64,000 nucleotides of DNA, from NCBI GenBank assembly GCA_902576415.1, contig CACGVZ010000003.1, positions 1 to 64,000 of the forward strand. The letters are read 5' to 3'. The DNA is from an uncultured Prochlorococcus sp. (lineage in GTDB: Bacteria; Cyanobacteriota; Cyanobacteriia; PCC-6307; Cyanobiaceae). Shown here one piece after another: positions 1 to 64,000 of this stretch; the first letter of the stretch is position 1, and every line of letters starts with the position of its first letter. The notes under the pieces were generated by a model that did not search any database, was not told the origin of the DNA, and saw only the letters and a list, made by a program, of their open reading frames with translations. The translations under genes and the position numbers were made by a program.

Positions 1-52
1 CATAGGCTTGTTCAGCCCACTCTCGAGAATTATCAGGATCAGTATTAGTCAT
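1..52 (-). CDS. ftsY: FtsY, signal recognition particle receptor (N-terminal fragment)
   Basis: Only the first 17 codons are present; the gene runs off the left edge. It opens with ATG at 52 and reads MTNTDPDNSREWAEQAY, which resembles the start of cyanobacterial FtsY, the GTPase that docks SRP-ribosome complexes at the membrane. The NG GTPase domain is outside the window. It follows nusB in the same direction across a 58-base gap, the order I recall from Prochlorococcus genomes. The call rests on this short match plus context, so it is moderate. Confidence 0.6.
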   Translation of the reverse strand, partial: MTNTDPDNSREWAEQAY

Positions 53-110
53 AGATATTTATGATACAAACTTAGTGGATTTTAAAATATTATTCATTTA
101 TATCAAATAT

Positions 111-740
111 TTATTGCGATTTTGCTTTTTGTAATCTCCTTAAAACTCCATTAATAAATTTTCTTCCTTGCATATCACTATATTTATTAGCTAAATTAAC
201 TGCCTCATCACAAGCAACAGCAATAGGCGTACTCAAAAAATTAATATCCACATAGGCTAAACGCAAAATATCTCGATCAATTCTTGGTAATCTTTTTAAT
301 CTCCAACCATCCATTGCTTGATCAATGTCAGAATCAATAATAGAAAGGTTATTGATAATTTTACTTATCCTCTGATTAACATCCTCTCTGATATTAATTT
401 CTCCACTAGTAACTATTAATTTCGGAAAGTCTAAAGTAACTGAAAGTGTATTCATAACAGTTTCGATTTTTTGTAAAGACTTTTTTAACTCGTCTCGAAC
501 ATTTGCAAAAGAAGAATTAACCCCTTCATGCAATTCACTTTCTAATATTTTTTGTGATGCATTTTCTAACTCTGCTTCGCAATAATCTAATTCATCTCTA
601 CAGTGATTTATAAGAGAATCTAAAGCAGATTCAAAAATTTCTTCTACTTGAAGTTTATTTAATTTAAAATCACCTTTATCTTTTATCAAACCTAATGAAA
701 TCAAAGATAATTCTCTTGAGAGAGATTTATTGTTATGCAT
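111..740 (-). CDS. nusB: Transcription antitermination factor NusB
   Basis: NusB joins NusE (S10) in the rRNA antitermination complex. The C-terminal third (about residues 155-206) carries the family signature: RDILRLAYVDI, the EAVNLANKYS helix and KFINGVLRRL. At 209 aa it is longer than the usual 140 or so; the extra length is an inserted, partly charged helical region at about residues 30-120, as in other picocyanobacterial NusB proteins. I start at ATG 740; a TTG one codon upstream is also open. The gene begins three bases after the DUF502 stop, so the two are probably cotranscribed. Confidence 0.93.
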   Translation of the reverse strand: MHNNKSLSRELSLISLGLIKDKGDFKLNKLQVEEIFESALDSLINHCRDELDYCEAELENASQKILESELHEGVNSSFANVRDELKKSLQKIETVMNTLSVTLDFPKLIVTSGEINIREDVNQRISKIINNLSIIDSDIDQAMDGWRLKRLPRIDRDILRLAYVDINFLSTPIAVACDEAVNLANKYSDMQGRKFINGVLRRLQKAKSQ

Positions 741-743
741 CAA

Positions 744-1478
744 TTAAGAGGAAGTATTAGTAGAGGCACGAAATTGAGAAAATAATTTTGAAAATGTTGG
801 ATTTGTAGTGTTATTTTTCTCATCTGGATTAACTATCCCAGCAGAAATTATTGTTCTAAATGCATCTTCAACAGTAATATCCAAATCCTTAACAGAAGAC
901 TCAGGAACCAAGGTATACCAGCCAGTAGTTGGGTTAGGTGCTGTAGGAATGAAAACACTTAACAAAGTTTCATCCAATTCTGGCTGAAGTGAGGGTCCAA
1001 CATTACCAGTTACAAAGCCAACGCTATAAAGACCCTCACGTGGGTATTCCACTAAAACAACTCTTCTAAATCGATTAGATTTATTACTTAAAAAAGTTTC
1101 AAGCAATTGTTTAAGAGTTTTATAAACTGCACCCGCTACAGGAATTTTTGTTAAAGTGCCCTCACCGAATTCTAATAACCATCTCCCTACAAAATTTCTT
1201 GCCATTAAGCCTATAAGCAAAATAGCTAATAATGGAACAGTTAAACCCAAAGATAGGTTAATTAGATCTTGTAATAAAGGATTTAAAGTTATAAAAGGAT
1301 TTAACTGCTTAGGAACGGAAGTAACTAGTGTTAAAACAAATTTACTAACTAATGACGACAACCAAATGGTTGTTGCCAAAGGTATTACAACTAACAATCC
1401 AGCAATAAGATCATTTTTTAGATCCTGTTGGAGCCTAGATCCTAAACTAGAATCTTTATTTTGACTAGATTCAACCAA
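744..1478 (-). CDS. DUF502 family integral membrane protein
   Basis: A 244-aa protein with two strong membrane segments at about residues 23-50 and 72-96, then a soluble C-terminal domain containing VFIPTAPNPTTGWYTLVP, typical of the DUF502 family. The biochemical role of the family is not established. No in-frame ATG precedes the conserved region, so a TTG start at 1478 is the best choice. It lies directly upstream of nusB and is divergent from queG, so the 143-base gap at 1479-1621 should hold promoters for both. Confidence 0.85.
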   Translation of the reverse strand: MVESSQNKDSSLGSRLQQDLKNDLIAGLLVVIPLATTIWLSSLVSKFVLTLVTSVPKQLNPFITLNPLLQDLINLSLGLTVPLLAILLIGLMARNFVGRWLLEFGEGTLTKIPVAGAVYKTLKQLLETFLSNKSNRFRRVVLVEYPREGLYSVGFVTGNVGPSLQPELDETLLSVFIPTAPNPTTGWYTLVPESSVKDLDITVEDAFRTIISAGIVNPDEKNNTTNPTFSKLFSQFRASTNTSS

Positions 1479-1621
1479 AATAGCCTTGTTAACTAAACTA
1501 ACTTTACTAATAATTTAACTGTTTTTAATTAGTTAGGATATATTTTTTTTTATATTTAAATTATTTATTGGTTTGTCAACCAAAAAATAAACTTTCTAAA
1601 AATAATATACATAATAAAAGA

Positions 1622-2563
1622 ATGATCAAATCCCTTCAAAACAAAAAAGAAATAAGTAAAAAATTAAAAGAAAAAGCAATTAACGAAGGTTTTGCAATAT
1701 CTAGAATTGCTTCGATACCAGGTAGTTCACGCTTGAAATTAAGAACTAATGCATTAGATAGATGGCTATCAAGTAACCACCATGCTGAAATGAAATGGAT
1801 GGAAGCAGAGAGAAGAAAAGACATAAGCTCTCTTCTCAAGGGAGCAAAAAGTGTTCTCAGCGTTGGGTTTGCTTATATCAGCTCACACAACAGCAGCAAT
1901 AATTTTTTCAAGGTAGGCAAATTCGGTCAGGGGGAAGATTATCATAAAGTAATCTACAAAAAATTAAAAAATATTGGTAAATGGATTAATCTAGAAATTC
2001 CAGATTGCAAATGGAAAATATGTGTTGATACCTCTCCACTTCTTGAAAAAGCATGGGCTGAAGAATCAGGTCTTGGTTGGATAGGTAAAAATAGTAATTT
2101 AATAAGCAAAGAAAATGGCTCTTGGCTTACTTTAGGTTTTATGATCCTTACAAAAGATTTGATACCCGATCAACCTCATCAATCACTTTGCGGAAAATGT
2201 GATAAGTGTATTGAACATTGTCCAACACAAGCGATAGTAGAACCCTTTGTAATAAAATCAGACCTATGTATTGCATATCACACCATAGAAAGTAGAAATA
2301 AAACTATTCCAGAAGGAATACGACAAAATATGAATGGTTGGGTTGCAGGATGTGATATTTGTCAAGATGTTTGCCCTTGGAACAAATCAGTACCACACAA
2401 TAATACTTTTGAAACAAAACCAAAAGAATGGATTAAAAATCTTACTATTGAGTCACTAACTTGGGTTGATAAAACTTGGGAAAAAAACCTTAAAACAACT
2501 ACTTTAAAAAGAATAAAACCATGGATGTGGAGAAGGAACATAAAAGCAAATCTCAGCAATTGA
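1622..2563 (+). CDS. queG: Epoxyqueuosine reductase QueG
   Basis: QueG reduces epoxyqueuosine to queuosine in tRNA, the last step of the pathway served by queC and queE at 43.9-45.3 kb. It uses cobalamin and two [4Fe-4S] clusters. The clusters are visible as CGKCDKCIEHCP (about residues 190-201) and CDICQDVCPW (about 244-253). The active-site region DTSPLLEKAWAEESGLGWIG lies upstream of them. I start at ATG 1622 (313 aa); an in-frame TTG at 1568 would add 18 low-complexity residues. The TPR gene follows after three bases. Confidence 0.95.
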   Translation: MIKSLQNKKEISKKLKEKAINEGFAISRIASIPGSSRLKLRTNALDRWLSSNHHAEMKWMEAERRKDISSLLKGAKSVLSVGFAYISSHNSSNNFFKVGKFGQGEDYHKVIYKKLKNIGKWINLEIPDCKWKICVDTSPLLEKAWAEESGLGWIGKNSNLISKENGSWLTLGFMILTKDLIPDQPHQSLCGKCDKCIEHCPTQAIVEPFVIKSDLCIAYHTIESRNKTIPEGIRQNMNGWVAGCDICQDVCPWNKSVPHNNTFETKPKEWIKNLTIESLTWVDKTWEKNLKTTTLKRIKPWMWRRNIKANLSN

Positions 2564-2566
2564 AAA

Positions 2567-3430
2567 ATGAAGGAATTTTTTAAAAAAATAATATTTATCT
2601 CTTTAGTGAGTTTTTGCTTTTTTAGGGTTAATCAAGTTCAATCAATAGTCCCATACTATTATTTACCGACATTAAAAATTTTACAAAAAGATGGCTTATC
2701 TTTTGGTAAAAATGCATATCAACTTTTATATTTTGGACAATATGAAAAGAGCCTCAACTTAGCAAAATTAGCTGTTCAAATAAATAAAAAAGATGAAAAA
2801 CTATGGCTAATTTTGTCTGAAGCTCAAATAGCTAACAAACTATACAAAAACGCCCTAATTTCACTAAATAAAGCAAAAAAAATTAATTCAAAGAATAGTG
2901 AAATATATTTTGCAAAAAGTAGAGTTTATCTTATGGTTTCAGAATTACAAAATGCAAAAACTGCTTTAAAAAATGGATTAAATATCGAGCCAAATAACCA
3001 TAATGCTTTTTTTCAATTAGGAAATATTTCATTAATGGAACAAAATTACTCGGAAGCTATTAGGTTTTTTGAGAGATCTATAAAAATAAAACCTGATTTC
3101 TGGCAAGCAATTAATAATAAAGGTTTAGCTTATTTCGAAAAAAATAATATCGATAAATCTTTAAAACATTTTGAAAAGGCAATCTCAATAGAGGAAAATG
3201 CAGAACCATTACTTGGACTTGCTTCATGTTTAAGAATGAAAGATATTAAATTAGCTATTAAACTCGCAAAAAAGGCTTTAATTAAAAATCCAAATTATGT
3301 TAATCCTGATTACAGAAAAGAACAGTTGTGGGGAGAAAATCTACAATCCGAAATCGAACTCCTTTTTCAAGATGATCAACTTAAACAAGATGTAGTATTG
3401 GCAAAATCCAAAATAAATGAATCTTCTTAA
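2567..3430 (+). CDS. TPR-repeat protein, probably exported
   Basis: A 287-aa protein that starts with a basic, hydrophobic leader (MKEFFKKIIFISLVSFCFF), so it is probably secreted or anchored. At least four tetratricopeptide repeats span about residues 50-220, with patterns such as NNHNAFFQLGNISLMEQNYS and the spaced W/L/G/Y/A/P positions of TPR helices. TPRs mediate protein-protein contacts; the partner is unknown. It lies three bases after queG and 76 bases before the topoisomerase gene. No enzymatic domain is seen. Confidence 0.85.
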   Translation: MKEFFKKIIFISLVSFCFFRVNQVQSIVPYYYLPTLKILQKDGLSFGKNAYQLLYFGQYEKSLNLAKLAVQINKKDEKLWLILSEAQIANKLYKNALISLNKAKKINSKNSEIYFAKSRVYLMVSELQNAKTALKNGLNIEPNNHNAFFQLGNISLMEQNYSEAIRFFERSIKIKPDFWQAINNKGLAYFEKNNIDKSLKHFEKAISIEENAEPLLGLASCLRMKDIKLAIKLAKKALIKNPNYVNPDYRKEQLWGENLQSEIELLFQDDQLKQDVVLAKSKINESS

Positions 3431-3506
3431 TTTCAATACTGGAAAATATTTTTTTACCTATTAGTCTTAATTTAATAAATAAAAACATATTTAATTTTAC
3501 GTTCTG

Positions 3507-5948
3507 ATGGATAAGAAAAACTTCACTTCTATCTCTCTACAAGACGAAATGCAACGCTCTTATTTGGAGTATGCAATGAGTGTAATAGTTGGCCGTGCTC
3601 TTCCAGATGCTAGAGACGGTCTTAAGCCTGTTCAAAGAAGAATACTATTTGCGATGCATGAATTAGGTTTAACTCCTGACAGACCATTTAGAAAGTGTGC
3701 AAGAGTTGTTGGAGATGTGCTTGGAAAGTACCATCCCCATGGGGATCAAGCAGTATATGACGCATTAGTAAGACTAGTGCAAAATTTTTCGACAAAATAT
3801 CCAACACTTGATGGACATGGAAATTTTGGATCTGTAGATAATGATCCAGCAGCTGCAATGAGATACACTGAGACAAGATTATCTCCCATAGCACAAAAAG
3901 CGTTTCTTGAAGAAATTGGATCAGAAACGGTTAATTTCTCTAATAACTTTGATGGTTCACAAAAAGAACCAGATTTCCTCCCAGCCCAACTTCCATTTTT
4001 ATTATTAAACGGATCATCAGGAATTGCAGTTGGGATGGCAACAAATATTCCTCCTCACAATCTTGGGGAAATAGTAGATAGTTTAATTGCTTTAGTAAAA
4101 AATAAAGATATTAGTAATAAAAAACTTACTAACATTATTAAAGGACCTGATTTTCCTACAGGCGGAGAATTAATTCATAGTAAAGCAATAGATGAACTTT
4201 ATGAAACAGGAAAAGGATCAGTAACAATTCGAGGCGTCATAAGTACAGAAGAAATAAATTTAGGGAAAGGTAAACATAAAAAAAATGCTTTAATTATTAC
4301 AGAACTTCCTTATCAAATCAGTAAAGCAGGTTGGATTGAAAAATTAGCAGAACTTGTTAATACAAACAAAATAAATGGTATTTCTGACATTAGGGATGAA
4401 AGCGATAGAGAAGGAATGAGAATTGTCATAGAGTTAAAAAAAGACGCAAATGCTGAACTTGTAATTTCTAATTTATATAAAAAAACAACTCTCCAAACGA
4501 ACTTTGGTGCAATATTTTTAGCTTTAGTTAAAGGCAAGCCTGTGCAACTAAACTTAAAACAATATCTCAGCTTTTTTCTTGAATTTAGAGAAGAAACAAT
4601 TAGAAAAAGAACTAATTATTTTCTAAAACATACTCTTGAAAAACTTGAAATATTAGAAGGTTTATCAAAGGCAACAAAAGATATAAAAAAAATTATCGAG
4701 GTTATTGAAGGCTCATCTAACTCTACAGAAGCTAAATCAAAATTGAGTAAAAATTTTTTCTTAAGTGAAAAACAAGCAAATTCAGTTTTGGATATGCCAT
4801 TAAAAAAATTAACAAATCTAGAAAAAAAACAAATAGATGATGATATTAAAAAATTACAAGAAAAAAAGAATTATCTTAAAAAACTATTGGATGAAAGAAA
4901 ATTATTGCTTGAGTTGTTAATAAATGAATTTTTATTATTAAAGAAAAATTATAGTGTCAAAAGAAAGACCAAACTTCTTAAGAATATAGATCAAAATCAA
5001 GAAATAGAAACAATTAATAATCAGATATTAGAGGAATTAATAAATAAAAAAACAAAATTACATATTGACAACAGAATATATTTAAAAAAAATGTTTTTCA
5101 ATAATTATAAAAAATCATTTGAGAATATAAATAAAATTATAGATAATAAAAATATTCAAAAATTTATTTGTAATGTTGATAAAAATTTAAAATTAATTGG
5201 GATCACATATACCGGAAAGGTTATTAACATAGATTGGGAGTCAAAAATTAATAATGACTATAAATTAGAAAATAAAAGTCTTGGGAATATTGATCCAAAT
5301 GAAATAATAAATTTTCATTCAATTAATAAAGGAATTAAAAACTATTTATGCATTTTAAATTCTGATGGGAGATTTAAAAAGGTTTTATTTGATAAGGATA
5401 TGATTAATAGTAATAGATCTTTCGCAATAACAAAATTAAAAAATAATCAAAAAGTAATTGACTCATTTATTGCTAACGAAGAAAAAAATTTAATAATATT
5501 AACTTCAATAGGAAGAATTTTTAAATTTAATTTATCTGATAAATTTTTAACTCCTACAACTAAACAATCTCAAGGATTAATGCTTGTAAAACTTTTGCCG
5601 ACTGAAATGATTGTTTCTTGTTGCCCATATCAAAATGAAGAAAATATTTATTTAATTTCAAAACAAGGTAGAATATATTGCTTAAATACAAGTGAAATTT
5701 ATTACGCCAATGAATACAATTTAGGGTACTTAAATGAAAGAATCCAGCTTAAAAAAGATTCCTTTCTAAAAGTCTTACCAAGTAAACATTTCCTTGATAT
5801 TGAAACTAATAAAAATAAATCTGCTAGGTTAAATATTGATAAATTAACTTTCAGAAATAATACAACAAATTTTTTAATTAACTTTTTAAATTTAGAGATA
5901 GGAGAACATCTTGAAAATTGTTTTAGTCTCAAAAACCTTCTTGACTAA
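3507..5948 (+). CDS. Type IIA topoisomerase subunit A (ParC/GyrA-like)
   Basis: This is the DNA breakage-reunion subunit of gyrase or topoisomerase IV. It opens with the [27 protein letters not shown] block. The catalytic tyrosine is Tyr120 in [10 protein letters not shown], followed by [13 protein letters not shown]. At 813 aa it has the right length. The Lys/Asn-rich C-terminal half (about 490-813) should form the beta-pinwheel, but I see no GyrA-box (QRRGGKG type) there, the element needed for DNA wrapping by gyrase. I therefore favour a topoisomerase IV (ParC)-like subunit or divergent second GyrA. Its stop overlaps the convergent purF stop by four bases. Confidence 0.92.
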
Positions 5949-7405
5949 GATTTATATTCATTTTCAACCCAATTTAAGTATTCTTGATTAACTGTTCCTG
6001 TTACATAAGACCCAGTAAAACAACTCATCTCCAAATCCTCAATTGAAGAGTCACTTATTATGGATTTGCGTAAATTTTTAACACTTTGATAAACAAGATT
6101 ATCAATTTCGAGTTGATCAGCAATTTCACTTATTGTTCTATCATGAGCTATTAATTCATCTTTGTTTGGCATATTAATTCCATAAACATGAGGAAAACGA
6201 ACGGGAGGTGCTGCTGATGTGAAATAAACTTTATTTGCTCCTGCATCTTTAGCCATCTGAACAATTTCTTTTGAAGTAGTACCTCTTACTATTGAGTCAT
6301 CAACAATTAATACATTTTTATTTTTAAATTCTGCACTCATAGCATTTAATTTTTGTCTTACAGATTTTTTACGTTTCTGCTGACCAGGCATTATGAACGT
6401 TCTACCTACATATCTATTTTTAAAAAAACCTTCTCTGTACTCTATACCTAACTGTCTTGCGACTTGCATAGCAGCAGGTCGAGAAGAATCAGGGATTGGC
6501 ATTACAACATCAACATCTCCAGAATTAATAGTCTCTTTTATTGTTTCAGACAAATAATCTCCCATTTTTAATCGGGCTTTATAAACTGAAATCCCATTCA
6601 TAATTGAATCTGGCCTAGCTAAATAAACATATTCAAAAGCACAAGGACATAAGACTGGATTTTCGGAACATTGCTTAGAAAAAAACTCGCCATTAAGATT
6701 TATAAAAATAGCTTCTCCAGGATCTACATCTCTAACTACTTGATAATCGTTATTCTCAAGCACTAAAGATTCGCTTGCAACCATCCACTCATCTTTTTTA
6801 GTATTTGATGAAATTCTTTTTCCTATAACTAAAGGTCTAATACCAAAAGGATCTCTAAATGCTAATAAACCGTGTCCTGAAATCAATGCTATTGAAGCAT
6901 ATGATCCCTGAATTCTTTTGTGTAGTGATTTAACAGCATCAAAAATAATATCAGGTTGTAATTCTTGATTATGAATCTGTTCTTGCAATTCTGTAGCAAA
7001 TACATTTAACAACATTTCAGTATCACTTGAAGAATTTGTATGCCGCTTATCAATATTGAATAATTGTTTTTCTAAATCTCTGGTATTGGTCAAATTACCA
7101 TTATGTATCAAAACAATTCCATAAGGCGCATTAACATAGAAAGGCTGAGCTTCCTCTACACTTTCTGCTGATCCCTTGGTGGCATACCTAACATGACCAA
7201 GCCCAATTTTGCCAATTAAATTCCTCATATCTCTTGTTCTATACGCAGTGCTTACCTGACCTTTAGCCTTGTGGATATGGAAAATAGTATTTTCCATTGT
7301 TGCTATACCTGTTGAATCTTGTCCTCTATGTTGAAGCAGCAAAAGACTATCGTAAATTTGTTGATTTACATCATCTGAAGAAACGATTCCAACTATTCCA
7401 CACAT
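5945..7405 (-). CDS. purF: Amidophosphoribosyltransferase
   Basis: PurF catalyses the first committed step of purine synthesis (PRPP plus glutamine to phosphoribosylamine). MCGIVGI at the start supplies Cys2, the glutaminase nucleophile once Met is removed. The type I PRTase PRPP loop is [13 protein letters not shown] (about residue 365). At 486 aa the length is normal. Compared with the [4Fe-4S] Bacillus enzyme, the cysteine in HPCFYGID is replaced (FPHVYGIN) and the CMAC pair is reduced to SCFTG, so a cluster is unlikely. It lies 47 bases downstream of purL in the dnaN-PRC-purL-purF block. Confidence 0.97.
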
Positions 7406-7452
7406 AACTTAATTTATTAAAAATTTTGATAGTTGAATAATCTTTTTCATAT

Positions 7453-9792
7453 TCAAAAGTGTCCTGAAATACTATTATTAAATTTTTCGGTTAATTCCTC
7501 AACTCTAATATTGCAAATATTTTTTTCTTGAATTTTAATATTAAGAGTTTGACTTGAAACATATCCTATTTTTTTGATATACACGCTTGATTGAGAATTA
7601 ATTTGATTTGTTGTTAGAAATTTAAGCCATTCTTTTTCTGTTTTTTTATCAATTGAAAAAATAATTCTTGATCCTCCTTCTGCAAACAATAAATTATCAT
7701 TTCTATTAAAAACTTTATCTATATCTATCGATGCACCTTTTGAAGACAAAATACAACACTCTGCTAGTGCTATAGCTAAACCTCCATCGCTAATATCGTG
7801 AGCAGAAACTACAAAACCATTTAAAATAGAATTTCTTAAAAAACTCTGGCATAACTTTTCATCGAACAAATCTATTTTTGGAGGCCTGCCTGTAATTTCT
7901 CCATGAAAGTATTCCAAATAAGAACTAGCAGCTATTGTTGTTTCTGATTTATGAGAACCAATTAACCAGATTTGATCATCAAAATTTTTCCATTCACTAC
8001 TGATAGCTTTTTCAACATTATCTATCTTCCCAACCATTCCAATTACTGGCGTTGGATTAATGGGAGTTATTTCATTATCTTTATTTTTTGATTCATTGTA
8101 TAAGGAAACATTTCCTCCTGTAACAGGAGTTTCTAGAGCTTTACATGCTTCAGAAATTCCTTTGCATGAAGATGAAAGTTGCCAATATCCTATTTCATTC
8201 TCCGGAGAAGAAAAATTCAAATTATTAGTAATTGCAACTGGTTCAGCTCCAACGCAACTAACATTTCTGGCAGATTCTGCAACTGCAGCGATAGTTCCTC
8301 TGAAAGGATCAAGAGAAACCCATCTACTATTACAGTCAACGGAAGCAGCAACGCCAGAAAATACTTTATTTTTATTTTTTTTAGTTTGTGCTCTCAATCT
8401 TATGACAGCTGCATCAGATTCTCCAGGTTTAAAAACTGTATTTGCCTGCACTTGAGAGTCATATTGTTTATAAATCCAACTTTTAGAAGCTATTGAAGGA
8501 TTTGAGAGAAGTTTTAAAATAATTTGTGAATAAGAAAAACTCTTTTTTTCCTTCAATGAAAAAATTTGATGCTCATCAATTTCTGGTAAGTAATTTTCTT
8601 TCCACTCCCATTTCTTTAATAAATAATCAGGTGGATTATTAATTACGTTCCTAACATTGACAGGGGTATCATCAGATAGAGCAGAAGTAGGGATTTGAGC
8701 AACAATATTACCCATATGTGAAATAATGACCTCTTTTGTATCTATTACTTCACCAATTACATTTGCATATAATCCCCATTTATTAAAGTTTTTAATAAGT
8801 TCATTAACTTTTTCTTCCTTAACCACGAATAACATTCTCTCTTGAGATTCAGATAATAAATACTGATATGGGGACATATTATTTTCTCTAGAAGGGACCA
8901 AATCTAAATTAATAGATATTCCTAAATTTCCATTTCCAGCCATTTCTGCGCTACTGCAAGTTAAACCTGCAGCACCCATATCTTGCGCAGCTATTACATC
9001 TCCTGTCTTGAAAGAATCTAAACAAGCTTCAATAAGACTTTTCTCAATAAATGGATCACCTACTTGAACTGCAGGCCGATCGTCTAATGAAGCTGTAGTT
9101 AATTCAGAACTAGCGAAACTAGCTCCGCCAACGCCATCTCTACCAGTTGTATTACCAACATATAGTACCGGTGATCCTACGTTTTTAGCTCCTGAACAAA
9201 CAATTTCATTAGTCTCTAAAAGTCCTAAAGCCATTACATTAACAAGAGGATTGCCAGAATAACTATCATCGAATTCAATTTCACCTCCGACAGTAGGCAC
9301 ACCCACACAATTTCCATAATGTGCAATGCCTGATACAACTCCTCGAAGCAAATCGACATTTGTTGGTTTATTAAGATTTCCAAATCTCAATGAATTTAAT
9401 ACTGCTATTGGCCTTGCGCCCATTGTAAAAATATCTCTTAATATTCCTCCTACTCCTGTTGCTGCTCCTTGAAAAGGTTCGATTGCAGAGGGATGATTAT
9501 GACTCTCTATTTTAAAAACAAGTTTTTGATTATTTCCAACGTCAATAACTCCAGCATTTTCTCCAGGACCTACCAAAACATTTTTACCTTTAGTAGGAAA
9601 TTTAGATAGTAAAGGTTTTGAATTTCTATAACAACAATGTTCAGACCACATAACACCAAACATTCCTAATTCAGTCCTATTAGGTGTTCTCTTTAATCTT
9701 TTACAAATTTCGTCATAATCATTAACGGTTAAATTTTCAACTTTAAGTGCTTCGCTAAGATCATATTGATCATTATTTTTTGAATTTATCAT
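7453..9792 (-). CDS. purL: Phosphoribosylformylglycinamidine synthase subunit PurL
   Basis: This is the ATP-dependent synthetase subunit converting FGAR to FGAM; in cyanobacteria it works with small PurQ and PurS partners, which are not in this window. The 779-aa length fits the small (subunit) form of PurL, not the 1300-aa fused form. Motifs include FKIESHNHPSAIEPFQGAAT (substrate/ATP region, about residues 90-115) and the second-half repeats HDISDGGLAIALAE and GGSRIIFS. It starts three bases after the PRC-barrel gene stop, implying cotranscription with it and purF. Confidence 0.97.
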   Translation of the reverse strand: MINSKNNDQYDLSEALKVENLTVNDYDEICKRLKRTPNRTELGMFGVMWSEHCCYRNSKPLLSKFPTKGKNVLVGPGENAGVIDVGNNQKLVFKIESHNHPSAIEPFQGAATGVGGILRDIFTMGARPIAVLNSLRFGNLNKPTNVDLLRGVVSGIAHYGNCVGVPTVGGEIEFDDSYSGNPLVNVMALGLLETNEIVCSGAKNVGSPVLYVGNTTGRDGVGGASFASSELTTASLDDRPAVQVGDPFIEKSLIEACLDSFKTGDVIAAQDMGAAGLTCSSAEMAGNGNLGISINLDLVPSRENNMSPYQYLLSESQERMLFVVKEEKVNELIKNFNKWGLYANVIGEVIDTKEVIISHMGNIVAQIPTSALSDDTPVNVRNVINNPPDYLLKKWEWKENYLPEIDEHQIFSLKEKKSFSYSQIILKLLSNPSIASKSWIYKQYDSQVQANTVFKPGESDAAVIRLRAQTKKNKNKVFSGVAASVDCNSRWVSLDPFRGTIAAVAESARNVSCVGAEPVAITNNLNFSSPENEIGYWQLSSSCKGISEACKALETPVTGGNVSLYNESKNKDNEITPINPTPVIGMVGKIDNVEKAISSEWKNFDDQIWLIGSHKSETTIAASSYLEYFHGEITGRPPKIDLFDEKLCQSFLRNSILNGFVVSAHDISDGGLAIALAECCILSSKGASIDIDKVFNRNDNLLFAEGGSRIIFSIDKKTEKEWLKFLTTNQINSQSSVYIKKIGYVSSQTLNIKIQEKNICNIRVEELTEKFNNSISGHF

Positions 9793-9795
9793 TAT

Positions 9796-10503
9796 TTAGA
9801 TCCAAGGGTCATCTTCTTTTTTATCACTGAAATTTCTTGATGTTATATCATCATTATAAAAACTATTTTGTTTAAAATCTAAATTTGGGTTTATATCTTC
9901 ATCTTCTTCCAACCAATCTTCTAATCTATTAGAAGCTTTATTTTTCATATCATCAAATCTATCAAAAATTTTTTTCCCTTTTTGCAAAAATTCATTTTTA
10001 ATACTTGATTTTATCAAAGGTAAATCTTCTAAAGAATTGCTTTCGCAAAATACTAAACCAGGTTGTTGATCATTAATATTTTCAATATTTAATTTCCATC
10101 TACTAGAGCCTGGAATCTTAGGATTAGATCGAGAAACTAAATAATAATAAATTTCACCTGTTTTCATATCAAATAAAAAATCTGCAATAAATCCTATTTT
10201 TGAACCATTTTTATTTATTAAATTAGCTTCGATTAAAGTTGGAAACCTATTTAAAGTAGCCAAATCAGAAATCGCTGGATCACCTTTAACATAAATTTCA
10301 TTATCTATTATTTGACTAATTTGATTTAATCGCCAAACATTTCTTCTTAAATCAAAATTTGAAGGACGAGAATACCATCCTAAAATACGATGAACAGGAG
10401 GATGCATCCATACATCTTCTCCTTTTCCATAGCTAAGAGTCATACTACCCTTGACATAATAATTTAATAATTCACTTAATAAAATTTCTTTAGGTAATTT
10501 CAA
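9796..10503 (-). CDS. PRC-barrel domain protein of unknown function
   Basis: A 235-aa soluble protein. Its centre (about residues 88-150) matches a PRC-barrel: a beta-rich block reading IGFIADFLFDMKTGEIYYYL. An earlier block near residues 10-60 may be a second copy. The tail (about 180-235) is acidic and low-complexity (DWLEEDEDINPN). PRC-barrels are small binding modules, as in RimM and photosystem H subunits, so the domain does not fix a function. It sits one base after dnaN and three before purL in the block leading away from the origin. Confidence 0.75.
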   Translation of the reverse strand: MKLPKEILLSELLNYYVKGSMTLSYGKGEDVWMHPPVHRILGWYSRPSNFDLRRNVWRLNQISQIIDNEIYVKGDPAISDLATLNRFPTLIEANLINKNGSKIGFIADFLFDMKTGEIYYYLVSRSNPKIPGSSRWKLNIENINDQQPGLVFCESNSLEDLPLIKSSIKNEFLQKGKKIFDRFDDMKNKASNRLEDWLEEDEDINPNLDFKQNSFYNDDITSRNFSDKKEDDPWI

Positions 10504-10504
10504 A

Positions 10505-11662
10505 TTAAGAACGAACCTGAACAGGCATGACTAAATAAGTAAAGGAATTAATATTATCTTGTGGTACAAAAACAGCAGGAGTCGTTGAAAGATTACATTT
10601 TAAAAGTACATTTTCAGAAGCAATAACTTTTAACCCCTCTAGAAGATATCTAACATTAAATGCAATATCAAAATCATCTCCAGAATAAGAAACAGGTATT
10701 GATTCATTTGCGTTCCCAATATCTTGAGCATCCGCACTTATTGAAGCTAACTCTGTATTATCTAATTTAATTTTAACAACACTGCTCTGTTGATCAGCTA
10801 AAACAGCGATTCTCTCTAATGCTTCAACAAATTTTTTAGTATTAAAATTAATTGTTTTAGAAAATGTGTCTGGTATTAATTGAGAATAATTTGGATAATT
10901 ACCTTCAAGTGTTCTTGTTGTAATTATTTGATTTGAAGAAATAAAAACTACTTGACCTTTATCGTAGAAAAGTTTAATTGAATTATCCGAGCTTTTTAAA
11001 GTCACTAATTTTTCAATTTCTCTTAGAGAACTAGTTGGAATTGTTACTGTTAAATCACTCTCATTAGAATAAAAATTCTGTTTATTTGCAATACTATCTT
11101 CATTACCAATTAAAGATACCGCTAATCTATGACCATCTGTTGATGCAGACTCTAGATAATTTTGTTTAAAAGTAAAATTAACTCCCGTAAGTAATTGCTT
11201 TGAATCGTCATTACTACTTGCAAAAATTGTTAATTTTAAAGCTCTCAAAAAAGAAGTAGGTTCAATATCTAAAGAAGTACCACTTTCAACAAATGGCAAT
11301 TTAGGATAATCATCTGATGGTATACCTTTAAGGTTAAAGGATCCTCTATCACTTTTTATTAAAATATTTTCTGATTCATGATCTACCTCTAGAGAAACAG
11401 GAGTTTCATTAGGTAATTTATTTACTATTTCAGATAATAGTTTTGAAGGTATAGTAATAGCCCCACTATTCTTAACAGTCCCATCAAAAGAAGTTTGAAT
11501 TCCTAAATTAAGATCAAATCCTGTCAAACTAATCTTATTTGTTCCTTGATCAGCTGTTAAAAGTATATTTGCAAGAATGGGATGTGTTGGTCTTGAAGCA
11601 ACAGCTTTACTTACTAGTTGAATAGCATTATTTAAATCATTTTGATTACAAATAATCTCCAT
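10505..11662 (-). CDS. dnaN: DNA polymerase III beta subunit (sliding clamp)
   Basis: The beta clamp tethers DNA polymerase III to the template. The 385-aa protein has the three-fold clamp layout: ILANILLTA and the GFDLNLGI region (domain 1), ESASTDGHRLAVS (domain 2, about residues 165-185) and a C-terminus ending YLVMPVQVRS, the canonical clamp ending. It starts at ATG 11662 beside the putative origin and is transcribed away from it. In Prochlorococcus genomes dnaN is conventionally the first gene. Confidence 0.98.
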   Translation of the reverse strand: MEIICNQNDLNNAIQLVSKAVASRPTHPILANILLTADQGTNKISLTGFDLNLGIQTSFDGTVKNSGAITIPSKLLSEIVNKLPNETPVSLEVDHESENILIKSDRGSFNLKGIPSDDYPKLPFVESGTSLDIEPTSFLRALKLTIFASSNDDSKQLLTGVNFTFKQNYLESASTDGHRLAVSLIGNEDSIANKQNFYSNESDLTVTIPTSSLREIEKLVTLKSSDNSIKLFYDKGQVVFISSNQIITTRTLEGNYPNYSQLIPDTFSKTINFNTKKFVEALERIAVLADQQSSVVKIKLDNTELASISADAQDIGNANESIPVSYSGDDFDIAFNVRYLLEGLKVIASENVLLKCNLSTTPAVFVPQDNINSFTYLVMPVQVRS

Positions 11663-11772
11663 CGGGCTTTGGATCTTTTTTACACATTCAATATACTTTT
11701 TTCGTTAATTAAATTCAATAACTTAATTTACTCTTTATTTCTAATATAAAAATTCATTAAAAATAAAAAGAA

Positions 11773-11784
11773 TAGTAGTAGTAG
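11773..11784 (+). promoter_or_regulatory. Candidate DnaA-trio element (four TAG triplets)
   Basis: Four consecutive TAG triplets stand four bases to the left of a tandem DnaA-box pair. DnaA-trios, defined in Bacillus as repeating 3'-GAT-5', are the single-stranded sites onto which DnaA extends from adjacent boxes during melting. Polarity is right here: the 3' end of the trio strand faces the boxes, and the AT-rich tract lies on the far side. Function is inferred from this arrangement. Confidence 0.55.
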
Positions 11785-11788
11785 GTTT

Positions 11789-11806
11789 TGTGGAAATTGT
11801 GGAAAA
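11789..11806 (-). promoter_or_regulatory. Abutting pair of DnaA boxes
   Basis: TGTGGAAAT and TGTGGAAAA follow one another with no spacer, both in minus orientation. The second is a perfect reverse complement of TTTTCCACA, and the first differs at one end base. A direct tandem next to the TAG trios is the expected geometry for starting a DnaA filament. Confidence 0.75.
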
Positions 11807-11869
11807 TAAAACTTTAGATCCTTATTTACTTTTTTTATATAGATTTAGATAGGTGGAAAAATTTTATTA

Positions 11870-11920
11870 TTTGTTGAATAATTTTTTCTTTTTTCAGAAA
11901 ACTTGAATTTATTCAACAAA
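11870..11920. repeat. 12-bp inverted repeat of variant DnaA boxes in oriC
   Basis: TTTGTTGAATAA at 11870-11881 and its exact complement TTATTCAACAAA at 11909-11920 flank a 27-base spacer. Each arm contains a TATTCAACA-type 9-mer, one base from the TTTTCAACA that recurs at 11941-11949. These look like low-affinity DnaA boxes in opposite orientations, though another origin-binding protein cannot be excluded. Confidence 0.55.
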
Positions 11921-11999
11921 ATAAATAACTTTCCTTGAATTTTTCAACAAATAAAACTTCCTTTTAATTGATTTCCACAGACACTAATTTTTTTGGATT

Positions 12000-13103
12000 C
12001 TAATATCCTAAAATTTTAGTTATATTTTTTAGTGAAGGTTCAACATTTTTCCTGAAAATTGCATCATTATTTTTAATCGCACAATCAGGGTCTTTTAATC
12101 CATTACCTGTAAGAACGCAAACAATAGTTGATTCTTTTTGAATTCTATTTTTATTTTTAATGAGTCCGGCAACAGATGCTGCACTAGCTGGCTCACAAAA
12201 AACACCTTCCTTGGCCAGAATTTTATAAGCATCAATTATTTCTTCATCTGTAACTGACTGAAAGTCTCCTTTACTTTCCTTTCTTACCATTTTTGCTTTT
12301 TCTCTATTAACTGGATTTCCAATTCTGATTGCAGTTGCAATTGTTTCTGGATTATTAACTATAATATTTTTTACTAAAGGAGCAGATCCTTCAGATTGAA
12401 AACCCACCATAATTGGTAATTTTAAATTTCTTTTTATTTTTGAATACTCTTTGAAACCCATCCAATAAGCGGTTATGTTCCCTGCATTTCCCATTGGAAT
12501 ACAAAGCCAATCAGGTGCAAAACCTAAGTCATCAACTATTTCAAAAGCTGCTGTTTTTTGTCCTTGTATGCGATATGGATTAACAGAATTAACAAGTTCT
12601 ATTGGATGTTCAGCTGATAAATCTCTTACTATTTCAAGAGCCTTATCAAAGTTTCCATTAATAGATATTATCTCTGCTCCATACATTAAAGCTTGTGCAA
12701 GTTTCCCTTGTGCAACAAATCCTTCAGGGATTAAAACATAAGGTTTTAATCCTCCTCTAGAAGCATATGCAGCAGCAGCAGCAGAAGTATTGCCAGTACT
12801 TGCACAAATTACAGCTTCACGCCCATCCTCTTTTGCTTTGCTTATGGCCATCGTCATTCCCCGATCTTTAAAAGATCCTGTGGGGTTTAGTCCATCATAT
12901 TTAAGAAAAACTTTTGTACCATTTCCTACTAATTTGCTAATTGTGTTACTAAAAATTAGAGGAGTATTTCCTTCATTTAGTGAGATGATGGGAGTTTTTT
13001 TGGTAACTGGAAGATATTGTTTATAAGCCTCGATTAGACCTGGCCATCTTTTTTTTCTGTAATTGATACCTAATTTATTCTTAATTTTATTTAAAAACAC
13101 CAT
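12000..13103 (-). CDS. thrC: Threonine synthase
   Basis: ThrC is a PLP enzyme that converts O-phosphohomoserine to threonine. At 367 aa it is the short bacterial form. The PLP lysine is Lys79 in [11 protein letters not shown], and the phosphate-binding glycine loop is [13 protein letters not shown]. An early LNEGNTPL motif is also typical. It starts at ATG 13103, six bases after the DUF1400 gene stop, and ends at the edge of the origin, reading toward it. Confidence 0.97.
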
Positions 13104-13109
13104 AGCCGT

Positions 13110-13682
13110 TTAATTTGTTTTAATTTTTTCTATAGGAGAATCCGTAAAAAAGTTTAATAGCTCTGAAATTGATTCTACTTTATTCATAACTTTGCTTAAA
13201 GCGTTGACGTCTAAAATAATTGTTTTAGTTGGATATCCCTCAAAAAAACTTATCATATTTATTTTCCCATTTCCTATTTTAATACCTTGAATTACACTTG
13301 CTCTAAGGGCTAGCATGCCTGTTTTTTTATCATCTGCTCTGGGCGTGTGGATTATAGATGAAAGTCTTGTTAAAAAAACATTACCTATTTCTGAATTTAC
13401 TAACTTGCTTGCAATTGTAATAGGGATCTCAAAATTTTTATTTAATACCGATCTAATTTCTTCATCTTTAGATCCAGTTGCTCTTAAGACTCTCTTTAAT
13501 TTTTTTGTAGAATCACCTTTCTCCGCAAAAGTTTTTAATGAATTTACTTTTATTGTTCTAGAAAAAATGCTGTATGTTATTTTTATTTCTTCAGCAGCAT
13601 TGGTTTTTGAAATATTAAAAAGAAATTGAGAACTTATAAAAATAAAACATAATTTTGTTACTAGAAATTTATTAAATTTCAT
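13110..13682 (-). CDS. DUF1400-type exported protein
   Basis: A 190-aa protein with an N-terminal signal peptide (MKFNKFLVTKLCFIFISSQF, cleavage near TNA-AEE). The mature part resembles the cyanobacterial DUF1400 region: EEIKITYSIFSRTIKVNSL at the start, then LNKNFEIPITIASKLVNSEI and a Thr-Arg-Leu helix. In other cyanobacteria this domain precedes an alpha/beta hydrolase; here the protein ends without one. ATG 13682 is chosen because it avoids overlap with the kinase gene and begins the signal peptide. Function is unknown. Confidence 0.75.
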   Translation of the reverse strand: MKFNKFLVTKLCFIFISSQFLFNISKTNAAEEIKITYSIFSRTIKVNSLKTFAEKGDSTKKLKRVLRATGSKDEEIRSVLNKNFEIPITIASKLVNSEIGNVFLTRLSSIIHTPRADDKKTGMLALRASVIQGIKIGNGKINMISFFEGYPTKTIILDVNALSKVMNKVESISELLNFFTDSPIEKIKTN

Positions 13683-13683
13683 T

Positions 13684-15540
13684 TTATATAGTTGCACCTG
13701 CAGCAATTTTTACGAGTCTAACAACTCCTTTTTCAGTTACCTTTTTAGCAATTTTTATACCCATTTCTTTTGTATAGGGCTCATTAATTAGTCGAGGAAC
13801 TCTTTTTAGAAACATATCAATAGAATATCCAGGTACATTTTTCAAAATCTCTAAAAAGTTTCTTAAGGGTTCCAAATACATTACGATGTCACTTAAGTTG
13901 TTATTTTCATTAGACATATTCAATTTAATTGAGTTAGGTAGATAATTATTTAAATTTTTCAGTATTTTAAGACTTAGTAAATCAATTTGATTCGTTAGCC
14001 CCTCAATTATTTCATTTCTTAAGAATCCTCCATTTTGAGAAAATAGAAGATTTATGACTTCATCTAAAAGTTTTTCCAAATCTAGATTTGTTTGCTTTGC
14101 GGCGTTAGCAAGAAGATCTTCTAATCGGTCCCATTTGAATTGTTTCTCATCAAAAAGCATTTCTTTTAAACTTTCTCTTAATTGCGGATCAGGATCTTCC
14201 ATCAATCTTCTCGCAAAATATGGATAAGCTGCTCCTAAAATTTTAAAATTTGGGTCTACACTTAATGCAATACCTTCTAATGTCAGTAATGACCTAATAA
14301 TAAGGGCATAATATGGGGGTAATTTGAATGGAAATTTATACATCACACCTGACATATCGTCTGTAACGGTTTTGAAATCCATTTTTGAAACTCCTTTTTC
14401 AACAGCATTAATGAAGACATCTTGAAATGCTGGAACTATTGGCTCAAGATTAACTTCTTCCGATAAGAAGCCCAGTTTTACAAAATCTTGAGATAATTTA
14501 TCAAAATTTTTATTTACTAAATGTACAACTGCTTGAATTAAACCAGATCTAGATTCTCTGGAAACTTCGCTCATCATTCCAAAATCTAGATAACATAATC
14601 TGCCATCTTTCAACGCTAATAAATTCCCTGGATGCGGGTCAGCGTGAAAAAAACCATGCTCTAAAAGTTGTTCTAAACTGCACTGAACTCCTACATCAAT
14701 CATTCTATTAGGATCAATTCCTAATTTTTTTACATCTTCTAAATTAGTTAATTTTGTACCGTTAATCCATTCCATTGTTAAGACTCTTCTTGATGTTATT
14801 TCTTTATAAATTTTCGGCACTGCAATCATTGGATTATGTTTATGCATATCTCTAAACTTTTCTGCATTTTGAGCTTCGTTTAAGTAATCCATCTCTTCAA
14901 AAACTCTCTTACCTAATTCGTCAATCAATGCCACGAGATCGCTTCTTATCAATCCAATATTATTTTTTAGCCAATTGGCTATATTTCTTACTATGTATAG
15001 ATCTAAAGTAATTTGTTCTCTTAAACCTGGTCTTTGGACTTTGACTGCAACAACCTCTTCATTCTTTAGTTTAGCTTTATGCACTTGTCCAAGAGAAGCA
15101 GCAGAAATTGGCTCCTTATCAATTTCTAAAAAAATTTCATCTATTGTGGACCCTAAATCTTCTTCTATTAATTCCATTGCTTTATCTCCTTCAAATCCTG
15201 GAAGTTGATCTTGCAATTCGGATAATTCTTCAAGAAGAATCCCTGGAATGATATCTGGTCTTGTTGATAATGCTTGACCCGCTTTTACAAATGCTGGCCC
15301 AAGTTCTACTAATAAATTTGTTAATTCTTTTGCTCTAAATCTTGCTTTTTCTTCGTTTTTTAATCTACCAGTTAATTTATCCCATCCAACAGAAAATACA
15401 TAGGCAAAAATAGGTATGAGTGTTTGCCAAAGTCTTTTTAAAAGTCTCTTAGGGTTTTTTCTGTAAATTTTAGAAATTGTTTCTGGATCATAATCCAACA
15501 GTCCAGAGACCTCAATAAAATCAGTAAAATCTTCTTTCAT
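13684..15540 (-). CDS. ABC1/AarF/UbiB-family atypical kinase
   Basis: A 618-aa member of the ABC1 (ADCK/UbiB) family of atypical kinases or ATPases linked to quinone and prenyl-lipid metabolism. Family marks are visible: the KxGQ motif in VKAGQALSTRPDIIPG (about residues 80-95), AAxSLGQVHKA (Ala-rich loop), the catalytic loop FFHADPHPGN (about 298-307) and the metal-binding CYLDFGMMSE. Cyanobacteria carry several paralogues, and the lipid target of this one is unknown. It ends one base before the DUF1400 gene start, suggesting a kinase-DUF1400-thrC operon. It is divergent from recN. Confidence 0.92.
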   Translation of the reverse strand: MKEDFTDFIEVSGLLDYDPETISKIYRKNPKRLLKRLWQTLIPIFAYVFSVGWDKLTGRLKNEEKARFRAKELTNLLVELGPAFVKAGQALSTRPDIIPGILLEELSELQDQLPGFEGDKAMELIEEDLGSTIDEIFLEIDKEPISAASLGQVHKAKLKNEEVVAVKVQRPGLREQITLDLYIVRNIANWLKNNIGLIRSDLVALIDELGKRVFEEMDYLNEAQNAEKFRDMHKHNPMIAVPKIYKEITSRRVLTMEWINGTKLTNLEDVKKLGIDPNRMIDVGVQCSLEQLLEHGFFHADPHPGNLLALKDGRLCYLDFGMMSEVSRESRSGLIQAVVHLVNKNFDKLSQDFVKLGFLSEEVNLEPIVPAFQDVFINAVEKGVSKMDFKTVTDDMSGVMYKFPFKLPPYYALIIRSLLTLEGIALSVDPNFKILGAAYPYFARRLMEDPDPQLRESLKEMLFDEKQFKWDRLEDLLANAAKQTNLDLEKLLDEVINLLFSQNGGFLRNEIIEGLTNQIDLLSLKILKNLNNYLPNSIKLNMSNENNNLSDIVMYLEPLRNFLEILKNVPGYSIDMFLKRVPRLINEPYTKEMGIKIAKKVTEKGVVRLVKIAAGATI

Positions 15541-15608
15541 AACTTTATATATTCAAAACCTTTTTTTTTTTAAAAAAGAAGTTAATTTTTTTATATGGAA
15601 GATTTATC

Positions 15609-17285
15609 ATGCTTATAAAATTAAAGATAGAGAATATTGCCTTAATAGAGATTATAGAAATTAATTTCGAAAAAGGTTTGAACATTATTACTGGGGATTC
15701 TGGTTCAGGAAAATCACTAATTTTAGATTCCTTAAATGTTTTATTTGGTGGCACCAATATACCCTTAAAGCACTTAATACGTCCAGGAAAAGATCAATGT
15801 GCTATCGAGGCTCTATTTTCTTCTTCTTTTCAAATCAATAATTGGTTAATAAGTAACGGTTTTAAAAGTAATTCATTTGTAAATATAAAAAGAATATCTT
15901 ATAGAAAAAAAAATAAAGTTTTATCTAAATTTACCCTTAATAATTTATTGATTAATAAAAAATTATTAGAAGAACTTGGACAATTACTAATAGATTTCGC
16001 AGGACAATCAGATACTTTTATATTTAATTCTCAAGAGAAGAGAAGATTAATTATTGATGATTTATGTTCGCAAGAATTGAGAGATACAAGTGCAAATATT
16101 AAAAATATATGGGCCGAAATTCAGGTTTTAAAAGGTTTAATGAATGAAAAAATAGAATCTTCTAAGAAGCTAGAAGAAAATAACTTAATGACTAAACAAA
16201 TATTGAAGACTCTTGAGGAAGCAGATTTAAAGTCTAGTAAAGAAATCTTAGAATTAGAGTTATTAGAAAATAAACTTGTAAATAATCTCGAAATAAATAG
16301 TTCAGTTCAATCATCTTTGGCAAACTTAAATAACTATTGTCATGACGAACCATCAGTAGCGTCTTTAATCAATCAATCAATAAAAAATTTAAACAGAACT
16401 GCGGAATTTGATTTCAAAATTCAAAAGTTTAGAGAAAATTTATTAGATATCCAAACTTATGTTGAAGATTTAATTTTTTCTTTAAATTTATATTTACAAG
16501 AAATAGATAATGACGATTCTAATCTTTCAGAAATACAAAAAAGATTATTTTTTTTAAAAAATTTGGAGAGAACTTTTTCATTGGAATTACCTCAATTAAT
16601 TAAAAAGCGAGACCAATTAAGGACATATTTTCAAAAAAACGAAAAAGATAATGAGATTGGTAATATTGAAAATCAAATTAAAAACTTCCAAATTAATTTA
16701 AATTCTTTATTGCATATTCAATCTACTGAGAGAAAAAGGACTGCTAAACACTTACAAGATTCAGTAATCTCAATTTTAAGGGATTTAGGATTAGAAAATG
16801 CAAATTTTTCAATTCAATTTTTAGAATGTGAGCCCTCTGGAGATGGAATTGATAATATAAATTTTTTGTTTTCTGCGAATCCTGATCAGAAGCTTGCGCC
16901 ATTGTCAAAGGTTATTTCAGGTGGAGAAATGTCACGATTCTTGTTAGCTATTAAATCTAGTATTTCTAAAAAACCAAATACTTTCTTTTTAGATGAAATT
17001 GATAGTGGTTTAAGTGGAAAATCTTTACTCTCTTTGGTTGAGTTAATCAAAGAAATTTCTAAAGATCAACAGGTTTTATGTATTACACACCAGCCTTTCT
17101 TGGCTGCTGGAGGATTAGCTCATTTTAAAGTCAATAAGAAAGTTATTGATGGAATTACTTATACTTCAATATTAAGACTAAAGACAAAAAAACAAAGAAA
17201 ACATGAATTAATGGAACTTATTGGCGGGGGTTCTGCCGAAGTAAATGAATATGCTTCTATACTTCTTGATAAAGCTGCTGCATAA
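15609..17285 (+). CDS. recN: DNA repair protein RecN
   Basis: RecN is an SMC-like ATPase acting in double-strand-break repair. The ATP-binding head opens with IIEINFEKGLNIITGDSGSG (Walker A 29-36). It closes with the signature SKVISGGEMSRFLLAI and Walker B FFLDEIDSGLSG (about residue 458). Between them, about residues 155-370 form a Lys/Glu/Leu-rich coiled coil. The 558-aa length is normal. The gene is divergent from the ABC1 kinase and is followed by uvrA after 53 bases. Confidence 0.96.
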   Translation: MLIKLKIENIALIEIIEINFEKGLNIITGDSGSGKSLILDSLNVLFGGTNIPLKHLIRPGKDQCAIEALFSSSFQINNWLISNGFKSNSFVNIKRISYRKKNKVLSKFTLNNLLINKKLLEELGQLLIDFAGQSDTFIFNSQEKRRLIIDDLCSQELRDTSANIKNIWAEIQVLKGLMNEKIESSKKLEENNLMTKQILKTLEEADLKSSKEILELELLENKLVNNLEINSSVQSSLANLNNYCHDEPSVASLINQSIKNLNRTAEFDFKIQKFRENLLDIQTYVEDLIFSLNLYLQEIDNDDSNLSEIQKRLFFLKNLERTFSLELPQLIKKRDQLRTYFQKNEKDNEIGNIENQIKNFQINLNSLLHIQSTERKRTAKHLQDSVISILRDLGLENANFSIQFLECEPSGDGIDNINFLFSANPDQKLAPLSKVISGGEMSRFLLAIKSSISKKPNTFFLDEIDSGLSGKSLLSLVELIKEISKDQQVLCITHQPFLAAGGLAHFKVNKKVIDGITYTSILRLKTKKQRKHELMELIGGGSAEVNEYASILLDKAAA

Positions 17286-17302
17286 AATAAAAAAAATTCC
17301 AC

Positions 17303-17308
17303 TATAAT
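17303..17308 (+). promoter_or_regulatory. Candidate -10 element upstream of uvrA
   Basis: A perfect TATAAT lies 30 bases before the uvrA ATG in the 53-base recN-uvrA gap. No good -35 hexamer is seen at standard spacing, where the recN 3' end lies. It may allow uvrA to be transcribed apart from recN. Confidence 0.4.
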
Positions 17309-17338
17309 AGTTTTTTTAAACCATAATTAGACTCAAAC

Positions 17339-20242
17339 ATGGTTATAAAAACTGATAATAATTTTGAACAAGATAATTCAATTATTATAAGGGGAGCTCG
17401 TCAGCATAATTTAAAGAATATTGATCTTTCTCTACCTAGAAATAAATTTATTGTTTTTACGGGAGTCAGTGGAAGCGGTAAAAGTTCTTTAGCTTTTGAT
17501 ACAATTTTTGCTGAAGGTCAAAGAAGATATGTTGAAAGTCTTTCAGCATATGCAAGACAATTTTTAGGTCAAGTAGATAAACCAGATGTTGACAATATTG
17601 AGGGATTATCACCTGCTATTTCAATTGATCAAAAATCAACAAGTCATAATCCTCGATCAACAGTTGGAACAGTAACAGAGATACAAGATTACCTGAGGCT
17701 GTTGTTTGGTCGTGCTGGCGAACCGCATTGTCATCATTGCGGGATTCCAATTGCGCCACAAACAATTGATGAAATGGTTGATCAAATTCTTTTATTGCCA
17801 GAAGGAACAAGGTACCAATTGTTGGCTCCTGTAGTAAGAGGGAAGAAAGGAACTCATACAAAATTAATAAGTGGATTAGCTGCGGAGGGTTTCGCTAGAA
17901 TAAGGATTAACGGCGAGGTGAGAGAACTGGCAGATAGTATTGAATTAGATAAAAATCAAATTCATAATATTGAGGTAGTTGTTGATAGACTAATTGCAAG
18001 GGAAGGAATACAAGAAAGATTAAATGATTCTCTACAAACTTGTCTTAAGAGGGGAGATGGTCTGGCAATAGTCGAAGTTGTTCCAAAAAAAGGCGAAAAT
18101 TTACCTTCTAACTTAGAGAGAGAGAAATTGTATTCAGAAAATTATGCATGTCCTGTTCATGGTTCTATTGTTGAGGAACTTTCTCCTAGACTTTTTTCCT
18201 TTAACAGCCCATATGGGGCATGTCCAGACTGTCATGGGATTGGCTATCTAAAAAAATTTACTGCTGATAGAGTTGTACCAGATCAAACTTTACCTGTTTA
18301 TGCTGCAATAGCGCCTTGGAGTGAAAAAGATAATACTTATTACTTTTCTTTACTTTATTCTGTAGGCCAGGCTTATGGTTTTGAATTAAAGACTCCTTGG
18401 AAAGATTTAAGTGATTTGCAAAAAAAAGTTTTACTACTGGGATCAGATAAACCAATATTAATTCAAGCTGATAGTCGTTTTAAAGCTTCTAGTGGTTTCG
18501 AAAGACCTTTTGAGGGAATTTTACCAATTTTAGAAAGGCAATTGAATGAAGCTAATGGAGAATCAGTAAAACAAAAACTAGAAAAGTACCAAGAATTGGT
18601 TCCCTGTAAGACTTGTTCTGGTAAAAGATTAAGACCTGAAGCTTTGGCAGTTAAACTTGGCCCATATAATATTACTGACTTAACTTCGATAAGCGTTTCT
18701 GAAACTTTAACTCATGTAGAGCGTATCATGGGTTTAGGTAAGACTAAGAAGGAAAATATATCTTTAACAGAAAAACAAAAGCAGATAGGTGAATTGGTTT
18801 TAAAAGAGATTCGTTTACGTTTGAAGTTTTTAATTAATGTTGGTTTAGATTATTTAACTTTAGATCGACCAGCCATGACTTTGTCTGGCGGAGAAGCTCA
18901 GCGTATTAGATTAGCTACGCAAATAGGTGCAGGCCTTACTGGTGTTTTATATGTGTTAGACGAACCAAGTATTGGTTTACATCAGAGAGACAATGATAGA
19001 TTATTAGAAACATTAAAAAGCTTAAGAGACCTTGGTAATACTTTAGTTGTTGTTGAACATGACGAAGATACTATGAAATCTGCAGATTATTTAGTAGATA
19101 TTGGACCAGGTGCGGGTATTTATGGTGGGGAAATTATTGCTAAGGGATCATATCAAGATGTTTTGAAATCAGAGAGGTCATTAACTGGGGCTTATCTAAG
19201 CGGTAGGAAGTCAATTCCTACTCCAAAAGAACGTAGATCCTCGGTTAAAAAAAGTTTAATTTTAAATAGTTGCTCAAAAAATAATTTAAAGAATATATCT
19301 GTAGAATTTCCATTAGGAAGACTAGTTTCTGTAACTGGTGTCAGTGGTAGTGGGAAAAGTACTTTGATAAATGAACTACTTCATCCTGCCTTGTGTCACT
19401 CTCTTGGATTAAAAGTTCCTTTTCCTCAAGGGGTAGGAGAGTTAAAGGGTATAAAGGCAATTGATAAAGTTATCGTTATTGATCAATCTCCAATAGGGAG
19501 AACACCAAGATCAAACCCTGCTACCTATACAGGCGCCTTTGATCCTATAAGGCAGATATTTACCGCCACAGTGGAAGCTAAAGCTAGAGGTTATCAGGCT
19601 GGTCAGTTTAGCTTTAATGTGAAAGGCGGAAGATGTGAAGCGTGTAAAGGCCAAGGAGTTAATGTCATCGAAATGAATTTTTTGCCTGATGTGTATGTTC
19701 AATGTGAAGTATGTAAAGGAGCTCGATTTAACCGAGAAACTCTTCAAGTTAAATATAAAGGCTTTAATATTTCCGACGTCTTAGAGATGACTGTTGAACA
19801 AGCAGCAGAAACCTTTTCCGCAATACCTCAAGCTGCTGATAGGTTATCTACATTAGTAGATGTTGGATTAGGGTATGTCAAATTAGGCCAACCTGCTCCT
19901 ACATTATCTGGGGGAGAGGCTCAAAGAGTTAAATTAGCTACAGAATTATCTAAAAGGGCTACTGGAAAAACTCTATATTTGATTGATGAACCAACTACAG
20001 GTTTAAGTTTTTATGACGTTCATAAATTAATGGATGTGATACAACGTTTGGTAGATAAAGGGAATTCTGTAATTGTTATCGAACATAATTTAGACGTTAT
20101 TAGATGTTCTGACTGGATTATTGATTTAGGACCTGATGGAGGAGATAAAGGTGGCGAAATTATTGCAGAAGGTATTCCTGAAGATGTAGCTAAACATCCC
20201 ACAAGCCATACAGCAAAATATCTTAAAAAAGTTCTTAAATAA
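17339..20242 (+). CDS. uvrA: Excinuclease ABC subunit UvrA
   Basis: UvrA is the damage-sensing ABC ATPase of nucleotide excision repair. Both halves are intact. The first Walker A is GVSGSGKSSL (about residues 42-51) and the second GVSGSGKSTL (about 667). Zinc modules are CHHCGIPI, CPDCHG with CKTCSGKRL, and CEACKGQG with CEVCKG. Two signatures read LSGGEAQRIRLATQ and LSGGEAQRVKLATE. The 967-aa length is standard. A TATAAT box upstream suggests its own promoter, although it closely follows recN. Confidence 0.98.
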   Translation: MVIKTDNNFEQDNSIIIRGARQHNLKNIDLSLPRNKFIVFTGVSGSGKSSLAFDTIFAEGQRRYVESLSAYARQFLGQVDKPDVDNIEGLSPAISIDQKSTSHNPRSTVGTVTEIQDYLRLLFGRAGEPHCHHCGIPIAPQTIDEMVDQILLLPEGTRYQLLAPVVRGKKGTHTKLISGLAAEGFARIRINGEVRELADSIELDKNQIHNIEVVVDRLIAREGIQERLNDSLQTCLKRGDGLAIVEVVPKKGENLPSNLEREKLYSENYACPVHGSIVEELSPRLFSFNSPYGACPDCHGIGYLKKFTADRVVPDQTLPVYAAIAPWSEKDNTYYFSLLYSVGQAYGFELKTPWKDLSDLQKKVLLLGSDKPILIQADSRFKASSGFERPFEGILPILERQLNEANGESVKQKLEKYQELVPCKTCSGKRLRPEALAVKLGPYNITDLTSISVSETLTHVERIMGLGKTKKENISLTEKQKQIGELVLKEIRLRLKFLINVGLDYLTLDRPAMTLSGGEAQRIRLATQIGAGLTGVLYVLDEPSIGLHQRDNDRLLETLKSLRDLGNTLVVVEHDEDTMKSADYLVDIGPGAGIYGGEIIAKGSYQDVLKSERSLTGAYLSGRKSIPTPKERRSSVKKSLILNSCSKNNLKNISVEFPLGRLVSVTGVSGSGKSTLINELLHPALCHSLGLKVPFPQGVGELKGIKAIDKVIVIDQSPIGRTPRSNPATYTGAFDPIRQIFTATVEAKARGYQAGQFSFNVKGGRCEACKGQGVNVIEMNFLPDVYVQCEVCKGARFNRETLQVKYKGFNISDVLEMTVEQAAETFSAIPQAADRLSTLVDVGLGYVKLGQPAPTLSGGEAQRVKLATELSKRATGKTLYLIDEPTTGLSFYDVHKLMDVIQRLVDKGNSVIVIEHNLDVIRCSDWIIDLGPDGGDKGGEIIAEGIPEDVAKHPTSHTAKYLKKVLK

Positions 20243-20438
20243 AACTTGTTGTATTTCTTTGTATTTTTAATTATCTGAGTTAAAGAAAAGTCTTCTTTTA
20301 AGAGTATTATTTCAGTCTATATCTTGTTTTTCACAAGTTTTTGTATTAAATAAGTTTAAAATCATAATGCTTTCTTAATATTTCCTTTGGAAATTCAGCT
20401 TATTTGTATTAAAGGCCGTTGATCTGAGGATTTGCTGA
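20243..20438. other. uvrA-spsA intergenic region
   Basis: A 196-base AT-rich gap between co-oriented genes. AAAACTTGT at 20241-20249 and ACAAGTTTT at 20333-20341 are complementary but 83 bases apart. A weak stem, AAAAG/CTTTT with a TCTT loop, lies at 20286-20299. Neither is a convincing terminator. The spsA promoter must lie here, but I cannot place it. Confidence 0.3.
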
Positions 20439-21848
20439 ATGAGGTTTAAATTTTTACATTTGCATTTACATGGTCTTATACGCTCTAAAAATCTTGAATT
20501 AGGAAGGGATGCAGATACAGGAGGACAAACACAATATGTTTTAGAGTTAGTTAAATGTTTGGCAAATACTTCAGAAGTTGATCAAGTAGATTTAGTTACT
20601 CGTTTAATTAACGACCCAAAAGTAGATAATGAGTATTCCAAAGAAGAAGAGTTTGTAGAACCTGGAGTTAGAATTTTAAGATTCAAATTTGGACCTAATA
20701 AATATTTAAGAAAAGAATTGCTTTGGTCTTATTTAGATCATTTAACTGAAAGACTTATCTCTTATTATCAAGAAAATAAAAAGCCTAATTTTATTCATGC
20801 ACATTATGCAGATGCAGGATATGTGGGAGTTAAACTAAGTAAATCTTTAAATATTCCACTTATCTTTACTGGCCATTCCTTAGGACGAGAAAAAAAAAGG
20901 AAATTGCTTGATACTGGTTTAAAAACTAATCAAATAGAAAAGCTTTATGCAATAAGTAAAAGAATTGAGGCAGAAGAAAAAGCTTTAAAGTCAGCAGATA
21001 TTATTGTTACAAGCACTAAACAAGAGTCAGTTTATCAATATTCTCAGTATTCTTCTTTTTCACCACACAAAGCTAGAGTAATTCCTCCTGGTGTTGATCA
21101 TAATAAGTTTCACCATATTCACTCAACAACAGAGACTTCTGAAATTGATAATATGATGCAACCTTTTCTGAAGGATCCTACTAAACCTCCATTATTAAAT
21201 ATTGCTAGAGCTGTACGAAGGAAAAACATTCCTTCTTTGATTGAGGCATATGGAAGATCTGAAAAATTAAAAAGAAAAACTAATTTAATTTTGATTTTGG
21301 GTTGTCGAGATAGTACTTCAAAACTTGATCCTCAACAAAAAGATGTTTTCAATAATATTTTTGAAACGATTGATAAGTATAATTTGTATGGAAAGGTAGC
21401 TTATCCAAAAAAGCATCTTCCAAGTCAGATTCCTGCTTTATATAGGTGGGCCGCAAGCAGAGGGGGTGTATTTGTAAATCCAGCTTTAACAGAGCCTTTT
21501 GGTTTAACACTTCTTGAAGCTTCTTCATGTGGATTACCAATAATATCAACAAATGATGGAGGACCAAAAGAAATTCGCTCAAAATGTGAAAATGGACTTT
21601 TAGTAGATGTTACTGATATTAATGAGTTGAAAGTTATGCTTGAAAAAGGAATTTCTGATACTAATCAGTGGAAATTATGGAGCAGAAATGGAATTGAGGG
21701 GGTTAACAGACATTTTAGTTGGAATACTCATGTACGCAATTATTTATCAATACTTACAGAAGAGTTTTCGAAGTCGAATAGTTATTCCTCATCTGATATT
21801 AAACAGAGTTGTTTAAAAGGAAGTTCTTCACTAATAAAACCCCATTGA
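20439..21848 (+). CDS. spsA: Sucrose-phosphate synthase, glucosyltransferase domain only
   Basis: This GT4-family enzyme should make sucrose-6-phosphate from UDP-glucose and fructose-6-phosphate, for compatible-solute synthesis. Motifs: the loop GRDADTGGQTQYVLELV (about residues 22-38), IFTGHSLGREK, IPPGVD and the E-x7-E region PALTEPFGLTLLEASSCGLP (about 348-367). Many cyanobacterial SPS proteins carry a C-terminal phosphatase-like HAD domain of about 240 residues. It is absent here: the conserved part ends near residue 443 and a Ser-rich tail follows. That tail overlaps the convergent 81-codon gene by 67 bases. GAGGAT upstream of ATG may be the ribosome-binding site. Confidence 0.92.
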   Translation: MRFKFLHLHLHGLIRSKNLELGRDADTGGQTQYVLELVKCLANTSEVDQVDLVTRLINDPKVDNEYSKEEEFVEPGVRILRFKFGPNKYLRKELLWSYLDHLTERLISYYQENKKPNFIHAHYADAGYVGVKLSKSLNIPLIFTGHSLGREKKRKLLDTGLKTNQIEKLYAISKRIEAEEKALKSADIIVTSTKQESVYQYSQYSSFSPHKARVIPPGVDHNKFHHIHSTTETSEIDNMMQPFLKDPTKPPLLNIARAVRRKNIPSLIEAYGRSEKLKRKTNLILILGCRDSTSKLDPQQKDVFNNIFETIDKYNLYGKVAYPKKHLPSQIPALYRWAASRGGVFVNPALTEPFGLTLLEASSCGLPIISTNDGGPKEIRSKCENGLLVDVTDINELKVMLEKGISDTNQWKLWSRNGIEGVNRHFSWNTHVRNYLSILTEEFSKSNSYSSSDIKQSCLKGSSSLIKPH

Positions 21849-22027
21849 TCAAATACTTTAGGATCAGGGTGAAGAATTAGTTGATTATTATGAGTTTTTT
21901 TTAGTTTAAAACCTTTTTTAGATAGTTTTTTCATTAAGTTAGCAGTTTCTTCGAATCTTGAAGCCATTGCATCAAGACTTGAGCAGTCACTTGTTAATCC
22001 ATTGTCTTTCCACGTAAAAAAACTCAT
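21782..22027 (-). CDS. Small conserved-looking protein of unknown function
   Basis: An 81-aa reading frame starting at ATG 22027, eleven bases before the mraY stop region and in the same direction. The protein has a plausible fold-like pattern: a helix around SLDAMASRFEETANLMKKLS and a strand pattern in GFKLKKTHNNQLILHPDPKV. I recall similar short hypothetical proteins in marine picocyanobacteria but cannot confirm it. Its last 22 codons lie antisense to the spsA tail. No function is proposed. Confidence 0.65.
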   Translation of the reverse strand: MSFFTWKDNGLTSDCSSLDAMASRFEETANLMKKLSKKGFKLKKTHNNQLILHPDPKVFDQWGFISEELPFKQLCLISDEE

Positions 22028-22037
22028 AACAAATTTT

Positions 22038-23114
22038 TTAAAGGTTGATTTTTAAAACTATACCTAAAATTACAAGTAAAATGTTGATTTTCCAAAAATT
22101 TTCAACTATTTTTTGTTCCTTAACTCCTTGCAGTTCAAAATGGTGGTGCAGTGGAGCCATTAGAAATATGCGTTTACCTCTGTGAAATAATTTTTTTGTA
22201 ATTTTAAAAAAACCTACTTGAATCATGACTGATAATGACTCAATAATAAATATTCCTGAGAAAATAGATAAGGTAAAAACGCTATTTGTTAATAAGGCTA
22301 TAGAACTCAGAATTGCACCAATACTTAAAGATCCAGTATCACCCATAAATATTTTTGCAGGATGACTATTGTACTTGAGAAATCCTAAGCATATTCCTGA
22401 CATTGAATAACATAGGATACTAAACACAAAAAGTTCTTGCTGTTCTTTCATTAATATTTCTGTTCCTAATCCATAAAAGACAATCCCGCTGCATCCAGCT
22501 GCTAATCCATCAAGTCCATCAGTCAAATTGACTGAATTACTAATACCAACTAGTAATAAAAAAGAAATTGGCACTATGAAAATATTCATATTTATTCCCC
22601 AAGAGTCAGATACTGTTATTAATGGACTTATAAAATTTTTTTCATAGGCTAACAATATAAAAATTATTGAGATTATACTTTGTAAGATAAATTTTTCTTT
22701 TGTTTTTAAACCTGTATTTTCTTTGTTTTTAATACTTAAATAATCATCTAAAAACCCTATAATAAAAAACCCAAAAGTTGTAAATAATAAAAGAAATAAT
22801 TTTAGAGAACCTAAATTTATAGTTATTATCAAAAGAAAAATCAAAAAAGGGACTACCATTAATATCCCTCCCATTGTTGGGGTATCACATTTTTTATAGT
22901 GATTAGTTGGACCTTCTGTTCTAATATTTTGAAGCAAATTTAATTTTCTGATCCTTTCTATACCATTCTTTGTTGTTAATAAAGAAATTAAAAAAAATAA
23001 TGTGAAAATTCCTATAAGAAAAAAATTATCAAAAAAATAGGAGGTTACTATTAAAGCAAAAGTATTTAAAATAATTAACGATTTAAAGTTAAGCTTTTTA
23101 ATCTTCCCAATCAT
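22038..23114 (-). CDS. mraY: Phospho-N-acetylmuramoyl-pentapeptide transferase
   Basis: MraY transfers phospho-MurNAc-pentapeptide to undecaprenyl phosphate, giving lipid I, the first membrane step of peptidoglycan synthesis. About ten membrane segments are evident. Family motifs are CDTPTMGGILM, the aspartate-rich FLDDYLSIKN, NLTDGLDGLAAG, MGDTGSLSIGA and APLHHHFELQG. I start at ATG 23114 (358 aa), which overlaps the DUF3134 gene by 17 bases. An in-frame start at 23156 would add 14 Lys-rich residues and enlarge the overlap. Confidence 0.95.
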   Translation of the reverse strand: MIGKIKKLNFKSLIILNTFALIVTSYFFDNFFLIGIFTLFFLISLLTTKNGIERIRKLNLLQNIRTEGPTNHYKKCDTPTMGGILMVVPFLIFLLIITINLGSLKLFLLLFTTFGFFIIGFLDDYLSIKNKENTGLKTKEKFILQSIISIIFILLAYEKNFISPLITVSDSWGINMNIFIVPISFLLLVGISNSVNLTDGLDGLAAGCSGIVFYGLGTEILMKEQQELFVFSILCYSMSGICLGFLKYNSHPAKIFMGDTGSLSIGAILSSIALLTNSVFTLSIFSGIFIIESLSVMIQVGFFKITKKLFHRGKRIFLMAPLHHHFELQGVKEQKIVENFWKINILLVILGIVLKINL

Positions 23115-23376
23115 CTTCTGAAGGGTCTTCTTCAGTCTTATAATCTTCTTTTTCACCCATTAGGGCTGAAAGTTCTTCTTCTTCTATAGTACTAATCTCT
23201 TGTGAGTCTCCTTCTTTTTCAGCAACCAGTCTTCCTGTATTTTCAAGCCAAGAAAGCAGATCAGGTTCATCTCTAAGTGGTAAAACAGGAGCAGGATCAT
23301 CTCTGTGGTAGCAAGTTAATGCAGGGTTGACTTCAGAAATATCATCTAATCTAAGTTTTAATTTATTTGAGTCCAT
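23098..23376 (-). CDS. DUF3134 family small acidic protein
   Basis: A 92-aa protein from ATG 23376. The block DDPAPVLPLRDEPDLLSWLE with TGRLVAEKE (about residues 27-55) matches my recollection of the cyanobacterial DUF3134 family: a Pro-rich stretch followed by a SWLExTGRL helix. The C-terminus is highly acidic (EEDPSEDDWED). No function is known. Its 3' end overlaps the mraY start, so the two may be translationally coupled. Confidence 0.75.
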   Translation of the reverse strand: MDSNKLKLRLDDISEVNPALTCYHRDDPAPVLPLRDEPDLLSWLENTGRLVAEKEGDSQEISTIEEEELSALMGEKEDYKTEEDPSEDDWED

Positions 23377-23429
23377 TAAAGGTAGTATTCTATATATAAG
23401 ATAATACATAATCATGCGTACGAAAAACT

Positions 23430-23624
23430 TTGTTTGATAAAGCAAATTTAAAATACTTTTATATCTTGCTAATAACCCTGTTGCTTTCTGGATTATTTAA
23501 ACTCATTGGATTCTTGAATACTGATGTTTTAATAATTAATAACTTTCTTCTCTTGTTATTAGTTTTTGGTCCAGCTCTTTTAGTTACAATAATATTAGTT
23601 TTTAACAAGTTTTCAAATTCTTAA
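23430..23624 (+). CDS. Small two-helix membrane protein, unknown
   Basis: A 64-aa frame almost wholly made of two membrane segments: about residues 9-28 (FYILLITLLLSGLFKLIGFL) and 33-59. It is divergent from DUF3134 and ends 36 bases before argG in the same direction. The only in-frame start is TTG 23430, which lowers confidence. The length, clean hydrophobic pattern and lack of a competing gene favour a real protein. No family is recognised. Confidence 0.55.
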   Translation: MFDKANLKYFYILLITLLLSGLFKLIGFLNTDVLIINNFLLLLLVFGPALLVTIILVFNKFSNS

Positions 23625-23660
23625 TTACGTCAAAAATTTAAATTTATGGAGCAAATTTAG

Positions 23661-24875
23661 ATGCAGCAGGTTAAAAAAGTTGTACTAGCGTATTCTGGTG
23701 GGGTAGATACAAGCGTTTGTATTCCATATTTAAAGAATGAATATGGAATTTCAGAAGTTGTTGCTTTTGTAGCAGATCTTGGACAAGGTGAGGATTTAGA
23801 ACTTATCAGGCAAAAAGCTTTAAATTCTGGTGCATCCCAATCAATCATTGGTAATTTAGTTAATAGTTTTGTTGAGAGATATGCTTTTCCAGCTATTAGA
23901 GCAAACGGATTATATTTAGATAAATATCCATTATCTACAGCTCTTGCAAGGCCTTTAATTGCTGAAAATCTTGTAAATATTGCTCGAGAGAAAAATGCTG
24001 ATGCGGTAGCCCATGGATGCACTGGTAAAGGCAATGATCAAGTTCGATTCGATTTGGCAATTAATGCTTTAGGACCTGATTTAAAAATAATTACTCCTGC
24101 AAGGGAGTGGAATATGAGTAGGGAAGAGGCAATAGTGTATGGAGAAAAATTTGGTATTCCTGCACCAGTATCAAAAAAATCACCTTATTCAATAGACGTT
24201 AACTTACTTGGTAGGAGTATTGAAGCAGGGATATTAGAAGACCCAATGCAAGAAGCACCTGAAGATATATTTGCGATGACATCTTCAATTGATAATTCAC
24301 CCGATTCCCCTCAAGATATAGAAGTTGTCTTTAAAAATGGCTATCCAGTTGGAATTAATGATGAAATTTTAACTCCAGTAGAGATTATTCAAAAAGCAAA
24401 TGAACTTGCAGGCGAGCATGGTTTTGGAAGAATAGATATGATTGAAGATCGAGTAGTAGGAATTAAAAGTAGAGAGATTTATGAAACACCTGGCCTCTTA
24501 CTTTTAATCAAAGCTCACAAAGAATTAGAGAGCATTACATTAAACCCAGATGTTGCTGACTTTAAAGGAATAGTGGAAAAAAAATGGGGTCAGCTAGTAT
24601 ATCAAGGTTTTTGGTTTGGACCTCTTAAAGATAGTTTAGATGCATTTATTTCATCGACTCAAACTTCAGTTAATGGAAGAGTAAAGATTAGACTGCATAA
24701 GGGGAACGCTATAGTAATTGGAAGAATGTCTGAAAATAACTCACTATATAGGGAAGATTTGGCAACTTATAACAAAGAAGATGTATTTAATCATTCTTTA
24801 GCAGAGGGTTTTATTTATATGTGGGGTATGTCTAATAAAATATGGGCTGAGTTAAATTCAAAAACTAGAGATTAA
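23661..24875 (+). CDS. argG: Argininosuccinate synthase
   Basis: ArgG condenses citrulline and aspartate with ATP hydrolysis, the penultimate step of arginine synthesis. The PP-loop [10 protein letters not shown] lies at residues 10-19. Other family blocks are [18 protein letters not shown] (about 114-131) and [20 protein letters not shown] with [11 protein letters not shown]. The 404-aa length is normal. It ends only three bases from the convergent rpsF stop, so no separate terminator space exists. Confidence 0.98.
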
Positions 24876-24878
24876 CAT

Positions 24879-25343
24879 TTAAGATTCTGCATTTTCTTTG
24901 GTTTTAGTATCCTCTTTTCCAGAATTTTCTGCGCTTACTAATGGTTGTTTTTTCTTGGATTCAGCTTTAGTTTCTTGATTTTCTTTATCATCTGTATCAT
25001 CTACTTGCGTTGTACTCTTATTAGAAGGTCTTGGAGCTGGCAAAGGTCCTTCTTGTTTAACTGTCATGTATCTTATGACATCTTCACTAAGTCTCATTGC
25101 TTTTTCAATTTTGAAAATATGTTGTCCATCACCTTGATGACTTAGTTGGACGTAAATACCTTCCCTATGTTTTGCTATTTGATAGGCTAATCTTCTTTTA
25201 CCCCTCATTTGACTATCGAGGATAGTACCGCCAAATTCTTTTAAAAGCTTATTGTATTTATCAATATGGTTGGTTACTTCATCTTCCGCAATATCCGGGC
25301 GGAGGATATACATGGTTTCGTAATAAGATTGTTGATCGTTCAT
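24879..25343 (-). CDS. rpsF: 30S ribosomal protein S6 with long C-terminal tail
   Basis: S6 binds S18 on the platform of the 30S subunit. The fold is evident in [17 protein letters not shown] (residues 6-22), [15 protein letters not shown] and [12 protein letters not shown]. The core ends near residue 95. About 60 further residues form a charged low-complexity tail (Lys, Glu, Asp, Thr), longer than in most S6 proteins. I start at ATG 25343 rather than the in-frame codon four residues upstream, since [14 protein letters not shown] matches the family. A stem-loop sits just upstream of the start. Confidence 0.96.
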
Positions 25344-25348
25344 AATTT

Positions 25349-25387
25349 CAGACAAGGTCTTTGGCTCATGATTATGATGAGCGTCTG
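25349..25387 (-). promoter_or_regulatory. Putative rpsF mRNA leader stem-loop
   Basis: In the mRNA sense, CAGAC (25387-25383) and GCTCAT (25382-25377) pair with GTCTG (25353-25349) and ATGAGC (25369-25364). This gives an eleven-base-pair helix with a 7-base loop and a one-sided 10-base bulge. The helix ends five bases before the rpsF ATG, so it would cover the ribosome-binding region. S6 synthesis is autoregulated by leader RNAs in several bacteria; that role is inferred here. The known S6:S18 motif with its CCG bulge is not evident. Confidence 0.5.
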
Positions 25388-25444
25388 TTCATCTTTAACG
25401 ATACATCATGATGTGCATTTCTTTAAAAATCAGCATTATTTATT

Positions 25445-26305
25445 TTAAAGATAATTTTTGAGTGCGTCATTCATAATATGAAAAGGTACTTCTAATCCAT
25501 TTGTCCAAAATGATAATGATTTTAATCCTTGAGCAACAAGCATTTGTAAACCATCGATAGTCATGCATCCTTTTTTGGCGCTAAATTTCAATAAATGAGT
25601 TGGAGCAGGATTATAGATTAAATCATAAACAATTGTTTTTGATTTAAGAGATCTCCAAAAAGACTCGCCATAAGGTAATACATCTATTTGATTTTTAGCT
25701 GTTTTCATTCCTGCGGGTGTTGTATTAACAACTAAATCTGCTTCTTCAATTAGATTTTGAGCTTCATTATCATTACTTAAAAATCCTTGAAGTTCAATTT
25801 GATTTTCAAAATTTTTTATTAATTCTTCTAGTGATGATTTGTTCCGTGATATTACTGAAATTCTTGAAAGATTTAAATTTATTAATCCTTGTATGACAGA
25901 TCGTGCTGCACCACCAGAGCCAAGAACAATCGATTGTTTTTTTTTCAAGTTAAGTGTTTTTAAAGGGTAAACAAATCCTTCCACATCTGTATTAGTAGCA
26001 CTCCATTCTCTTTCAGAATTTAATTTTATAGTATTAATTGCTTTCAGTTTGCTTGCAATAGGGGAAATTTCACTACAAAGGTTAAATACTCTTTCTTTAT
26101 GAGGAATTGTAATATTTAAACCTTTGCAATTAATTTTTTTCAAAGAATTCAGTACTAATTCTAGATCTTTATCTTTACAAGGTATGGCGATATAAATTAA
26201 ATCTAGGCCTAAATATTGAAGGGCAGCATTTTGCATAATCGGTGACAAGGAATGGCTTACTGGATTGCCGATTAATGCAATAAAAGATGTCTCACTTGAA
26301 ATCAT
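25445..26305 (-). CDS. aroE: Shikimate dehydrogenase
   Basis: AroE reduces 3-dehydroshikimate to shikimate with NADPH. Motifs: GNPVSHSLSPIMQNAAL (about residues 12-28, shikimate binding), LNITIPHKERVF with the catalytic lysine, the dinucleotide loop VLGSGGAARSV and VNTTPAGM. I start at ATG 26305 (286 aa), the standard length; upstream in-frame codons add 22 unconserved residues. The gene is divergent from dnaK, with 117 bases between. Confidence 0.97.
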   Translation of the reverse strand: MISSETSFIALIGNPVSHSLSPIMQNAALQYLGLDLIYIAIPCKDKDLELVLNSLKKINCKGLNITIPHKERVFNLCSEISPIASKLKAINTIKLNSEREWSATNTDVEGFVYPLKTLNLKKKQSIVLGSGGAARSVIQGLINLNLSRISVISRNKSSLEELIKNFENQIELQGFLSNDNEAQNLIEEADLVVNTTPAGMKTAKNQIDVLPYGESFWRSLKSKTIVYDLIYNPAPTHLLKFSAKKGCMTIDGLQMLVAQGLKSLSFWTNGLEVPFHIMNDALKNYL

Positions 26306-26422
26306 GTTTAGAATTTTTTCCTTAAAAAATAAAGATCTGTTCGGGAACCACACCCCGTCTTTGAGTAACAATAATGTCGTTGATGACCGATTATGGAGAA
26401 TATTAAATATAAGAATTTACCC

Positions 26423-28330
26423 ATGGGGAAGGTTGTAGGAATTGATTTAGGCACAACTAACAGTTGTGTCGCTGTGATGGAAGGTGGTAAACCTACTGTA
26501 ATAGCAAATGCAGAAGGTTTCAGAACTACTCCATCAGTTGTTGCATATACAAAAAATCAAGATCAGCTCGTTGGACAAATTGCAAAGAGACAAGCTGTAA
26601 TGAATCCGGAAAATACTTTTTATTCTGCAAAGCGTTTTGTTGGTCGAAGAGTTGATGAAGTAAACGAAGAATCTAAAGAAGTTAGTTATTCTGTTGAAAA
26701 ATCTGGTTCTAGTGTTAAATTAAAATGTCCTATTTTAGATAAGCAGTTCTCCCCTGAAGAGGTAAGTTCTCAAGTTTTAAGAAAGTTAGCAGATGATGCG
26801 GGTAAATACCTTGGTGAAAAAGTTACACAGGCTGTAATTACTGTTCCAGCTTATTTCAATGACTCTCAAAGACAAGCTACTAAAGATGCAGGAAAGATTG
26901 CAGGTTTAGAAGTCCTCAGAATTGTCAATGAGCCAACCGCTGCAGCTTTAGCTTATGGTTTGGATAAAGAAAATGAAAAAATTCTTGTATTTGATTTAGG
27001 TGGAGGAACATTTGACGTCTCAGTTATTGAAGCTGGTGACGGTGTAACTGAAGTTCTTTCTACATCTGGAGATACACATTTAGGTGGTGATGATTTTGAT
27101 AGGTGTATTGTAGATCATCTAGCAAGTACCTTTAAATCAAATGAGGGAATTGATCTTAGACAGGATAAGCAGGCTTTACAACGACTTACTGAAGCAGCAG
27201 AAAAAGCAAAAATTGAGCTTTCAAATGCTACTCAAAGTGAAATAAATTTGCCGTTTATCACAGCGACCCCTGAAGGTCCAAAACATTTAGATTTGAATCT
27301 AACTAGAGCAAAATTTGAGGAGTTAGCAGCTTCTTTAATAGATAGGTGCAAAACCCCAGTTGAGAGAGCTATTAGTGATGCAAAAATTTCTACTAGTGAA
27401 ATTGATGAAGTTGTTATGGTCGGAGGCTCATCAAGGATACCTGCAGTTTTAGATTTAGTTAAAAAAATAATAGGTAAAGAGCCCAATCAAACTGTCAACC
27501 CTGATGAAGTTGTAGCTGTTGGAGCAGCTATTCAAGGAGGCGTTTTAGCAGGGGAAGTTAAAGATATATTATTGCTTGATGTTACTCCGCTTTCTCTAGG
27601 CGTTGAAACTTTAGGTGGGGTTATGACAAAAATGATAAATAGAAATACTACAGTTCCTACTAAAAAATCTGAGACATATTCAACTGCTGTAGACGGACAA
27701 ACAAATGTAGAAATACATGTATTACAGGGTGAAAGAGAAATGGCATCTGATAATAAAAGTTTAGGAACTTTTAGATTAGATGGTATTCCATCAGCACCAA
27801 GAGGTGTTCCCCAAATCGAAGTAACATTTGATATCGACGCAAACGGTATTCTTAGTGTTACAGCTAAAGATAAAGGAAGTGGTAAAGAGCAGAGTATTTC
27901 TATTACAGGTGCTTCTACTTTATCTGATAATGAGGTTGAAAAGATGGTTAAAGATGCAGAATCAAATGCATCAGCAGATAAAGAAAAAAGAGAAAAAATT
28001 GATTTAAAGAATCAAGCTGAAACACTTGTCTATCAGACAGAAAAGCAACTTGGTGAGTTGGGAGATAAAATTGATGCTGCAGCAAAGTCTAAGGTTGAAG
28101 AAAAGAGCAATGCATTAAAAGAGGCAACCTCAAAAGAAGACTATGAATCAATGAAGAAACTCCTTGAAGAGCTGCAACAAGAACTTTACGCAGTCGGTTC
28201 ATCTGTTTATCAGCAACCAGGTAATCAGCCTCCAAACCCTGATTCAGCAAGTGGTTCCGATCAAACTGAATCAAATGATAAAGGTGGAGATGATGTAATT
28301 GATGCAGACTTTACTGAATCAAAAGATTAA
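26423..28330 (+). CDS. dnaK: Chaperone DnaK (Hsp70)
   Basis: The start at ATG 26423 gives [18 protein letters not shown], the canonical Hsp70 N-terminus; an upstream ATG at 26393 would add ten residues. ATPase motifs [13 protein letters not shown] and [13 protein letters not shown] and the linker [17 protein letters not shown] are all present. The 635-aa protein ends in an acidic tail ([10 protein letters not shown]), as in bacterial DnaK2-type proteins. No CIRCE element is seen upstream; a small GC-rich inverted repeat CGGG/CCCG lies at 26342-26357. The stop overlaps the convergent oxidase stop. Confidence 0.98.
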
Positions 28331-29409
28331 GAAAAGTATTTTTTAATTTCATTAGCAACCCATCGAGAACAGGCTGGAGCAAGTAAAATACCATTTTTAT
28401 AAAAACCTGTACATATCATTAGTCCATTACCCAAATTTTTCATTATTGGTGAAGCTTCACCCTGAGGTCTAGACCTTATTCCAAACCACTTTTTAGTGAC
28501 TTGACCGTTGATAAGCCAAATTGGTTTTTTATCGAGAAAGTTTGTGAGCTTTTCGAATATATTTTCTTCTGGATTAGTACTATATTCGTCAGTTGAACCA
28601 ATAATAAGCTTATTTTTACCTTTTGGAATTATGTTTTTACCATTAATGTTGAATTGTTTTGGAAGTGATAATAAATTAACTTCTGCATCATTTATATCAA
28701 CTTCCATAGCTTGACCTAACACAGGTTTTAATTTGATTTTGTGAGATTCGCTATCTATTAAATCTACTGCTTTTAGAGAATTACACAAAACAATAATGTC
28801 AGATTTAATTTCTTCATCGTTTCTTGTTCTGGAAACCCATTGATTATTTAATTTTCTAATTTTTATTATTTCTTCTCCTATAAAATTTATTTTTTTATGT
28901 TTTAGATATTTATCTATTGTCTGAAGCAAAGATGTAGCATTTATTCTTCCATCTCTGAAGGAAATTATTCCTTTTATATTTTTTGTTTGGAAGGTTTTAT
29001 TTATATTCTTGATAAGAATTGAATCTTTTTCTAAAATTCGTAAGTTTTGATCATGATTTTCATAAATAAATTTCTCTAATTTTTTAAACTTTTCTTCATT
29101 AGTAGTTAGCTGTATTAATGGCTTTACAATATTCAACTCATAATTAAATTTTTGAAGGAATTTGATCCATTTTGGCCATAATTCATTACTTTGTTTCCTT
29201 AGATCCCAACTTCTGCCTCTCCTTTTTTGATACATATTACCCATTAGTAATCCTAGTGCAGCATTGCTTGCATTTTTGTATTGCGCTGGATCTATTATTG
29301 TTACTTGAAAGCCTAACTCTGACAATTCTAAGGCGTTAAATTTTCCAATAATTCCCGATCCAATAATTACTATGTGTGCTTTATTAAAATGTTCTTTTAA
29401 GCTTTTCAT
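28327..29409 (-). CDS. FAD-dependent amine/amino-acid oxidase (DAO family)
   Basis: A 360-aa flavoprotein of the D-amino-acid/glycine oxidase family. The dinucleotide fold opens with [20 protein letters not shown] (about residues 12-31). The C-terminal FAD block reads [20 protein letters not shown]. Substrate is unclear; glycine oxidase (ThiO, thiazole synthesis) and D-amino acid dehydrogenase are candidates. I prefer ATG 29409; an in-frame GTG at 29430 adds seven residues. It overlaps the dnaK stop by four bases and is divergent from purU across 48 bases. Confidence 0.85.
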
Positions 29410-29457
29410 TGATATATTAGATGTACTCACTTATTTGACTAAATAGTTAAAGATTTT

Positions 29458-30312
29458 TTGGAACATCCTTCAATTATATTCAAAATTGTTTGCCCAGATC
29501 GTCCTGGCCTTGTAAGTTTACTGACAAGTTGGATTTCAAATTACGGTGGCAATATAAAGCACTCTGATCATCACACAGATCAAGATGCGGGTTTGTTTCT
29601 TAGTCGAATTGAATGGAAAAGTAAAAATGTATCTATTAATAGACATGAAATTTATAATGAATTTAAAAAAATTGCAGCTGGGGTTAATGGAAAATTTAAT
29701 ATAAATTATTCAGATGAAATTCCCAATGTTGCTATTTTCGTGAGCAAACAAAATCATTGTTTGATTGATTTACTTTGGCGCGTAAGAAACGGTGAACTCA
29801 AAATGAAAGTGCCGTTAATAATTTCAAATCATTCTGAACTTGAAAATATTGCAAAAGACTTTAATGCAAAATTTGCCCACTTTGATACGTTTAATTTTGA
29901 CAAATCTTATGTTGAAGATCAATTTTTAAATTTACTAAAAGAATACCAGATTGATCTTGTTGTATTAGCCAAATATATGCAAATTTTGAGCCATTCCTTT
30001 TTAAAAAAATTTTCTTCAATAATAAATATTCACCATTCTTTCTTACCTGCATTTAAGGGGGCGCAACCATACCATAGAGCATGGAAGAGGGGAGTTAAAT
30101 TAATCGGTGCTACTGCGCACTATGTAACTGAAGATCTTGATGAAGGCCCGATAATAGAGCAATGCACAGTTAATGTAAGTCATAGGGATGAAGTTGATGA
30201 TTTGATTAGAAAAGGAAGAGATATTGAAAGAATTGCTTTAGCAAGAGCGGTTAGATTACATCTTAATCATCAAGTGTTTGTCTATAATAAAAAAACTGCT
30301 GTTTTTGATTGA
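29458..30312 (+). CDS. purU: Formyltetrahydrofolate deformylase
   Basis: PurU hydrolyses 10-formyl-THF to THF and formate, balancing one-carbon units and supplying formate for purine synthesis. The 284-aa protein has an N-terminal ACT domain (FKIVCPDRPGLVSLLTSWI, residues 8-26) and a formyltransferase-like domain. The catalytic region is NIHHSFLPAFKGAQPYHRAW (about 187-206), followed by GATAHYVTEDLDEGPIIEQ. No in-frame ATG precedes the ACT domain, so a TTG start at 29458 is needed. It ends ten bases from the convergent ClC gene. Confidence 0.95.
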   Translation: MEHPSIIFKIVCPDRPGLVSLLTSWISNYGGNIKHSDHHTDQDAGLFLSRIEWKSKNVSINRHEIYNEFKKIAAGVNGKFNINYSDEIPNVAIFVSKQNHCLIDLLWRVRNGELKMKVPLIISNHSELENIAKDFNAKFAHFDTFNFDKSYVEDQFLNLLKEYQIDLVVLAKYMQILSHSFLKKFSSIINIHHSFLPAFKGAQPYHRAWKRGVKLIGATAHYVTEDLDEGPIIEQCTVNVSHRDEVDDLIRKGRDIERIALARAVRLHLNHQVFVYNKKTAVFD

Positions 30313-30322
30313 AAATAATTTC

Positions 30323-31681
30323 TTAGTTTTCTAATTCTATTTGTATTTGTCTTTCATAAATTGATTCTTCATTAAAAGCTCTTGCTATCAAGAAACTGGC
30401 AATGCAGCTGATTAAGACAGGCTTCATAATTAATAAATTTTTTGTTAAGGCAAAAGCTAAAAACATAGCTGTTATTGGAGTTCGCGAACATCCTGCTACG
30501 AAAGCTCCCATTCCAGCAAAAATATATGTGCTAGGTGCATGTCCTGTTGCAATTTCTACCCAGTTGCCTATTATTAGCCCTATTGACCCGCCTAATGTAA
30601 GCATTGGATAAAATAATCCTCCAGGAGCTCCAGATGCCGCAGCCAAACCTGTTGTTATAAACAATACTAAAACTGCTAATAAAGCAATTCCAATACTTGT
30701 ATTTTGCTCAGCTATTATTTTTTGTAATTCGTCTAAATTATGAAATGTACTTGGTAAAAAAGAATAGATACTTCCTAAAATAAGTCCACAGATACTCATT
30801 TTTAAAACAAATTTATTTTTATACCACTTTTTCCCAAGATTTTGCATTAATAAAACATATCGGCTGTACACTTCTGCGAAGATTCCAATAATTATTCCTA
30901 GTAAAACTAGGTAAATAAAATCTATTGGTAAGAAAAAAACTGACGGGTCATATTCTTTTTGAATCAAAAATCCTAGGTTAAAATCAAAGCCTCCTGCTTT
31001 AGGATCTAAACCTAATGCTTGAATAATATCAGCAGATGAATCCGCTACAAAAGTTGTAATAACTACTAATAGCAAAATTACTGGTCTTGCAGAGTTTAAT
31101 AACTCTTCTATTGCATAAATAAACCCTCCTAATGGAGCGCTAAACACCGCAGCTATTCCTGCACCACCACCTGCTGCTACTATTACTCTTCTGAAGGCTG
31201 TAGGAGCTTTGAGCCACTTCGCCATTTGCCAAGCAACTGATCCTCCCATTTGAACCGACGGACCTTCAGGACCCAAAGGGAATCCACTTCCAATAGCGAT
31301 AATTCCTGATATGAGTTTTATTAATCCCACTTTTATATTCATTGGTACTTTTTTATGCCTTAGGAAACCCATAATTTGACTTACACCTGAACCTTTTGCA
31401 GCTGGAGCAAAATTTTTGATCAAATATCCTGCAATACCTCCTCCTAGAGCTCCAAAAATTGGTAGAACTGCAACAGAAGGGAATTGGTCTAATAGTGCCA
31501 ATCTCCAATTGTTAATAAAGTAGATTCCAGTTTTAAAAGATATGCTTGTTATTGAAGCTCCTAAACCTGTTAATAAGAGCGAAAATGCAACAACGAGAGA
31601 TCTTTGTTTTAATAATCTTTTAATGCTACGAGATGAAGTATTTCTGGTTTTTTGAATATTTTCTTTTATGAGGTTTGCCAT
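30323..31681 (-). CDS. ClC-family chloride channel/antiporter
   Basis: A 452-aa membrane protein with the ClC signature elements: GSGVSQIMGF near residue 97 (selectivity filter 1), PLGPEGPSVQMGGSVAWQ with the gating glutamate conserved, AAGGGAGIAAVFSAPLGGFIYAIEELL, and GAPGGLFYPMLTLGGSIG. Ten or more membrane helices are apparent. No CBS domains follow, as in the short bacterial forms. Whether it is a channel or an H+/Cl- exchanger is not settled. It starts nine bases after the acnB stop. Confidence 0.94.
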   Translation of the reverse strand: MANLIKENIQKTRNTSSRSIKRLLKQRSLVVAFSLLLTGLGASITSISFKTGIYFINNWRLALLDQFPSVAVLPIFGALGGGIAGYLIKNFAPAAKGSGVSQIMGFLRHKKVPMNIKVGLIKLISGIIAIGSGFPLGPEGPSVQMGGSVAWQMAKWLKAPTAFRRVIVAAGGGAGIAAVFSAPLGGFIYAIEELLNSARPVILLLVVITTFVADSSADIIQALGLDPKAGGFDFNLGFLIQKEYDPSVFFLPIDFIYLVLLGIIIGIFAEVYSRYVLLMQNLGKKWYKNKFVLKMSICGLILGSIYSFLPSTFHNLDELQKIIAEQNTSIGIALLAVLVLFITTGLAAASGAPGGLFYPMLTLGGSIGLIIGNWVEIATGHAPSTYIFAGMGAFVAGCSRTPITAMFLAFALTKNLLIMKPVLISCIASFLIARAFNEESIYERQIQIELEN

Positions 31682-31690
31682 AATCCATGA

Positions 31691-34264
31691 TCATTTTAAC
31701 AAACTGAAATTTTGGATTTCATCAAATTGAAGATAACGATAAAGTTCATCTGAATATGGATTAATTTTATTTTTAGTAATATCCTGATACTCCTCTACTT
31801 CAGGAATTTTCCCAAGAAGTGCGCAAACTGCTGCTAATTCTGCACTACCTAAAAATACTTGCGCGTTCTTGCCAAGTCTATTGTCAAAATTCCTTGTACT
31901 AGTAGAAAAAACCACAGACCCTTCATCAACTCTGGCTTGATTTCCCATGCATAAAGAACAGCCTGGTAACTCTAATCTTGCACCACAATCTTCAAATATT
32001 TTATAGTAGCCTTCAGCTTTTAAAGTTTCTTCATCCATTTTTGTTGGTGGACAAATCCATAATTTAGCTTTTAAATTTTTTACACCTTCAAGAACTTTCG
32101 CAGCTGCTCTGTAATGGCCGATATTTGTCATGCAAGAACCTATAAAAACCTCGTCAATATTTGTATTTGCAACATCAGTGATTTCTTTTACATTGTCTGG
32201 ATCATTTGGGCATGCAACAATAGGTTGTTTTACTTTTGCTAAATTAATTTCAATGATTTCTTCATATTGAGCGTTTGTGTCTGGTTGGATTAATGATGGT
32301 TTTTTCAGCCAATTGTTCATGTCATTTATTCTTCTAGAAATTGATTTTGAGTCTTCATAATTGCTTTCAATCATTTTTTCTAGCAAGCATATATTGCTTC
32401 TCAAGTATTCTTTAACAGTTTCTTCTGATAATAGTATTGTGCTCCCAGCGCACGAGCGTTCTGCAGTGGCATCAGTGAGTTCAAAAGCTTGTTCAAGTTT
32501 TAGGTTTGGTAATCCCTCAATTTCCATAATTTTTCCGTTAAATATATTTTTTTTATTTTCTTTCTCAACAGTTAAGAGTCCTTTCTTAATTGCGAAGAGT
32601 GGGATTGCATTTACTAAATCTCTAAGAGTGATGCCTGGTAATAATTCACCCTTAAATCTAATCAGCACAGATTCTGGCATATTTAATGGCATTGATCCTA
32701 TTGCAGCGGCAAAGGCAACAATGCCTGAGCCTCCAGGAAATGAAATGCCAAGAGGAAATCTTGTATGACTATCTCCACCCGTGCCAACAGTATCTGGTAG
32801 AAGCATTCTGTTAAGCCAACTATGAATTATTCCGTCTCCAGGCTTAAGAGCTACTCCACCTCTTTGAGATATAAAGTCAGGTAATTCTTTATGGGTAACT
32901 AGATCTACTGGTTTAGGATATGCAGCTGTATGACAAAAACTTTGCATTACTAAATCTGCAGTGAATCCTAAACAAGCTAGTTCTTTTAGTTCATCTCTAG
33001 TCATTGGCCCAGTAGTATCTTGACTACCAACTGTGGTCATTATTGGCTCACAGGTGGTTCCTGGTCTAACTCCATCTAAACCGCATGCTTTACCTACTAT
33101 TTTTTGAGCTTGAGTAAACCCGGCATTACTTGAGGTTGGATTTTTTGGTCGGATAAATATTTCACTCGGTTGATAATCTAATTTGTTTCTAATTTTGTCT
33201 GTAAGAGATCTTCCAATCATAAGATTAATTCTTCCGCCAGCTTGAATTTCATCAGTAAGAGTTGATGGATACAAGTTGAATTTGCTTATTAATTCTTCAT
33301 TATTTGAAGCTTTATCAATTTTTTTAATAATGCCTTCATAAGGATATAATTTAATAACATCTCCTGTTTTCATATGAGATACATCAGCTTCAATTGGTAA
33401 AGCTCCTGAATCTTGAGCTGTATTAAAGAAAATAGGTGCTATTTTGCTACCAATTATTATTCCTCCTGTTTTTTTGTTTGGAACAAAGGGGATATCCTCT
33501 CCTATATGCCAAATGAGTGAATTAATAGCAGATTTTCTAGAACTTCCTGTTCCAACAACATCTCCAACATAAGCTATAGGTAAATTTTGTGTTTTTAAAT
33601 TATCAAGAATCTCTAGCCCATCTGGTTTTTTAAATTCCAACATAGCTAATGCATGCATCGGAATATCAGGGCGAGTTGTTGCATGTACAGCCGGAGATAA
33701 GTCGTCTGTATTTGTCTCTCCGTCAACTTTAAATACTAAACAAGTAATCTCTTTCTCGAGAACTCTTTTATTTTGGAACCATTCTGCATTTGCCCAACTA
33801 TCTACAACCTCTTTTGCATAAATATTATTTTGAGATAATTCATAAATTTCATTAGCTGAGTCGTAAACGAGAATAATATTTTTTAAAACTTCTGCCGCTT
33901 TTTTAGCATATAAACTATTTTCTCCGTTAAGTATTTCAACCAAAGAATTTACATTATATCCGCCTATCATTGTCCCTAGTATTTCAATTGCTTTTTCGGG
34001 GTTAATTGATTCGCAATATTTTTCTGAATTAACAATAGCTGTAAGCCAGCTTGCTTTTACATAAGCAGCCTCATCAACACCTGGAGGTACTCTATTAATT
34101 AGTAAATCAAGTAAATAAGATGAATCGTAATTACTTTCTTGTTCCAATAATTTTGTAACACAATTTGTCTGCTCAGCATTTAAAGGTAAAGGAGGTATAC
34201 CTTTAGCAGCTCTTTCAGCTACGTGATCTGTATAATCTTTTAGCAATGTTTCCAAATTCTTCAT
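31691..34264 (-). CDS. acnB: Aconitate hydratase B
   Basis: AcnB interconverts citrate and isocitrate in the incomplete TCA pathway. At 857 aa it has the AcnB layout, with an N-terminal HEAT-like domain (EQTNCVTKLLEQES onward), a swivel domain and the Fe-S domains. Cluster cysteines are visible in FIGSCMTNIGHYR and LPGCSLCMGNQARV near the C-terminus. KACGLDGVRPGT and GTGGDSHTRFPLGIS are further family blocks. It is divergent from the DAHP synthase gene, with 97 bases between. Confidence 0.97.
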   Translation of the reverse strand: MKNLETLLKDYTDHVAERAAKGIPPLPLNAEQTNCVTKLLEQESNYDSSYLLDLLINRVPPGVDEAAYVKASWLTAIVNSEKYCESINPEKAIEILGTMIGGYNVNSLVEILNGENSLYAKKAAEVLKNIILVYDSANEIYELSQNNIYAKEVVDSWANAEWFQNKRVLEKEITCLVFKVDGETNTDDLSPAVHATTRPDIPMHALAMLEFKKPDGLEILDNLKTQNLPIAYVGDVVGTGSSRKSAINSLIWHIGEDIPFVPNKKTGGIIIGSKIAPIFFNTAQDSGALPIEADVSHMKTGDVIKLYPYEGIIKKIDKASNNEELISKFNLYPSTLTDEIQAGGRINLMIGRSLTDKIRNKLDYQPSEIFIRPKNPTSSNAGFTQAQKIVGKACGLDGVRPGTTCEPIMTTVGSQDTTGPMTRDELKELACLGFTADLVMQSFCHTAAYPKPVDLVTHKELPDFISQRGGVALKPGDGIIHSWLNRMLLPDTVGTGGDSHTRFPLGISFPGGSGIVAFAAAIGSMPLNMPESVLIRFKGELLPGITLRDLVNAIPLFAIKKGLLTVEKENKKNIFNGKIMEIEGLPNLKLEQAFELTDATAERSCAGSTILLSEETVKEYLRSNICLLEKMIESNYEDSKSISRRINDMNNWLKKPSLIQPDTNAQYEEIIEINLAKVKQPIVACPNDPDNVKEITDVANTNIDEVFIGSCMTNIGHYRAAAKVLEGVKNLKAKLWICPPTKMDEETLKAEGYYKIFEDCGARLELPGCSLCMGNQARVDEGSVVFSTSTRNFDNRLGKNAQVFLGSAELAAVCALLGKIPEVEEYQDITKNKINPYSDELYRYLQFDEIQNFSLLK

Positions 34265-34361
34265 TAGTAAGGTTTAATGCCTAATCTATTGTTATTTTTA
34301 ATATTGAAAAGGAGAGTATTCATAAATGCTTTTTTAAATATTCAAACTTCTTAATTTATCA

Positions 34362-35429
34362 ATGACGACATCATCAAATAATTCAGCCTTAGAAAAGACA
34401 TCAGATTTACATGTTGTTGAAACACGCCCATTAATACCTCCGAGCAGATTACATAATGATATACCTTTAGATCACGCCTCTGCTAATACAGTATCTAAAA
34501 CAAGAAGATCGATACAAAATATTTTGCATCATAATAATGAGAAGCTTTTAGTCATTGTTGGTCCATGTTCAATTCATGATACAGAGGCAGCAAAAGAATA
34601 TTCAAAATATATTCAAAACTTTCGAGAAATATATCAAGATAAACTAGAAATAATCATGAGAGTATATTTTGAGAAGCCAAGAACAACTATTGGTTGGAAG
34701 GGATTAATAAATGATCCTCATCTAGATGATTCTTATGATATAAACACTGGTTTAAGAAGAGCAAGAAGTTTGCTTTCATATTTAGCAACTCGTGGCATAC
34801 CCTCTGCTACAGAATTACTAGATCCAATTGTTCCTCAATACATTGCTGATTTAATAAGTTGGACAGCCATAGGCGCCCGAACTACTGAAAGCCAAACTCA
34901 TAGGGAAATGGCATCAGGATTATCAATGCCTATTGGCTTTAAAAATGGAACGGATGGTTCTTGTTCTACTGCGATAAATGCAATGAATTCAGCTTCGAAG
35001 TCGCATCATTTCTTGGGTGTAAATGCTAATGGAATGGCGTCTATTGTTAATACTACGGGAAATCCAGATGGTCATATAGTTTTACGAGGAGGCTCTAAAG
35101 GCCCAAATTTTGAAAGTCAACATGTTCAAAGAATTTCAGATGAATTAAGGCAATGTAATCTTCCCCATAAAGTGATGATTGATTGTAGCCATGGAAATTC
35201 CAACAAAGACTTTCGAAAACAGTCTGCAGTACTAAAAAATGTAGCTTCTCAAATTAGTAATGGCGAAAAAAATATTTTAGGTGTTATGCTTGAAAGCCAT
35301 TTAAAGGAAGGAAATCAGAAACTTTTAAAAAAAGATGATCTTGAGTTTGGCAGAAGCATTACAGATGCATGTATAGATATTGAAACAACTAAAGAGTTAC
35401 TCGCAATTTTGTATAGTTCTATAAATTAG
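34362..35429 (+). CDS. 3-Deoxy-7-phosphoheptulonate synthase (class I)
   Basis: DAHP synthase condenses phosphoenolpyruvate and erythrose-4-phosphate, the entry to the shikimate pathway that also uses aroE. The 355-aa class I (E. coli AroF/G/H-like) protein shows VIVGPCSIHD-type sequence (LLVIVGPCSIHD, about residues 63-74), MRVYFEKPRTTIGWKG, GARTTESQTHRE and LRGGSKGPNF with IDCSHGNSNKDF. Which feedback class it belongs to cannot be read from sequence alone. Its last 11 bases overlap the convergent phytol-kinase gene. Confidence 0.96.
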   Translation: MTTSSNNSALEKTSDLHVVETRPLIPPSRLHNDIPLDHASANTVSKTRRSIQNILHHNNEKLLVIVGPCSIHDTEAAKEYSKYIQNFREIYQDKLEIIMRVYFEKPRTTIGWKGLINDPHLDDSYDINTGLRRARSLLSYLATRGIPSATELLDPIVPQYIADLISWTAIGARTTESQTHREMASGLSMPIGFKNGTDGSCSTAINAMNSASKSHHFLGVNANGMASIVNTTGNPDGHIVLRGGSKGPNFESQHVQRISDELRQCNLPHKVMIDCSHGNSNKDFRKQSAVLKNVASQISNGEKNILGVMLESHLKEGNQKLLKKDDLEFGRSITDACIDIETTKELLAILYSSIN

Positions 35430-36063
35430 TTATAAAAAAATTAAAACATAATGCTGATGAGATTGGAACAATGAAGTTATCTATTCCAAATACACTAAAT
35501 TGTTCAAGTAGAGTTGCAATAAAAGCGATCGTAAAATAATTTAAATGAAAACTATTTTGTTGGAAATAGCCTAGAGTTGAAACTACTATGAAGCTTGTTA
35601 AAAGCATTGTTATAGTTCCAAATAAAGATTTTTTTTGTTTAAAAAAAATCCAACTCTTTGAATTAAAGGTTTTACCTATCAAACCAGCTAGTCCGTCCCC
35701 AAAGGTCATGATAAAAAATCCAGTGATTAGCGAATAAGGATCTTTATCCCAGAAAAGAGTAATTAAAATAAATAAACTAATACAATAAAAAAGTGTTCCA
35801 TAACTTTTTCTTTCAACATCTTCTATTGATGGGAATATTTTATATTTGTAATTTATGAGAACTAGAAATGAGATAATTCCAGTAAAAAAAAGAGCAGAAT
35901 TTTGATCAATTTTTAGAAGTTGTGCAATTGGTATTAAAGGCCCAATTCCAATATGTATTATTTTTCTAACAATTTCGCTACTATTTTCATTAAATTTTTT
36001 AAATACTATTGAGATTAAAAAAATTGAAAATAAATATAATAAAACTACCGTAAATTCTATCAA
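35419..36063 (-). CDS. Phytol/dolichol kinase-like membrane protein
   Basis: A 214-aa protein with about seven hydrophobic helices. EIVRKIIHIGIGPLIPIAQL (about residues 30-49) and TFGDGLAGLIGKTFNSKSW (about 119-137) match the CTP-dependent phytol or polyprenol kinase family (VTE5/DGK1-like, related to CDP-DAG synthases). Phytol phosphorylation recycles chlorophyll-derived phytol for tocopherol, a sensible role in a cyanobacterium, but the substrate is inferred. The gene begins five bases after the sigma factor stop and is probably cotranscribed with it. Confidence 0.85.
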   Translation of the reverse strand: MIEFTVVLLYLFSIFLISIVFKKFNENSSEIVRKIIHIGIGPLIPIAQLLKIDQNSALFFTGIISFLVLINYKYKIFPSIEDVERKSYGTLFYCISLFILITLFWDKDPYSLITGFFIMTFGDGLAGLIGKTFNSKSWIFFKQKKSLFGTITMLLTSFIVVSTLGYFQQNSFHLNYFTIAFIATLLEQFSVFGIDNFIVPISSALCFNFFITNL

Positions 36064-36068
36064 TTTAA

Positions 36069-37403
36069 TTAGGCTGCTTTATCATAATTTGACATCATTC
36101 TCAGTCTTTTCAGGGCTTTTGCTTCTAGTTGTCTAACTCTTTCTCTTGATACACCAATATCTTTACCTATTGCTGCAAGAGTGGATTCTTCTGTTCCATC
36201 TAAGCCGAATCTTTTTTTCATAATTTCTTGTTCTCTTTCATTTAATTGAGCAAGCCAAGATCCCAAATGTTCTGTAAGAATAGATCGATCCATTCCTTCC
36301 ATGGGATCTTCGCTATTGGGGTCAGGAATAAGTTCCCCAAGAGTGCTTCGATCTTCTTCTCCTCTTGCATGAGCATCAAGGGATGCGCAGGGCGCACTTT
36401 GAGAAATCAAGTCTTCTAGGTCTTTTTGTTCAATCCCCATAGCTGTTGCCATTTCTAATCTGTTTGGTTGTCTGCCAAGTTTATGAGATAAGTCTCTAGA
36501 AACTCTTCTCATCTTTGAAAGTTTTTCACTAATGTGAATTGGCAATCTTATAGTTCTAGCACTATTGTCTATAGCTCTCGTCATTCCTTGTCTAATCCAC
36601 CAATAGGCGTAAGTAGAAAATTTATATCCCATTTTCGGGTCAAACTTGTCTACGGCTCTTTCAAGACCGATTGTTCCTTCTTGTATCAAATCTAATAATT
36701 CTAAGCCTTGGTTTTGGTATTTCTTTGCTACAGATACAACTAGTCTTAGATTAGCTTCCATCATTTTGTCTCTGGCTCTTAAACCTCTTTTCAATTGTTT
36801 CCATTCATCGTTTTTATTGTAATTTTTAAAATATCTTTCAAGGCAAGAAATTAATTTTGCAAAACTATTTTTCGATAAGCTTTCTATTTTACTAAAGTTT
36901 TCCTTACCTGAATAAATACTATTTTCTAAGTCATATTTAAAAGATTTTTCCGGATCACCGTCTTCATCTGTATTTTTATCATTTATATTTTCTTTGATAT
37001 TAAAGTCACTCTTAACAGCTAATGCTTCAGAAAGTTCGTTGTTTTCTGTTACTGATTTGATAAGGGTTTTTAAGGTTTGAACCTTTTTTGCTAAATCAAT
37101 CTCGTCTTCACCAGTTAATAATGGAACTCTTCCAATACTAGATAAGTAATAACCAATAGAATCTGTTACAAATCTTGTTGATCTTTTTTGGTGTTGCTTT
37201 GAAGTTGATCGAGATTTTTTACTTCGAGATTCATTTCCAGTAATAGGTAACTTAGGTTCCTCTAAGTTATTTATCGAAGAACTCTTGAAAGAAGAGTCTG
37301 TTAAATCTGATTTTGTCTTGCGAGATTTACCCGCCGTGTTTGGTAATCTAGGCTCGTCAATATTACTTGAAGAGCTCTTTGCAGATTCCAGAGGGATCCC
37401 CAT
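36069..37403 (-). CDS. RNA polymerase sigma factor, sigma-70 group 2
   Basis: A 444-aa sigma factor. Region 1.2 is DSIGYYLSSIGRVPLLTGEDEIDLA; regions 2.3-2.4 include FSTYAYWWIRQGMTRAID; region 4.2 ends SRERVRQLEAKALKRLRMM. It lacks the long acidic region 1.1 of a principal sigma and has a Ser/Lys-rich N-terminus instead, so I place it among the cyanobacterial group 2 sigmas. Residues 10-31 and 42-63 form a 32-residue-period repeat (DEPRLPNTAGKSRKTKS versus EEPKLPITGNESRSKKS). ATG 37403 is chosen for its GGAGG eight bases upstream. Confidence 0.93.
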   Translation of the reverse strand: MGIPLESAKSSSSNIDEPRLPNTAGKSRKTKSDLTDSSFKSSSINNLEEPKLPITGNESRSKKSRSTSKQHQKRSTRFVTDSIGYYLSSIGRVPLLTGEDEIDLAKKVQTLKTLIKSVTENNELSEALAVKSDFNIKENINDKNTDEDGDPEKSFKYDLENSIYSGKENFSKIESLSKNSFAKLISCLERYFKNYNKNDEWKQLKRGLRARDKMMEANLRLVVSVAKKYQNQGLELLDLIQEGTIGLERAVDKFDPKMGYKFSTYAYWWIRQGMTRAIDNSARTIRLPIHISEKLSKMRRVSRDLSHKLGRQPNRLEMATAMGIEQKDLEDLISQSAPCASLDAHARGEEDRSTLGELIPDPNSEDPMEGMDRSILTEHLGSWLAQLNEREQEIMKKRFGLDGTEESTLAAIGKDIGVSRERVRQLEAKALKRLRMMSNYDKAA

Positions 37404-37411
37404 CACCCTGG

Positions 37412-37416
37412 CCTCC
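37412..37416 (-). promoter_or_regulatory. Strong Shine-Dalgarno of the sigma factor gene
   Basis: CCTCC on the plus strand reads GGAGG in the mRNA, eight bases before ATG 37403. Good Shine-Dalgarno matches are uncommon in this window, and this one decides the start over the GTG one codon upstream. The rest of the gap up to 37612 is AT-rich, with no recognisable operator or terminator. Confidence 0.7.
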
Positions 37417-37612
37417 TAAAATAATGGATTTTTTAAAAAACTAGCACTGAAATCGAAATAAAAACTACTTTTACGTTGAAACTTTAAAGACAAAAAAAAT
37501 TTATTTTATCAAAATTCCTTCAAATCAATTGATATAAGGCGGTTTTATAAGAATATAAAAATTTCTAAAATTTTTAGTTTTTTTTCAAATGTTATAAAAA
37601 TCAATATTTAAT

Positions 37613-39691
37613 TTATTTTTTTATGAGGTCAATTTGCGAACGATTATTTGCTGTATCTAATGAATATTTTGAGTAAGAACCATCTTCTTTCATTATCCAA
37701 GAAAAGTAATCATCTTTAATATAGGTTTGTAAAAGTGTATGAAGTTCAGATTTTAATTCATAATCTTCTATTGGAGCAATAGCCTCTATCCTTCTATCAA
37801 GGTTTCTTCTCATCCAGTCTGCACTCCCAATAAAAACTTCATGATCATCATCATTGCAAAACCAAAAAATTCTTGAGTGTTCAAGAAAATGTCCAATAAT
37901 GCTTATGACCTGAATATTTTCACTTAAATTTTTTCTTTGTGGATACAGGCAACAAATACCCCTTATTATTAGGCTAATTTTTACACCTGAGTCAGAAGCT
38001 AAATAAAGAAGTTTGATTATTTCTGGGTCTACTAAAGAATTCATTTTTGCAATTATTTCAGCTTTTTTACCTTCTTCTGCATTTTTAATTTCTCTTTTTA
38101 TTAGGAAAATAAATTTCTCCCTCATTGATGAGGGAGAAACTAATAACTTTTTAAAATGTTTTTGTTTAGAAAAACCTGATAAGTAATTAAATAACTCAAG
38201 TAAGTCTGAAGCAATATCAGGATCTGTTGAAAGTAAACCTAAATCTGTATAAAACCTTGAAGTATTAGAGTTATAATTTCCTGTTCCAATATGAAAATAA
38301 TTTCTTAATCGTCCCTTTTCTTTTCTAACTATTAACGCAATTTTTGTATGTGTTTTAAATCCTATTATTCCATATACAACATGAATTCCAGCTTGTTCAA
38401 GTTGCTTTGCCCATTGAATATTATTATCTTCATCAAATCTTGCTTTTAGTTCAACAAGAGTCATTACTTCTTTCCCATTTTCTGCTGCTCTCATTAAAGC
38501 TGAGATTATAGGTGAATCTTTTGAAACTCGATATAAAGTAATTTTTATAGCCATCACAAGTGGATCATCAGCTGCCCTGTTAACAAATTCTTCAACTGAA
38601 GTTTTAAATAAGTCGTAGGGATGATGAAGCAGAATATTTTTTTTCCTAATTATCTTGAAAATAGAATTTAAATTTTTATTTGAAGAAGAATCTAAATTTT
38701 TTAATTCCTGGTGAGTTTTTCCAATTAGCAGATTTTCTTTTAAATCATCTCTATTAATTTTTGTCAGCTGATTTAAATCGTCAAGACCTAATAAACTTTT
38801 GCAAAAGTATATATATTCTTCTTGTATTGAGATACTTTCAACAAGTAATTTGAGAATGTTTTTTGGAATATCCGATTTAACTTCTAATCTAACTACGTCT
38901 CCACCTAATCTTCTTTTCTGTAAGCTTTGTTCAACTGCTAAAAGAAGATCATCAGCTTCAAGTTCTTTTAATTCTAGATCTGCATCTCTTGTTACTCTAA
39001 AAAAAGAGTAATTTACACATTCCATTTCATTAAATAAAGCATTTATATTATTACCAATTAGATCTTCAACACTTATGAAAAAGTAAGTACTTTCATCACT
39101 ACTTTCAATGATTTCATTAGGAATTTGTATAAACCGATTGATATTTTTTGTAGGTATTTTTATTCTGACAAATTGATTTTTGGTCTCCTCTTTATCTTTA
39201 ATTAGAGCTGCTAAGTTTAGGCTTAAATTACTTATAAATGGGAATGGATGTGCTGGATCAACAACCAGTGGAGTTAATAAGGGAAATATAGATGAAGTGA
39301 AGAAATTATTACACCAATTTTTTTGATTTTCATTTAGGTCCTTATAATTTTTTAAAACTACACCCTTCTTTTTTAGTTCATTCTTTACTAAATTATTTAC
39401 ATAGTTTTCTTGAAGATCTGTTAAATTTTTTACTTCTTTGTTGATCTTTGTTAATTGCTCTTTAGGGCTAAGTCCGTCAATACTTTTTTTTGTAATTCCT
39501 GCTTCAACTTGAGCCTTTAATGAAGCTACTCTTACCATAAAAAATTCATCAAGATTATTGCTAAAAATTGAACAAAATTTAACTTTATCCAGGATTTTAT
39601 AGTCTTTTTCCATGCCAGTTAGAAGTACTCTTTTATTGAATTCAATCCAACTTAATTCTCTATTAATAAAAATATTTGATTGGCTTTTCAT
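37613..39691 (-). CDS. ppk: Polyphosphate kinase 1
   Basis: PPK1 polymerises the gamma-phosphate of ATP into polyphosphate. The 692-aa protein has the N domain (NRELSWIEFNKRVL, residues 9-22), the head domain and the phospholipase D-like C domains. The autophosphorylated histidine is probably in NYFHIGTGNYNSNTSRFYTD, and LVELKARFDEDNNIQWAKQL precedes it. The C2 block is FIGSADWMRRNLDRRIE. Its ATG overlaps the MFS transporter stop by one base. A perfect 26-bp palindrome lies within it at 38114-38139. Confidence 0.97.
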   Translation of the reverse strand: MKSQSNIFINRELSWIEFNKRVLLTGMEKDYKILDKVKFCSIFSNNLDEFFMVRVASLKAQVEAGITKKSIDGLSPKEQLTKINKEVKNLTDLQENYVNNLVKNELKKKGVVLKNYKDLNENQKNWCNNFFTSSIFPLLTPLVVDPAHPFPFISNLSLNLAALIKDKEETKNQFVRIKIPTKNINRFIQIPNEIIESSDESTYFFISVEDLIGNNINALFNEMECVNYSFFRVTRDADLELKELEADDLLLAVEQSLQKRRLGGDVVRLEVKSDIPKNILKLLVESISIQEEYIYFCKSLLGLDDLNQLTKINRDDLKENLLIGKTHQELKNLDSSSNKNLNSIFKIIRKKNILLHHPYDLFKTSVEEFVNRAADDPLVMAIKITLYRVSKDSPIISALMRAAENGKEVMTLVELKARFDEDNNIQWAKQLEQAGIHVVYGIIGFKTHTKIALIVRKEKGRLRNYFHIGTGNYNSNTSRFYTDLGLLSTDPDIASDLLELFNYLSGFSKQKHFKKLLVSPSSMREKFIFLIKREIKNAEEGKKAEIIAKMNSLVDPEIIKLLYLASDSGVKISLIIRGICCLYPQRKNLSENIQVISIIGHFLEHSRIFWFCNDDDHEVFIGSADWMRRNLDRRIEAIAPIEDYELKSELHTLLQTYIKDDYFSWIMKEDGSYSKYSLDTANNRSQIDLIKK
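38114..38139. repeat. Perfect 26-bp palindrome inside ppk
   Basis: The arms are TTTCTCCCTCAT and ATGAGGGAGAAA, twelve bases each, separated by TG. It is a perfect inverted repeat within coding sequence (the SPSSMREK stretch of polyphosphate kinase) and GC-richer than its surroundings. It could form a stable mRNA hairpin or be a protein-binding site; function is unknown. Confidence 0.75.
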
Positions 39692-40974
39692 TAAAATACT
39701 TTTGATTTTTGTTCGTTCAAAGAATTATTATTTTTACCCTCTGCAATAAGGTATATCATGAAAATTAAGATAATGGAACCAGCTATAAAGGGAGATTTAG
39801 GGCCAAAACTATCATAAACCCTCCCAGCCATTGCAATTCCTAAAACCCCTCCCAGACTTTGTAGGCCTTGAAGGTTACTTAGTATCGATCCTTGTTTATC
39901 AACGTCCAGTTTCTTTGATATAAGTGCTCTTAAGGTAGGCGTAATTAATCCTGCCCCAATAGCTAAAAATGAAACAGCTGAATAAATATTAACTATCGCA
40001 TTTTCTTTTGGAGCAGTTATTAAAAGTGAACATGCTACAAGAATGAAGCCTGATCCAATTAGAGTTAATCTCATTTCGCCAAATTGCTTTACCAGAGGTC
40101 CAATGAGTCCTCCCTGTACAATAATTGCAATAATTCCTACTACTACAAGAGTCCCGCTTGATGCTTTGGTTGTCCAATTTAAAGACTCTTGAAGGAAAAA
40201 TATCAGGATATTGGTCAATCCAGTAAAAGCAATAAAGTAAATAAAAAAAGCTAATGATAATTTTTTAATTTTTTCTTCTTTGAAAACTTTAAATAGCTCT
40301 TTTAAAGGATTTTTTAAAAAAGTTCTTGATTTATTAGAGGCATTATTAGGTTTCGTTTCCGGTAAGTAAAAAAATACTAGGAGAAAATTTATTATTGGAA
40401 TTATAGAGGCTATCAAAACTGGAATGATAAAGTTGTTATTTGTATTTTTTGCAAAAATTACAACAAAAATATTTCCTAAGAAAAAACTTAAACCAAAAGC
40501 TACACCAATAAGACCAAATGTCTTTGCTCTTTTTTCAGGGCTTGAAATATCTGCAAGAATAGTTGTTGCAGTAGCTGCAGTTCCGCCACTTAAGCCGTCA
40601 ATTAGTCTCGCAAGGAATAATAAAAATAATGGGATATAAGCTATTGAATTTGACCAGTTAAAAAGAACCGTAAAAGATAGTATTGATATTCCTATTACGG
40701 AACCAGTAATACAAAAAAGAGTCACAGGCCTTCTTCCATATCTATCACTCATAAGTCCTATAAAAGGAGAAGCTGTAAATTGTGCTAATTGGTAAGTGCA
40801 AGATAATAAGCCATATGTACTAGCTTTGGAGTCAAAAAGTAAAACAAAAGAGGGTAAAATAGGTAAAAGTATACTTTCACTTAAACGATCGTTTAGAAGA
40901 GTGATAAAAGCGCTAAGAAGAGTAAATTTTTTATTTGGTTTCAATAAACTTTCTTTCACAATATTTACCTTCAT
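39691..40974 (-). CDS. MFS transporter
   Basis: A 427-aa major facilitator with twelve predicted helices. The loop 2-3 motif GLMSDRYGRRPVTL (about residues 77-90) is the classic MFS signature, and a second copy is weaker in the C-terminal half. The helix 4-5 region GLSGGTAATATTILADISSPEKRAKTFG resembles drug/H+ antiporters of the TetA type. Substrate cannot be assigned. The stop overlaps the ppk start by one base, so they are probably cotranscribed. It is divergent from cobA, with only about 30 bases between. Confidence 0.88.
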   Translation of the reverse strand: MKVNIVKESLLKPNKKFTLLSAFITLLNDRLSESILLPILPSFVLLFDSKASTYGLLSCTYQLAQFTASPFIGLMSDRYGRRPVTLFCITGSVIGISILSFTVLFNWSNSIAYIPLFLLFLARLIDGLSGGTAATATTILADISSPEKRAKTFGLIGVAFGLSFFLGNIFVVIFAKNTNNNFIIPVLIASIIPIINFLLVFFYLPETKPNNASNKSRTFLKNPLKELFKVFKEEKIKKLSLAFFIYFIAFTGLTNILIFFLQESLNWTTKASSGTLVVVGIIAIIVQGGLIGPLVKQFGEMRLTLIGSGFILVACSLLITAPKENAIVNIYSAVSFLAIGAGLITPTLRALISKKLDVDKQGSILSNLQGLQSLGGVLGIAMAGRVYDSFGPKSPFIAGSIILIFMIYLIAEGKNNNSLNEQKSKVF

Positions 40975-41004
40975 TACGATTAACTTCTACTACCATACTT
41001 GTTA

Positions 41005-41820
41005 ATGGAGATTAATGTGTCTGGTATTGTCTATTTAGTTGGAGCAGGTCCTGGTGACCCTGAGCTTTTAACTCTAAAAGCTTTACGTCTAATAAAAAAT
41101 TGTGATGCATTAGTTCATGATGCTTTAATCCCAGATGCAATAACAAAAGAGGCAGGAAAAAATACAGAAATTTATCATGTAGGCAAAAGAGCTGGAAAGT
41201 GTTCTGTTCCTCAGGCTGAAACAAATGCTCTTATTTTGAAATTAGCAAAAGAAGGCAAAAATGTCGTAAGGCTTAAAGGGGGAGATCCATTCGTTTTTTC
41301 TAGAGGTGGTGAAGAGGTATCTGTTTTAGAAAAAAATGGAATTTCAGTTGAAATCGTTCCTGGTATTACTTCTGGGATAGCTGCCCCCACATATTTTGGT
41401 ATTCCACTTACTCATAGAGATGCTGCGAGTTCTGTAACTTTCGTAACTGGACATGAGCGTGTAGATAAGGAAAAAAAGACAGTCAATTGGAGAGATTTAG
41501 CTAAATCATCAGATAGCTTAGTAATTTTTATGGGGATAAAAAATATTGAATTTATAGTAAAAGAATTAATTCTAGGTGGTTTAGATAAGAATACTAAATG
41601 CGCTGTTATTCAAGAAGCTACTTTAAAGAATCAAAAATGTTTGATAGAGAAATTAGATAATCTTTCAGATAAAATCAAAGACAAAGAATTTATAGCTCCA
41701 TCAATTATCATTATTGGAAAAATTGTTGAATTTAAGGTTAATAACAATATAACTAAAGTATCTGATGTCTATTTACCAGACATTAATAAAGTTCAACTAT
41801 ACAATATATCCCAAAAGTAA
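41005..41820 (+). CDS. cobA: Uroporphyrinogen-III C-methyltransferase
   Basis: This SAM-dependent enzyme makes precorrin-2, the branch to siroheme and cobalamin. The 271-aa single-domain form shows VYLVGAGPGDPELLTLKALR (residues 8-27), VRLKGGDPFVFSRGGEEV (about 88-105), GITSGIAAPTYFGIPLTHR and FMGIKN. No CysG-type dehydrogenase domain is fused. ATG 41005 is preferred over a TTG two codons upstream. Its last 28 bases overlap the convergent pabC gene. Confidence 0.95.
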   Translation: MEINVSGIVYLVGAGPGDPELLTLKALRLIKNCDALVHDALIPDAITKEAGKNTEIYHVGKRAGKCSVPQAETNALILKLAKEGKNVVRLKGGDPFVFSRGGEEVSVLEKNGISVEIVPGITSGIAAPTYFGIPLTHRDAASSVTFVTGHERVDKEKKTVNWRDLAKSSDSLVIFMGIKNIEFIVKELILGGLDKNTKCAVIQEATLKNQKCLIEKLDNLSDKIKDKEFIAPSIIIIGKIVEFKVNNNITKVSDVYLPDINKVQLYNISQK

Positions 41821-42620
41821 ATTGGATCGAATTTAGGTTTAAGCTTTAAATCATTAACTTGATTAATTTGTCTGCAAGATAAGCTATTAATTGCAACTAT
41901 TATGTCATCATTTTGAAATTCTGCAGGAATTAAGTCTTCTTTTACAATTTTCAATTTTAAAGCTTTAGAAACCATAATCCCCTCTAAACAGCCGCTCTCT
42001 TTTCTAGGAGTTATCCATTGATTATTTCTTTTAATTAAAAGATTAAATGTACTTCCACAACAAAGTTCACCTGACGTATTCAAAAGGATAGAATCATCAA
42101 ATGATTTTTCATTAGCTTCTGTCAAAACTTGTATTGCCTGATTGTATGAAAATGTTTTGCATTTACTTATAAGACTGAATTCATTTATTTTTTCCGTTTG
42201 ACTAATGCAAACGCTGATCGGATTAAAATTTGGTTTGATTCTATAGAACTCAAGCCATAAATTATCCAAATTTTTTGTCTCTGAAGTGCTATCAATTTTT
42301 AGTGTTCTACCTTTATTAGTTCCTCGACTATAGTTTATTCTTACTGAAGCAAATTGATCATTTTTAAGCGATAACTTTCTAATTCCATCCTGGATAAGTT
42401 GTTTCAAAGTTAATTTATTTATTTTGAGATTAATATTTAAAATCTTGCTACTTTTTTCTAACCTTTTCAAATGTTCATCAAAAAGAATAGGTTTGTTCTC
42501 TTTTATCAAAATGGTTTCAAATATACCATCAGCAAATTTTAATCCTCTATTATTAGCAGCAATAAATATTCTATCAATATCCAACCATTGATCCTTATAC
42601 CAGCCTAATGTTTCAATCAT
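41793..42620 (-). CDS. pabC: Class IV aminotransferase, probable aminodeoxychorismate lyase
   Basis: A 275-aa fold-type IV PLP protein: NRGLKFADGIFETILI (about residues 24-39), the probable PLP lysine in SKCKTFSYNQAIQVL and TSGELCCGSTFNLLI for phosphate binding. Branched-chain and D-amino acid aminotransferases share this fold. The four-base overlap with pabB strongly favours 4-amino-4-deoxychorismate lyase, the step releasing p-aminobenzoate for folate. Its 3' end overlaps cobA by 28 bases on the other strand. Confidence 0.82.
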   Translation of the reverse strand: MIETLGWYKDQWLDIDRIFIAANNRGLKFADGIFETILIKENKPILFDEHLKRLEKSSKILNINLKINKLTLKQLIQDGIRKLSLKNDQFASVRINYSRGTNKGRTLKIDSTSETKNLDNLWLEFYRIKPNFNPISVCISQTEKINEFSLISKCKTFSYNQAIQVLTEANEKSFDDSILLNTSGELCCGSTFNLLIKRNNQWITPRKESGCLEGIMVSKALKLKIVKEDLIPAEFQNDDIIVAINSLSCRQINQVNDLKLKPKFDPIYFWDILYS

Positions 42621-43924
42621 TTTAGTGAATCAATTAACGGTAAAAGTTTCCACTTTAGTTCATTAGTTTCCTCTTCAGGGTTAGAGTCAATAACTATTCC
42701 GCAACCAGCATATATATAGATTTTTTTGTCTTTAATTAAAAATGATCTTATTAGTATATTGCTGTCAAACTCTCCATTCCAGTCAAGCTTCAAAAACGAG
42801 CCACAGTATGGTCCGCGTTCACATTCTTCTAATTCAAAAAGTCTCTGGCATGATCTTAATTTAGGTGCTCCAGTTATAGAGCCCCCAGGCCAACAAGCTT
42901 TTAGTAAATCAATCCAGTTCTTATCTTTTTTTAATTTGCCTCTGATTACTGAAGTTAGATGATGAACTTTTAAGAAACTTTCAAGTTTCAATATTTCTGG
43001 CACAGTAATACTTCCTGTTTCGCAAACTTTACTTAAATCATTTCTTATTAGGTCAACAATCATAATATTTTCGGCTCTATCTTTTTCGTTCGTTATTAAA
43101 TCAATAGCATTAAGTGCGTCTTGATTTAAATCCTTATCTCTGGATCTAGTTCCTTTGATAGGTCTTGATTCTACAAAATTTTTATTATCTATTTTTATAA
43201 ATCTTTCTGGCGAGGTAGATAATACAGCCTCTTTATAATTATCATTATTTATTATTATTCCCCCAAAGGGAGCTCTTAATTTCCTTCTTATTTTCAAATA
43301 AATATCTAGAGGATTATAGTTTTCTGAAGATTCAATTTCGCATTTAGTTGTTAGGTTTGCTTGAAATATATCCCCTAGGGAAATTAATTTTTTCAATTTA
43401 AGAATATTTTTCTGAAATTTTTCAGCCATTTCGTCCAAATTTATTTTTGAAAAATCAAAATTCAAATTTGTTTTAATAATATTTTCTTCTTCAATATTAT
43501 TAATTATGTTTTTATAATTTACCAGTTCAGATGAGTTTGTACCTTCGATAATTATTTCTTTTTTTATTAGATTACATTTAATGATTGGATCATATGATGC
43601 AATCCATAAAGTTGCCATATTAGATTTTCGCCATGGGTTTTTGGGTTCTATGTAAACTCCAGCTTCATAACTTAACCATCCGATCCAAAATCCGTTTTCA
43701 ATATTTTTTAAATTGTTAAATGGGTTATTAGTTTTGTCTAAGTTATTGATATCTCTTGATTGGATTATTTTTTTAGGTTTAATTCCTATTATTGACCATT
43801 CCCCATTTTCTTTGCCATCACTGTCTAGCCAAGCTAATCCTTTATCTCCGAACTTTTTTGTTAGATGATGCGTAATCAGTGCTGGATCTATCCATTTTTC
43901 TATAATTATTTTTTTTATTTTCAT
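42617..43924 (-). CDS. pabB: Aminodeoxychorismate synthase component I
   Basis: PabB aminates chorismate using ammonia from a PabA glutaminase. The 435-aa protein has the chorismate-binding domain with RPIKGTRSRD; the lysine of PIKGT distinguishes PabB from TrpE (PIAGT). Other blocks are DRAENIMIVDLIRNDLSKVC, FLKVHHLTSVIRG and WPGGSITGAPKLRS. The glutaminase is not fused. It overlaps queC upstream and pabC downstream by four bases each, indicating translational coupling. Confidence 0.94.
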   Translation of the reverse strand: MKIKKIIIEKWIDPALITHHLTKKFGDKGLAWLDSDGKENGEWSIIGIKPKKIIQSRDINNLDKTNNPFNNLKNIENGFWIGWLSYEAGVYIEPKNPWRKSNMATLWIASYDPIIKCNLIKKEIIIEGTNSSELVNYKNIINNIEEENIIKTNLNFDFSKINLDEMAEKFQKNILKLKKLISLGDIFQANLTTKCEIESSENYNPLDIYLKIRRKLRAPFGGIIINNDNYKEAVLSTSPERFIKIDNKNFVESRPIKGTRSRDKDLNQDALNAIDLITNEKDRAENIMIVDLIRNDLSKVCETGSITVPEILKLESFLKVHHLTSVIRGKLKKDKNWIDLLKACWPGGSITGAPKLRSCQRLFELEECERGPYCGSFLKLDWNGEFDSNILIRSFLIKDKKIYIYAGCGIVIDSNPEEETNELKWKLLPLIDSLK

Positions 43925-44595
43925 TTTTTATTTTTGTAATTAAGCCATTTTTCATAAGCGGCATTTCTAATTCTGCAGCTATCACACTTACCGCATGGTT
44001 TTGAATTACCTGAATAACAACTCCATGTTTTTTCTAAAGGGACATGATTATCAAAAGCTAATTTAATAATTTCCTCTTTATTTAAATCTAATAGTGGTGT
44101 CCAAAGTTTTATTGGATTATTTTCTCTTCCTCTTTTATTGGCTAAATCTGCTAATTCTTGAAATTTTTTAATGTAGTCAGGTCTGCAATCTGGATAACCA
44201 GAATAATCTAGTGCATTTACCCCTAATCCTATAAAATCAGCATCTATCGCTTCGGCATAACTTAGTGCAACGGAAATAAATATAGTATTTCTCCCAGGAA
44301 CGTAAGTATTAGGAATTTTATGAGTTTGTACTCCTTCTATTGGAATATTTTTTTGTGTATCAGTTAATGACGAGCCTCCCCATAAAGATAAGTCAAGCTT
44401 AATGATTTTAAATTCTTCGATAGCAAAGTGTTTTGCAATTATTGATGCAGAATTTAATTCTTTTTTATGACGTTGACCGTAGTCAAATGAAAGGCCAAAA
44501 ATTTTAGCTTCGGATTTTTTTGCGATACCAGTAACTGTAGAAGAATCTAAACCTCCAGATAATAAAACTACTATTGATTTATTTTTAAGAGTCAT
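43921..44595 (-). CDS. queC: 7-Cyano-7-deazaguanine synthase
   Basis: QueC converts 7-carboxy-7-deazaguanine to preQ0 using ATP and ammonia, for queuosine. The PP-loop VLLSGGLDSSTVTG lies at about residues 9-22. The C-terminal zinc site is CYSGNSKPCGKCDSCR (four cysteines, about 193-209). PGRNTIFISVALSYAEA is another family block. The 224-aa length is standard. It follows queE, its direct pathway predecessor, after six bases. Confidence 0.97.
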   Translation of the reverse strand: MTLKNKSIVVLLSGGLDSSTVTGIAKKSEAKIFGLSFDYGQRHKKELNSASIIAKHFAIEEFKIIKLDLSLWGGSSLTDTQKNIPIEGVQTHKIPNTYVPGRNTIFISVALSYAEAIDADFIGLGVNALDYSGYPDCRPDYIKKFQELADLANKRGRENNPIKLWTPLLDLNKEEIIKLAFDNHVPLEKTWSCYSGNSKPCGKCDSCRIRNAAYEKWLNYKNKK

Positions 44596-44601
44596 ATAAT
44601 T

Positions 44602-45279
44602 TCAATTAATTTTTAAGTATTTGTGAGTTTGAAGGCTCAATTTCCAATCGGGGTTATTTTTTACGAAATCAATAGCAAGAGAAAAACCATTCGCATTGTT
44701 CCATGCTGGCTGTAAATAAAAAATTTTATCTTCTATTTTTAAGCCATCTTTGCTTGTAGAGAGTTGATATTGTTTTAAAGTTTCTTTTTTTATTTGAATA
44801 GCAAATTCAATATCTTCTATTTCATTTATGATTATTTTGATTTCATTACAGTGTTTTAAAAAATAATTTTTTGGAGGTGAGTGTCTTTTAGGCGATAAAG
44901 TAATCCAGTCATAGCTTCCTGATATCGAATTAACTCCACTTGTCTCAATATGAATCTGCATTGGCTTTTCTTTTTCTCCCATTGTCATTTTTTTTATGGC
45001 TTTGCAAAAATTATCCAAATTATGTTGTAAAGGTTCTCCACCTGTAATAACGCAAAAAGATGCTCCTTTTTCTCTTGCAATTTTTATGCGATCTATTATT
45101 TTTTCAATTGATATAGAAGGGTGTTTTTTCTCGTCCCATGAATTCTTGGTATCGCACCACGAACATCCAACTTTACATCCGGCTAATCTTACAAAAAAAG
45201 CACTCTTTCCAGCATGATAACCTTCACCTTGTAATGAATGAAATTGTTCGACTAAGGGTAAAAAATTTGTCATTTTCAT
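44602..45279 (-). CDS. queE: 7-Carboxy-7-deazaguanine synthase (radical SAM)
   Basis: QueE is a radical SAM enzyme contracting 6-carboxytetrahydropterin to 7-carboxy-7-deazaguanine. The cluster cysteines are Cys35, Cys39 and Cys42 in AGCKVGCSWCDTKNSWD. FHSLQGEGYHAGKSAFFVRL precedes them, and VITGGEPLQHNLDNFC is the SAM-binding GGEP block. It is 225 aa. Two in-frame ATGs (45279, 45273) compete as start. It begins 18 bases after the pyrG stop and leads into queC. Confidence 0.96.
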   Translation of the reverse strand: MKMTNFLPLVEQFHSLQGEGYHAGKSAFFVRLAGCKVGCSWCDTKNSWDEKKHPSISIEKIIDRIKIAREKGASFCVITGGEPLQHNLDNFCKAIKKMTMGEKEKPMQIHIETSGVNSISGSYDWITLSPKRHSPPKNYFLKHCNEIKIIINEIEDIEFAIQIKKETLKQYQLSTSKDGLKIEDKIFYLQPAWNNANGFSLAIDFVKNNPDWKLSLQTHKYLKIN

Positions 45280-45297
45280 TCAAAAAAATAAAGAATA

Positions 45298-46908
45298 TTA
45301 ATTTGATTGAGTTAACTTATCTTGAGAGGCTTTTATTAAACCTTTAAATAAAGGATGAGGTTTGCCAGGTCGTGATAAAAACTCAGGATGATATTGACAG
45401 GCTAAGAAGTATGGATGATTTTCTAACTCAATTAACTCCACTAATCTGCCATCTGGAGATGTACCACTAATTTTGTATCCAGAATCTAAAAAATTTTGTT
45501 TGTAGTAATTATTAAATTCGTATCTATGTCGATGTCTCTCATAAATAACATCCTCATCATATAAGCTTTTTCCAGTTGTATTTTTTGTCAATCTACATGG
45601 ATAAACTCCAAGTCTCATTGTCCCACCTAAATCAACTACGTCTTCCTGTTCTGGTAATAAATGTATCACTGGATTTGGAGTGTTTGGGTCTAGTTCTGAA
45701 CTAGATGCATCTGGAAGATTAGCTACATTCCTGGCCCATTCTATTACTGCACATTGCATACCAAGGCATAAACCTAAAAAGGGAATTTTATTTTCTCTTG
45801 CGTATTTTATAGCCGAAATTTTTCCATTGACTCCTCTATTGCCAAATCCCCCCGGGACGACAATTGCATCAACTTCATTTAAGTAAGTTTCTGCTGAATT
45901 TTTTTCTATCATTTCAGCACTTACCCAATGTAAATCTAATAAAGCCTTTTGTTCAATGCATGCATGTCTCAAAGCTTCAACAACGGATAAATATGCATCT
46001 CCAAGTTCAATGTATTTTCCTACTAAAGCAACTTTTATTGGAGCTCCAGGATTTCTTAGGTTGTGTATTAGTTGCTCCCAGTTTTTTAAATCACATTTTT
46101 TATCTTCAAGGTCTAAGTACTTCAGGGTTTCTTTGCATAAACCTTCTTTTTTTAAAGAAAGAGGTACAGAATAAATACTGTCTGCGTCTAAAGCTTCAAT
46201 TACAGAGTTCATACTGACACCGCAAAAACCACTAAGCTTCTTTTTAAGAGCTTCATTGATAGATTTATCACTTCGGCATACAAGTAAATCTGGCTGAATT
46301 CCAATTGATCTTAATTCTTTCACTGAATGTTGTGTTGGTTTAGTTTTTATTTCGCCAGAGGTTTTGATGTAAGGAAGTAATGTTACGTGTATGTATGCAA
46401 CATCGTTTCTATTGACATCATTTTTGAATTCTCTTATTGCCTCTAAAAAAGGTAGAGATTCAATATCACCAACTGTTCCACCAATTTCAGTAATAATAAT
46501 ATCTGCATTACTATTGGCGGCGACTCTATGAATTCTTTCTCTTATTTCTCCCGTTATGTGAGGTATTACTTGCACAGTTCCTCCGTCATAGCTACCTCTT
46601 CTTTCTTTATTGATAACTGCTTGATAGATAGATCCTGTAGTCACACTATTTAACCTAGTCATTGCAGTATCAGTAAATCTTTCATAGTGACCTAAATCTA
46701 GATCGGTTTCAGCCCCATCTTCGGTTACAAATACTTCTCCATGTTGGAAAGGGCTCATTGTTCCGGGATCAACATTTAGATATGGATCTAGTTTTAATAT
46801 TGAAACACTATATCCTCTTGACTTTAATAATCTTCCTAAGCTTGCAGCTACAATTCCTTTACCAATGCTAGAAACTACTCCTCCGGTGACAAATACAAAT
46901 TTTGACAT
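45298..46908 (-). CDS. pyrG: CTP synthase
   Basis: PyrG aminates UTP to CTP. The 536-aa protein has the synthetase domain, starting [20 protein letters not shown] (residues 3-22) with [17 protein letters not shown]. The class I glutaminase domain has nucleophile Cys in [14 protein letters not shown] and the His-Glu pair in [11 protein letters not shown] near the end. The 75-base leader holds GGAGG about 20 bases from ATG, too far for an ordinary ribosome-binding site. It lies downstream of aspS. Confidence 0.98.
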
Positions 46909-46983
46909 TAAATATTTTTAATTAAGCACAGCCTCCTTATATTTTATTTAAACAAAAAACTTTTAGAACATCCATATATATTC

Positions 46984-48780
46984 TTATTCATCAATTGTTA
47001 TTTCAATATCTAATTCTTTTAATTGTGATTCAGAGACATTTGAAGGTGCATTTGTGAGAAGACATTTTGCTTGTTGATTTTTTGGAAAAGCAATTGTCTC
47101 TCTGATTGAATCTGCACCAATGATCAGCATGGTAATACGATCCAATCCAAATGCTATTCCACCATGAGGAGGAGCACCCATTTCTAAGGCTTCTATTAAA
47201 AATCCAAATTTTTCATCAATTTCTTTATCAGTAAGTCCTACTGTTTTCAAAACCTCTCTTTGTAAGTTCGCTTCATGAATACGTAAAGAGCCACCTCCTA
47301 ACTCCAATCCATTGAGAACTAAGTCATAAGCATTTGCTGTAGAGCTTTCAATTTCTTTTTTCAAGTTTTCATAATCTTTAGATTTTATATTTTTTGGAGA
47401 ACAAAAAGGATGATGTAAAGCTTCATATCTATTTTCCTCTTCATTTCTCTCAAACATCGGGAAGTCAGTTACCCATAAGAAATTCCATTTACTTTTATCT
47501 ATGAGATTTAAGTCTTTTGCGATATATTGTCTAACCCTATCTAATGACTGATTGACAATTTGTTTATCTCCAGCTCCTAAGAGGATTAAGTCTCCATCTT
47601 TTGCTTCTGTGATTTTTAAAATATCAGCTATATGCTCTTCACTTAAATTATTTTTAATTGCCCCAATAGTCTCAAGCTCATTTCCTTTGACCCTTATAAA
47701 GGCCAAACCACCAGCCCCTGCATCTTGAGCTACTTGGAAGATATCACCTCCCGGTTTAATTCTTACGTTGCTAATACTTGAATTACCTCCTTTGACTGTT
47801 ATGGATTTTATATAACCTCCAGACTTAATTGCCTTGGTGAAAATATTAAATCCAATATCACCTAATACTCCTCCTAAATCTTTTAATAACATTTGATATC
47901 TAGTATCTGGTCTATCAGTGCCGTAATTATCCATTGCTGCCTGCCATGACATTCTTGGAAAAGAATTATTAAAGTTAATATCTAACACTTCTTTCCATAT
48001 TTTTTTTATGAGACTTTCATTAAAAGAAATTATTTCTTCTTCACTAATAAAGCTCATCTCAATATCTAATTGAGTAAACTCTGGTTGTCTATCTGCCCTC
48101 AGGTCTTCATCACGGAAACATTTTGCGATTTGATAATACTTGTCCAGGCCTCCAACCATTAAAAGTTGTTTAAATAGTTGTGGGGATTGAGGTAAAGCAA
48201 AAAATTCTCCATTTGAAAGACGTGCAGGCACAAGAAAATCGCGAGCACCCTCTGGAGTTGACTTTGTAAGTAATGGGGTTTCTACTTCTGTAAATCCAAA
48301 ATTATCAAGAAATTCTCTTGCAACTTTAATAACCTTATGTCTTGTTTTTAAATTTTCTAGTAATTTTCCCCTTCTTAAATCAAGGTATCTATATTTTAAT
48401 CTGAGTTCCTCTTTGGTATTTTCATAATCATGTATAGAGACTGGAAAAGGTAAGTTTTTTTTAATTTGGTTGAGAATTTGCAAATCTTTAACCTTAAGCT
48501 CTAACTCTCCAGTACTTAAATTTTTGTTTATGGAATCTTTGGGCCTTTCATTAATGATTCCGCTAACCATTATTACTGTTTCATTTCTTAGAGTTTCTGC
48601 CTGTTTAAATAGATCTGCACCATCATCGGGGTTAATTGTTATTTGTAGGAATCCACTATGGTCTCTTAAATCAATAAAAATTACACCACCATGATCTCTT
48701 CTTCTATCTACCCATCCGCATAAATTAACTAATTTACCAATATCTGTATTATTGAGTTCTTTGCAAATTTTGTTTCTCAT
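46984..48780 (-). CDS. aspS: Aspartyl-tRNA synthetase
   Basis: A 598-aa class II synthetase of the bacterial type. The N-terminal OB-fold reads [20 protein letters not shown] (about residues 17-36). Motif 2 is [18 protein letters not shown] with [19 protein letters not shown]. The GAD insertion follows, and motif 3 is [14 protein letters not shown] near the C-terminus. Whether it is discriminating (Asp only) or also charges tRNA-Asn depends on GatCAB, which is not in the window. It is 55 bases from gcvT, in the same direction. Confidence 0.97.
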
Positions 48781-48835
48781 CTAAGTATGATTTATTTATC
48801 AATAACTTATAATAATTCTTTAAGGGTAAATTTAG

Positions 48836-49948
48836 TTAATAATTTTTTTTATAAAAAGCTCTTTTTGTTATAACCCCTTTGAACTTTTTGCCTCTTATTA
48901 ATATTTGAACTTCATTATTTATTAACGCATGAGAAGTATTGATGTATGCAAAAGCTATAGCTTTTTGTCTAGTTGGAGACCAACTGCCGCTTGTGATAGT
49001 CCCAATATTTTCTTCACCTTTAAAAATTGTGCAACCTTTTCTTCCTATTGCTTTACCTTCTATAGAGAGACCAACTAACTTTTTTTGAATACCTAATCTA
49101 GACTGCTCTTCAAGAAATCTTCTTCCAAAAAATTCGTGATTATTTTCTAAATGTACTAGCCAGCCTAACCCTGCTTCATATGGAGAAGTTTCTTCATTTA
49201 TGTCTTGACCATAAAGATGCATGCCTGCTTCAAGTCTAAGAGTATCCCTCGCTCCTAAACCACAAGGTGCAACATTTTTGGAAATTGAGAAATCCCATAA
49301 ATTAATTGCTGCTTTTTTAGATAAAAGTATTTCTAGACCATTTTCCCCGGTATATCCTGTCTTTGAAAAGAAAATTTTTTCTTTAGGCGAAATATGTTCA
49401 AAAATTTTATATTCGCATCCAAAGTTAGGGATATGTGAGATCGAAGATTCAATCCATTCTTCAAATAAATCGAATGAGTTTTTCCCCTGTAAGGCTAAAA
49501 GTACTTTGTCTTTTTTAAAGTTTGTTATCGAAATTTCATATTTATTTAAATTATTTTTTATCCACTGAAAATCTCTTTCATATCTACTTGCATTAACTAT
49601 TAACAATAATTCTGATATATCATTTTCTTGTATACCAAGGTCATAAATTATTAAGTCATCTATTATTCCTCCTTTATCATTGAGCATTACTGTATAAAGC
49701 CCTTGACCTTCAGAAAAGGAGTATAAATTAGTAGGAAAAAGTTTTTGAATATAATCCTTTGGATTGATTCCTTTAACAGATATCACGCCCATGTGAGAAA
49801 TATCAAATAATCCTGTTGAAGATCTAACTGATTCATGCTCTTTAATTAATCCTGAAAATGATATGGGCATTTCCCAACCTGCAAAATCCACTAATTTTGC
49901 ATTAGATTCAACATATTTTGAATAAAGAGGACTTTTTAGCAAATCCAT
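48836..49948 (-). CDS. gcvT: Glycine cleavage system T protein (aminomethyltransferase)
   Basis: GcvT transfers the methylene group from the lipoylated H protein to THF during photorespiratory or one-carbon glycine cleavage. The 370-aa protein shows [20 protein letters not shown] (about residues 18-37), [31 protein letters not shown] and [11 protein letters not shown]. The folate-binding aspartate sits near the N-terminal block. Only 50 bases separate it from speB, leaving no room for a glycine riboswitch. Confidence 0.97.
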
Positions 49949-49998
49949 GAAATATTTAGTTTTTATTTAGTATTTTTACACTTTAGTTTAGAAATTTT

Positions 49999-50880
49999 TT
50001 ATTGCATATTTTCTAATGACAAAATTAAGCTTCTAAGTACTTTGGCTGCAACTATACTACTTACTCCGCTTTTATCAATTTCTGGAGATAATTCCACAAT
50101 ATCTGAAGCCACAATTCTAAATTCTTTTAAAGTTTCTAGTATTTCTTCAAAATCATTCCAAAAAAATCCTCCCGGTTCTGGAGTGCCCGTCCCTGCTAAT
50201 AAACTGGGATCAAACCAATCTAAATCTATCGTTAAATAGATTGGAGAATTAGCGTATGGTAGAAGGGCTTGTTTTAACTCATATGCATTTCCACCTGGAC
50301 AAAAGTTAACTAGTTGGTTGTGGTTATTCATAATTTCAAATTCTTCCTTAGTCCCACTTCTAATTCCTACTTGCAAAATTTTCTTTTTAGGTAGCACTTC
50401 TAAGCATCTTTTCATAGTACAAGCATGACTATGTTCATTTCCTATATATGAATCTCTTAAATCTGCATGAGCATCAAGTTGAACCAATATCAAATCTGGA
50501 TATTTTTTTACCAATGCTTCAATAGCACCTCTTGTAATAGAGTGTTCTCCTCCAAGCATAATAGGACTAAGGCGTTTACTAATTAAATAATTTGTTGCTG
50601 ATTTAACCGATTCAATAACAGACTTTGAGTCATTTTTATCAATTAATATTGATCCAAAATCAACATATATGATATCTTCTAAGTCTTTTTTTATTTTTGG
50701 ACAATATGTTTCTAAACAAGAACTGACTTGTCTTATTGCTTCTGGACCAAATCTTGCTCCTGGTTTAAACGAACATGTCCCGTCATAATTAACTCCAAAT
50801 ATACCAATTGAGCAATTCTCAGGACTTCTTTTTGATCCCATATAAATTGCATTTTCGTTATCAAATAAATTTTTTGTCAT
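49999..50880 (-). CDS. speB: Agmatinase / arginase-family ureohydrolase
   Basis: A 293-aa ureohydrolase. The manganese ligands are in MLGGEHSITRG (His), QLDAHADLRD (two Asp and His) and LTIDLDWFDPSLL (two Asp). Agmatinase, giving putrescine, is favoured because the gene follows speE (spermidine synthase), which consumes putrescine. Arginase or guanidino hydrolases share the fold. ATG 50880 is preferred; ATG 50889 would overlap speE by eight bases. Confidence 0.9.
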   Translation of the reverse strand: MTKNLFDNENAIYMGSKRSPENCSIGIFGVNYDGTCSFKPGARFGPEAIRQVSSCLETYCPKIKKDLEDIIYVDFGSILIDKNDSKSVIESVKSATNYLISKRLSPIMLGGEHSITRGAIEALVKKYPDLILVQLDAHADLRDSYIGNEHSHACTMKRCLEVLPKKKILQVGIRSGTKEEFEIMNNHNQLVNFCPGGNAYELKQALLPYANSPIYLTIDLDWFDPSLLAGTGTPEPGGFFWNDFEEILETLKEFRIVASDIVELSPEIDKSGVSSIVAAKVLRSLILSLENMQ

Positions 50881-50881
50881 C

Positions 50882-51733
50882 TCATGCATCTAGTTCTTTT
50901 ACAATTTTATTTGGCATCATTTTGAATGCTGCATTTTGAAAATTTAAATTCCAAATTTCACATCCTTTTTCTATTTTTAAGGTTTCATCATAATTTTGCT
51001 TTGATAAATTTAGATCTTCTGAAGAAGCAAATGTCCAACTCCAAATCCCGCTTGGATATATAGGCACAAAGGAATACATAGTTTCAGAAACTTTAAATAT
51101 ATTTTTTAGGCTTTTCAAAATATTTATGTGAATATTTTTGAATGATTCAGGAGATTCGCTTTGCGTCGCTAATATCCCCTTTGGAGTAAGTATTCTTTTA
51201 CATTCTTCATAAAAAGAGTCTGAAAATAATAAATTTGAAAATTCTGAGGGATCTGAACAATCTATAAATATAACGTCGTAAAAATTATCTCTTGTTTTTT
51301 TTACCCATTTAACACCATCATCAACATGTATTTCTAATCTTTTGTCATTCCATGCTTCCCCTCCAATTTCTTTTAGAAATTTTTTAGATATTTTTATAAC
51401 CTCCTCATCAATTTCTACTAGATCAATTTTTGATATTTGAGAATATTTAACGCATTCTCTTACAGTACCACCGTCACCACCGCCAATAATAAGTACATTA
51501 GATTTTTCGTCAATGCTACTTAATGCAGGATGCACAAGACACTCATGATAATATTTCTCGTCTTTTAATGATGTCATCCAGCAACCTTCTAACATTAAAG
51601 CTTTACCATAATATGCATTTTCAATAACAATAATTTCTTGATATTTAGAGGTTTTTTTAATTAGAATTTTCCCATTAAGGCCAAATCTTGAGCCTTTATG
51701 ATATTCATCTATCCATGTTGTAATATTTGTCAT
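50882..51733 (-). CDS. speE: Spermidine synthase
   Basis: SpeE transfers aminopropyl from decarboxylated SAM to putrescine. The 283-aa protein contains EYHKGSRFGLNGKILIKKT near the start, KYYHECLVHPAL, the SAM loop NVLIIGGGDGGTVRECVKY (about residues 80-98) and FIDCSDPSEFS with the catalytic aspartate. Its ATG overlaps the stop of the out-of-frame mazG tail by an ATGA junction, and speB follows one base after its stop. Together these suggest a mazG-speE-speB operon. Confidence 0.96.
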   Translation of the reverse strand: MTNITTWIDEYHKGSRFGLNGKILIKKTSKYQEIIVIENAYYGKALMLEGCWMTSLKDEKYYHECLVHPALSSIDEKSNVLIIGGGDGGTVRECVKYSQISKIDLVEIDEEVIKISKKFLKEIGGEAWNDKRLEIHVDDGVKWVKKTRDNFYDVIFIDCSDPSEFSNLLFSDSFYEECKRILTPKGILATQSESPESFKNIHINILKSLKNIFKVSETMYSFVPIYPSGIWSWTFASSEDLNLSKQNYDETLKIEKGCEIWNLNFQNAAFKMMPNKIVKELDA

Positions 51734-51868
51734 TTGCTTTTAGGAATTTTTCCCGCCAGTTTTTGCTTGGCTATTTGCCAAAGTCGTTGAAATTCTTTGG
51801 GAGTTTGTTTTTTAATATTATCTCCTGCATGCTCTTCGACTATTGAAAATCTGTCTAAAAATTTTATA
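51730..51868 (-). pseudogene. mazG: Out-of-frame C-terminal tail of mazG
   Basis: Read one frame away from the main mazG ORF, this stretch has no stop and begins KTNIKFLDRFSIVEEHAG, continuing through RLWQIAKQKLAGK to TGA at 51732-51730. This matches the usual MazG C-terminus (ALQKxNxKFxxRFxxVE). Removing one A from the A7 run joins SALQK to TNIKF and restores a protein of about 284 aa. The TGA overlaps the speE ATG as ATGA. A base-calling error, recent mutation or slippage site are all possible. Confidence 0.85.
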
Positions 51869-52585
51869 TTAGTTTTTTTGAAGAGCTGACTCAGGATTTA
51901 TTTTTAAAAAGTTTGAGAGATTCAGAAGGGTAAAGTAAATATCTCCAAATTCATTTTTTATATTTAAATCAGATTTGCTTTTAATTGCCTCTTTTAATTC
52001 ATTTATCTCTTCTTCTAACTTTTTAAAAATCTCATCAGTACTTTCCCACTTGAAACCATGTTCCTTAACAACATTTGTGATTTTATCTGTACCAATAGTT
52101 GGAGGTAAATTTTTAATTTTCAAATTCAAATTTCTACTAATTGAAGATTTCATGTGAGGTACTTCTTTTTCTAAATTTTTTATATTTCCCCAAATCTGTT
52201 GTGATTTTTTTAATGATACTTTTTCTTTTTTGTTAAAAATATATGGATGTCTATTAATAATTTTCTTATTTAGATTTTTTATAACATCATTTAGTTCAAA
52301 TTCTTTTTCTTCGTAAGCGATTTCAGCATGAAGCATTACTTGTAATAAAAGATCTCCTAACTCTTCACATATGTTGTTTGCATTTTTTTCATATATCGCA
52401 TCTATAAATTCATTACTTTCTTCATACAAAAATGGGATCAACGATATATGAGACTGTATTTTCTGCCATGGGCAGCCCCAATTTTTATCTTTTAATGCTT
52501 TGATATTAGATATTAAAATTTTAAAACTATTTATAGTCTCTAAATCAGAATTGTTTTCCAATTTATATCTATTGTTTGAGGACAT
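51869..52585 (-). CDS. mazG: MazG nucleoside triphosphate pyrophosphohydrolase, truncated by a frameshift
   Basis: MazG hydrolyses (d)NTPs to monophosphates as a house-cleaning or (p)ppGpp-modulating enzyme. Both tandem domains keep their metal-binding motifs: EESNEFIDAI with EELGDLL, and EEEINELKEAI with NEFGDIYF. The frame stops at 51869, just after SALQKN, where the family continues. The A7 run at 51873-51879 (coding strand) shifts the frame, and the missing C-terminal 48 codons are intact in another frame at 51730-51868. ATG 52585 is preferred over TTG 52618. The protein may still be active, since both catalytic motifs precede the break. Confidence 0.9.
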   Translation of the reverse strand: MSSNNRYKLENNSDLETINSFKILISNIKALKDKNWGCPWQKIQSHISLIPFLYEESNEFIDAIYEKNANNICEELGDLLLQVMLHAEIAYEEKEFELNDVIKNLNKKIINRHPYIFNKKEKVSLKKSQQIWGNIKNLEKEVPHMKSSISRNLNLKIKNLPPTIGTDKITNVVKEHGFKWESTDEIFKKLEEEINELKEAIKSKSDLNIKNEFGDIYFTLLNLSNFLKINPESALQKN

Positions 52586-52665
52586 AGGATATATTTTATT
52601 AATTAAATTTTGCCTCAATCATGAAATATTTAAATACTTAGTATAAATTTTTCAACTTCATCTAT

Positions 52666-52671
52666 TAGAAT
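52666..52671 (+). promoter_or_regulatory. Candidate -10 element for tRNA-Val
   Basis: TAGAAT lies 12 bases before the tRNA-Val 5' end, at about the right distance for a short leader. The -35 region is not convincing. It lies in the 98-base gap divergent from mazG. Confidence 0.3.
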
Positions 52672-52683
52672 GTTTTATTATAA

Positions 52684-52755
<72 letters not shown>

Positions 52756-52770
52756 TTTATTATTTTTCTA

Positions 52771-53112
52771 ATGACTGAGATCGTCAATCTTTCAATCAGT
52801 CAAAGCGCTGCTTCAGAACTATCTAGGCAAGCTTCTTTTGGAGGTTCTCCAGGAGAAATGTCGATTGATTTGGTAGAGGATAAAAATTGTTCCGAAGGAT
52901 GGATGCATATTAAATTAAGGCCTGGTATGTGTGATGGATCCCCTATTTCGAGAACTGAAGGAGTAACTTTATATGCGGATGTAAAAAAGTTTAATTTACT
53001 GAAAGATTTAAAATTAGATTATTACGGTGATTTGAGCGGTGGTGGATTTCTTATTTCAACACCAAAAAATGCAAAGCGATGTTCTTGTGGTTCCGGCTTC
53101 AAACTTTTGTAG
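52771..53112 (+). CDS. A-type iron-sulfur carrier protein (IscA/SufA/HesB family)
   Basis: A 113-aa protein of the Fe-S carrier family, which passes clusters to target apoproteins. The three family cysteines are visible: one in DKNCSEGWMHIKL (about residue 39) and the C-terminal pair in AKRCSCGSGFKLL. SAASELSRQA is the usual N-terminal helix, and GGGFLISTPKNA corresponds to the FxxxNPNA block. The normal CGCG is CSCG here and the first cysteine lies in a divergent context, so it is an atypical member. ATG 52771 sits 15 bases after tRNA-Val. Confidence 0.85.
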   Translation: MTEIVNLSISQSAASELSRQASFGGSPGEMSIDLVEDKNCSEGWMHIKLRPGMCDGSPISRTEGVTLYADVKKFNLLKDLKLDYYGDLSGGGFLISTPKNAKRCSCGSGFKLL

Positions 53113-53210
53113 AATGAATGTGCCTTTTTTTGCAAACTAATATTATTTTCATTAATTGGCTGCTCTCAAGATAAAATAAACAAAAAGTTTATTGAAATAA
53201 AAATTTGCAC

Positions 53211-55967
53211 ATGACAGAGATGAATGATCAATTATCTTTAGAGAATTATTCACCTTTTGAAGTAGAGAAAAAGTGGCAAGAAAAATGGGAAAGTCTAAAG
53301 GCGTTTAGTCCTAACCCTGAGGATGATGGGGAGCCTTTTTGTGTTGTTATTCCCCCACCAAATGTAACTGGATCTTTGCATATGGGGCATGCATTTAATA
53401 CGGCTTTGATAGATGTTGTAGTACGTTTTCAAAGACTTTTAGGTAAGAATGTTTTGTGTTTACCAGGAACTGATCATGCTTCAATAGCTGTTCAAACTAT
53501 TCTCGAAAAAAAATTAAAAAGTGAAGGTAAAACAAGCGAGGATATTGGAAGAGATGAATTTCTTAAAAGAGCATGGAACTGGAAAGAACAAAGTGGTGGA
53601 AGAATAGTTTCTCAATTAAAAAGGATAGGATATTCAGTTGACTGGACTAGAGAAAGATTTACTCTTGATCAAAAATTAAATGAAGCAGTAATTGAGGCTT
53701 TTAATATTCTCCATAAAAAGAATTTAATTTATAGAGGCGAATATTTGGTTAATTGGTGCCCTGAATCTCAATCTGCTGTAAGTGATCTTGAAGTTGAAAT
53801 GCAAGAAGTAAATGGTCATTTATGGCATTTTAAATACCCTTTAATTTCTGAAAGTGGTGAATATTTAGATAAATACTTAGAAGTTGCAACAACAAGACCA
53901 GAAACTCTTTTGGGTGATACTGCTGTAGCAGTTAATCCTAATGATGATAGATATAAAGAATTTATTGGTGTCAAAGTAAAAGTCCCTTTCGTTGATAGAG
54001 AAATACCTATTATTGCTGATTCACACGTTGATAAAGATTTTGGTACGGGTTGTGTGAAGGTTACTCCAGCCCATGATCCAAATGATTTTGCAATAGGAAA
54101 AAGGCATAATTTAAAACAGATTAATGTAATGAACAAAGATGGAACTTTAAACATTAATGCAGGTATTTTTCAAAATTTAGATAGATATGATGCTAGAAAG
54201 AAAATTATCAAAGAATTGGATAACTTAGGCCTTTTGACGAAGATAGAAGATTATAAACATACTGTTCCTTTTTCTGATAGAGGTAAGGTGCCAATTGAAC
54301 CTTTACTGTCAACACAATGGTTTTTGAAAATGGATGATATATCACAAGGATGTCTTAATGAAATTGATTCTAAAAACCCATCGTTTATTCCTCCACGCTG
54401 GGAGAAAGTTTATAAGGATTGGTTAGAGAATATTAATGATTGGTGTATCAGTCGGCAATTGTGGTGGGGGCACCAAATACCAGCATGGTATGTTTTAGAT
54501 GACTCTCAAGATTCAATAGAACAAAATACTCCATATATCGTTGCAAGAAATGAAGAAGACGCCTTAATCGAAGCTAATAAAAAATTTGGATTAAATATTA
54601 AATTGGTCCGTGATAAAGATGTTTTGGATACATGGTTTTCAAGTGGTTTATGGCCTTTCTCAACTCTTGGTTGGCCAAATACCAATGATCCTGATTTTAA
54701 AAAATGGTATCCAAATAATGTTCTTGTTACTGGTTTCGATATTATTTTCTTCTGGGTGGCCAGAATGACAATGATGGGGAATACTTTTACGAACAATATT
54801 CCTTTTAAGGATGTTTATATTCATGGTCTAGTTAGAGATGAAAACAATAAAAAAATGAGTAAAAGTTCAGGTAATGGTATTGATCCAATACTATTAATTG
54901 ATAAATATGGTTCTGATGCTCTACGGTTTGCTTTAATTCGAGAAGTTGCAGGCGCTGGACAAGATATCCGGCTTGATTTTGATAGAAAAAAAGATACATC
55001 CTCAACTGTTGAAGCTTCAAGAAATTTTGCGAATAAATTATGGAATGCAACTAAATTTGTTTTAATAAATAAAACTTCTAACAATAATTATTCGCTTACT
55101 GAGAGTGATGAAACTTCTTTAGAATTATGTGATAAGTGGATTTTATCGAAATTGAATCAGATAAATATAAAAGTCGCTGCTTTGTTGAAAGAATATAAAT
55201 TGGGAGAATCTGCGAAACTTCTATATGAATTTGCATGGAATGATTTTTGTGACTGGTATGTAGAATTTGCCAAACAAAGGTTTAATAATAAAGAGACTAA
55301 AAATAGACAAATATCTGAAAAAGTTTTAATAAAGGTCCTCAATGATATTTTGGTAATGATTCATCCTTTTATGCCGCACATTACTGAGGAACTTTGGCAT
55401 GTACTGCAACTAAAACCAGATAATGCATTATTATCTCTTCAAAAATGGCCAATTCACGAACATAAATTTGTTGATAATAAGCTTGATAATTCCTTTCAAC
55501 AACTCTTTGAAATTATTAGGCTGATTAGAAATTTGAGAGCTGAATTAGGTCTTAAGCCATCAGAAAAAGGTCCTGTATATTTAATCTCAGATAATGATGA
55601 ATTGATTGATTTTTTAAAAATTGTAGTTGATGATATTCAAACCTTAACTAAATCATCTGAAATATTTATTTTTAAAACTAATGCTGTTGATAAAAAAGAG
55701 TTTGCTAAATCTTTTTCTGGAATAATTAGTGATTTAGAGGTTTACTTACCTTTTCAGGATTTTGTAAATATAGATGCATTAAAGGAACGGTTAACCAAGG
55801 ATTTAAAAAAGGTGACTAATGAATTAGAAAATTTAAATAAGAGATTATCTAATAGAAATTTCGTTGATAAGGCTCCAAAAGATATTGTTGATGAATGCAG
55901 ATTTAAAATAAATGAGGGTTCGGTGCAAAAGGAGAGAATTACTAGAAAACTTGAACTATTGAATTGA
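53211..55967 (+). CDS. valS: Valyl-tRNA synthetase
   Basis: A 918-aa class Ia synthetase. The HIGH-type motif is NVTGSLHMGHAFNTAL (about residues 47-62), the editing domain has TTRPETLLGDTAVAVNP, and the KMSKS loop is KKMSKSSGNGIDP (about 545). The C-terminal coiled-coil arm ends KERITRKLELLN. ATG 53211 is chosen over a TTG two codons upstream. It lies just downstream of tRNA-Val and the Fe-S carrier, and is followed by the VTT protein after two bases. Confidence 0.98.
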   Translation: MTEMNDQLSLENYSPFEVEKKWQEKWESLKAFSPNPEDDGEPFCVVIPPPNVTGSLHMGHAFNTALIDVVVRFQRLLGKNVLCLPGTDHASIAVQTILEKKLKSEGKTSEDIGRDEFLKRAWNWKEQSGGRIVSQLKRIGYSVDWTRERFTLDQKLNEAVIEAFNILHKKNLIYRGEYLVNWCPESQSAVSDLEVEMQEVNGHLWHFKYPLISESGEYLDKYLEVATTRPETLLGDTAVAVNPNDDRYKEFIGVKVKVPFVDREIPIIADSHVDKDFGTGCVKVTPAHDPNDFAIGKRHNLKQINVMNKDGTLNINAGIFQNLDRYDARKKIIKELDNLGLLTKIEDYKHTVPFSDRGKVPIEPLLSTQWFLKMDDISQGCLNEIDSKNPSFIPPRWEKVYKDWLENINDWCISRQLWWGHQIPAWYVLDDSQDSIEQNTPYIVARNEEDALIEANKKFGLNIKLVRDKDVLDTWFSSGLWPFSTLGWPNTNDPDFKKWYPNNVLVTGFDIIFFWVARMTMMGNTFTNNIPFKDVYIHGLVRDENNKKMSKSSGNGIDPILLIDKYGSDALRFALIREVAGAGQDIRLDFDRKKDTSSTVEASRNFANKLWNATKFVLINKTSNNNYSLTESDETSLELCDKWILSKLNQINIKVAALLKEYKLGESAKLLYEFAWNDFCDWYVEFAKQRFNNKETKNRQISEKVLIKVLNDILVMIHPFMPHITEELWHVLQLKPDNALLSLQKWPIHEHKFVDNKLDNSFQQLFEIIRLIRNLRAELGLKPSEKGPVYLISDNDELIDFLKIVVDDIQTLTKSSEIFIFKTNAVDKKEFAKSFSGIISDLEVYLPFQDFVNIDALKERLTKDLKKVTNELENLNKRLSNRNFVDKAPKDIVDECRFKINEGSVQKERITRKLELLN

Positions 55968-55969
55968 GA

Positions 55970-56566
55970 ATGAATATATTCCTAGAAAATATTTATAATT
56001 TGTCTTTTTTTTTTAATACTGGAATTGGAATCTTATCTTTTGTTTGTCTTTATATTTTAATTGTTTTATTAATACTTCCAGCTTCTTGGTTATCTTTATT
56101 ATCGGGTTTTTTATATGGTTCATATTTAGGATCAATTATCGTTTTTATTTCCGCTTCCATTGGAGCATCAGTTGCATTTTTCTTATCAAAAACTTTTTTT
56201 GCAAAAAAGCTAAAAAACCTTTTTAGTCGTTATCCAAAATTAAGTGTTATGGAGAAAGTAGTAGAAAAAGGCGGACTTAAATTAATTTTTTTAGCGAGGT
56301 TATCTCCGATATTTCCCTTCAGTATTCTAAATTATTTTTATGGTTTGAATAATATTAAATTTAGAGATTTCTCTCTTGGCCTTCTTGGTATTGTTCCAGG
56401 AACTTTTCTTTATTGCTCAATAGGTAGTTTGGCAAAAAGTCTCCAGGAGTTAAAAAATGTGCAATCACCAAATAATTTGTATATGACTATTATCGGAGTT
56501 GTATCAACTTTTTTGGTTGTATATTTCTTAGCTAAATACTCCAGAGAATATTTTGAAAATTCCTAA
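55970..56566 (+). CDS. VTT-domain (TVP38/TMEM64/DedA-like) membrane protein
   Basis: A 198-aa protein with about five hydrophobic segments. LSGFLYGSYLGSIIVFISAS (about residues 43-62) with IGASVAFFLSKTFF and FLARLSPIFPFSILNYFYGL (about 103-122) are VTT-domain signatures. Related proteins are lipid scramblases or flippases and DedA-type carriers; the substrate here is unknown. ATG 55970 is preferred to a TTG overlapping the valS stop. It is likely cotranscribed with valS. Confidence 0.88.
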   Translation: MNIFLENIYNLSFFFNTGIGILSFVCLYILIVLLILPASWLSLLSGFLYGSYLGSIIVFISASIGASVAFFLSKTFFAKKLKNLFSRYPKLSVMEKVVEKGGLKLIFLARLSPIFPFSILNYFYGLNNIKFRDFSLGLLGIVPGTFLYCSIGSLAKSLQELKNVQSPNNLYMTIIGVVSTFLVVYFLAKYSREYFENS

Positions 56567-56570
56567 GAAT

Positions 56571-56723
56571 TTAATTTTTAATATTCCAATCTCTAATAGA
56601 TGCAATAAAGAAAAACCAAAATAGCCTAACTTTACCTAAAAAAGTTTTATTGGCTTCTAATTCGATATATTTTGCCTGACCACAAGGTGTTTTTATGTAG
56701 TTGAAAACTGTTTTCTTCGTCAT
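56571..56723 (-). CDS. Short 50-residue protein, unknown
   Basis: A 50-codon frame from ATG 56723 to TAA 56571-56573, filling most of the 272-base gap between the VTT gene and the ligase. The translation starts MTKKTVFNYIKTPCGQAKYI and ends with an aromatic segment, GKVRLFWFFFIASIRDWN. Codon use looks like its neighbours. I see no known domain, and it lacks the high-light-inducible protein motif. It ends four bases from the convergent VTT gene stop. Probably real, function unknown. Confidence 0.55.
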   Translation of the reverse strand: MTKKTVFNYIKTPCGQAKYIELEANKTFLGKVRLFWFFFIASIRDWNIKN

Positions 56724-56838
56724 AAGTCTCTCAAAAGTCCTAATAAATATTTTTTATATTTTATAGCCAATATTTTAAGTTTTTTTATTTAAAAACCACA
56801 TTTATCATTGACTACTTTGTTGAATAATTTTTTAAAAT

Positions 56839-58167
56839 TTAAACCTTTTCTCCAGCTTTAAATCCTCTAAAGCATTTGAATCTAGGAAACCGAAGACTAA
56901 AAGCCAAAGCATCCTTTGATTTAGTTTTCGCATCAGCTCTGATTTCTACAAGTTGACCAACGAGATGCTCACGTTTTGACCAATATTCTTCACGTTGGAT
57001 ATCACTAAATCCGCTTCCGCAACTAAGACTGTATTCATACCCATCATCTTTCCCCTCTACGAAGATTGCTCCCAGCCTACCTTTATTGCGACCTGTGCCT
57101 TCCTCGACCGATACAACTTTTAAAGTGACTTCAATGAAAGGTTTTGCTTTTAACCAACTATGTGTTCTTTTACATTCGTACATCGCATTAGGATCTTTAA
57201 TCATTACTCCTTCATATCCACCTTCCACGGCAGATTTATTAAGCTCTACAAATCTTTTCTGTCCTTCAATGGTGTCAAGATCTACATTCTCCCATTCAAG
57301 TGTTCGTACATGTTTTAGAAGCATAGAATGTTTTGCTACCCATTTTTTAACTAATAAACTTCTTGCTGTTTGTTTGGTGTTCCATCTCCCTTTTTGGAAG
57401 TTTTCAAGGGGACATAAGTCAAATAGGTGAAGAACTGCGTCTTTGGTTTGTTTACCATCTTTTCTATGTACCTGTTTCATTAAATCTTGAAAGTTTGCGC
57501 TCATTACTTCACCATCGAGAACTAAGTCATAAGGAGCTGGGTCTTCTTTTAAGACTTTTTCTATTTCTGTGATAATGTGACCAAAATTATGGAATTGTTT
57601 CCCATTACGAGAAAACATTTCTACTTTATTTTGTCTGATAATAGCTAAGACGCGTACACCATCTAATTTGATTTCAATTTGCTTTTTTCCTATCATTTTT
57701 TTTTCATGATTTGCACTGTCATGAGCTAAAGGACAAGAAAAAATAGGAATAGCATATTTGGGAAATTTCTTTGCAATCTTGTTGATTGTTTTTTCAGATA
57801 CACCACATCTAAGATCTTTAATTAAAACTCGTCTATAAAATCCATTCCACTCCTCTTTTGTTGCAGATTCCATAGCTGTACGAATTGCATCGCGAGCAGC
57901 GTGACCAGTAAGTTCTCTTTGAATAAGCTTATTGGCTAATTTTTTAAAATCTTCCCATAAAAAATTTTGACTTTTGTCATTCTCTTTCTCAGGAACAATT
58001 TTTACACCAAAAGTTACCAATGGATCAAGTGCCATACGGATACCTTCAAAAAAATCATCTAGACCTTCTTCCATTGCTTCTGAGATGATTTTTTCTTTAT
58101 CTAATCTACTTGGGTGTATTTCTAATTGATGTATTATTTCTTCTTTAAACAATTCTTTTTGCCTCAC
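56839..58167 (-). CDS. ATP-dependent DNA ligase, phage-like
   Basis: A 442-aa nucleotidyltransferase. The adenylated lysine is in EIKLDGVRVLAI (motif I), with SRNGKQFHNF (III-like), LVLDGEVM, GVMIKDP (IV) and WLKAKPF (V). The N-terminal region LTGHAARDAIRTAMES with RRVLIKDLRCGVSEKTINKI resembles T4-type phage ligases more than bacterial LigD or archaeal forms. Base composition is less AT-rich than its neighbours (30 of 60 bases are G or C at 57061-57120), suggesting transfer. It uses a GTG start at 58167. It would supplement the NAD-dependent LigA expected elsewhere. Confidence 0.9.
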   Translation of the reverse strand: MRQKELFKEEIIHQLEIHPSRLDKEKIISEAMEEGLDDFFEGIRMALDPLVTFGVKIVPEKENDKSQNFLWEDFKKLANKLIQRELTGHAARDAIRTAMESATKEEWNGFYRRVLIKDLRCGVSEKTINKIAKKFPKYAIPIFSCPLAHDSANHEKKMIGKKQIEIKLDGVRVLAIIRQNKVEMFSRNGKQFHNFGHIITEIEKVLKEDPAPYDLVLDGEVMSANFQDLMKQVHRKDGKQTKDAVLHLFDLCPLENFQKGRWNTKQTARSLLVKKWVAKHSMLLKHVRTLEWENVDLDTIEGQKRFVELNKSAVEGGYEGVMIKDPNAMYECKRTHSWLKAKPFIEVTLKVVSVEEGTGRNKGRLGAIFVEGKDDGYEYSLSCGSGFSDIQREEYWSKREHLVGQLVEIRADAKTKSKDALAFSLRFPRFKCFRGFKAGEKV

Positions 58168-58176
58168 AAGAAATTA

Positions 58177-58596
58177 TTAATTCACTTTAGCTATTCTGTC
58201 TATTTTCCAATCGTTGTCAGTTTTTGCGAAAGTAAAATCTAATGGAAGCTCATCTTGTTTGTCTTCCGATTTTAAATTCAAAGTTATTATGATTTGATCT
58301 TCTTGTACTCTAGGTCTTCCTGATTTTAAATTTCTGTATTTATTAAGTTTTAAACTAGCTAAAAATTTAAGAAAGTCTTGGCGTTTAACATGAGTTTTAT
58401 AAGTTTTTGTAGTCAAACCATAAGCTGCATCAATTCTGCCAGCAGCTATTTGATCAAAAAACTTTCTTACTAATGGATTAATTCCTCTGGCGCTTATTAC
58501 TAATTTGACTGCATTAAAAGTCCAAAAAGAAACTAGTACTGCTCCGCCAACTAATAATGCTTTAATTCCGATATCTTTAACTAGTGATGCGTCCAT
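58177..58596 (-). CDS. Membrane-anchored protein of unknown function
   Basis: A 139-aa protein with one N-terminal membrane segment (IKALLVGGAVLVSFWTF, about residues 11-27). The soluble domain contains KFFDQIAAGRIDAAYGLTTK and ends DFTFAKTDNDWKIDRIAKV. The pattern of an early helix with AAY and a late strand WKIDRI suggests an NTF2/DUF4864-like fold, but I cannot confirm it. It lies nine bases upstream of the ligase start, in the same direction, and is divergent from sprT. Confidence 0.75.
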   Translation of the reverse strand: MDASLVKDIGIKALLVGGAVLVSFWTFNAVKLVISARGINPLVRKFFDQIAAGRIDAAYGLTTKTYKTHVKRQDFLKFLASLKLNKYRNLKSGRPRVQEDQIIITLNLKSEDKQDELPLDFTFAKTDNDWKIDRIAKVN

Positions 58597-58680
58597 GTTA
58601 ATTTGAGTTTTTATTACTTTAAGAAAAGAAATCGTTTTTGATGGCTTTTTTTGTCAAAATAATACTAATTTTAATCCATA

Positions 58681-59208
58681 ATGCCTGTAATTCCTCTTTT
58701 ACCCTTATTTCATAGATTTAATAGCCAATATTTTGAAAATTCTTTAACGGTTAATAATCAACCTTTAGTAAAAGTTAGATGGAGTGATAATAGATTAAAA
58801 ACTACTGCTGGTTTTTATAAAAGAAAACGCATTAATGGTCTTGTAGATTCTGAAATTATCTTATCGAAACCTATCTTGAGTAAATTATCCACTATTGAAA
58901 TAAACAGTACTTTATGTCATGAAATGATTCATGCATGGGTAGATAGGATATTAAAGAAAAATGAGATACATGGTCCAAATTTTTTAGAAAAAATGCATGA
59001 AATTAATGCGAAAGAGAAGAGTTTTCAAATTACTGTAAGGCACTCATTTCCTATAGAGAGGAGAGAATTAAAATATATAGGAACATGTCAAAATTGTGGT
59101 GAGAAATTTTTTTATAGAAAAAGAATAAAGAATATAGCCTGTAAAAAATGTTGTGCAAATTTCTTTAATGGATCATGGAATAAAAAGTGTTTAATTTTGT
59201 TTGATTAG
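58681..59208 (+). CDS. SprT-family zinc metalloprotease-like protein
   Basis: A 175-aa protein with the SprT layout. The zinc and catalytic helix is LCHEMIHAWVDRI (HExxH, about residues 80-92), followed by HGPNFLEKMHEIN with a probable third ligand. A C-terminal zinc ribbon uses CQNCGEKFFY and CKKCC. SprT/Spartan relatives in eukaryotes degrade DNA-protein crosslinks; bacterial SprT proteins are poorly known. It is divergent from the ligase pair, 84 bases away. Confidence 0.85.
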   Translation: MPVIPLLPLFHRFNSQYFENSLTVNNQPLVKVRWSDNRLKTTAGFYKRKRINGLVDSEIILSKPILSKLSTIEINSTLCHEMIHAWVDRILKKNEIHGPNFLEKMHEINAKEKSFQITVRHSFPIERRELKYIGTCQNCGEKFFYRKRIKNIACKKCCANFFNGSWNKKCLILFD

Positions 59209-59292
59209 AAATAATAAGATGTGTTTTTGTTTCTATATTTGGAATTATTTATTTTTTTAATGTAATTTATATTTTAAAGAGCACAATAATTT

Positions 59293-59856
59293 ATGGATTC
59301 AAGGAGAATTAGAAATCTTAGAAATAATTTTGATAGAAATATTGTTGATAAACAAGTTGATAAAATTTTTGAAACTGGAAGACAATTCGTTGATGGAGTA
59401 TCTGGTGCTAGGCCAGGGAAAAGAAGGAACTCAGATTTTCAAGGAATAACAAGTAAGAGTGTTAAAAAAGTAGGAAGATGGGTATCTGAAAAAGTGGATT
59501 TATTTTTTGATGAAGATAATGATGATTGGAATGATGATAATTTTTATGATGATAACAATGATATGAAGACATTTACTAGAGAATCTAATTCTTATGAATC
59601 TACTAAAACTTATTCAAAAAGACCTTTAGAAGCTATATCTTTAAGACAACCAAAAAATTCACAGACAACTGAGCAAAAAAAATTACCTTATGTGAAAGAG
59701 ATTAAAGAGGATGATTGGCCAGATGAAATGGATTTTAAAGTTGAAAGATGGCAAAGATCCTCAGAAAAAGAGAATAATATATCAAGTGATCAACTAAACC
59801 AAAAAGTTCAATCACAATCAAGAAATCTTCCTAGATCAAGAAGAAGAAGAGTATAG
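59293..59856 (+). CDS. Acidic and Arg-rich protein of unknown function
   Basis: A 187-aa protein. The N-terminal 75 residues look folded and conserved-like: KIFETGRQFVDGVSGARPGK and KSVKKVGRWVSEKVDLFF. The middle is Asp/Asn-rich (DDNFYDDNNDM), and the C-terminus ends with a basic patch, RSRRRRV. The charge pattern could suit a nucleic-acid or ribosome partner, but that is only a guess; no domain is recognised. The last 21 bases overlap the convergent chorismate lyase gene. Confidence 0.7.
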   Translation: MDSRRIRNLRNNFDRNIVDKQVDKIFETGRQFVDGVSGARPGKRRNSDFQGITSKSVKKVGRWVSEKVDLFFDEDNDDWNDDNFYDDNNDMKTFTRESNSYESTKTYSKRPLEAISLRQPKNSQTTEQKKLPYVKEIKEDDWPDEMDFKVERWQRSSEKENNISSDQLNQKVQSQSRNLPRSRRRRV

Positions 59857-60378
59857 ACTTGCAAATTCTTTAATTCCAGAAGAACCTAATAAACTTTCTA
59901 AATGTGGATTGAAAACCTCCCTAATAATTGTTAAAGGCTTTTTGTCACGAAAAAATCTGTAATTTCTTGACCAAAATGGACCTTTAAAACAAAATTGATC
60001 TTCTAACCATGTTGAATTAACAAGTGAAATTCGATCAACTTCTCTAAATAATTCGGATCTGTCTTGCGTTAAATTTTTCCAAATTGGTTCTTCTTTGGCT
60101 TTTAAATTTTCACTCGCTTGTTCTGCATTCCACCAACTTTCAGCCCATGCTAAGTATTTATTATTGTTTTTAATCCATACTTGTCTTCTAATTAAAGGTC
60201 CATTTAATTGATTCAATTCTTGAGGACCCTCTTTGCTGAATAGAGAATCTAATTGCATTGCAATCAATTTAATTTTTGTTTCTTGATTAGTTAATAGTTG
60301 TAGATGTCTAGTTGGACTCCCATCTCCAAGCAGCATTAATTTCCATGGACCAGATATTTTGGGGAGTGAATTTTTCAC
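59836..60378 (-). CDS. Cyanobacterial-type chorismate lyase
   Basis: A 180-aa protein matching the cyanobacterial chorismate pyruvate-lyase family: WKLMLLGDGSPTRHLQLLTN (about residues 12-31), LIRRQVWIKN with conserved arginines and FCFKGPFWSRNYRFF. It makes 4-hydroxybenzoate for plastoquinone. No ATG is available, and a GTG at 60378 lies inside a small inverted repeat (AGTGAA/TTCACT, 60365-60379). The same frame stays open back to the mnmG stop at 60460, so an earlier non-canonical start is conceivable. Confidence 0.85.
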   Translation of the reverse strand: MKNSLPKISGPWKLMLLGDGSPTRHLQLLTNQETKIKLIAMQLDSLFSKEGPQELNQLNGPLIRRQVWIKNNNKYLAWAESWWNAEQASENLKAKEEPIWKNLTQDRSELFREVDRISLVNSTWLEDQFCFKGPFWSRNYRFFRDKKPLTIIREVFNPHLESLLGSSGIKEFASLYSSSS

Positions 60379-60459
60379 TAAAAAAGTAGAGGCTTTTTCT
60401 TCCCATAAAATCTTTGGGGATTTAAAAAGTTTATTATTCAGTGCTATGACAGATTGCTT

Positions 60460-62427
60460 CTACGATGATAACTTTTTTTCAGTAAAAATATTTGACTTTT
60501 CTTTTTTTATCTCTCTTATTTTTAGCCAAACAAGTAATGCCGTTAGATCAGCTTTGCTTACCCCAGGAATTTTTGAGGCATCACCAAAATTTTTTGGCTT
60601 TATCTTATTCAAATTTTCTCTAGCTTCTAAAGATAATGTATCTATCTTTTCATAATTTATTTCTTGCGGCAGAGATTTACAGCTTTGACGATTTATTTGT
60701 TCAATGTTATTTTTTTGTCTTTTTAGGTAACCCTCATATTTAATATCTATTTCAAGACCTTCTTGTATTGAAGAAGCAAGATTTTTTTTAGTTAAAGCAT
60801 ATTTAATTAGATCTGAATAATGAAAGTTTGGTCTTTTTAAAAGGTCTTTCAAAGTTGTTGAGCCTTTGATTTTTGATCCCGTGTCTAATTCTATTTTTTT
60901 AGCTATTTCATCAGTATTTTTTAAACGGGTGTTTTTTAATCTTAATTTCTCTTCTTCGAGGAATTTCATTTTTTGTTGATAGGCCGACCATCTTTTTTCA
61001 TCAATCAGCCCTATTTGATAGCCTAGTGGGGTTAATCTCCTATCTGCATTATCTCCTCTTAGAGTTAATCTATATTCACTCCTACTAGTAAGAACTCTAT
61101 ATGGTTCTTTGAGATCTTTAGTAATTAAATCATTGATCATTGTTCCTATATAGCTGCTTTCTCTAGTGAAGATTATTGGATCTTTTTTGTTAAGTTTTCT
61201 TGTCGCATTGACTCCTGCAACTAATCCTTGTGCTGCTGCTTCTTCATAACCAGTAGTTCCATTAATTTGTCCAGCGCTATATAAATATTCAATTTCTTTC
61301 GTTTCGAGTGAAGTTTGGAGCTGTGTTGCAGGTATATAGTCATACTCGACAGCATATGCTGGTCGCAACATTTTACATTCACTTAATCCAGGTAAGGTTC
61401 TTAATAGTTCTAATTGAATATTTTCTGGTAAACCTGTAGAGAATCCTTGAACATATATTTCAGGAGTATTAATTCCTTCTGGTTCTAAGAAAATTTGATG
61501 TGATTCTTTATCTGCGAATTTAACGATTTTGTCTTCAATTGATGGACAATATCTTGGCCCTTTACTATCAATAAAACCTCCGTAAATGGGTGTTAAATGT
61601 AAATTGTCTCGAATTAGTTGATGTGTTTTAGAAGTTGTTCTTGTGATATGACAACTAACTTGGGGCATATTATTTTTGATATCTGGGTCAAATGAAAAAT
61701 ATTTATCTGCTGCAGTACTAGGTTGAATATCTAATTCATCAAAACTGATACTTTTTTTATCAACTCTTGCTGGAGTGCCTGTTTTTAAACGTTCTGTTTT
61801 GATACCAATTTCGTGCAAATTTTGAGTAAGACCTTGTGCTGCTTGTTCGCCCGATCTACCAGCTGACATTGATTTATTGCCTATCCATATTTTGCCTTCT
61901 AAAAAAGTACCAGCAGTGATGATAACTGATTTAGCTGAATAATAACTACCAAAGAATGTTCTTACACCCTTTATTCTTTTCTTTACAATTTTTTTTGAGT
62001 TCAATCCAATTTCTTCAGTTCTTGTAATATCTAGTTCAGTAATCATCGCTTCTTTTAAAGATAAATTTTCTGTATTTTGTAGCATTTCGATCATTTTTTT
62101 GGAGTATTCTCTTTTATCTGTTTGTGCTCTTAATGCCCATACGGCGGGCCCTCTACTCGCATTTAATATTCTTTTTTGGATCGCTGTCTCATCAGCTAAT
62201 TTTCCAATAATGCCTCCTAATGCATCAACTTCATGCACCAACTGACTTTTTGCTGGCCCCCCAACTGCAGGGTTGCAAGGTTGCCAAGCAATCCTATCTA
62301 AATTGATTGTGAATAAGGCTGTAGCAAAGCCTAATTTTGCTGTTGTTATAGCTGCTTCACATCCTGCATGCCCTCCTCCAATGACGATAATGTCAAAAGA
62401 TTCATTTGTTGATTGATGATCTTGCAT
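60460..62427 (-). CDS. mnmG: tRNA uridine 5-carboxymethylaminomethyl modification enzyme MnmG
   Basis: MnmG (GidA) works with MnmE to modify U34 of tRNAs reading two-codon boxes, using FAD. The 655-aa protein begins [20 protein letters not shown] (about residues 11-30), with [20 protein letters not shown] and [20 protein letters not shown] (about 380-400) typical of the family. The C-terminal helical MnmE-binding domain ends with [16 protein letters not shown]. It follows dnaB by 13 bases. Confidence 0.98.
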
Positions 62428-62440
62428 TATTAGGATCGAT

Positions 62441-63823
62441 TTAATTAGCTAAATTCCTAAATCTCGTGAATTGAGGTTCAAATAATAATTTAACAGTTCC
62501 TACGGGTCCATTTCTATGTTTAGTGACAATGATCTCTGTAATTCCTCTATCTTCAGTCTCTGGATTATAGTATTCATCTCTATAAATCATTAATACTAAA
62601 TCTGCGTCTTGTTCAATAGATCCTGATTCTCTTAGATCGCTTAACATTGGTCTTTTATTTGTTCTAGATTCTACTCCTCTACTAAGCTGAGATAACGCTA
62701 CTACTGGCACTTTTAATTCCCTAGCCATGCTTTTAAGACCTCTTGTTATTCGTGAAAGTTCTTGAACCCTATTATCAGGGGTTGATCCTTCCATTAACTG
62801 TAGGTAATCAATCACAATTAATCCTAGTTCTTTTTTTTGTTCAGCTATTAATCTTCTGCACAGGGATCTCATCTCTAAAACACTTAAGTTAGGTTTGTCA
62901 TCTATAAATATTGGTAGTTGCCCTAATGAATTGATACCTTCTCCAAGTAAAGGCCATTCATCTTGCTGTAATCTTCCTGTTCTTAACCTGCCACTCTCGA
63001 TTCCAACTTCCATAGAGAGTAATCTATACGTCAACTGTTCTTTACTCATTTCAAGGCTAAATACGCACACAGGTAAATCTTGAGATTGTGCAACATTTTT
63101 AGCCAAATTTAAAACTATTGAAGTTTTCCCCATCGAAGGTCGTCCAGCAACAATTATTAAATCACTTCTTTGAAATCCTTGAGTCATTGCATCAAGGTCG
63201 TAAAAATTTACAGGAATTCCAGCTACTGAAGTACCTAATGATCTGGACTCTATTTCATTGAAAGTACTTGTAAGGATTTCAGCTGCTTGAGTCAGACCTT
63301 TTGAAGGTTTTTCTTGACTGATTTCAAATATTTTTTGCTCCGCTTTATCTAATACTTCATTAGTATCTTGAGTCTGATCAAAACCTAGTTGAACCACCTC
63401 ATTTCCAGATCTGATAAGTTGCCTTCTCATGAATTTGTCATTAATTAAATTAGCAACTTGTTCTATGGAAGCTGTAGAGGAAACATTTTCAACTAGTTCT
63501 ACTAGTTTGCTGTTACCTCCAATTTTTTCTAGTGATCCATTATCTGCTAACCAAGCGCTCATTGATGTTAAATCAGTTGGTTTACCTTGGGTATGCAACA
63601 TTAATGCTGTTCTATAAATCTCTTGATGGGCATTTATATAAAAAGCTTCAGGTTTAATTAAGTCTGCAATTCTTCCGATCGCGTCTGGATCAAGAAGTAT
63701 TCCACCAAGAACAGCTTCCTCAGCTTGAATGTTTTGTGGAGGTACTAATCCAGCATTTTCACTATTAAAATCTTTTTTAAAATTTTTATTTTGCCCATTA
63801 TTTGGAAAAGGTACTGAAACCAT
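62441..63823 (-). CDS. dnaB: Replicative DNA helicase DnaB
   Basis: DnaB is the hexameric fork helicase. The N-terminal domain starts at [20 protein letters not shown] (about residues 27-46). The RecA-like domain has Walker [13 protein letters not shown] (about 225), Walker [11 protein letters not shown] and [16 protein letters not shown]. At 460 aa it is contiguous, with no intein (some cyanobacterial dnaB genes carry one). It lies between rplI and mnmG, in the same direction. Confidence 0.98.
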
Positions 63824-63881
63824 ATCTTTAATTGCTTAGATATATACTCTGGCTACTTTTCAAAATAATGCAACAAATTGA

Positions 63882-64000
63882 TTAACTTGTTACTTCAATA
63901 TTTACCTCTGCATTTACTTCTGAATGTAATTTTATTTTTGCAGTAAAGGAACCTAAATTATGAATATCAGGAACTGTGATGTTTCTTCTATCAATTTCTT
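63882..64000 (-). CDS. rplI: 50S ribosomal protein L9 (C-terminal fragment)
   Basis: The last 39 codons of a gene running off the right edge. The translation [20 protein letters not shown], followed by [12 protein letters not shown], matches the C-terminal domain of L9, which stabilises the L1 stalk region of the 50S subunit. TAA is at 63884-63882. It precedes dnaB by 58 bases, the common rplI-dnaB arrangement. Confidence 0.93.

What the first reader, a model, noticed from the sequence alone, without database searches (positions are those of the whole stretch)
11773..11806. DnaA-trio array next to a tandem DnaA-box pair: a basal unwinding module
Four TAG triplets (11773-11784) stand four bases from two abutting DnaA boxes (11789-11806), with an AT-rich tract on the far side toward dnaN. 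Polarity agrees with the Bacillus DnaA-trio model: the trio strand has its 3' end at the boxes. This predicts that melting starts at about 11700-11785 and gives an explicit origin design for Prochlorococcus.
Basis: partly seen in the sequence, partly recalled or inferred. Interest (0 to 1): 0.7.

Follow-up and report, generated by a model that had tools for sequence, protein, structure and literature searches.

The report
Prochlorococcus origin-opening DnaA-trio module
Next to the dnaN gene of this Prochlorococcus genome four TAG triplets lie four bases from two abutting DnaA boxes, an arrangement conserved in its relatives and predicted to be where the DnaA protein opens the chromosome to start DNA replication; the opening system is of a known kind, but in higher-GC relatives many of these triplets carry C instead of A at the middle, a swap that experiments in Bacillus suggest would likely still work.

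Summary
In detail: TAG x4 at 11773-11784, a 4-nt spacer, then two abutting cyanobacterial-type DnaA boxes at 11789-11806, in the dnaN-thrC gap; more than chance. The module is in 58 of 59 genus loci, window included, in 77 of 80 loci of other genera of the family by score and in 14 of 20 class loci. Sampled skew of one complete relative switches near dnaN, not near dnaA. This fits a DnaA-trio basal unwinding system (BUS), already shown in vitro for Synechococcus elongatus (PMC8287927): a new member of a known kind. Relatives add something less expected: the four triplets next to the boxes have the form N[A/C]G (312 of 316 end in G, 308 of 316 have A or C in the middle). C-centred triplets obey the amino-group rule found for B. 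subtilis DnaA (PMC10721633) but are not counted by the published BUS search. Genomes whose DnaA carries N187S/R202K are the only ones in the genus sample seen with T- or G-centred triplets. DnaA binding, melting and origin activity are untested.

The parts
11773..11784 (+). Four DnaA-trios (TAG x4; trio 1 = 11782-11784, next to the boxes)
   Evidence: trio 1 TAG in 58 of 58 genus loci with the module, trio 2 TAG in 57 of 58
11785..11788 (+). 4-nt spacer (GTTT); often GGGC or GGCC in other genera, AT-rich in the genus, length kept
   Evidence: that scoring assumes 4 nt; the alignment and the sequences show it without the assumption
11789..11797 (-). DnaA box A (ATTTCCACA read on the minus strand)
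   Evidence: core TGTGG in 47 of 58 genus loci
11798..11806 (-). DnaA box B (TTTTCCACA, cyanobacterial consensus), 13 nt from the trios
   Evidence: core TGTGG in 55 of 58 genus loci
11719..11772 (.). AT-rich tract predicted to melt, between trios and dnaN promoter-like site
   Evidence: 50-bp duplexes starting at 11720 and 11735 are among the 0.3% least stable of the 64 kb
11690..11718 (-). Promoter-like site of dnaN: TTGAAT-17-TATATT
   Evidence: 3 sites found in the stretch, 3.3 expected in shuffles; block AATATAC...TTCAAT kept in 28 of 40 aligned rows, counted by eye
11852..11860 (-). DnaA box C (TTTTCCACC), weaker
   Evidence: core CCACN in 29 of 38; its commonest 5-mer (18 of 38) does not exceed the 90th percentile (0.61) of neighbouring columns
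11872..11880 (-). Weak box D (TATTCAACA on the minus strand)
   Evidence: the counts for it are two bases out of register
11910..11918 (+). Weak box E (TATTCAACA)
   Evidence: one search counted it one base out of register
11941..11949 (+). Weak box F (TTTTCAACA)
   Evidence: core CAACA in 33 of 38 aligned loci
11971..11979 (+). DnaA box G (ATTTCCACA), distal, opposite orientation
   Evidence: core CCACA in 37 of 38 aligned loci
10505..11662 (-). dnaN (beta clamp)
   Evidence: TIGR00663, 328.6 bits
12000..13103 (-). thrC (threonine synthase), other border of the gap
   Evidence: TIGR00260, 318.9 bits

Best explanation
Four TAG triplets and two abutting DnaA boxes, four bases apart in the dnaN-thrC gap and conserved there in relatives, form a module that likely acts as the basal unwinding system of the chromosome origin. 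Inferred steps, by homology to B. subtilis: DnaA bound to boxes A and B passes further DnaA subunits onto the + strand across the 4-nt spacer; each pair of neighbouring subunits captures the 3'-GA-5' of one TAG; the strand is stretched and the duplex melts leftward from about 11784 into the AT-rich tract, where the helicase would be loaded. Boxes C-G would feed or regulate this assembly. Shown here: the sequence, its conservation, its fixed spacing, a skew switch near dnaN in one relative, and the trio-contact residues in DnaA. Not shown: DnaA binding, melting, origin activity.
For: Array, spacer and boxes read directly, improbable by chance. Conserved beside a drifting stretch (mean information 1.47-1.66 bits over 11770-11799 against 0.44-0.78 over 11810-11849). 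Present in 58 of 59 genus loci including the window, 103-127 bp from dnaN; trio 1 is TAG in 78 of 78 usable named loci; shuffled loci never scored above 18 in the genus, named and class sets and reached 20 in one of 800 family shuffles. Family: 77 of 80 score 18 or more. Triplet 4, not used for placing the motif, ends in G in 78 of 79 and has A or C in the middle in 77 of 79. Skew switch near dnaN, dnaA elsewhere. DnaA of this genome has E, N, I, I, R, K, E, E, R at B. subtilis E183, N187, I190, I193, R202, K222, E223, E228, R264; of the ten positions checked only N196 differs (D). The one family genome of 80 without the module, G211, is also the only one of 34 family genomes searched without a DnaA match.
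Against: No experiment on this organism was seen. Skew was sampled in one relative over 47% of its chromosome at about 40-kb resolution, and inside the window no switch is visible at 11.7 kb. The dnaN promoter-like block and box G are as well conserved as the module (1.27-1.62 bits over 11690-11719, 1.67 at 11970-11979), so conservation alone does not single it out. The least stable DNA of the window lies near 5.1 kb, not in the gap. At class level 6 of 20 loci lack the trios although DnaA is present, and so do 8 of 17 further genomes with DnaA, so DnaA does not imply this module at dnaN. G081 has DnaA but no module in the fetched stretch. G211 is 95% complete, so its missing dnaA could be an assembly gap.
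Confidence: 0.86

Rival explanations
1. The boxes are mainly a DnaA regulatory site for the dnaN promoter and the triplets are a passenger; the origin lies elsewhere.
For: A promoter-like site lies about 55 bp away at 11690-11718 and is strongly conserved in 28 of 40 rows. DnaA-boxes outside oriC regulate transcription in bacteria (PMC7198777, passage).
Against: Triplets kept in register where the promoter block has changed (rows L029-L041); skew switch near dnaN in one relative; further conserved boxes F and G in the gap; S. elongatus has its origin near dnaN (PMC7198777, passages).
Confidence: 0.07
2. The TAG run is a microsatellite that happens to sit by DnaA boxes.
For: TAGTAGTAG occurs 17 times in the genome; one genus locus of 58 has a fifth TAG (G182).
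Against: TAG at triplet 5 in 1 of 58 genus loci, so length hardly varies; in the family the 3' G stays (312 of 316) while the other two bases change; the register to the boxes is kept across genera.
Confidence: 0.02
3. The boxes are the origin but melting uses the AT-rich tract as a plain unwinding element, without trio-specific base capture.
For: The tract 11690-11772 is among the least stable DNA of the window.
Against: Pattern N[A/C]G with the 3' G lost after four triplets; S. elongatus DnaA needs its trios in vitro (PMC8287927, section 14).
Confidence: 0.05

Closest known systems
Basal unwinding system (BUS) of Bacillus subtilis oriC (DnaA-box #6/#7, spacer, DnaA-trios)
   Same: Two adjacent DnaA boxes, short spacer, repeated 3'-GAT-5' on the strand whose 3' end faces the boxes; here too the distal box is the one nearer the consensus
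   Different: Box type TTTTCCACA; four TAGs against six trios engaged in the B. subtilis structure (PMC10721633, section 9); spacer GTTT, not GC-rich; gap between dnaN and thrC, with dnaA far away in relative G182
BUS of Synechococcus elongatus (PMC8287927, tested in vitro)
   Same: A cyanobacterium with TTTTCCACA boxes (PMC4674748, passage); unnamed class loci show TAG arrays next to GGCC-like spacers and tandem boxes
   Different: Its own sequence was not compared: S. elongatus could not be picked out among the unnamed loci; Prochlorococcus has an AT-rich spacer and weaker outer boxes than many class loci
Helicobacter pylori oriC2 unwinding element (GC-rich sequence, DnaA-trio, AT-rich region)
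   Same: Same order of submodules
   Different: GC-rich spacer there; changing it did not significantly affect unwinding (PMC8235120, passages), which fits its loss here

Membership tests
DnaA-trio basal unwinding system (BUS) | At least three trinucleotides with middle A within 16 bp of a DnaA box (search rule of PMC8287927, section 13) | tested here: met
   Four TAG, 4 nt from box A and 13 nt from box B; by this loose rule GAA and AAA (triplets 5, 6) would extend the run
DnaA-trio basal unwinding system (BUS) | 3' end of the trio strand faces the boxes | tested here: met
   + strand 5'-TAG x4-GTTT-box-box-3'
DnaA-trio basal unwinding system (BUS) | Located at the chromosome origin | tested here: inconclusive
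   Skew switch within roughly 70 kb of dnaN in one sampled relative; published work put Prochlorococcus origins between the beta-clamp and threonine synthase genes (PMC2836286, passage). No marker-frequency data here
DnaA-trio basal unwinding system (BUS) | DnaA with base-capture residues (B. subtilis N187, I190, I193, R202, E228) | tested here: met
   All five identical in this genome; S/K at N187/R202 in 20 of the 25 genomes with DnaA, chosen for divergence
DnaA-trio basal unwinding system (BUS) | DnaA-dependent strand separation that needs boxes and trios | not testable with these tools
   Needs purified protein and labelled scaffolds
DnaA-trio basal unwinding system (BUS) | GC-rich spacer between box and trios (usual, not required) | tested here: not met
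   GTTT here; AT-rich in most of the genus set, GGGC or GGCC in 14 of 40 family loci

The most novel reading that the evidence does not exclude
Picocyanobacteria carry a natural mutagenesis record of the DnaA-trio code: four triplets of form N-M-G (M = A or C), where GC-rich lineages exchanged the supposedly conserved middle adenine for cytosine, the other base with the amino group that DnaA Asn187 reads; and one divergent Prochlorococcus group rewrote the reading pocket itself (N187S, R202K) and then relaxed the amino rule at triplet 3. DnaA and its origin would thus be co-evolving partners with a readable code and a four-triplet ruler.
Probability: 0.45. Interest if true: 0.75.

Novelty: new member of a known kind. 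Interest (0 to 1): 0.5.

Why it matters
Prochlorococcus is among the most abundant photosynthetic organisms (general knowledge). In the papers I saw, its origin was placed by skew, neighbouring genes and boxes; a defined module gives a 45-bp test substrate. The wider comparison makes a structural claim testable by evolution: if DnaA reads the amino group of the middle base, C-centred triplets should work in nature, and the published search rule (middle A only) would miss part of the arrays in GC-rich cyanobacteria. The N187S/R202K genomes offer a natural change of the reading pocket.

Tried and rejected
Genome-wide scan of the class with TARTAGNNNNTGKGGA: too loose for genomes of several Mb (its reversed control also hits most of them), so it was not used to score presence. 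Skew inside the window: uninformative at this scale. The coding-strand proxy gave its best split at 1,065,276 to 426,111, near the GC split, but other splits scored nearly as well. Box D and E counts were out of register by two bases and one base; read instead. A claim that box B is always the better conserved box: holds in the genus (core TGTGG in 55 against 47 of 58) but not in the first 40 family loci (mean matches 6.85 for B, 7.15 for A), so it is not made. A claim that the array ends absolutely at four: by the 3' G it does (G at triplet 5 in 2 of 77 family loci), but a middle A goes on in 55 of 77, so under the loose NAN rule it runs on into A-rich DNA. Loss of dnaA with loss of the module: of 5 genomes without a DnaA match that have a dnaN locus (G211, G436, G442, G518, G525) none shows the module, but 8 of 17 newly examined genomes with DnaA lack it too (handles chosen by me, partly as relatives of failures), so outside the family this is only suggestive. 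What was sampled: 60 of 151 genus hits, 80 of 112 other-genus hits and 20 of the 70 other-family genomes were fetched, chosen by me for spread and for upstream DNA on the contig. Rows dropped: L037 (132 bp) and L019 (contig begins inside box A, TAG x4 present) before the genus counts; 2 of 80 named loci with under 150 bp upstream; L063, L291, L311 (score under 18) before the per-triplet table, and L063 alone before that. The cut of 18 lies at the top of the shuffled range (maximum 18-20). The motif finder rewards TAG in triplets 1-3, so only counts for triplet 4 and beyond are free of that bias.

Full report
WHAT IS THERE. The + strand reads 5'-TAGTAGTAGTAG-GTTT-TGTGGAAAT-TGTGGAAAA-3' at 11773-11806, in the 337-bp gap between dnaN (10505-11662, minus) and thrC (12000-13103, minus). 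The named relatives found are Prochlorococcus single-cell genomes and strains, with a few labelled Synechococcaceae (90% dnaN identity to AG-388-A01; MIT 9107, 9302 and 9314 also present). TTTTCCACA is the published cyanobacterial box (PMC4674748 and PMC6323995, passages); box B is that box, box A differs at one end base.

CHANCE. With up to 3 mismatches the 21-base pattern is expected 0.05 times per 64 kb; the exact copy is at 11773 and one copy with 3 mismatches lies at 40128. TAGTAGTAG alone is not rare (17 in the genome). TAGTAGNNNNTGTGGAA was found in 29 of 50 genus genomes, once in each; its reversed control was found once in each of 4.

CONSERVATION IN THE GENUS. In an alignment of 40 loci the module holds (1.47-1.66 bits per base over 11770-11799) while the neighbouring 11810-11849 does not (0.44-0.78). 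The dnaN promoter-like block (1.27-1.62 over 11690-11719) and box G (1.67) are conserved as well. In 59 loci including the window 58 have the module; triplet 1 is TAG in 58 of 58, triplet 2 in 57, triplet 3 in 50, triplet 4 in 53, triplet 5 in 1. Its distance from dnaN is 103-127 bp. The named set (78 of 80 loci usable, overlapping the unnamed set) gives TAG at triplet 1 in 78 of 78. With 20 dinucleotide shuffles per locus no genus, named or class shuffle scored above 18 and one of 800 family shuffles reached 20.

CONSERVATION BEYOND. Across 80 loci of other genera of the family (32 genera by the tool's labels), 77 score 18 or more and two of the three others keep triplets and spacer; the third, G211, has no module. 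The four triplets next to the boxes have the form N[A/C]G: 3' base G in 312 of 316, middle base A 192, C 116, G 4, T 4 (79 loci). Departures from A are thus C in 116 of 124, while C makes up 24.6% of the surrounding bases, G 27.1%, T 22.0%. Of 17 genus-by-position cases with more than one middle base, 14 are A/C only. Loci are related, so these are not independent events, and triplets 1-3 carry the bias of the finder; triplet 4 does not (78 of 79 G; 77 of 79 A or C). At triplet 5 the 3' G is gone (2 of 77) but a middle A is still common (55 of 77) because the DNA there is A-rich. In the wider class 14 of 20 loci show TAG triplets by a spacer, GGCC- or GGGC-like in most, and adjoining boxes.

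ORIGIN. Forty 20-kb samples (47%) of the 1,704,447-bp chromosome of relative G182 put the cumulative G-C minimum at about 1.085-1.108 Mb and the T-A minimum at about 1.128-1.145 Mb; dnaN is at 1.154 Mb; dnaA, at the record's start, lies inside one arm. Published skew work also put Prochlorococcus origins between the beta-clamp gene and threonine synthase (PMC2836286, passage), and the S. elongatus origin near dnaN (PMC7198777, passages).

MECHANISM. The B. subtilis structure shows that the 3' G and the middle base of each trio are captured between neighbouring DnaA subunits (PMC10721633, sections 9 and 10). This genome's DnaA has the same residue at E183, N187, I190, I193, R202, K222, E223, E228 and R264, with D for N196; 30 family DnaA loci show the same residues at the eight positions tabulated. 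Same paper: C in the middle separated strands about as well as A in vitro and supported growth better than G or T in vivo, which its authors explain by the amino group. The family pattern agrees. The BUS search required NAN (PMC8287927, section 13), so TCG/CCG triplets were not counted; that paper itself suspected deviant trios (section 14). DoriC notes that A or T in the box tends to become G or C in GC-rich cyanobacteria (PMC6323995, passage); the triplets appear to follow the same trend. Searches for DnaA-trio with Prochlorococcus (0 papers), with cyanobacter (5 papers) and with cytosine (8 papers): I looked inside five of those papers (PMC8287927, PMC10721633, PMC8235120, PMC6323995, PMC10225481; sections or passages) and saw no report of natural C-centred trios; the rest I saw only as listings, and supplements and closed papers not at all.

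A CHANGED POCKET. Of the 25 genus genomes with DnaA (30 searched, chosen for divergence), 20 have S at N187 and K at R202. T- or G-centred triplets (TTG twice, TGG, TTA, all triplet 3) occur in 4 of the 19 such genomes with the module, in none of the other 39 genus loci with it, most of whose DnaA was not examined, and in none of the 78 named loci. The four may be close kin; a lead only.

MELTING. Fifty-bp duplexes starting at 11720 and 11735 are in the top 0.3% of instability of the 64 kb and the least stable 50-mer of the gap starts at 11705, but the window's least stable stretch is near 5.1 kb. The tract adjoins the dnaN promoter-like site, so opening and dnaN transcription may interact (inference).

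VERDICT. The fresh part is the N[A/C]G rule over four triplets and the S/K pocket. Papers: PMC8287927 outline, passages, sections 9, 13, 14; PMC10721633 passages, sections 9, 10; PMC7198777 abstract and passages; PMC6669920, PMC2836286, PMC4674748, PMC8235120, PMC6323995, PMC10225481 passages.

Noticed in passing
G211 (L063, L373), other genus of the same family: Picocyanobacterial genome (95% complete) with no DnaA match and no trio-box module upstream of dnaN; thrC-like sequence lies close by eye. Possible natural loss of DnaA-dependent initiation, or an assembly gap.
   Followed up: partly
G008, G010, G015, G022, G025 and 15 further genus genomes: DnaA with N187S and R202K, two residues that contact captured trio bases in B. 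subtilis.
   Followed up: partly
G430, G436, G442, G518, G525 (class): No DnaA C-terminal domain found in near-complete cyanobacterial genomes; G430 also gave no dnaN match. dnaA-less cyanobacteria are published (PMC7198777, abstract).
   Followed up: partly
window 11690-11718: dnaN promoter-like site, kept in 28 of 40 aligned genus loci by eye and different in the more divergent rows (L029-L041).
   Followed up: partly
window 9796-10503: 235-aa ORF directly downstream of dnaN with no NCBIfam family.
   Followed up: no
window 5075-5175: Least stable duplex of the 64 kb, outside the origin.
   Followed up: no
G081:C30 (L239): dnaN open frame of 624 aa and no module upstream, though DnaA is present; perhaps a misassembled short contig.
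   Followed up: no
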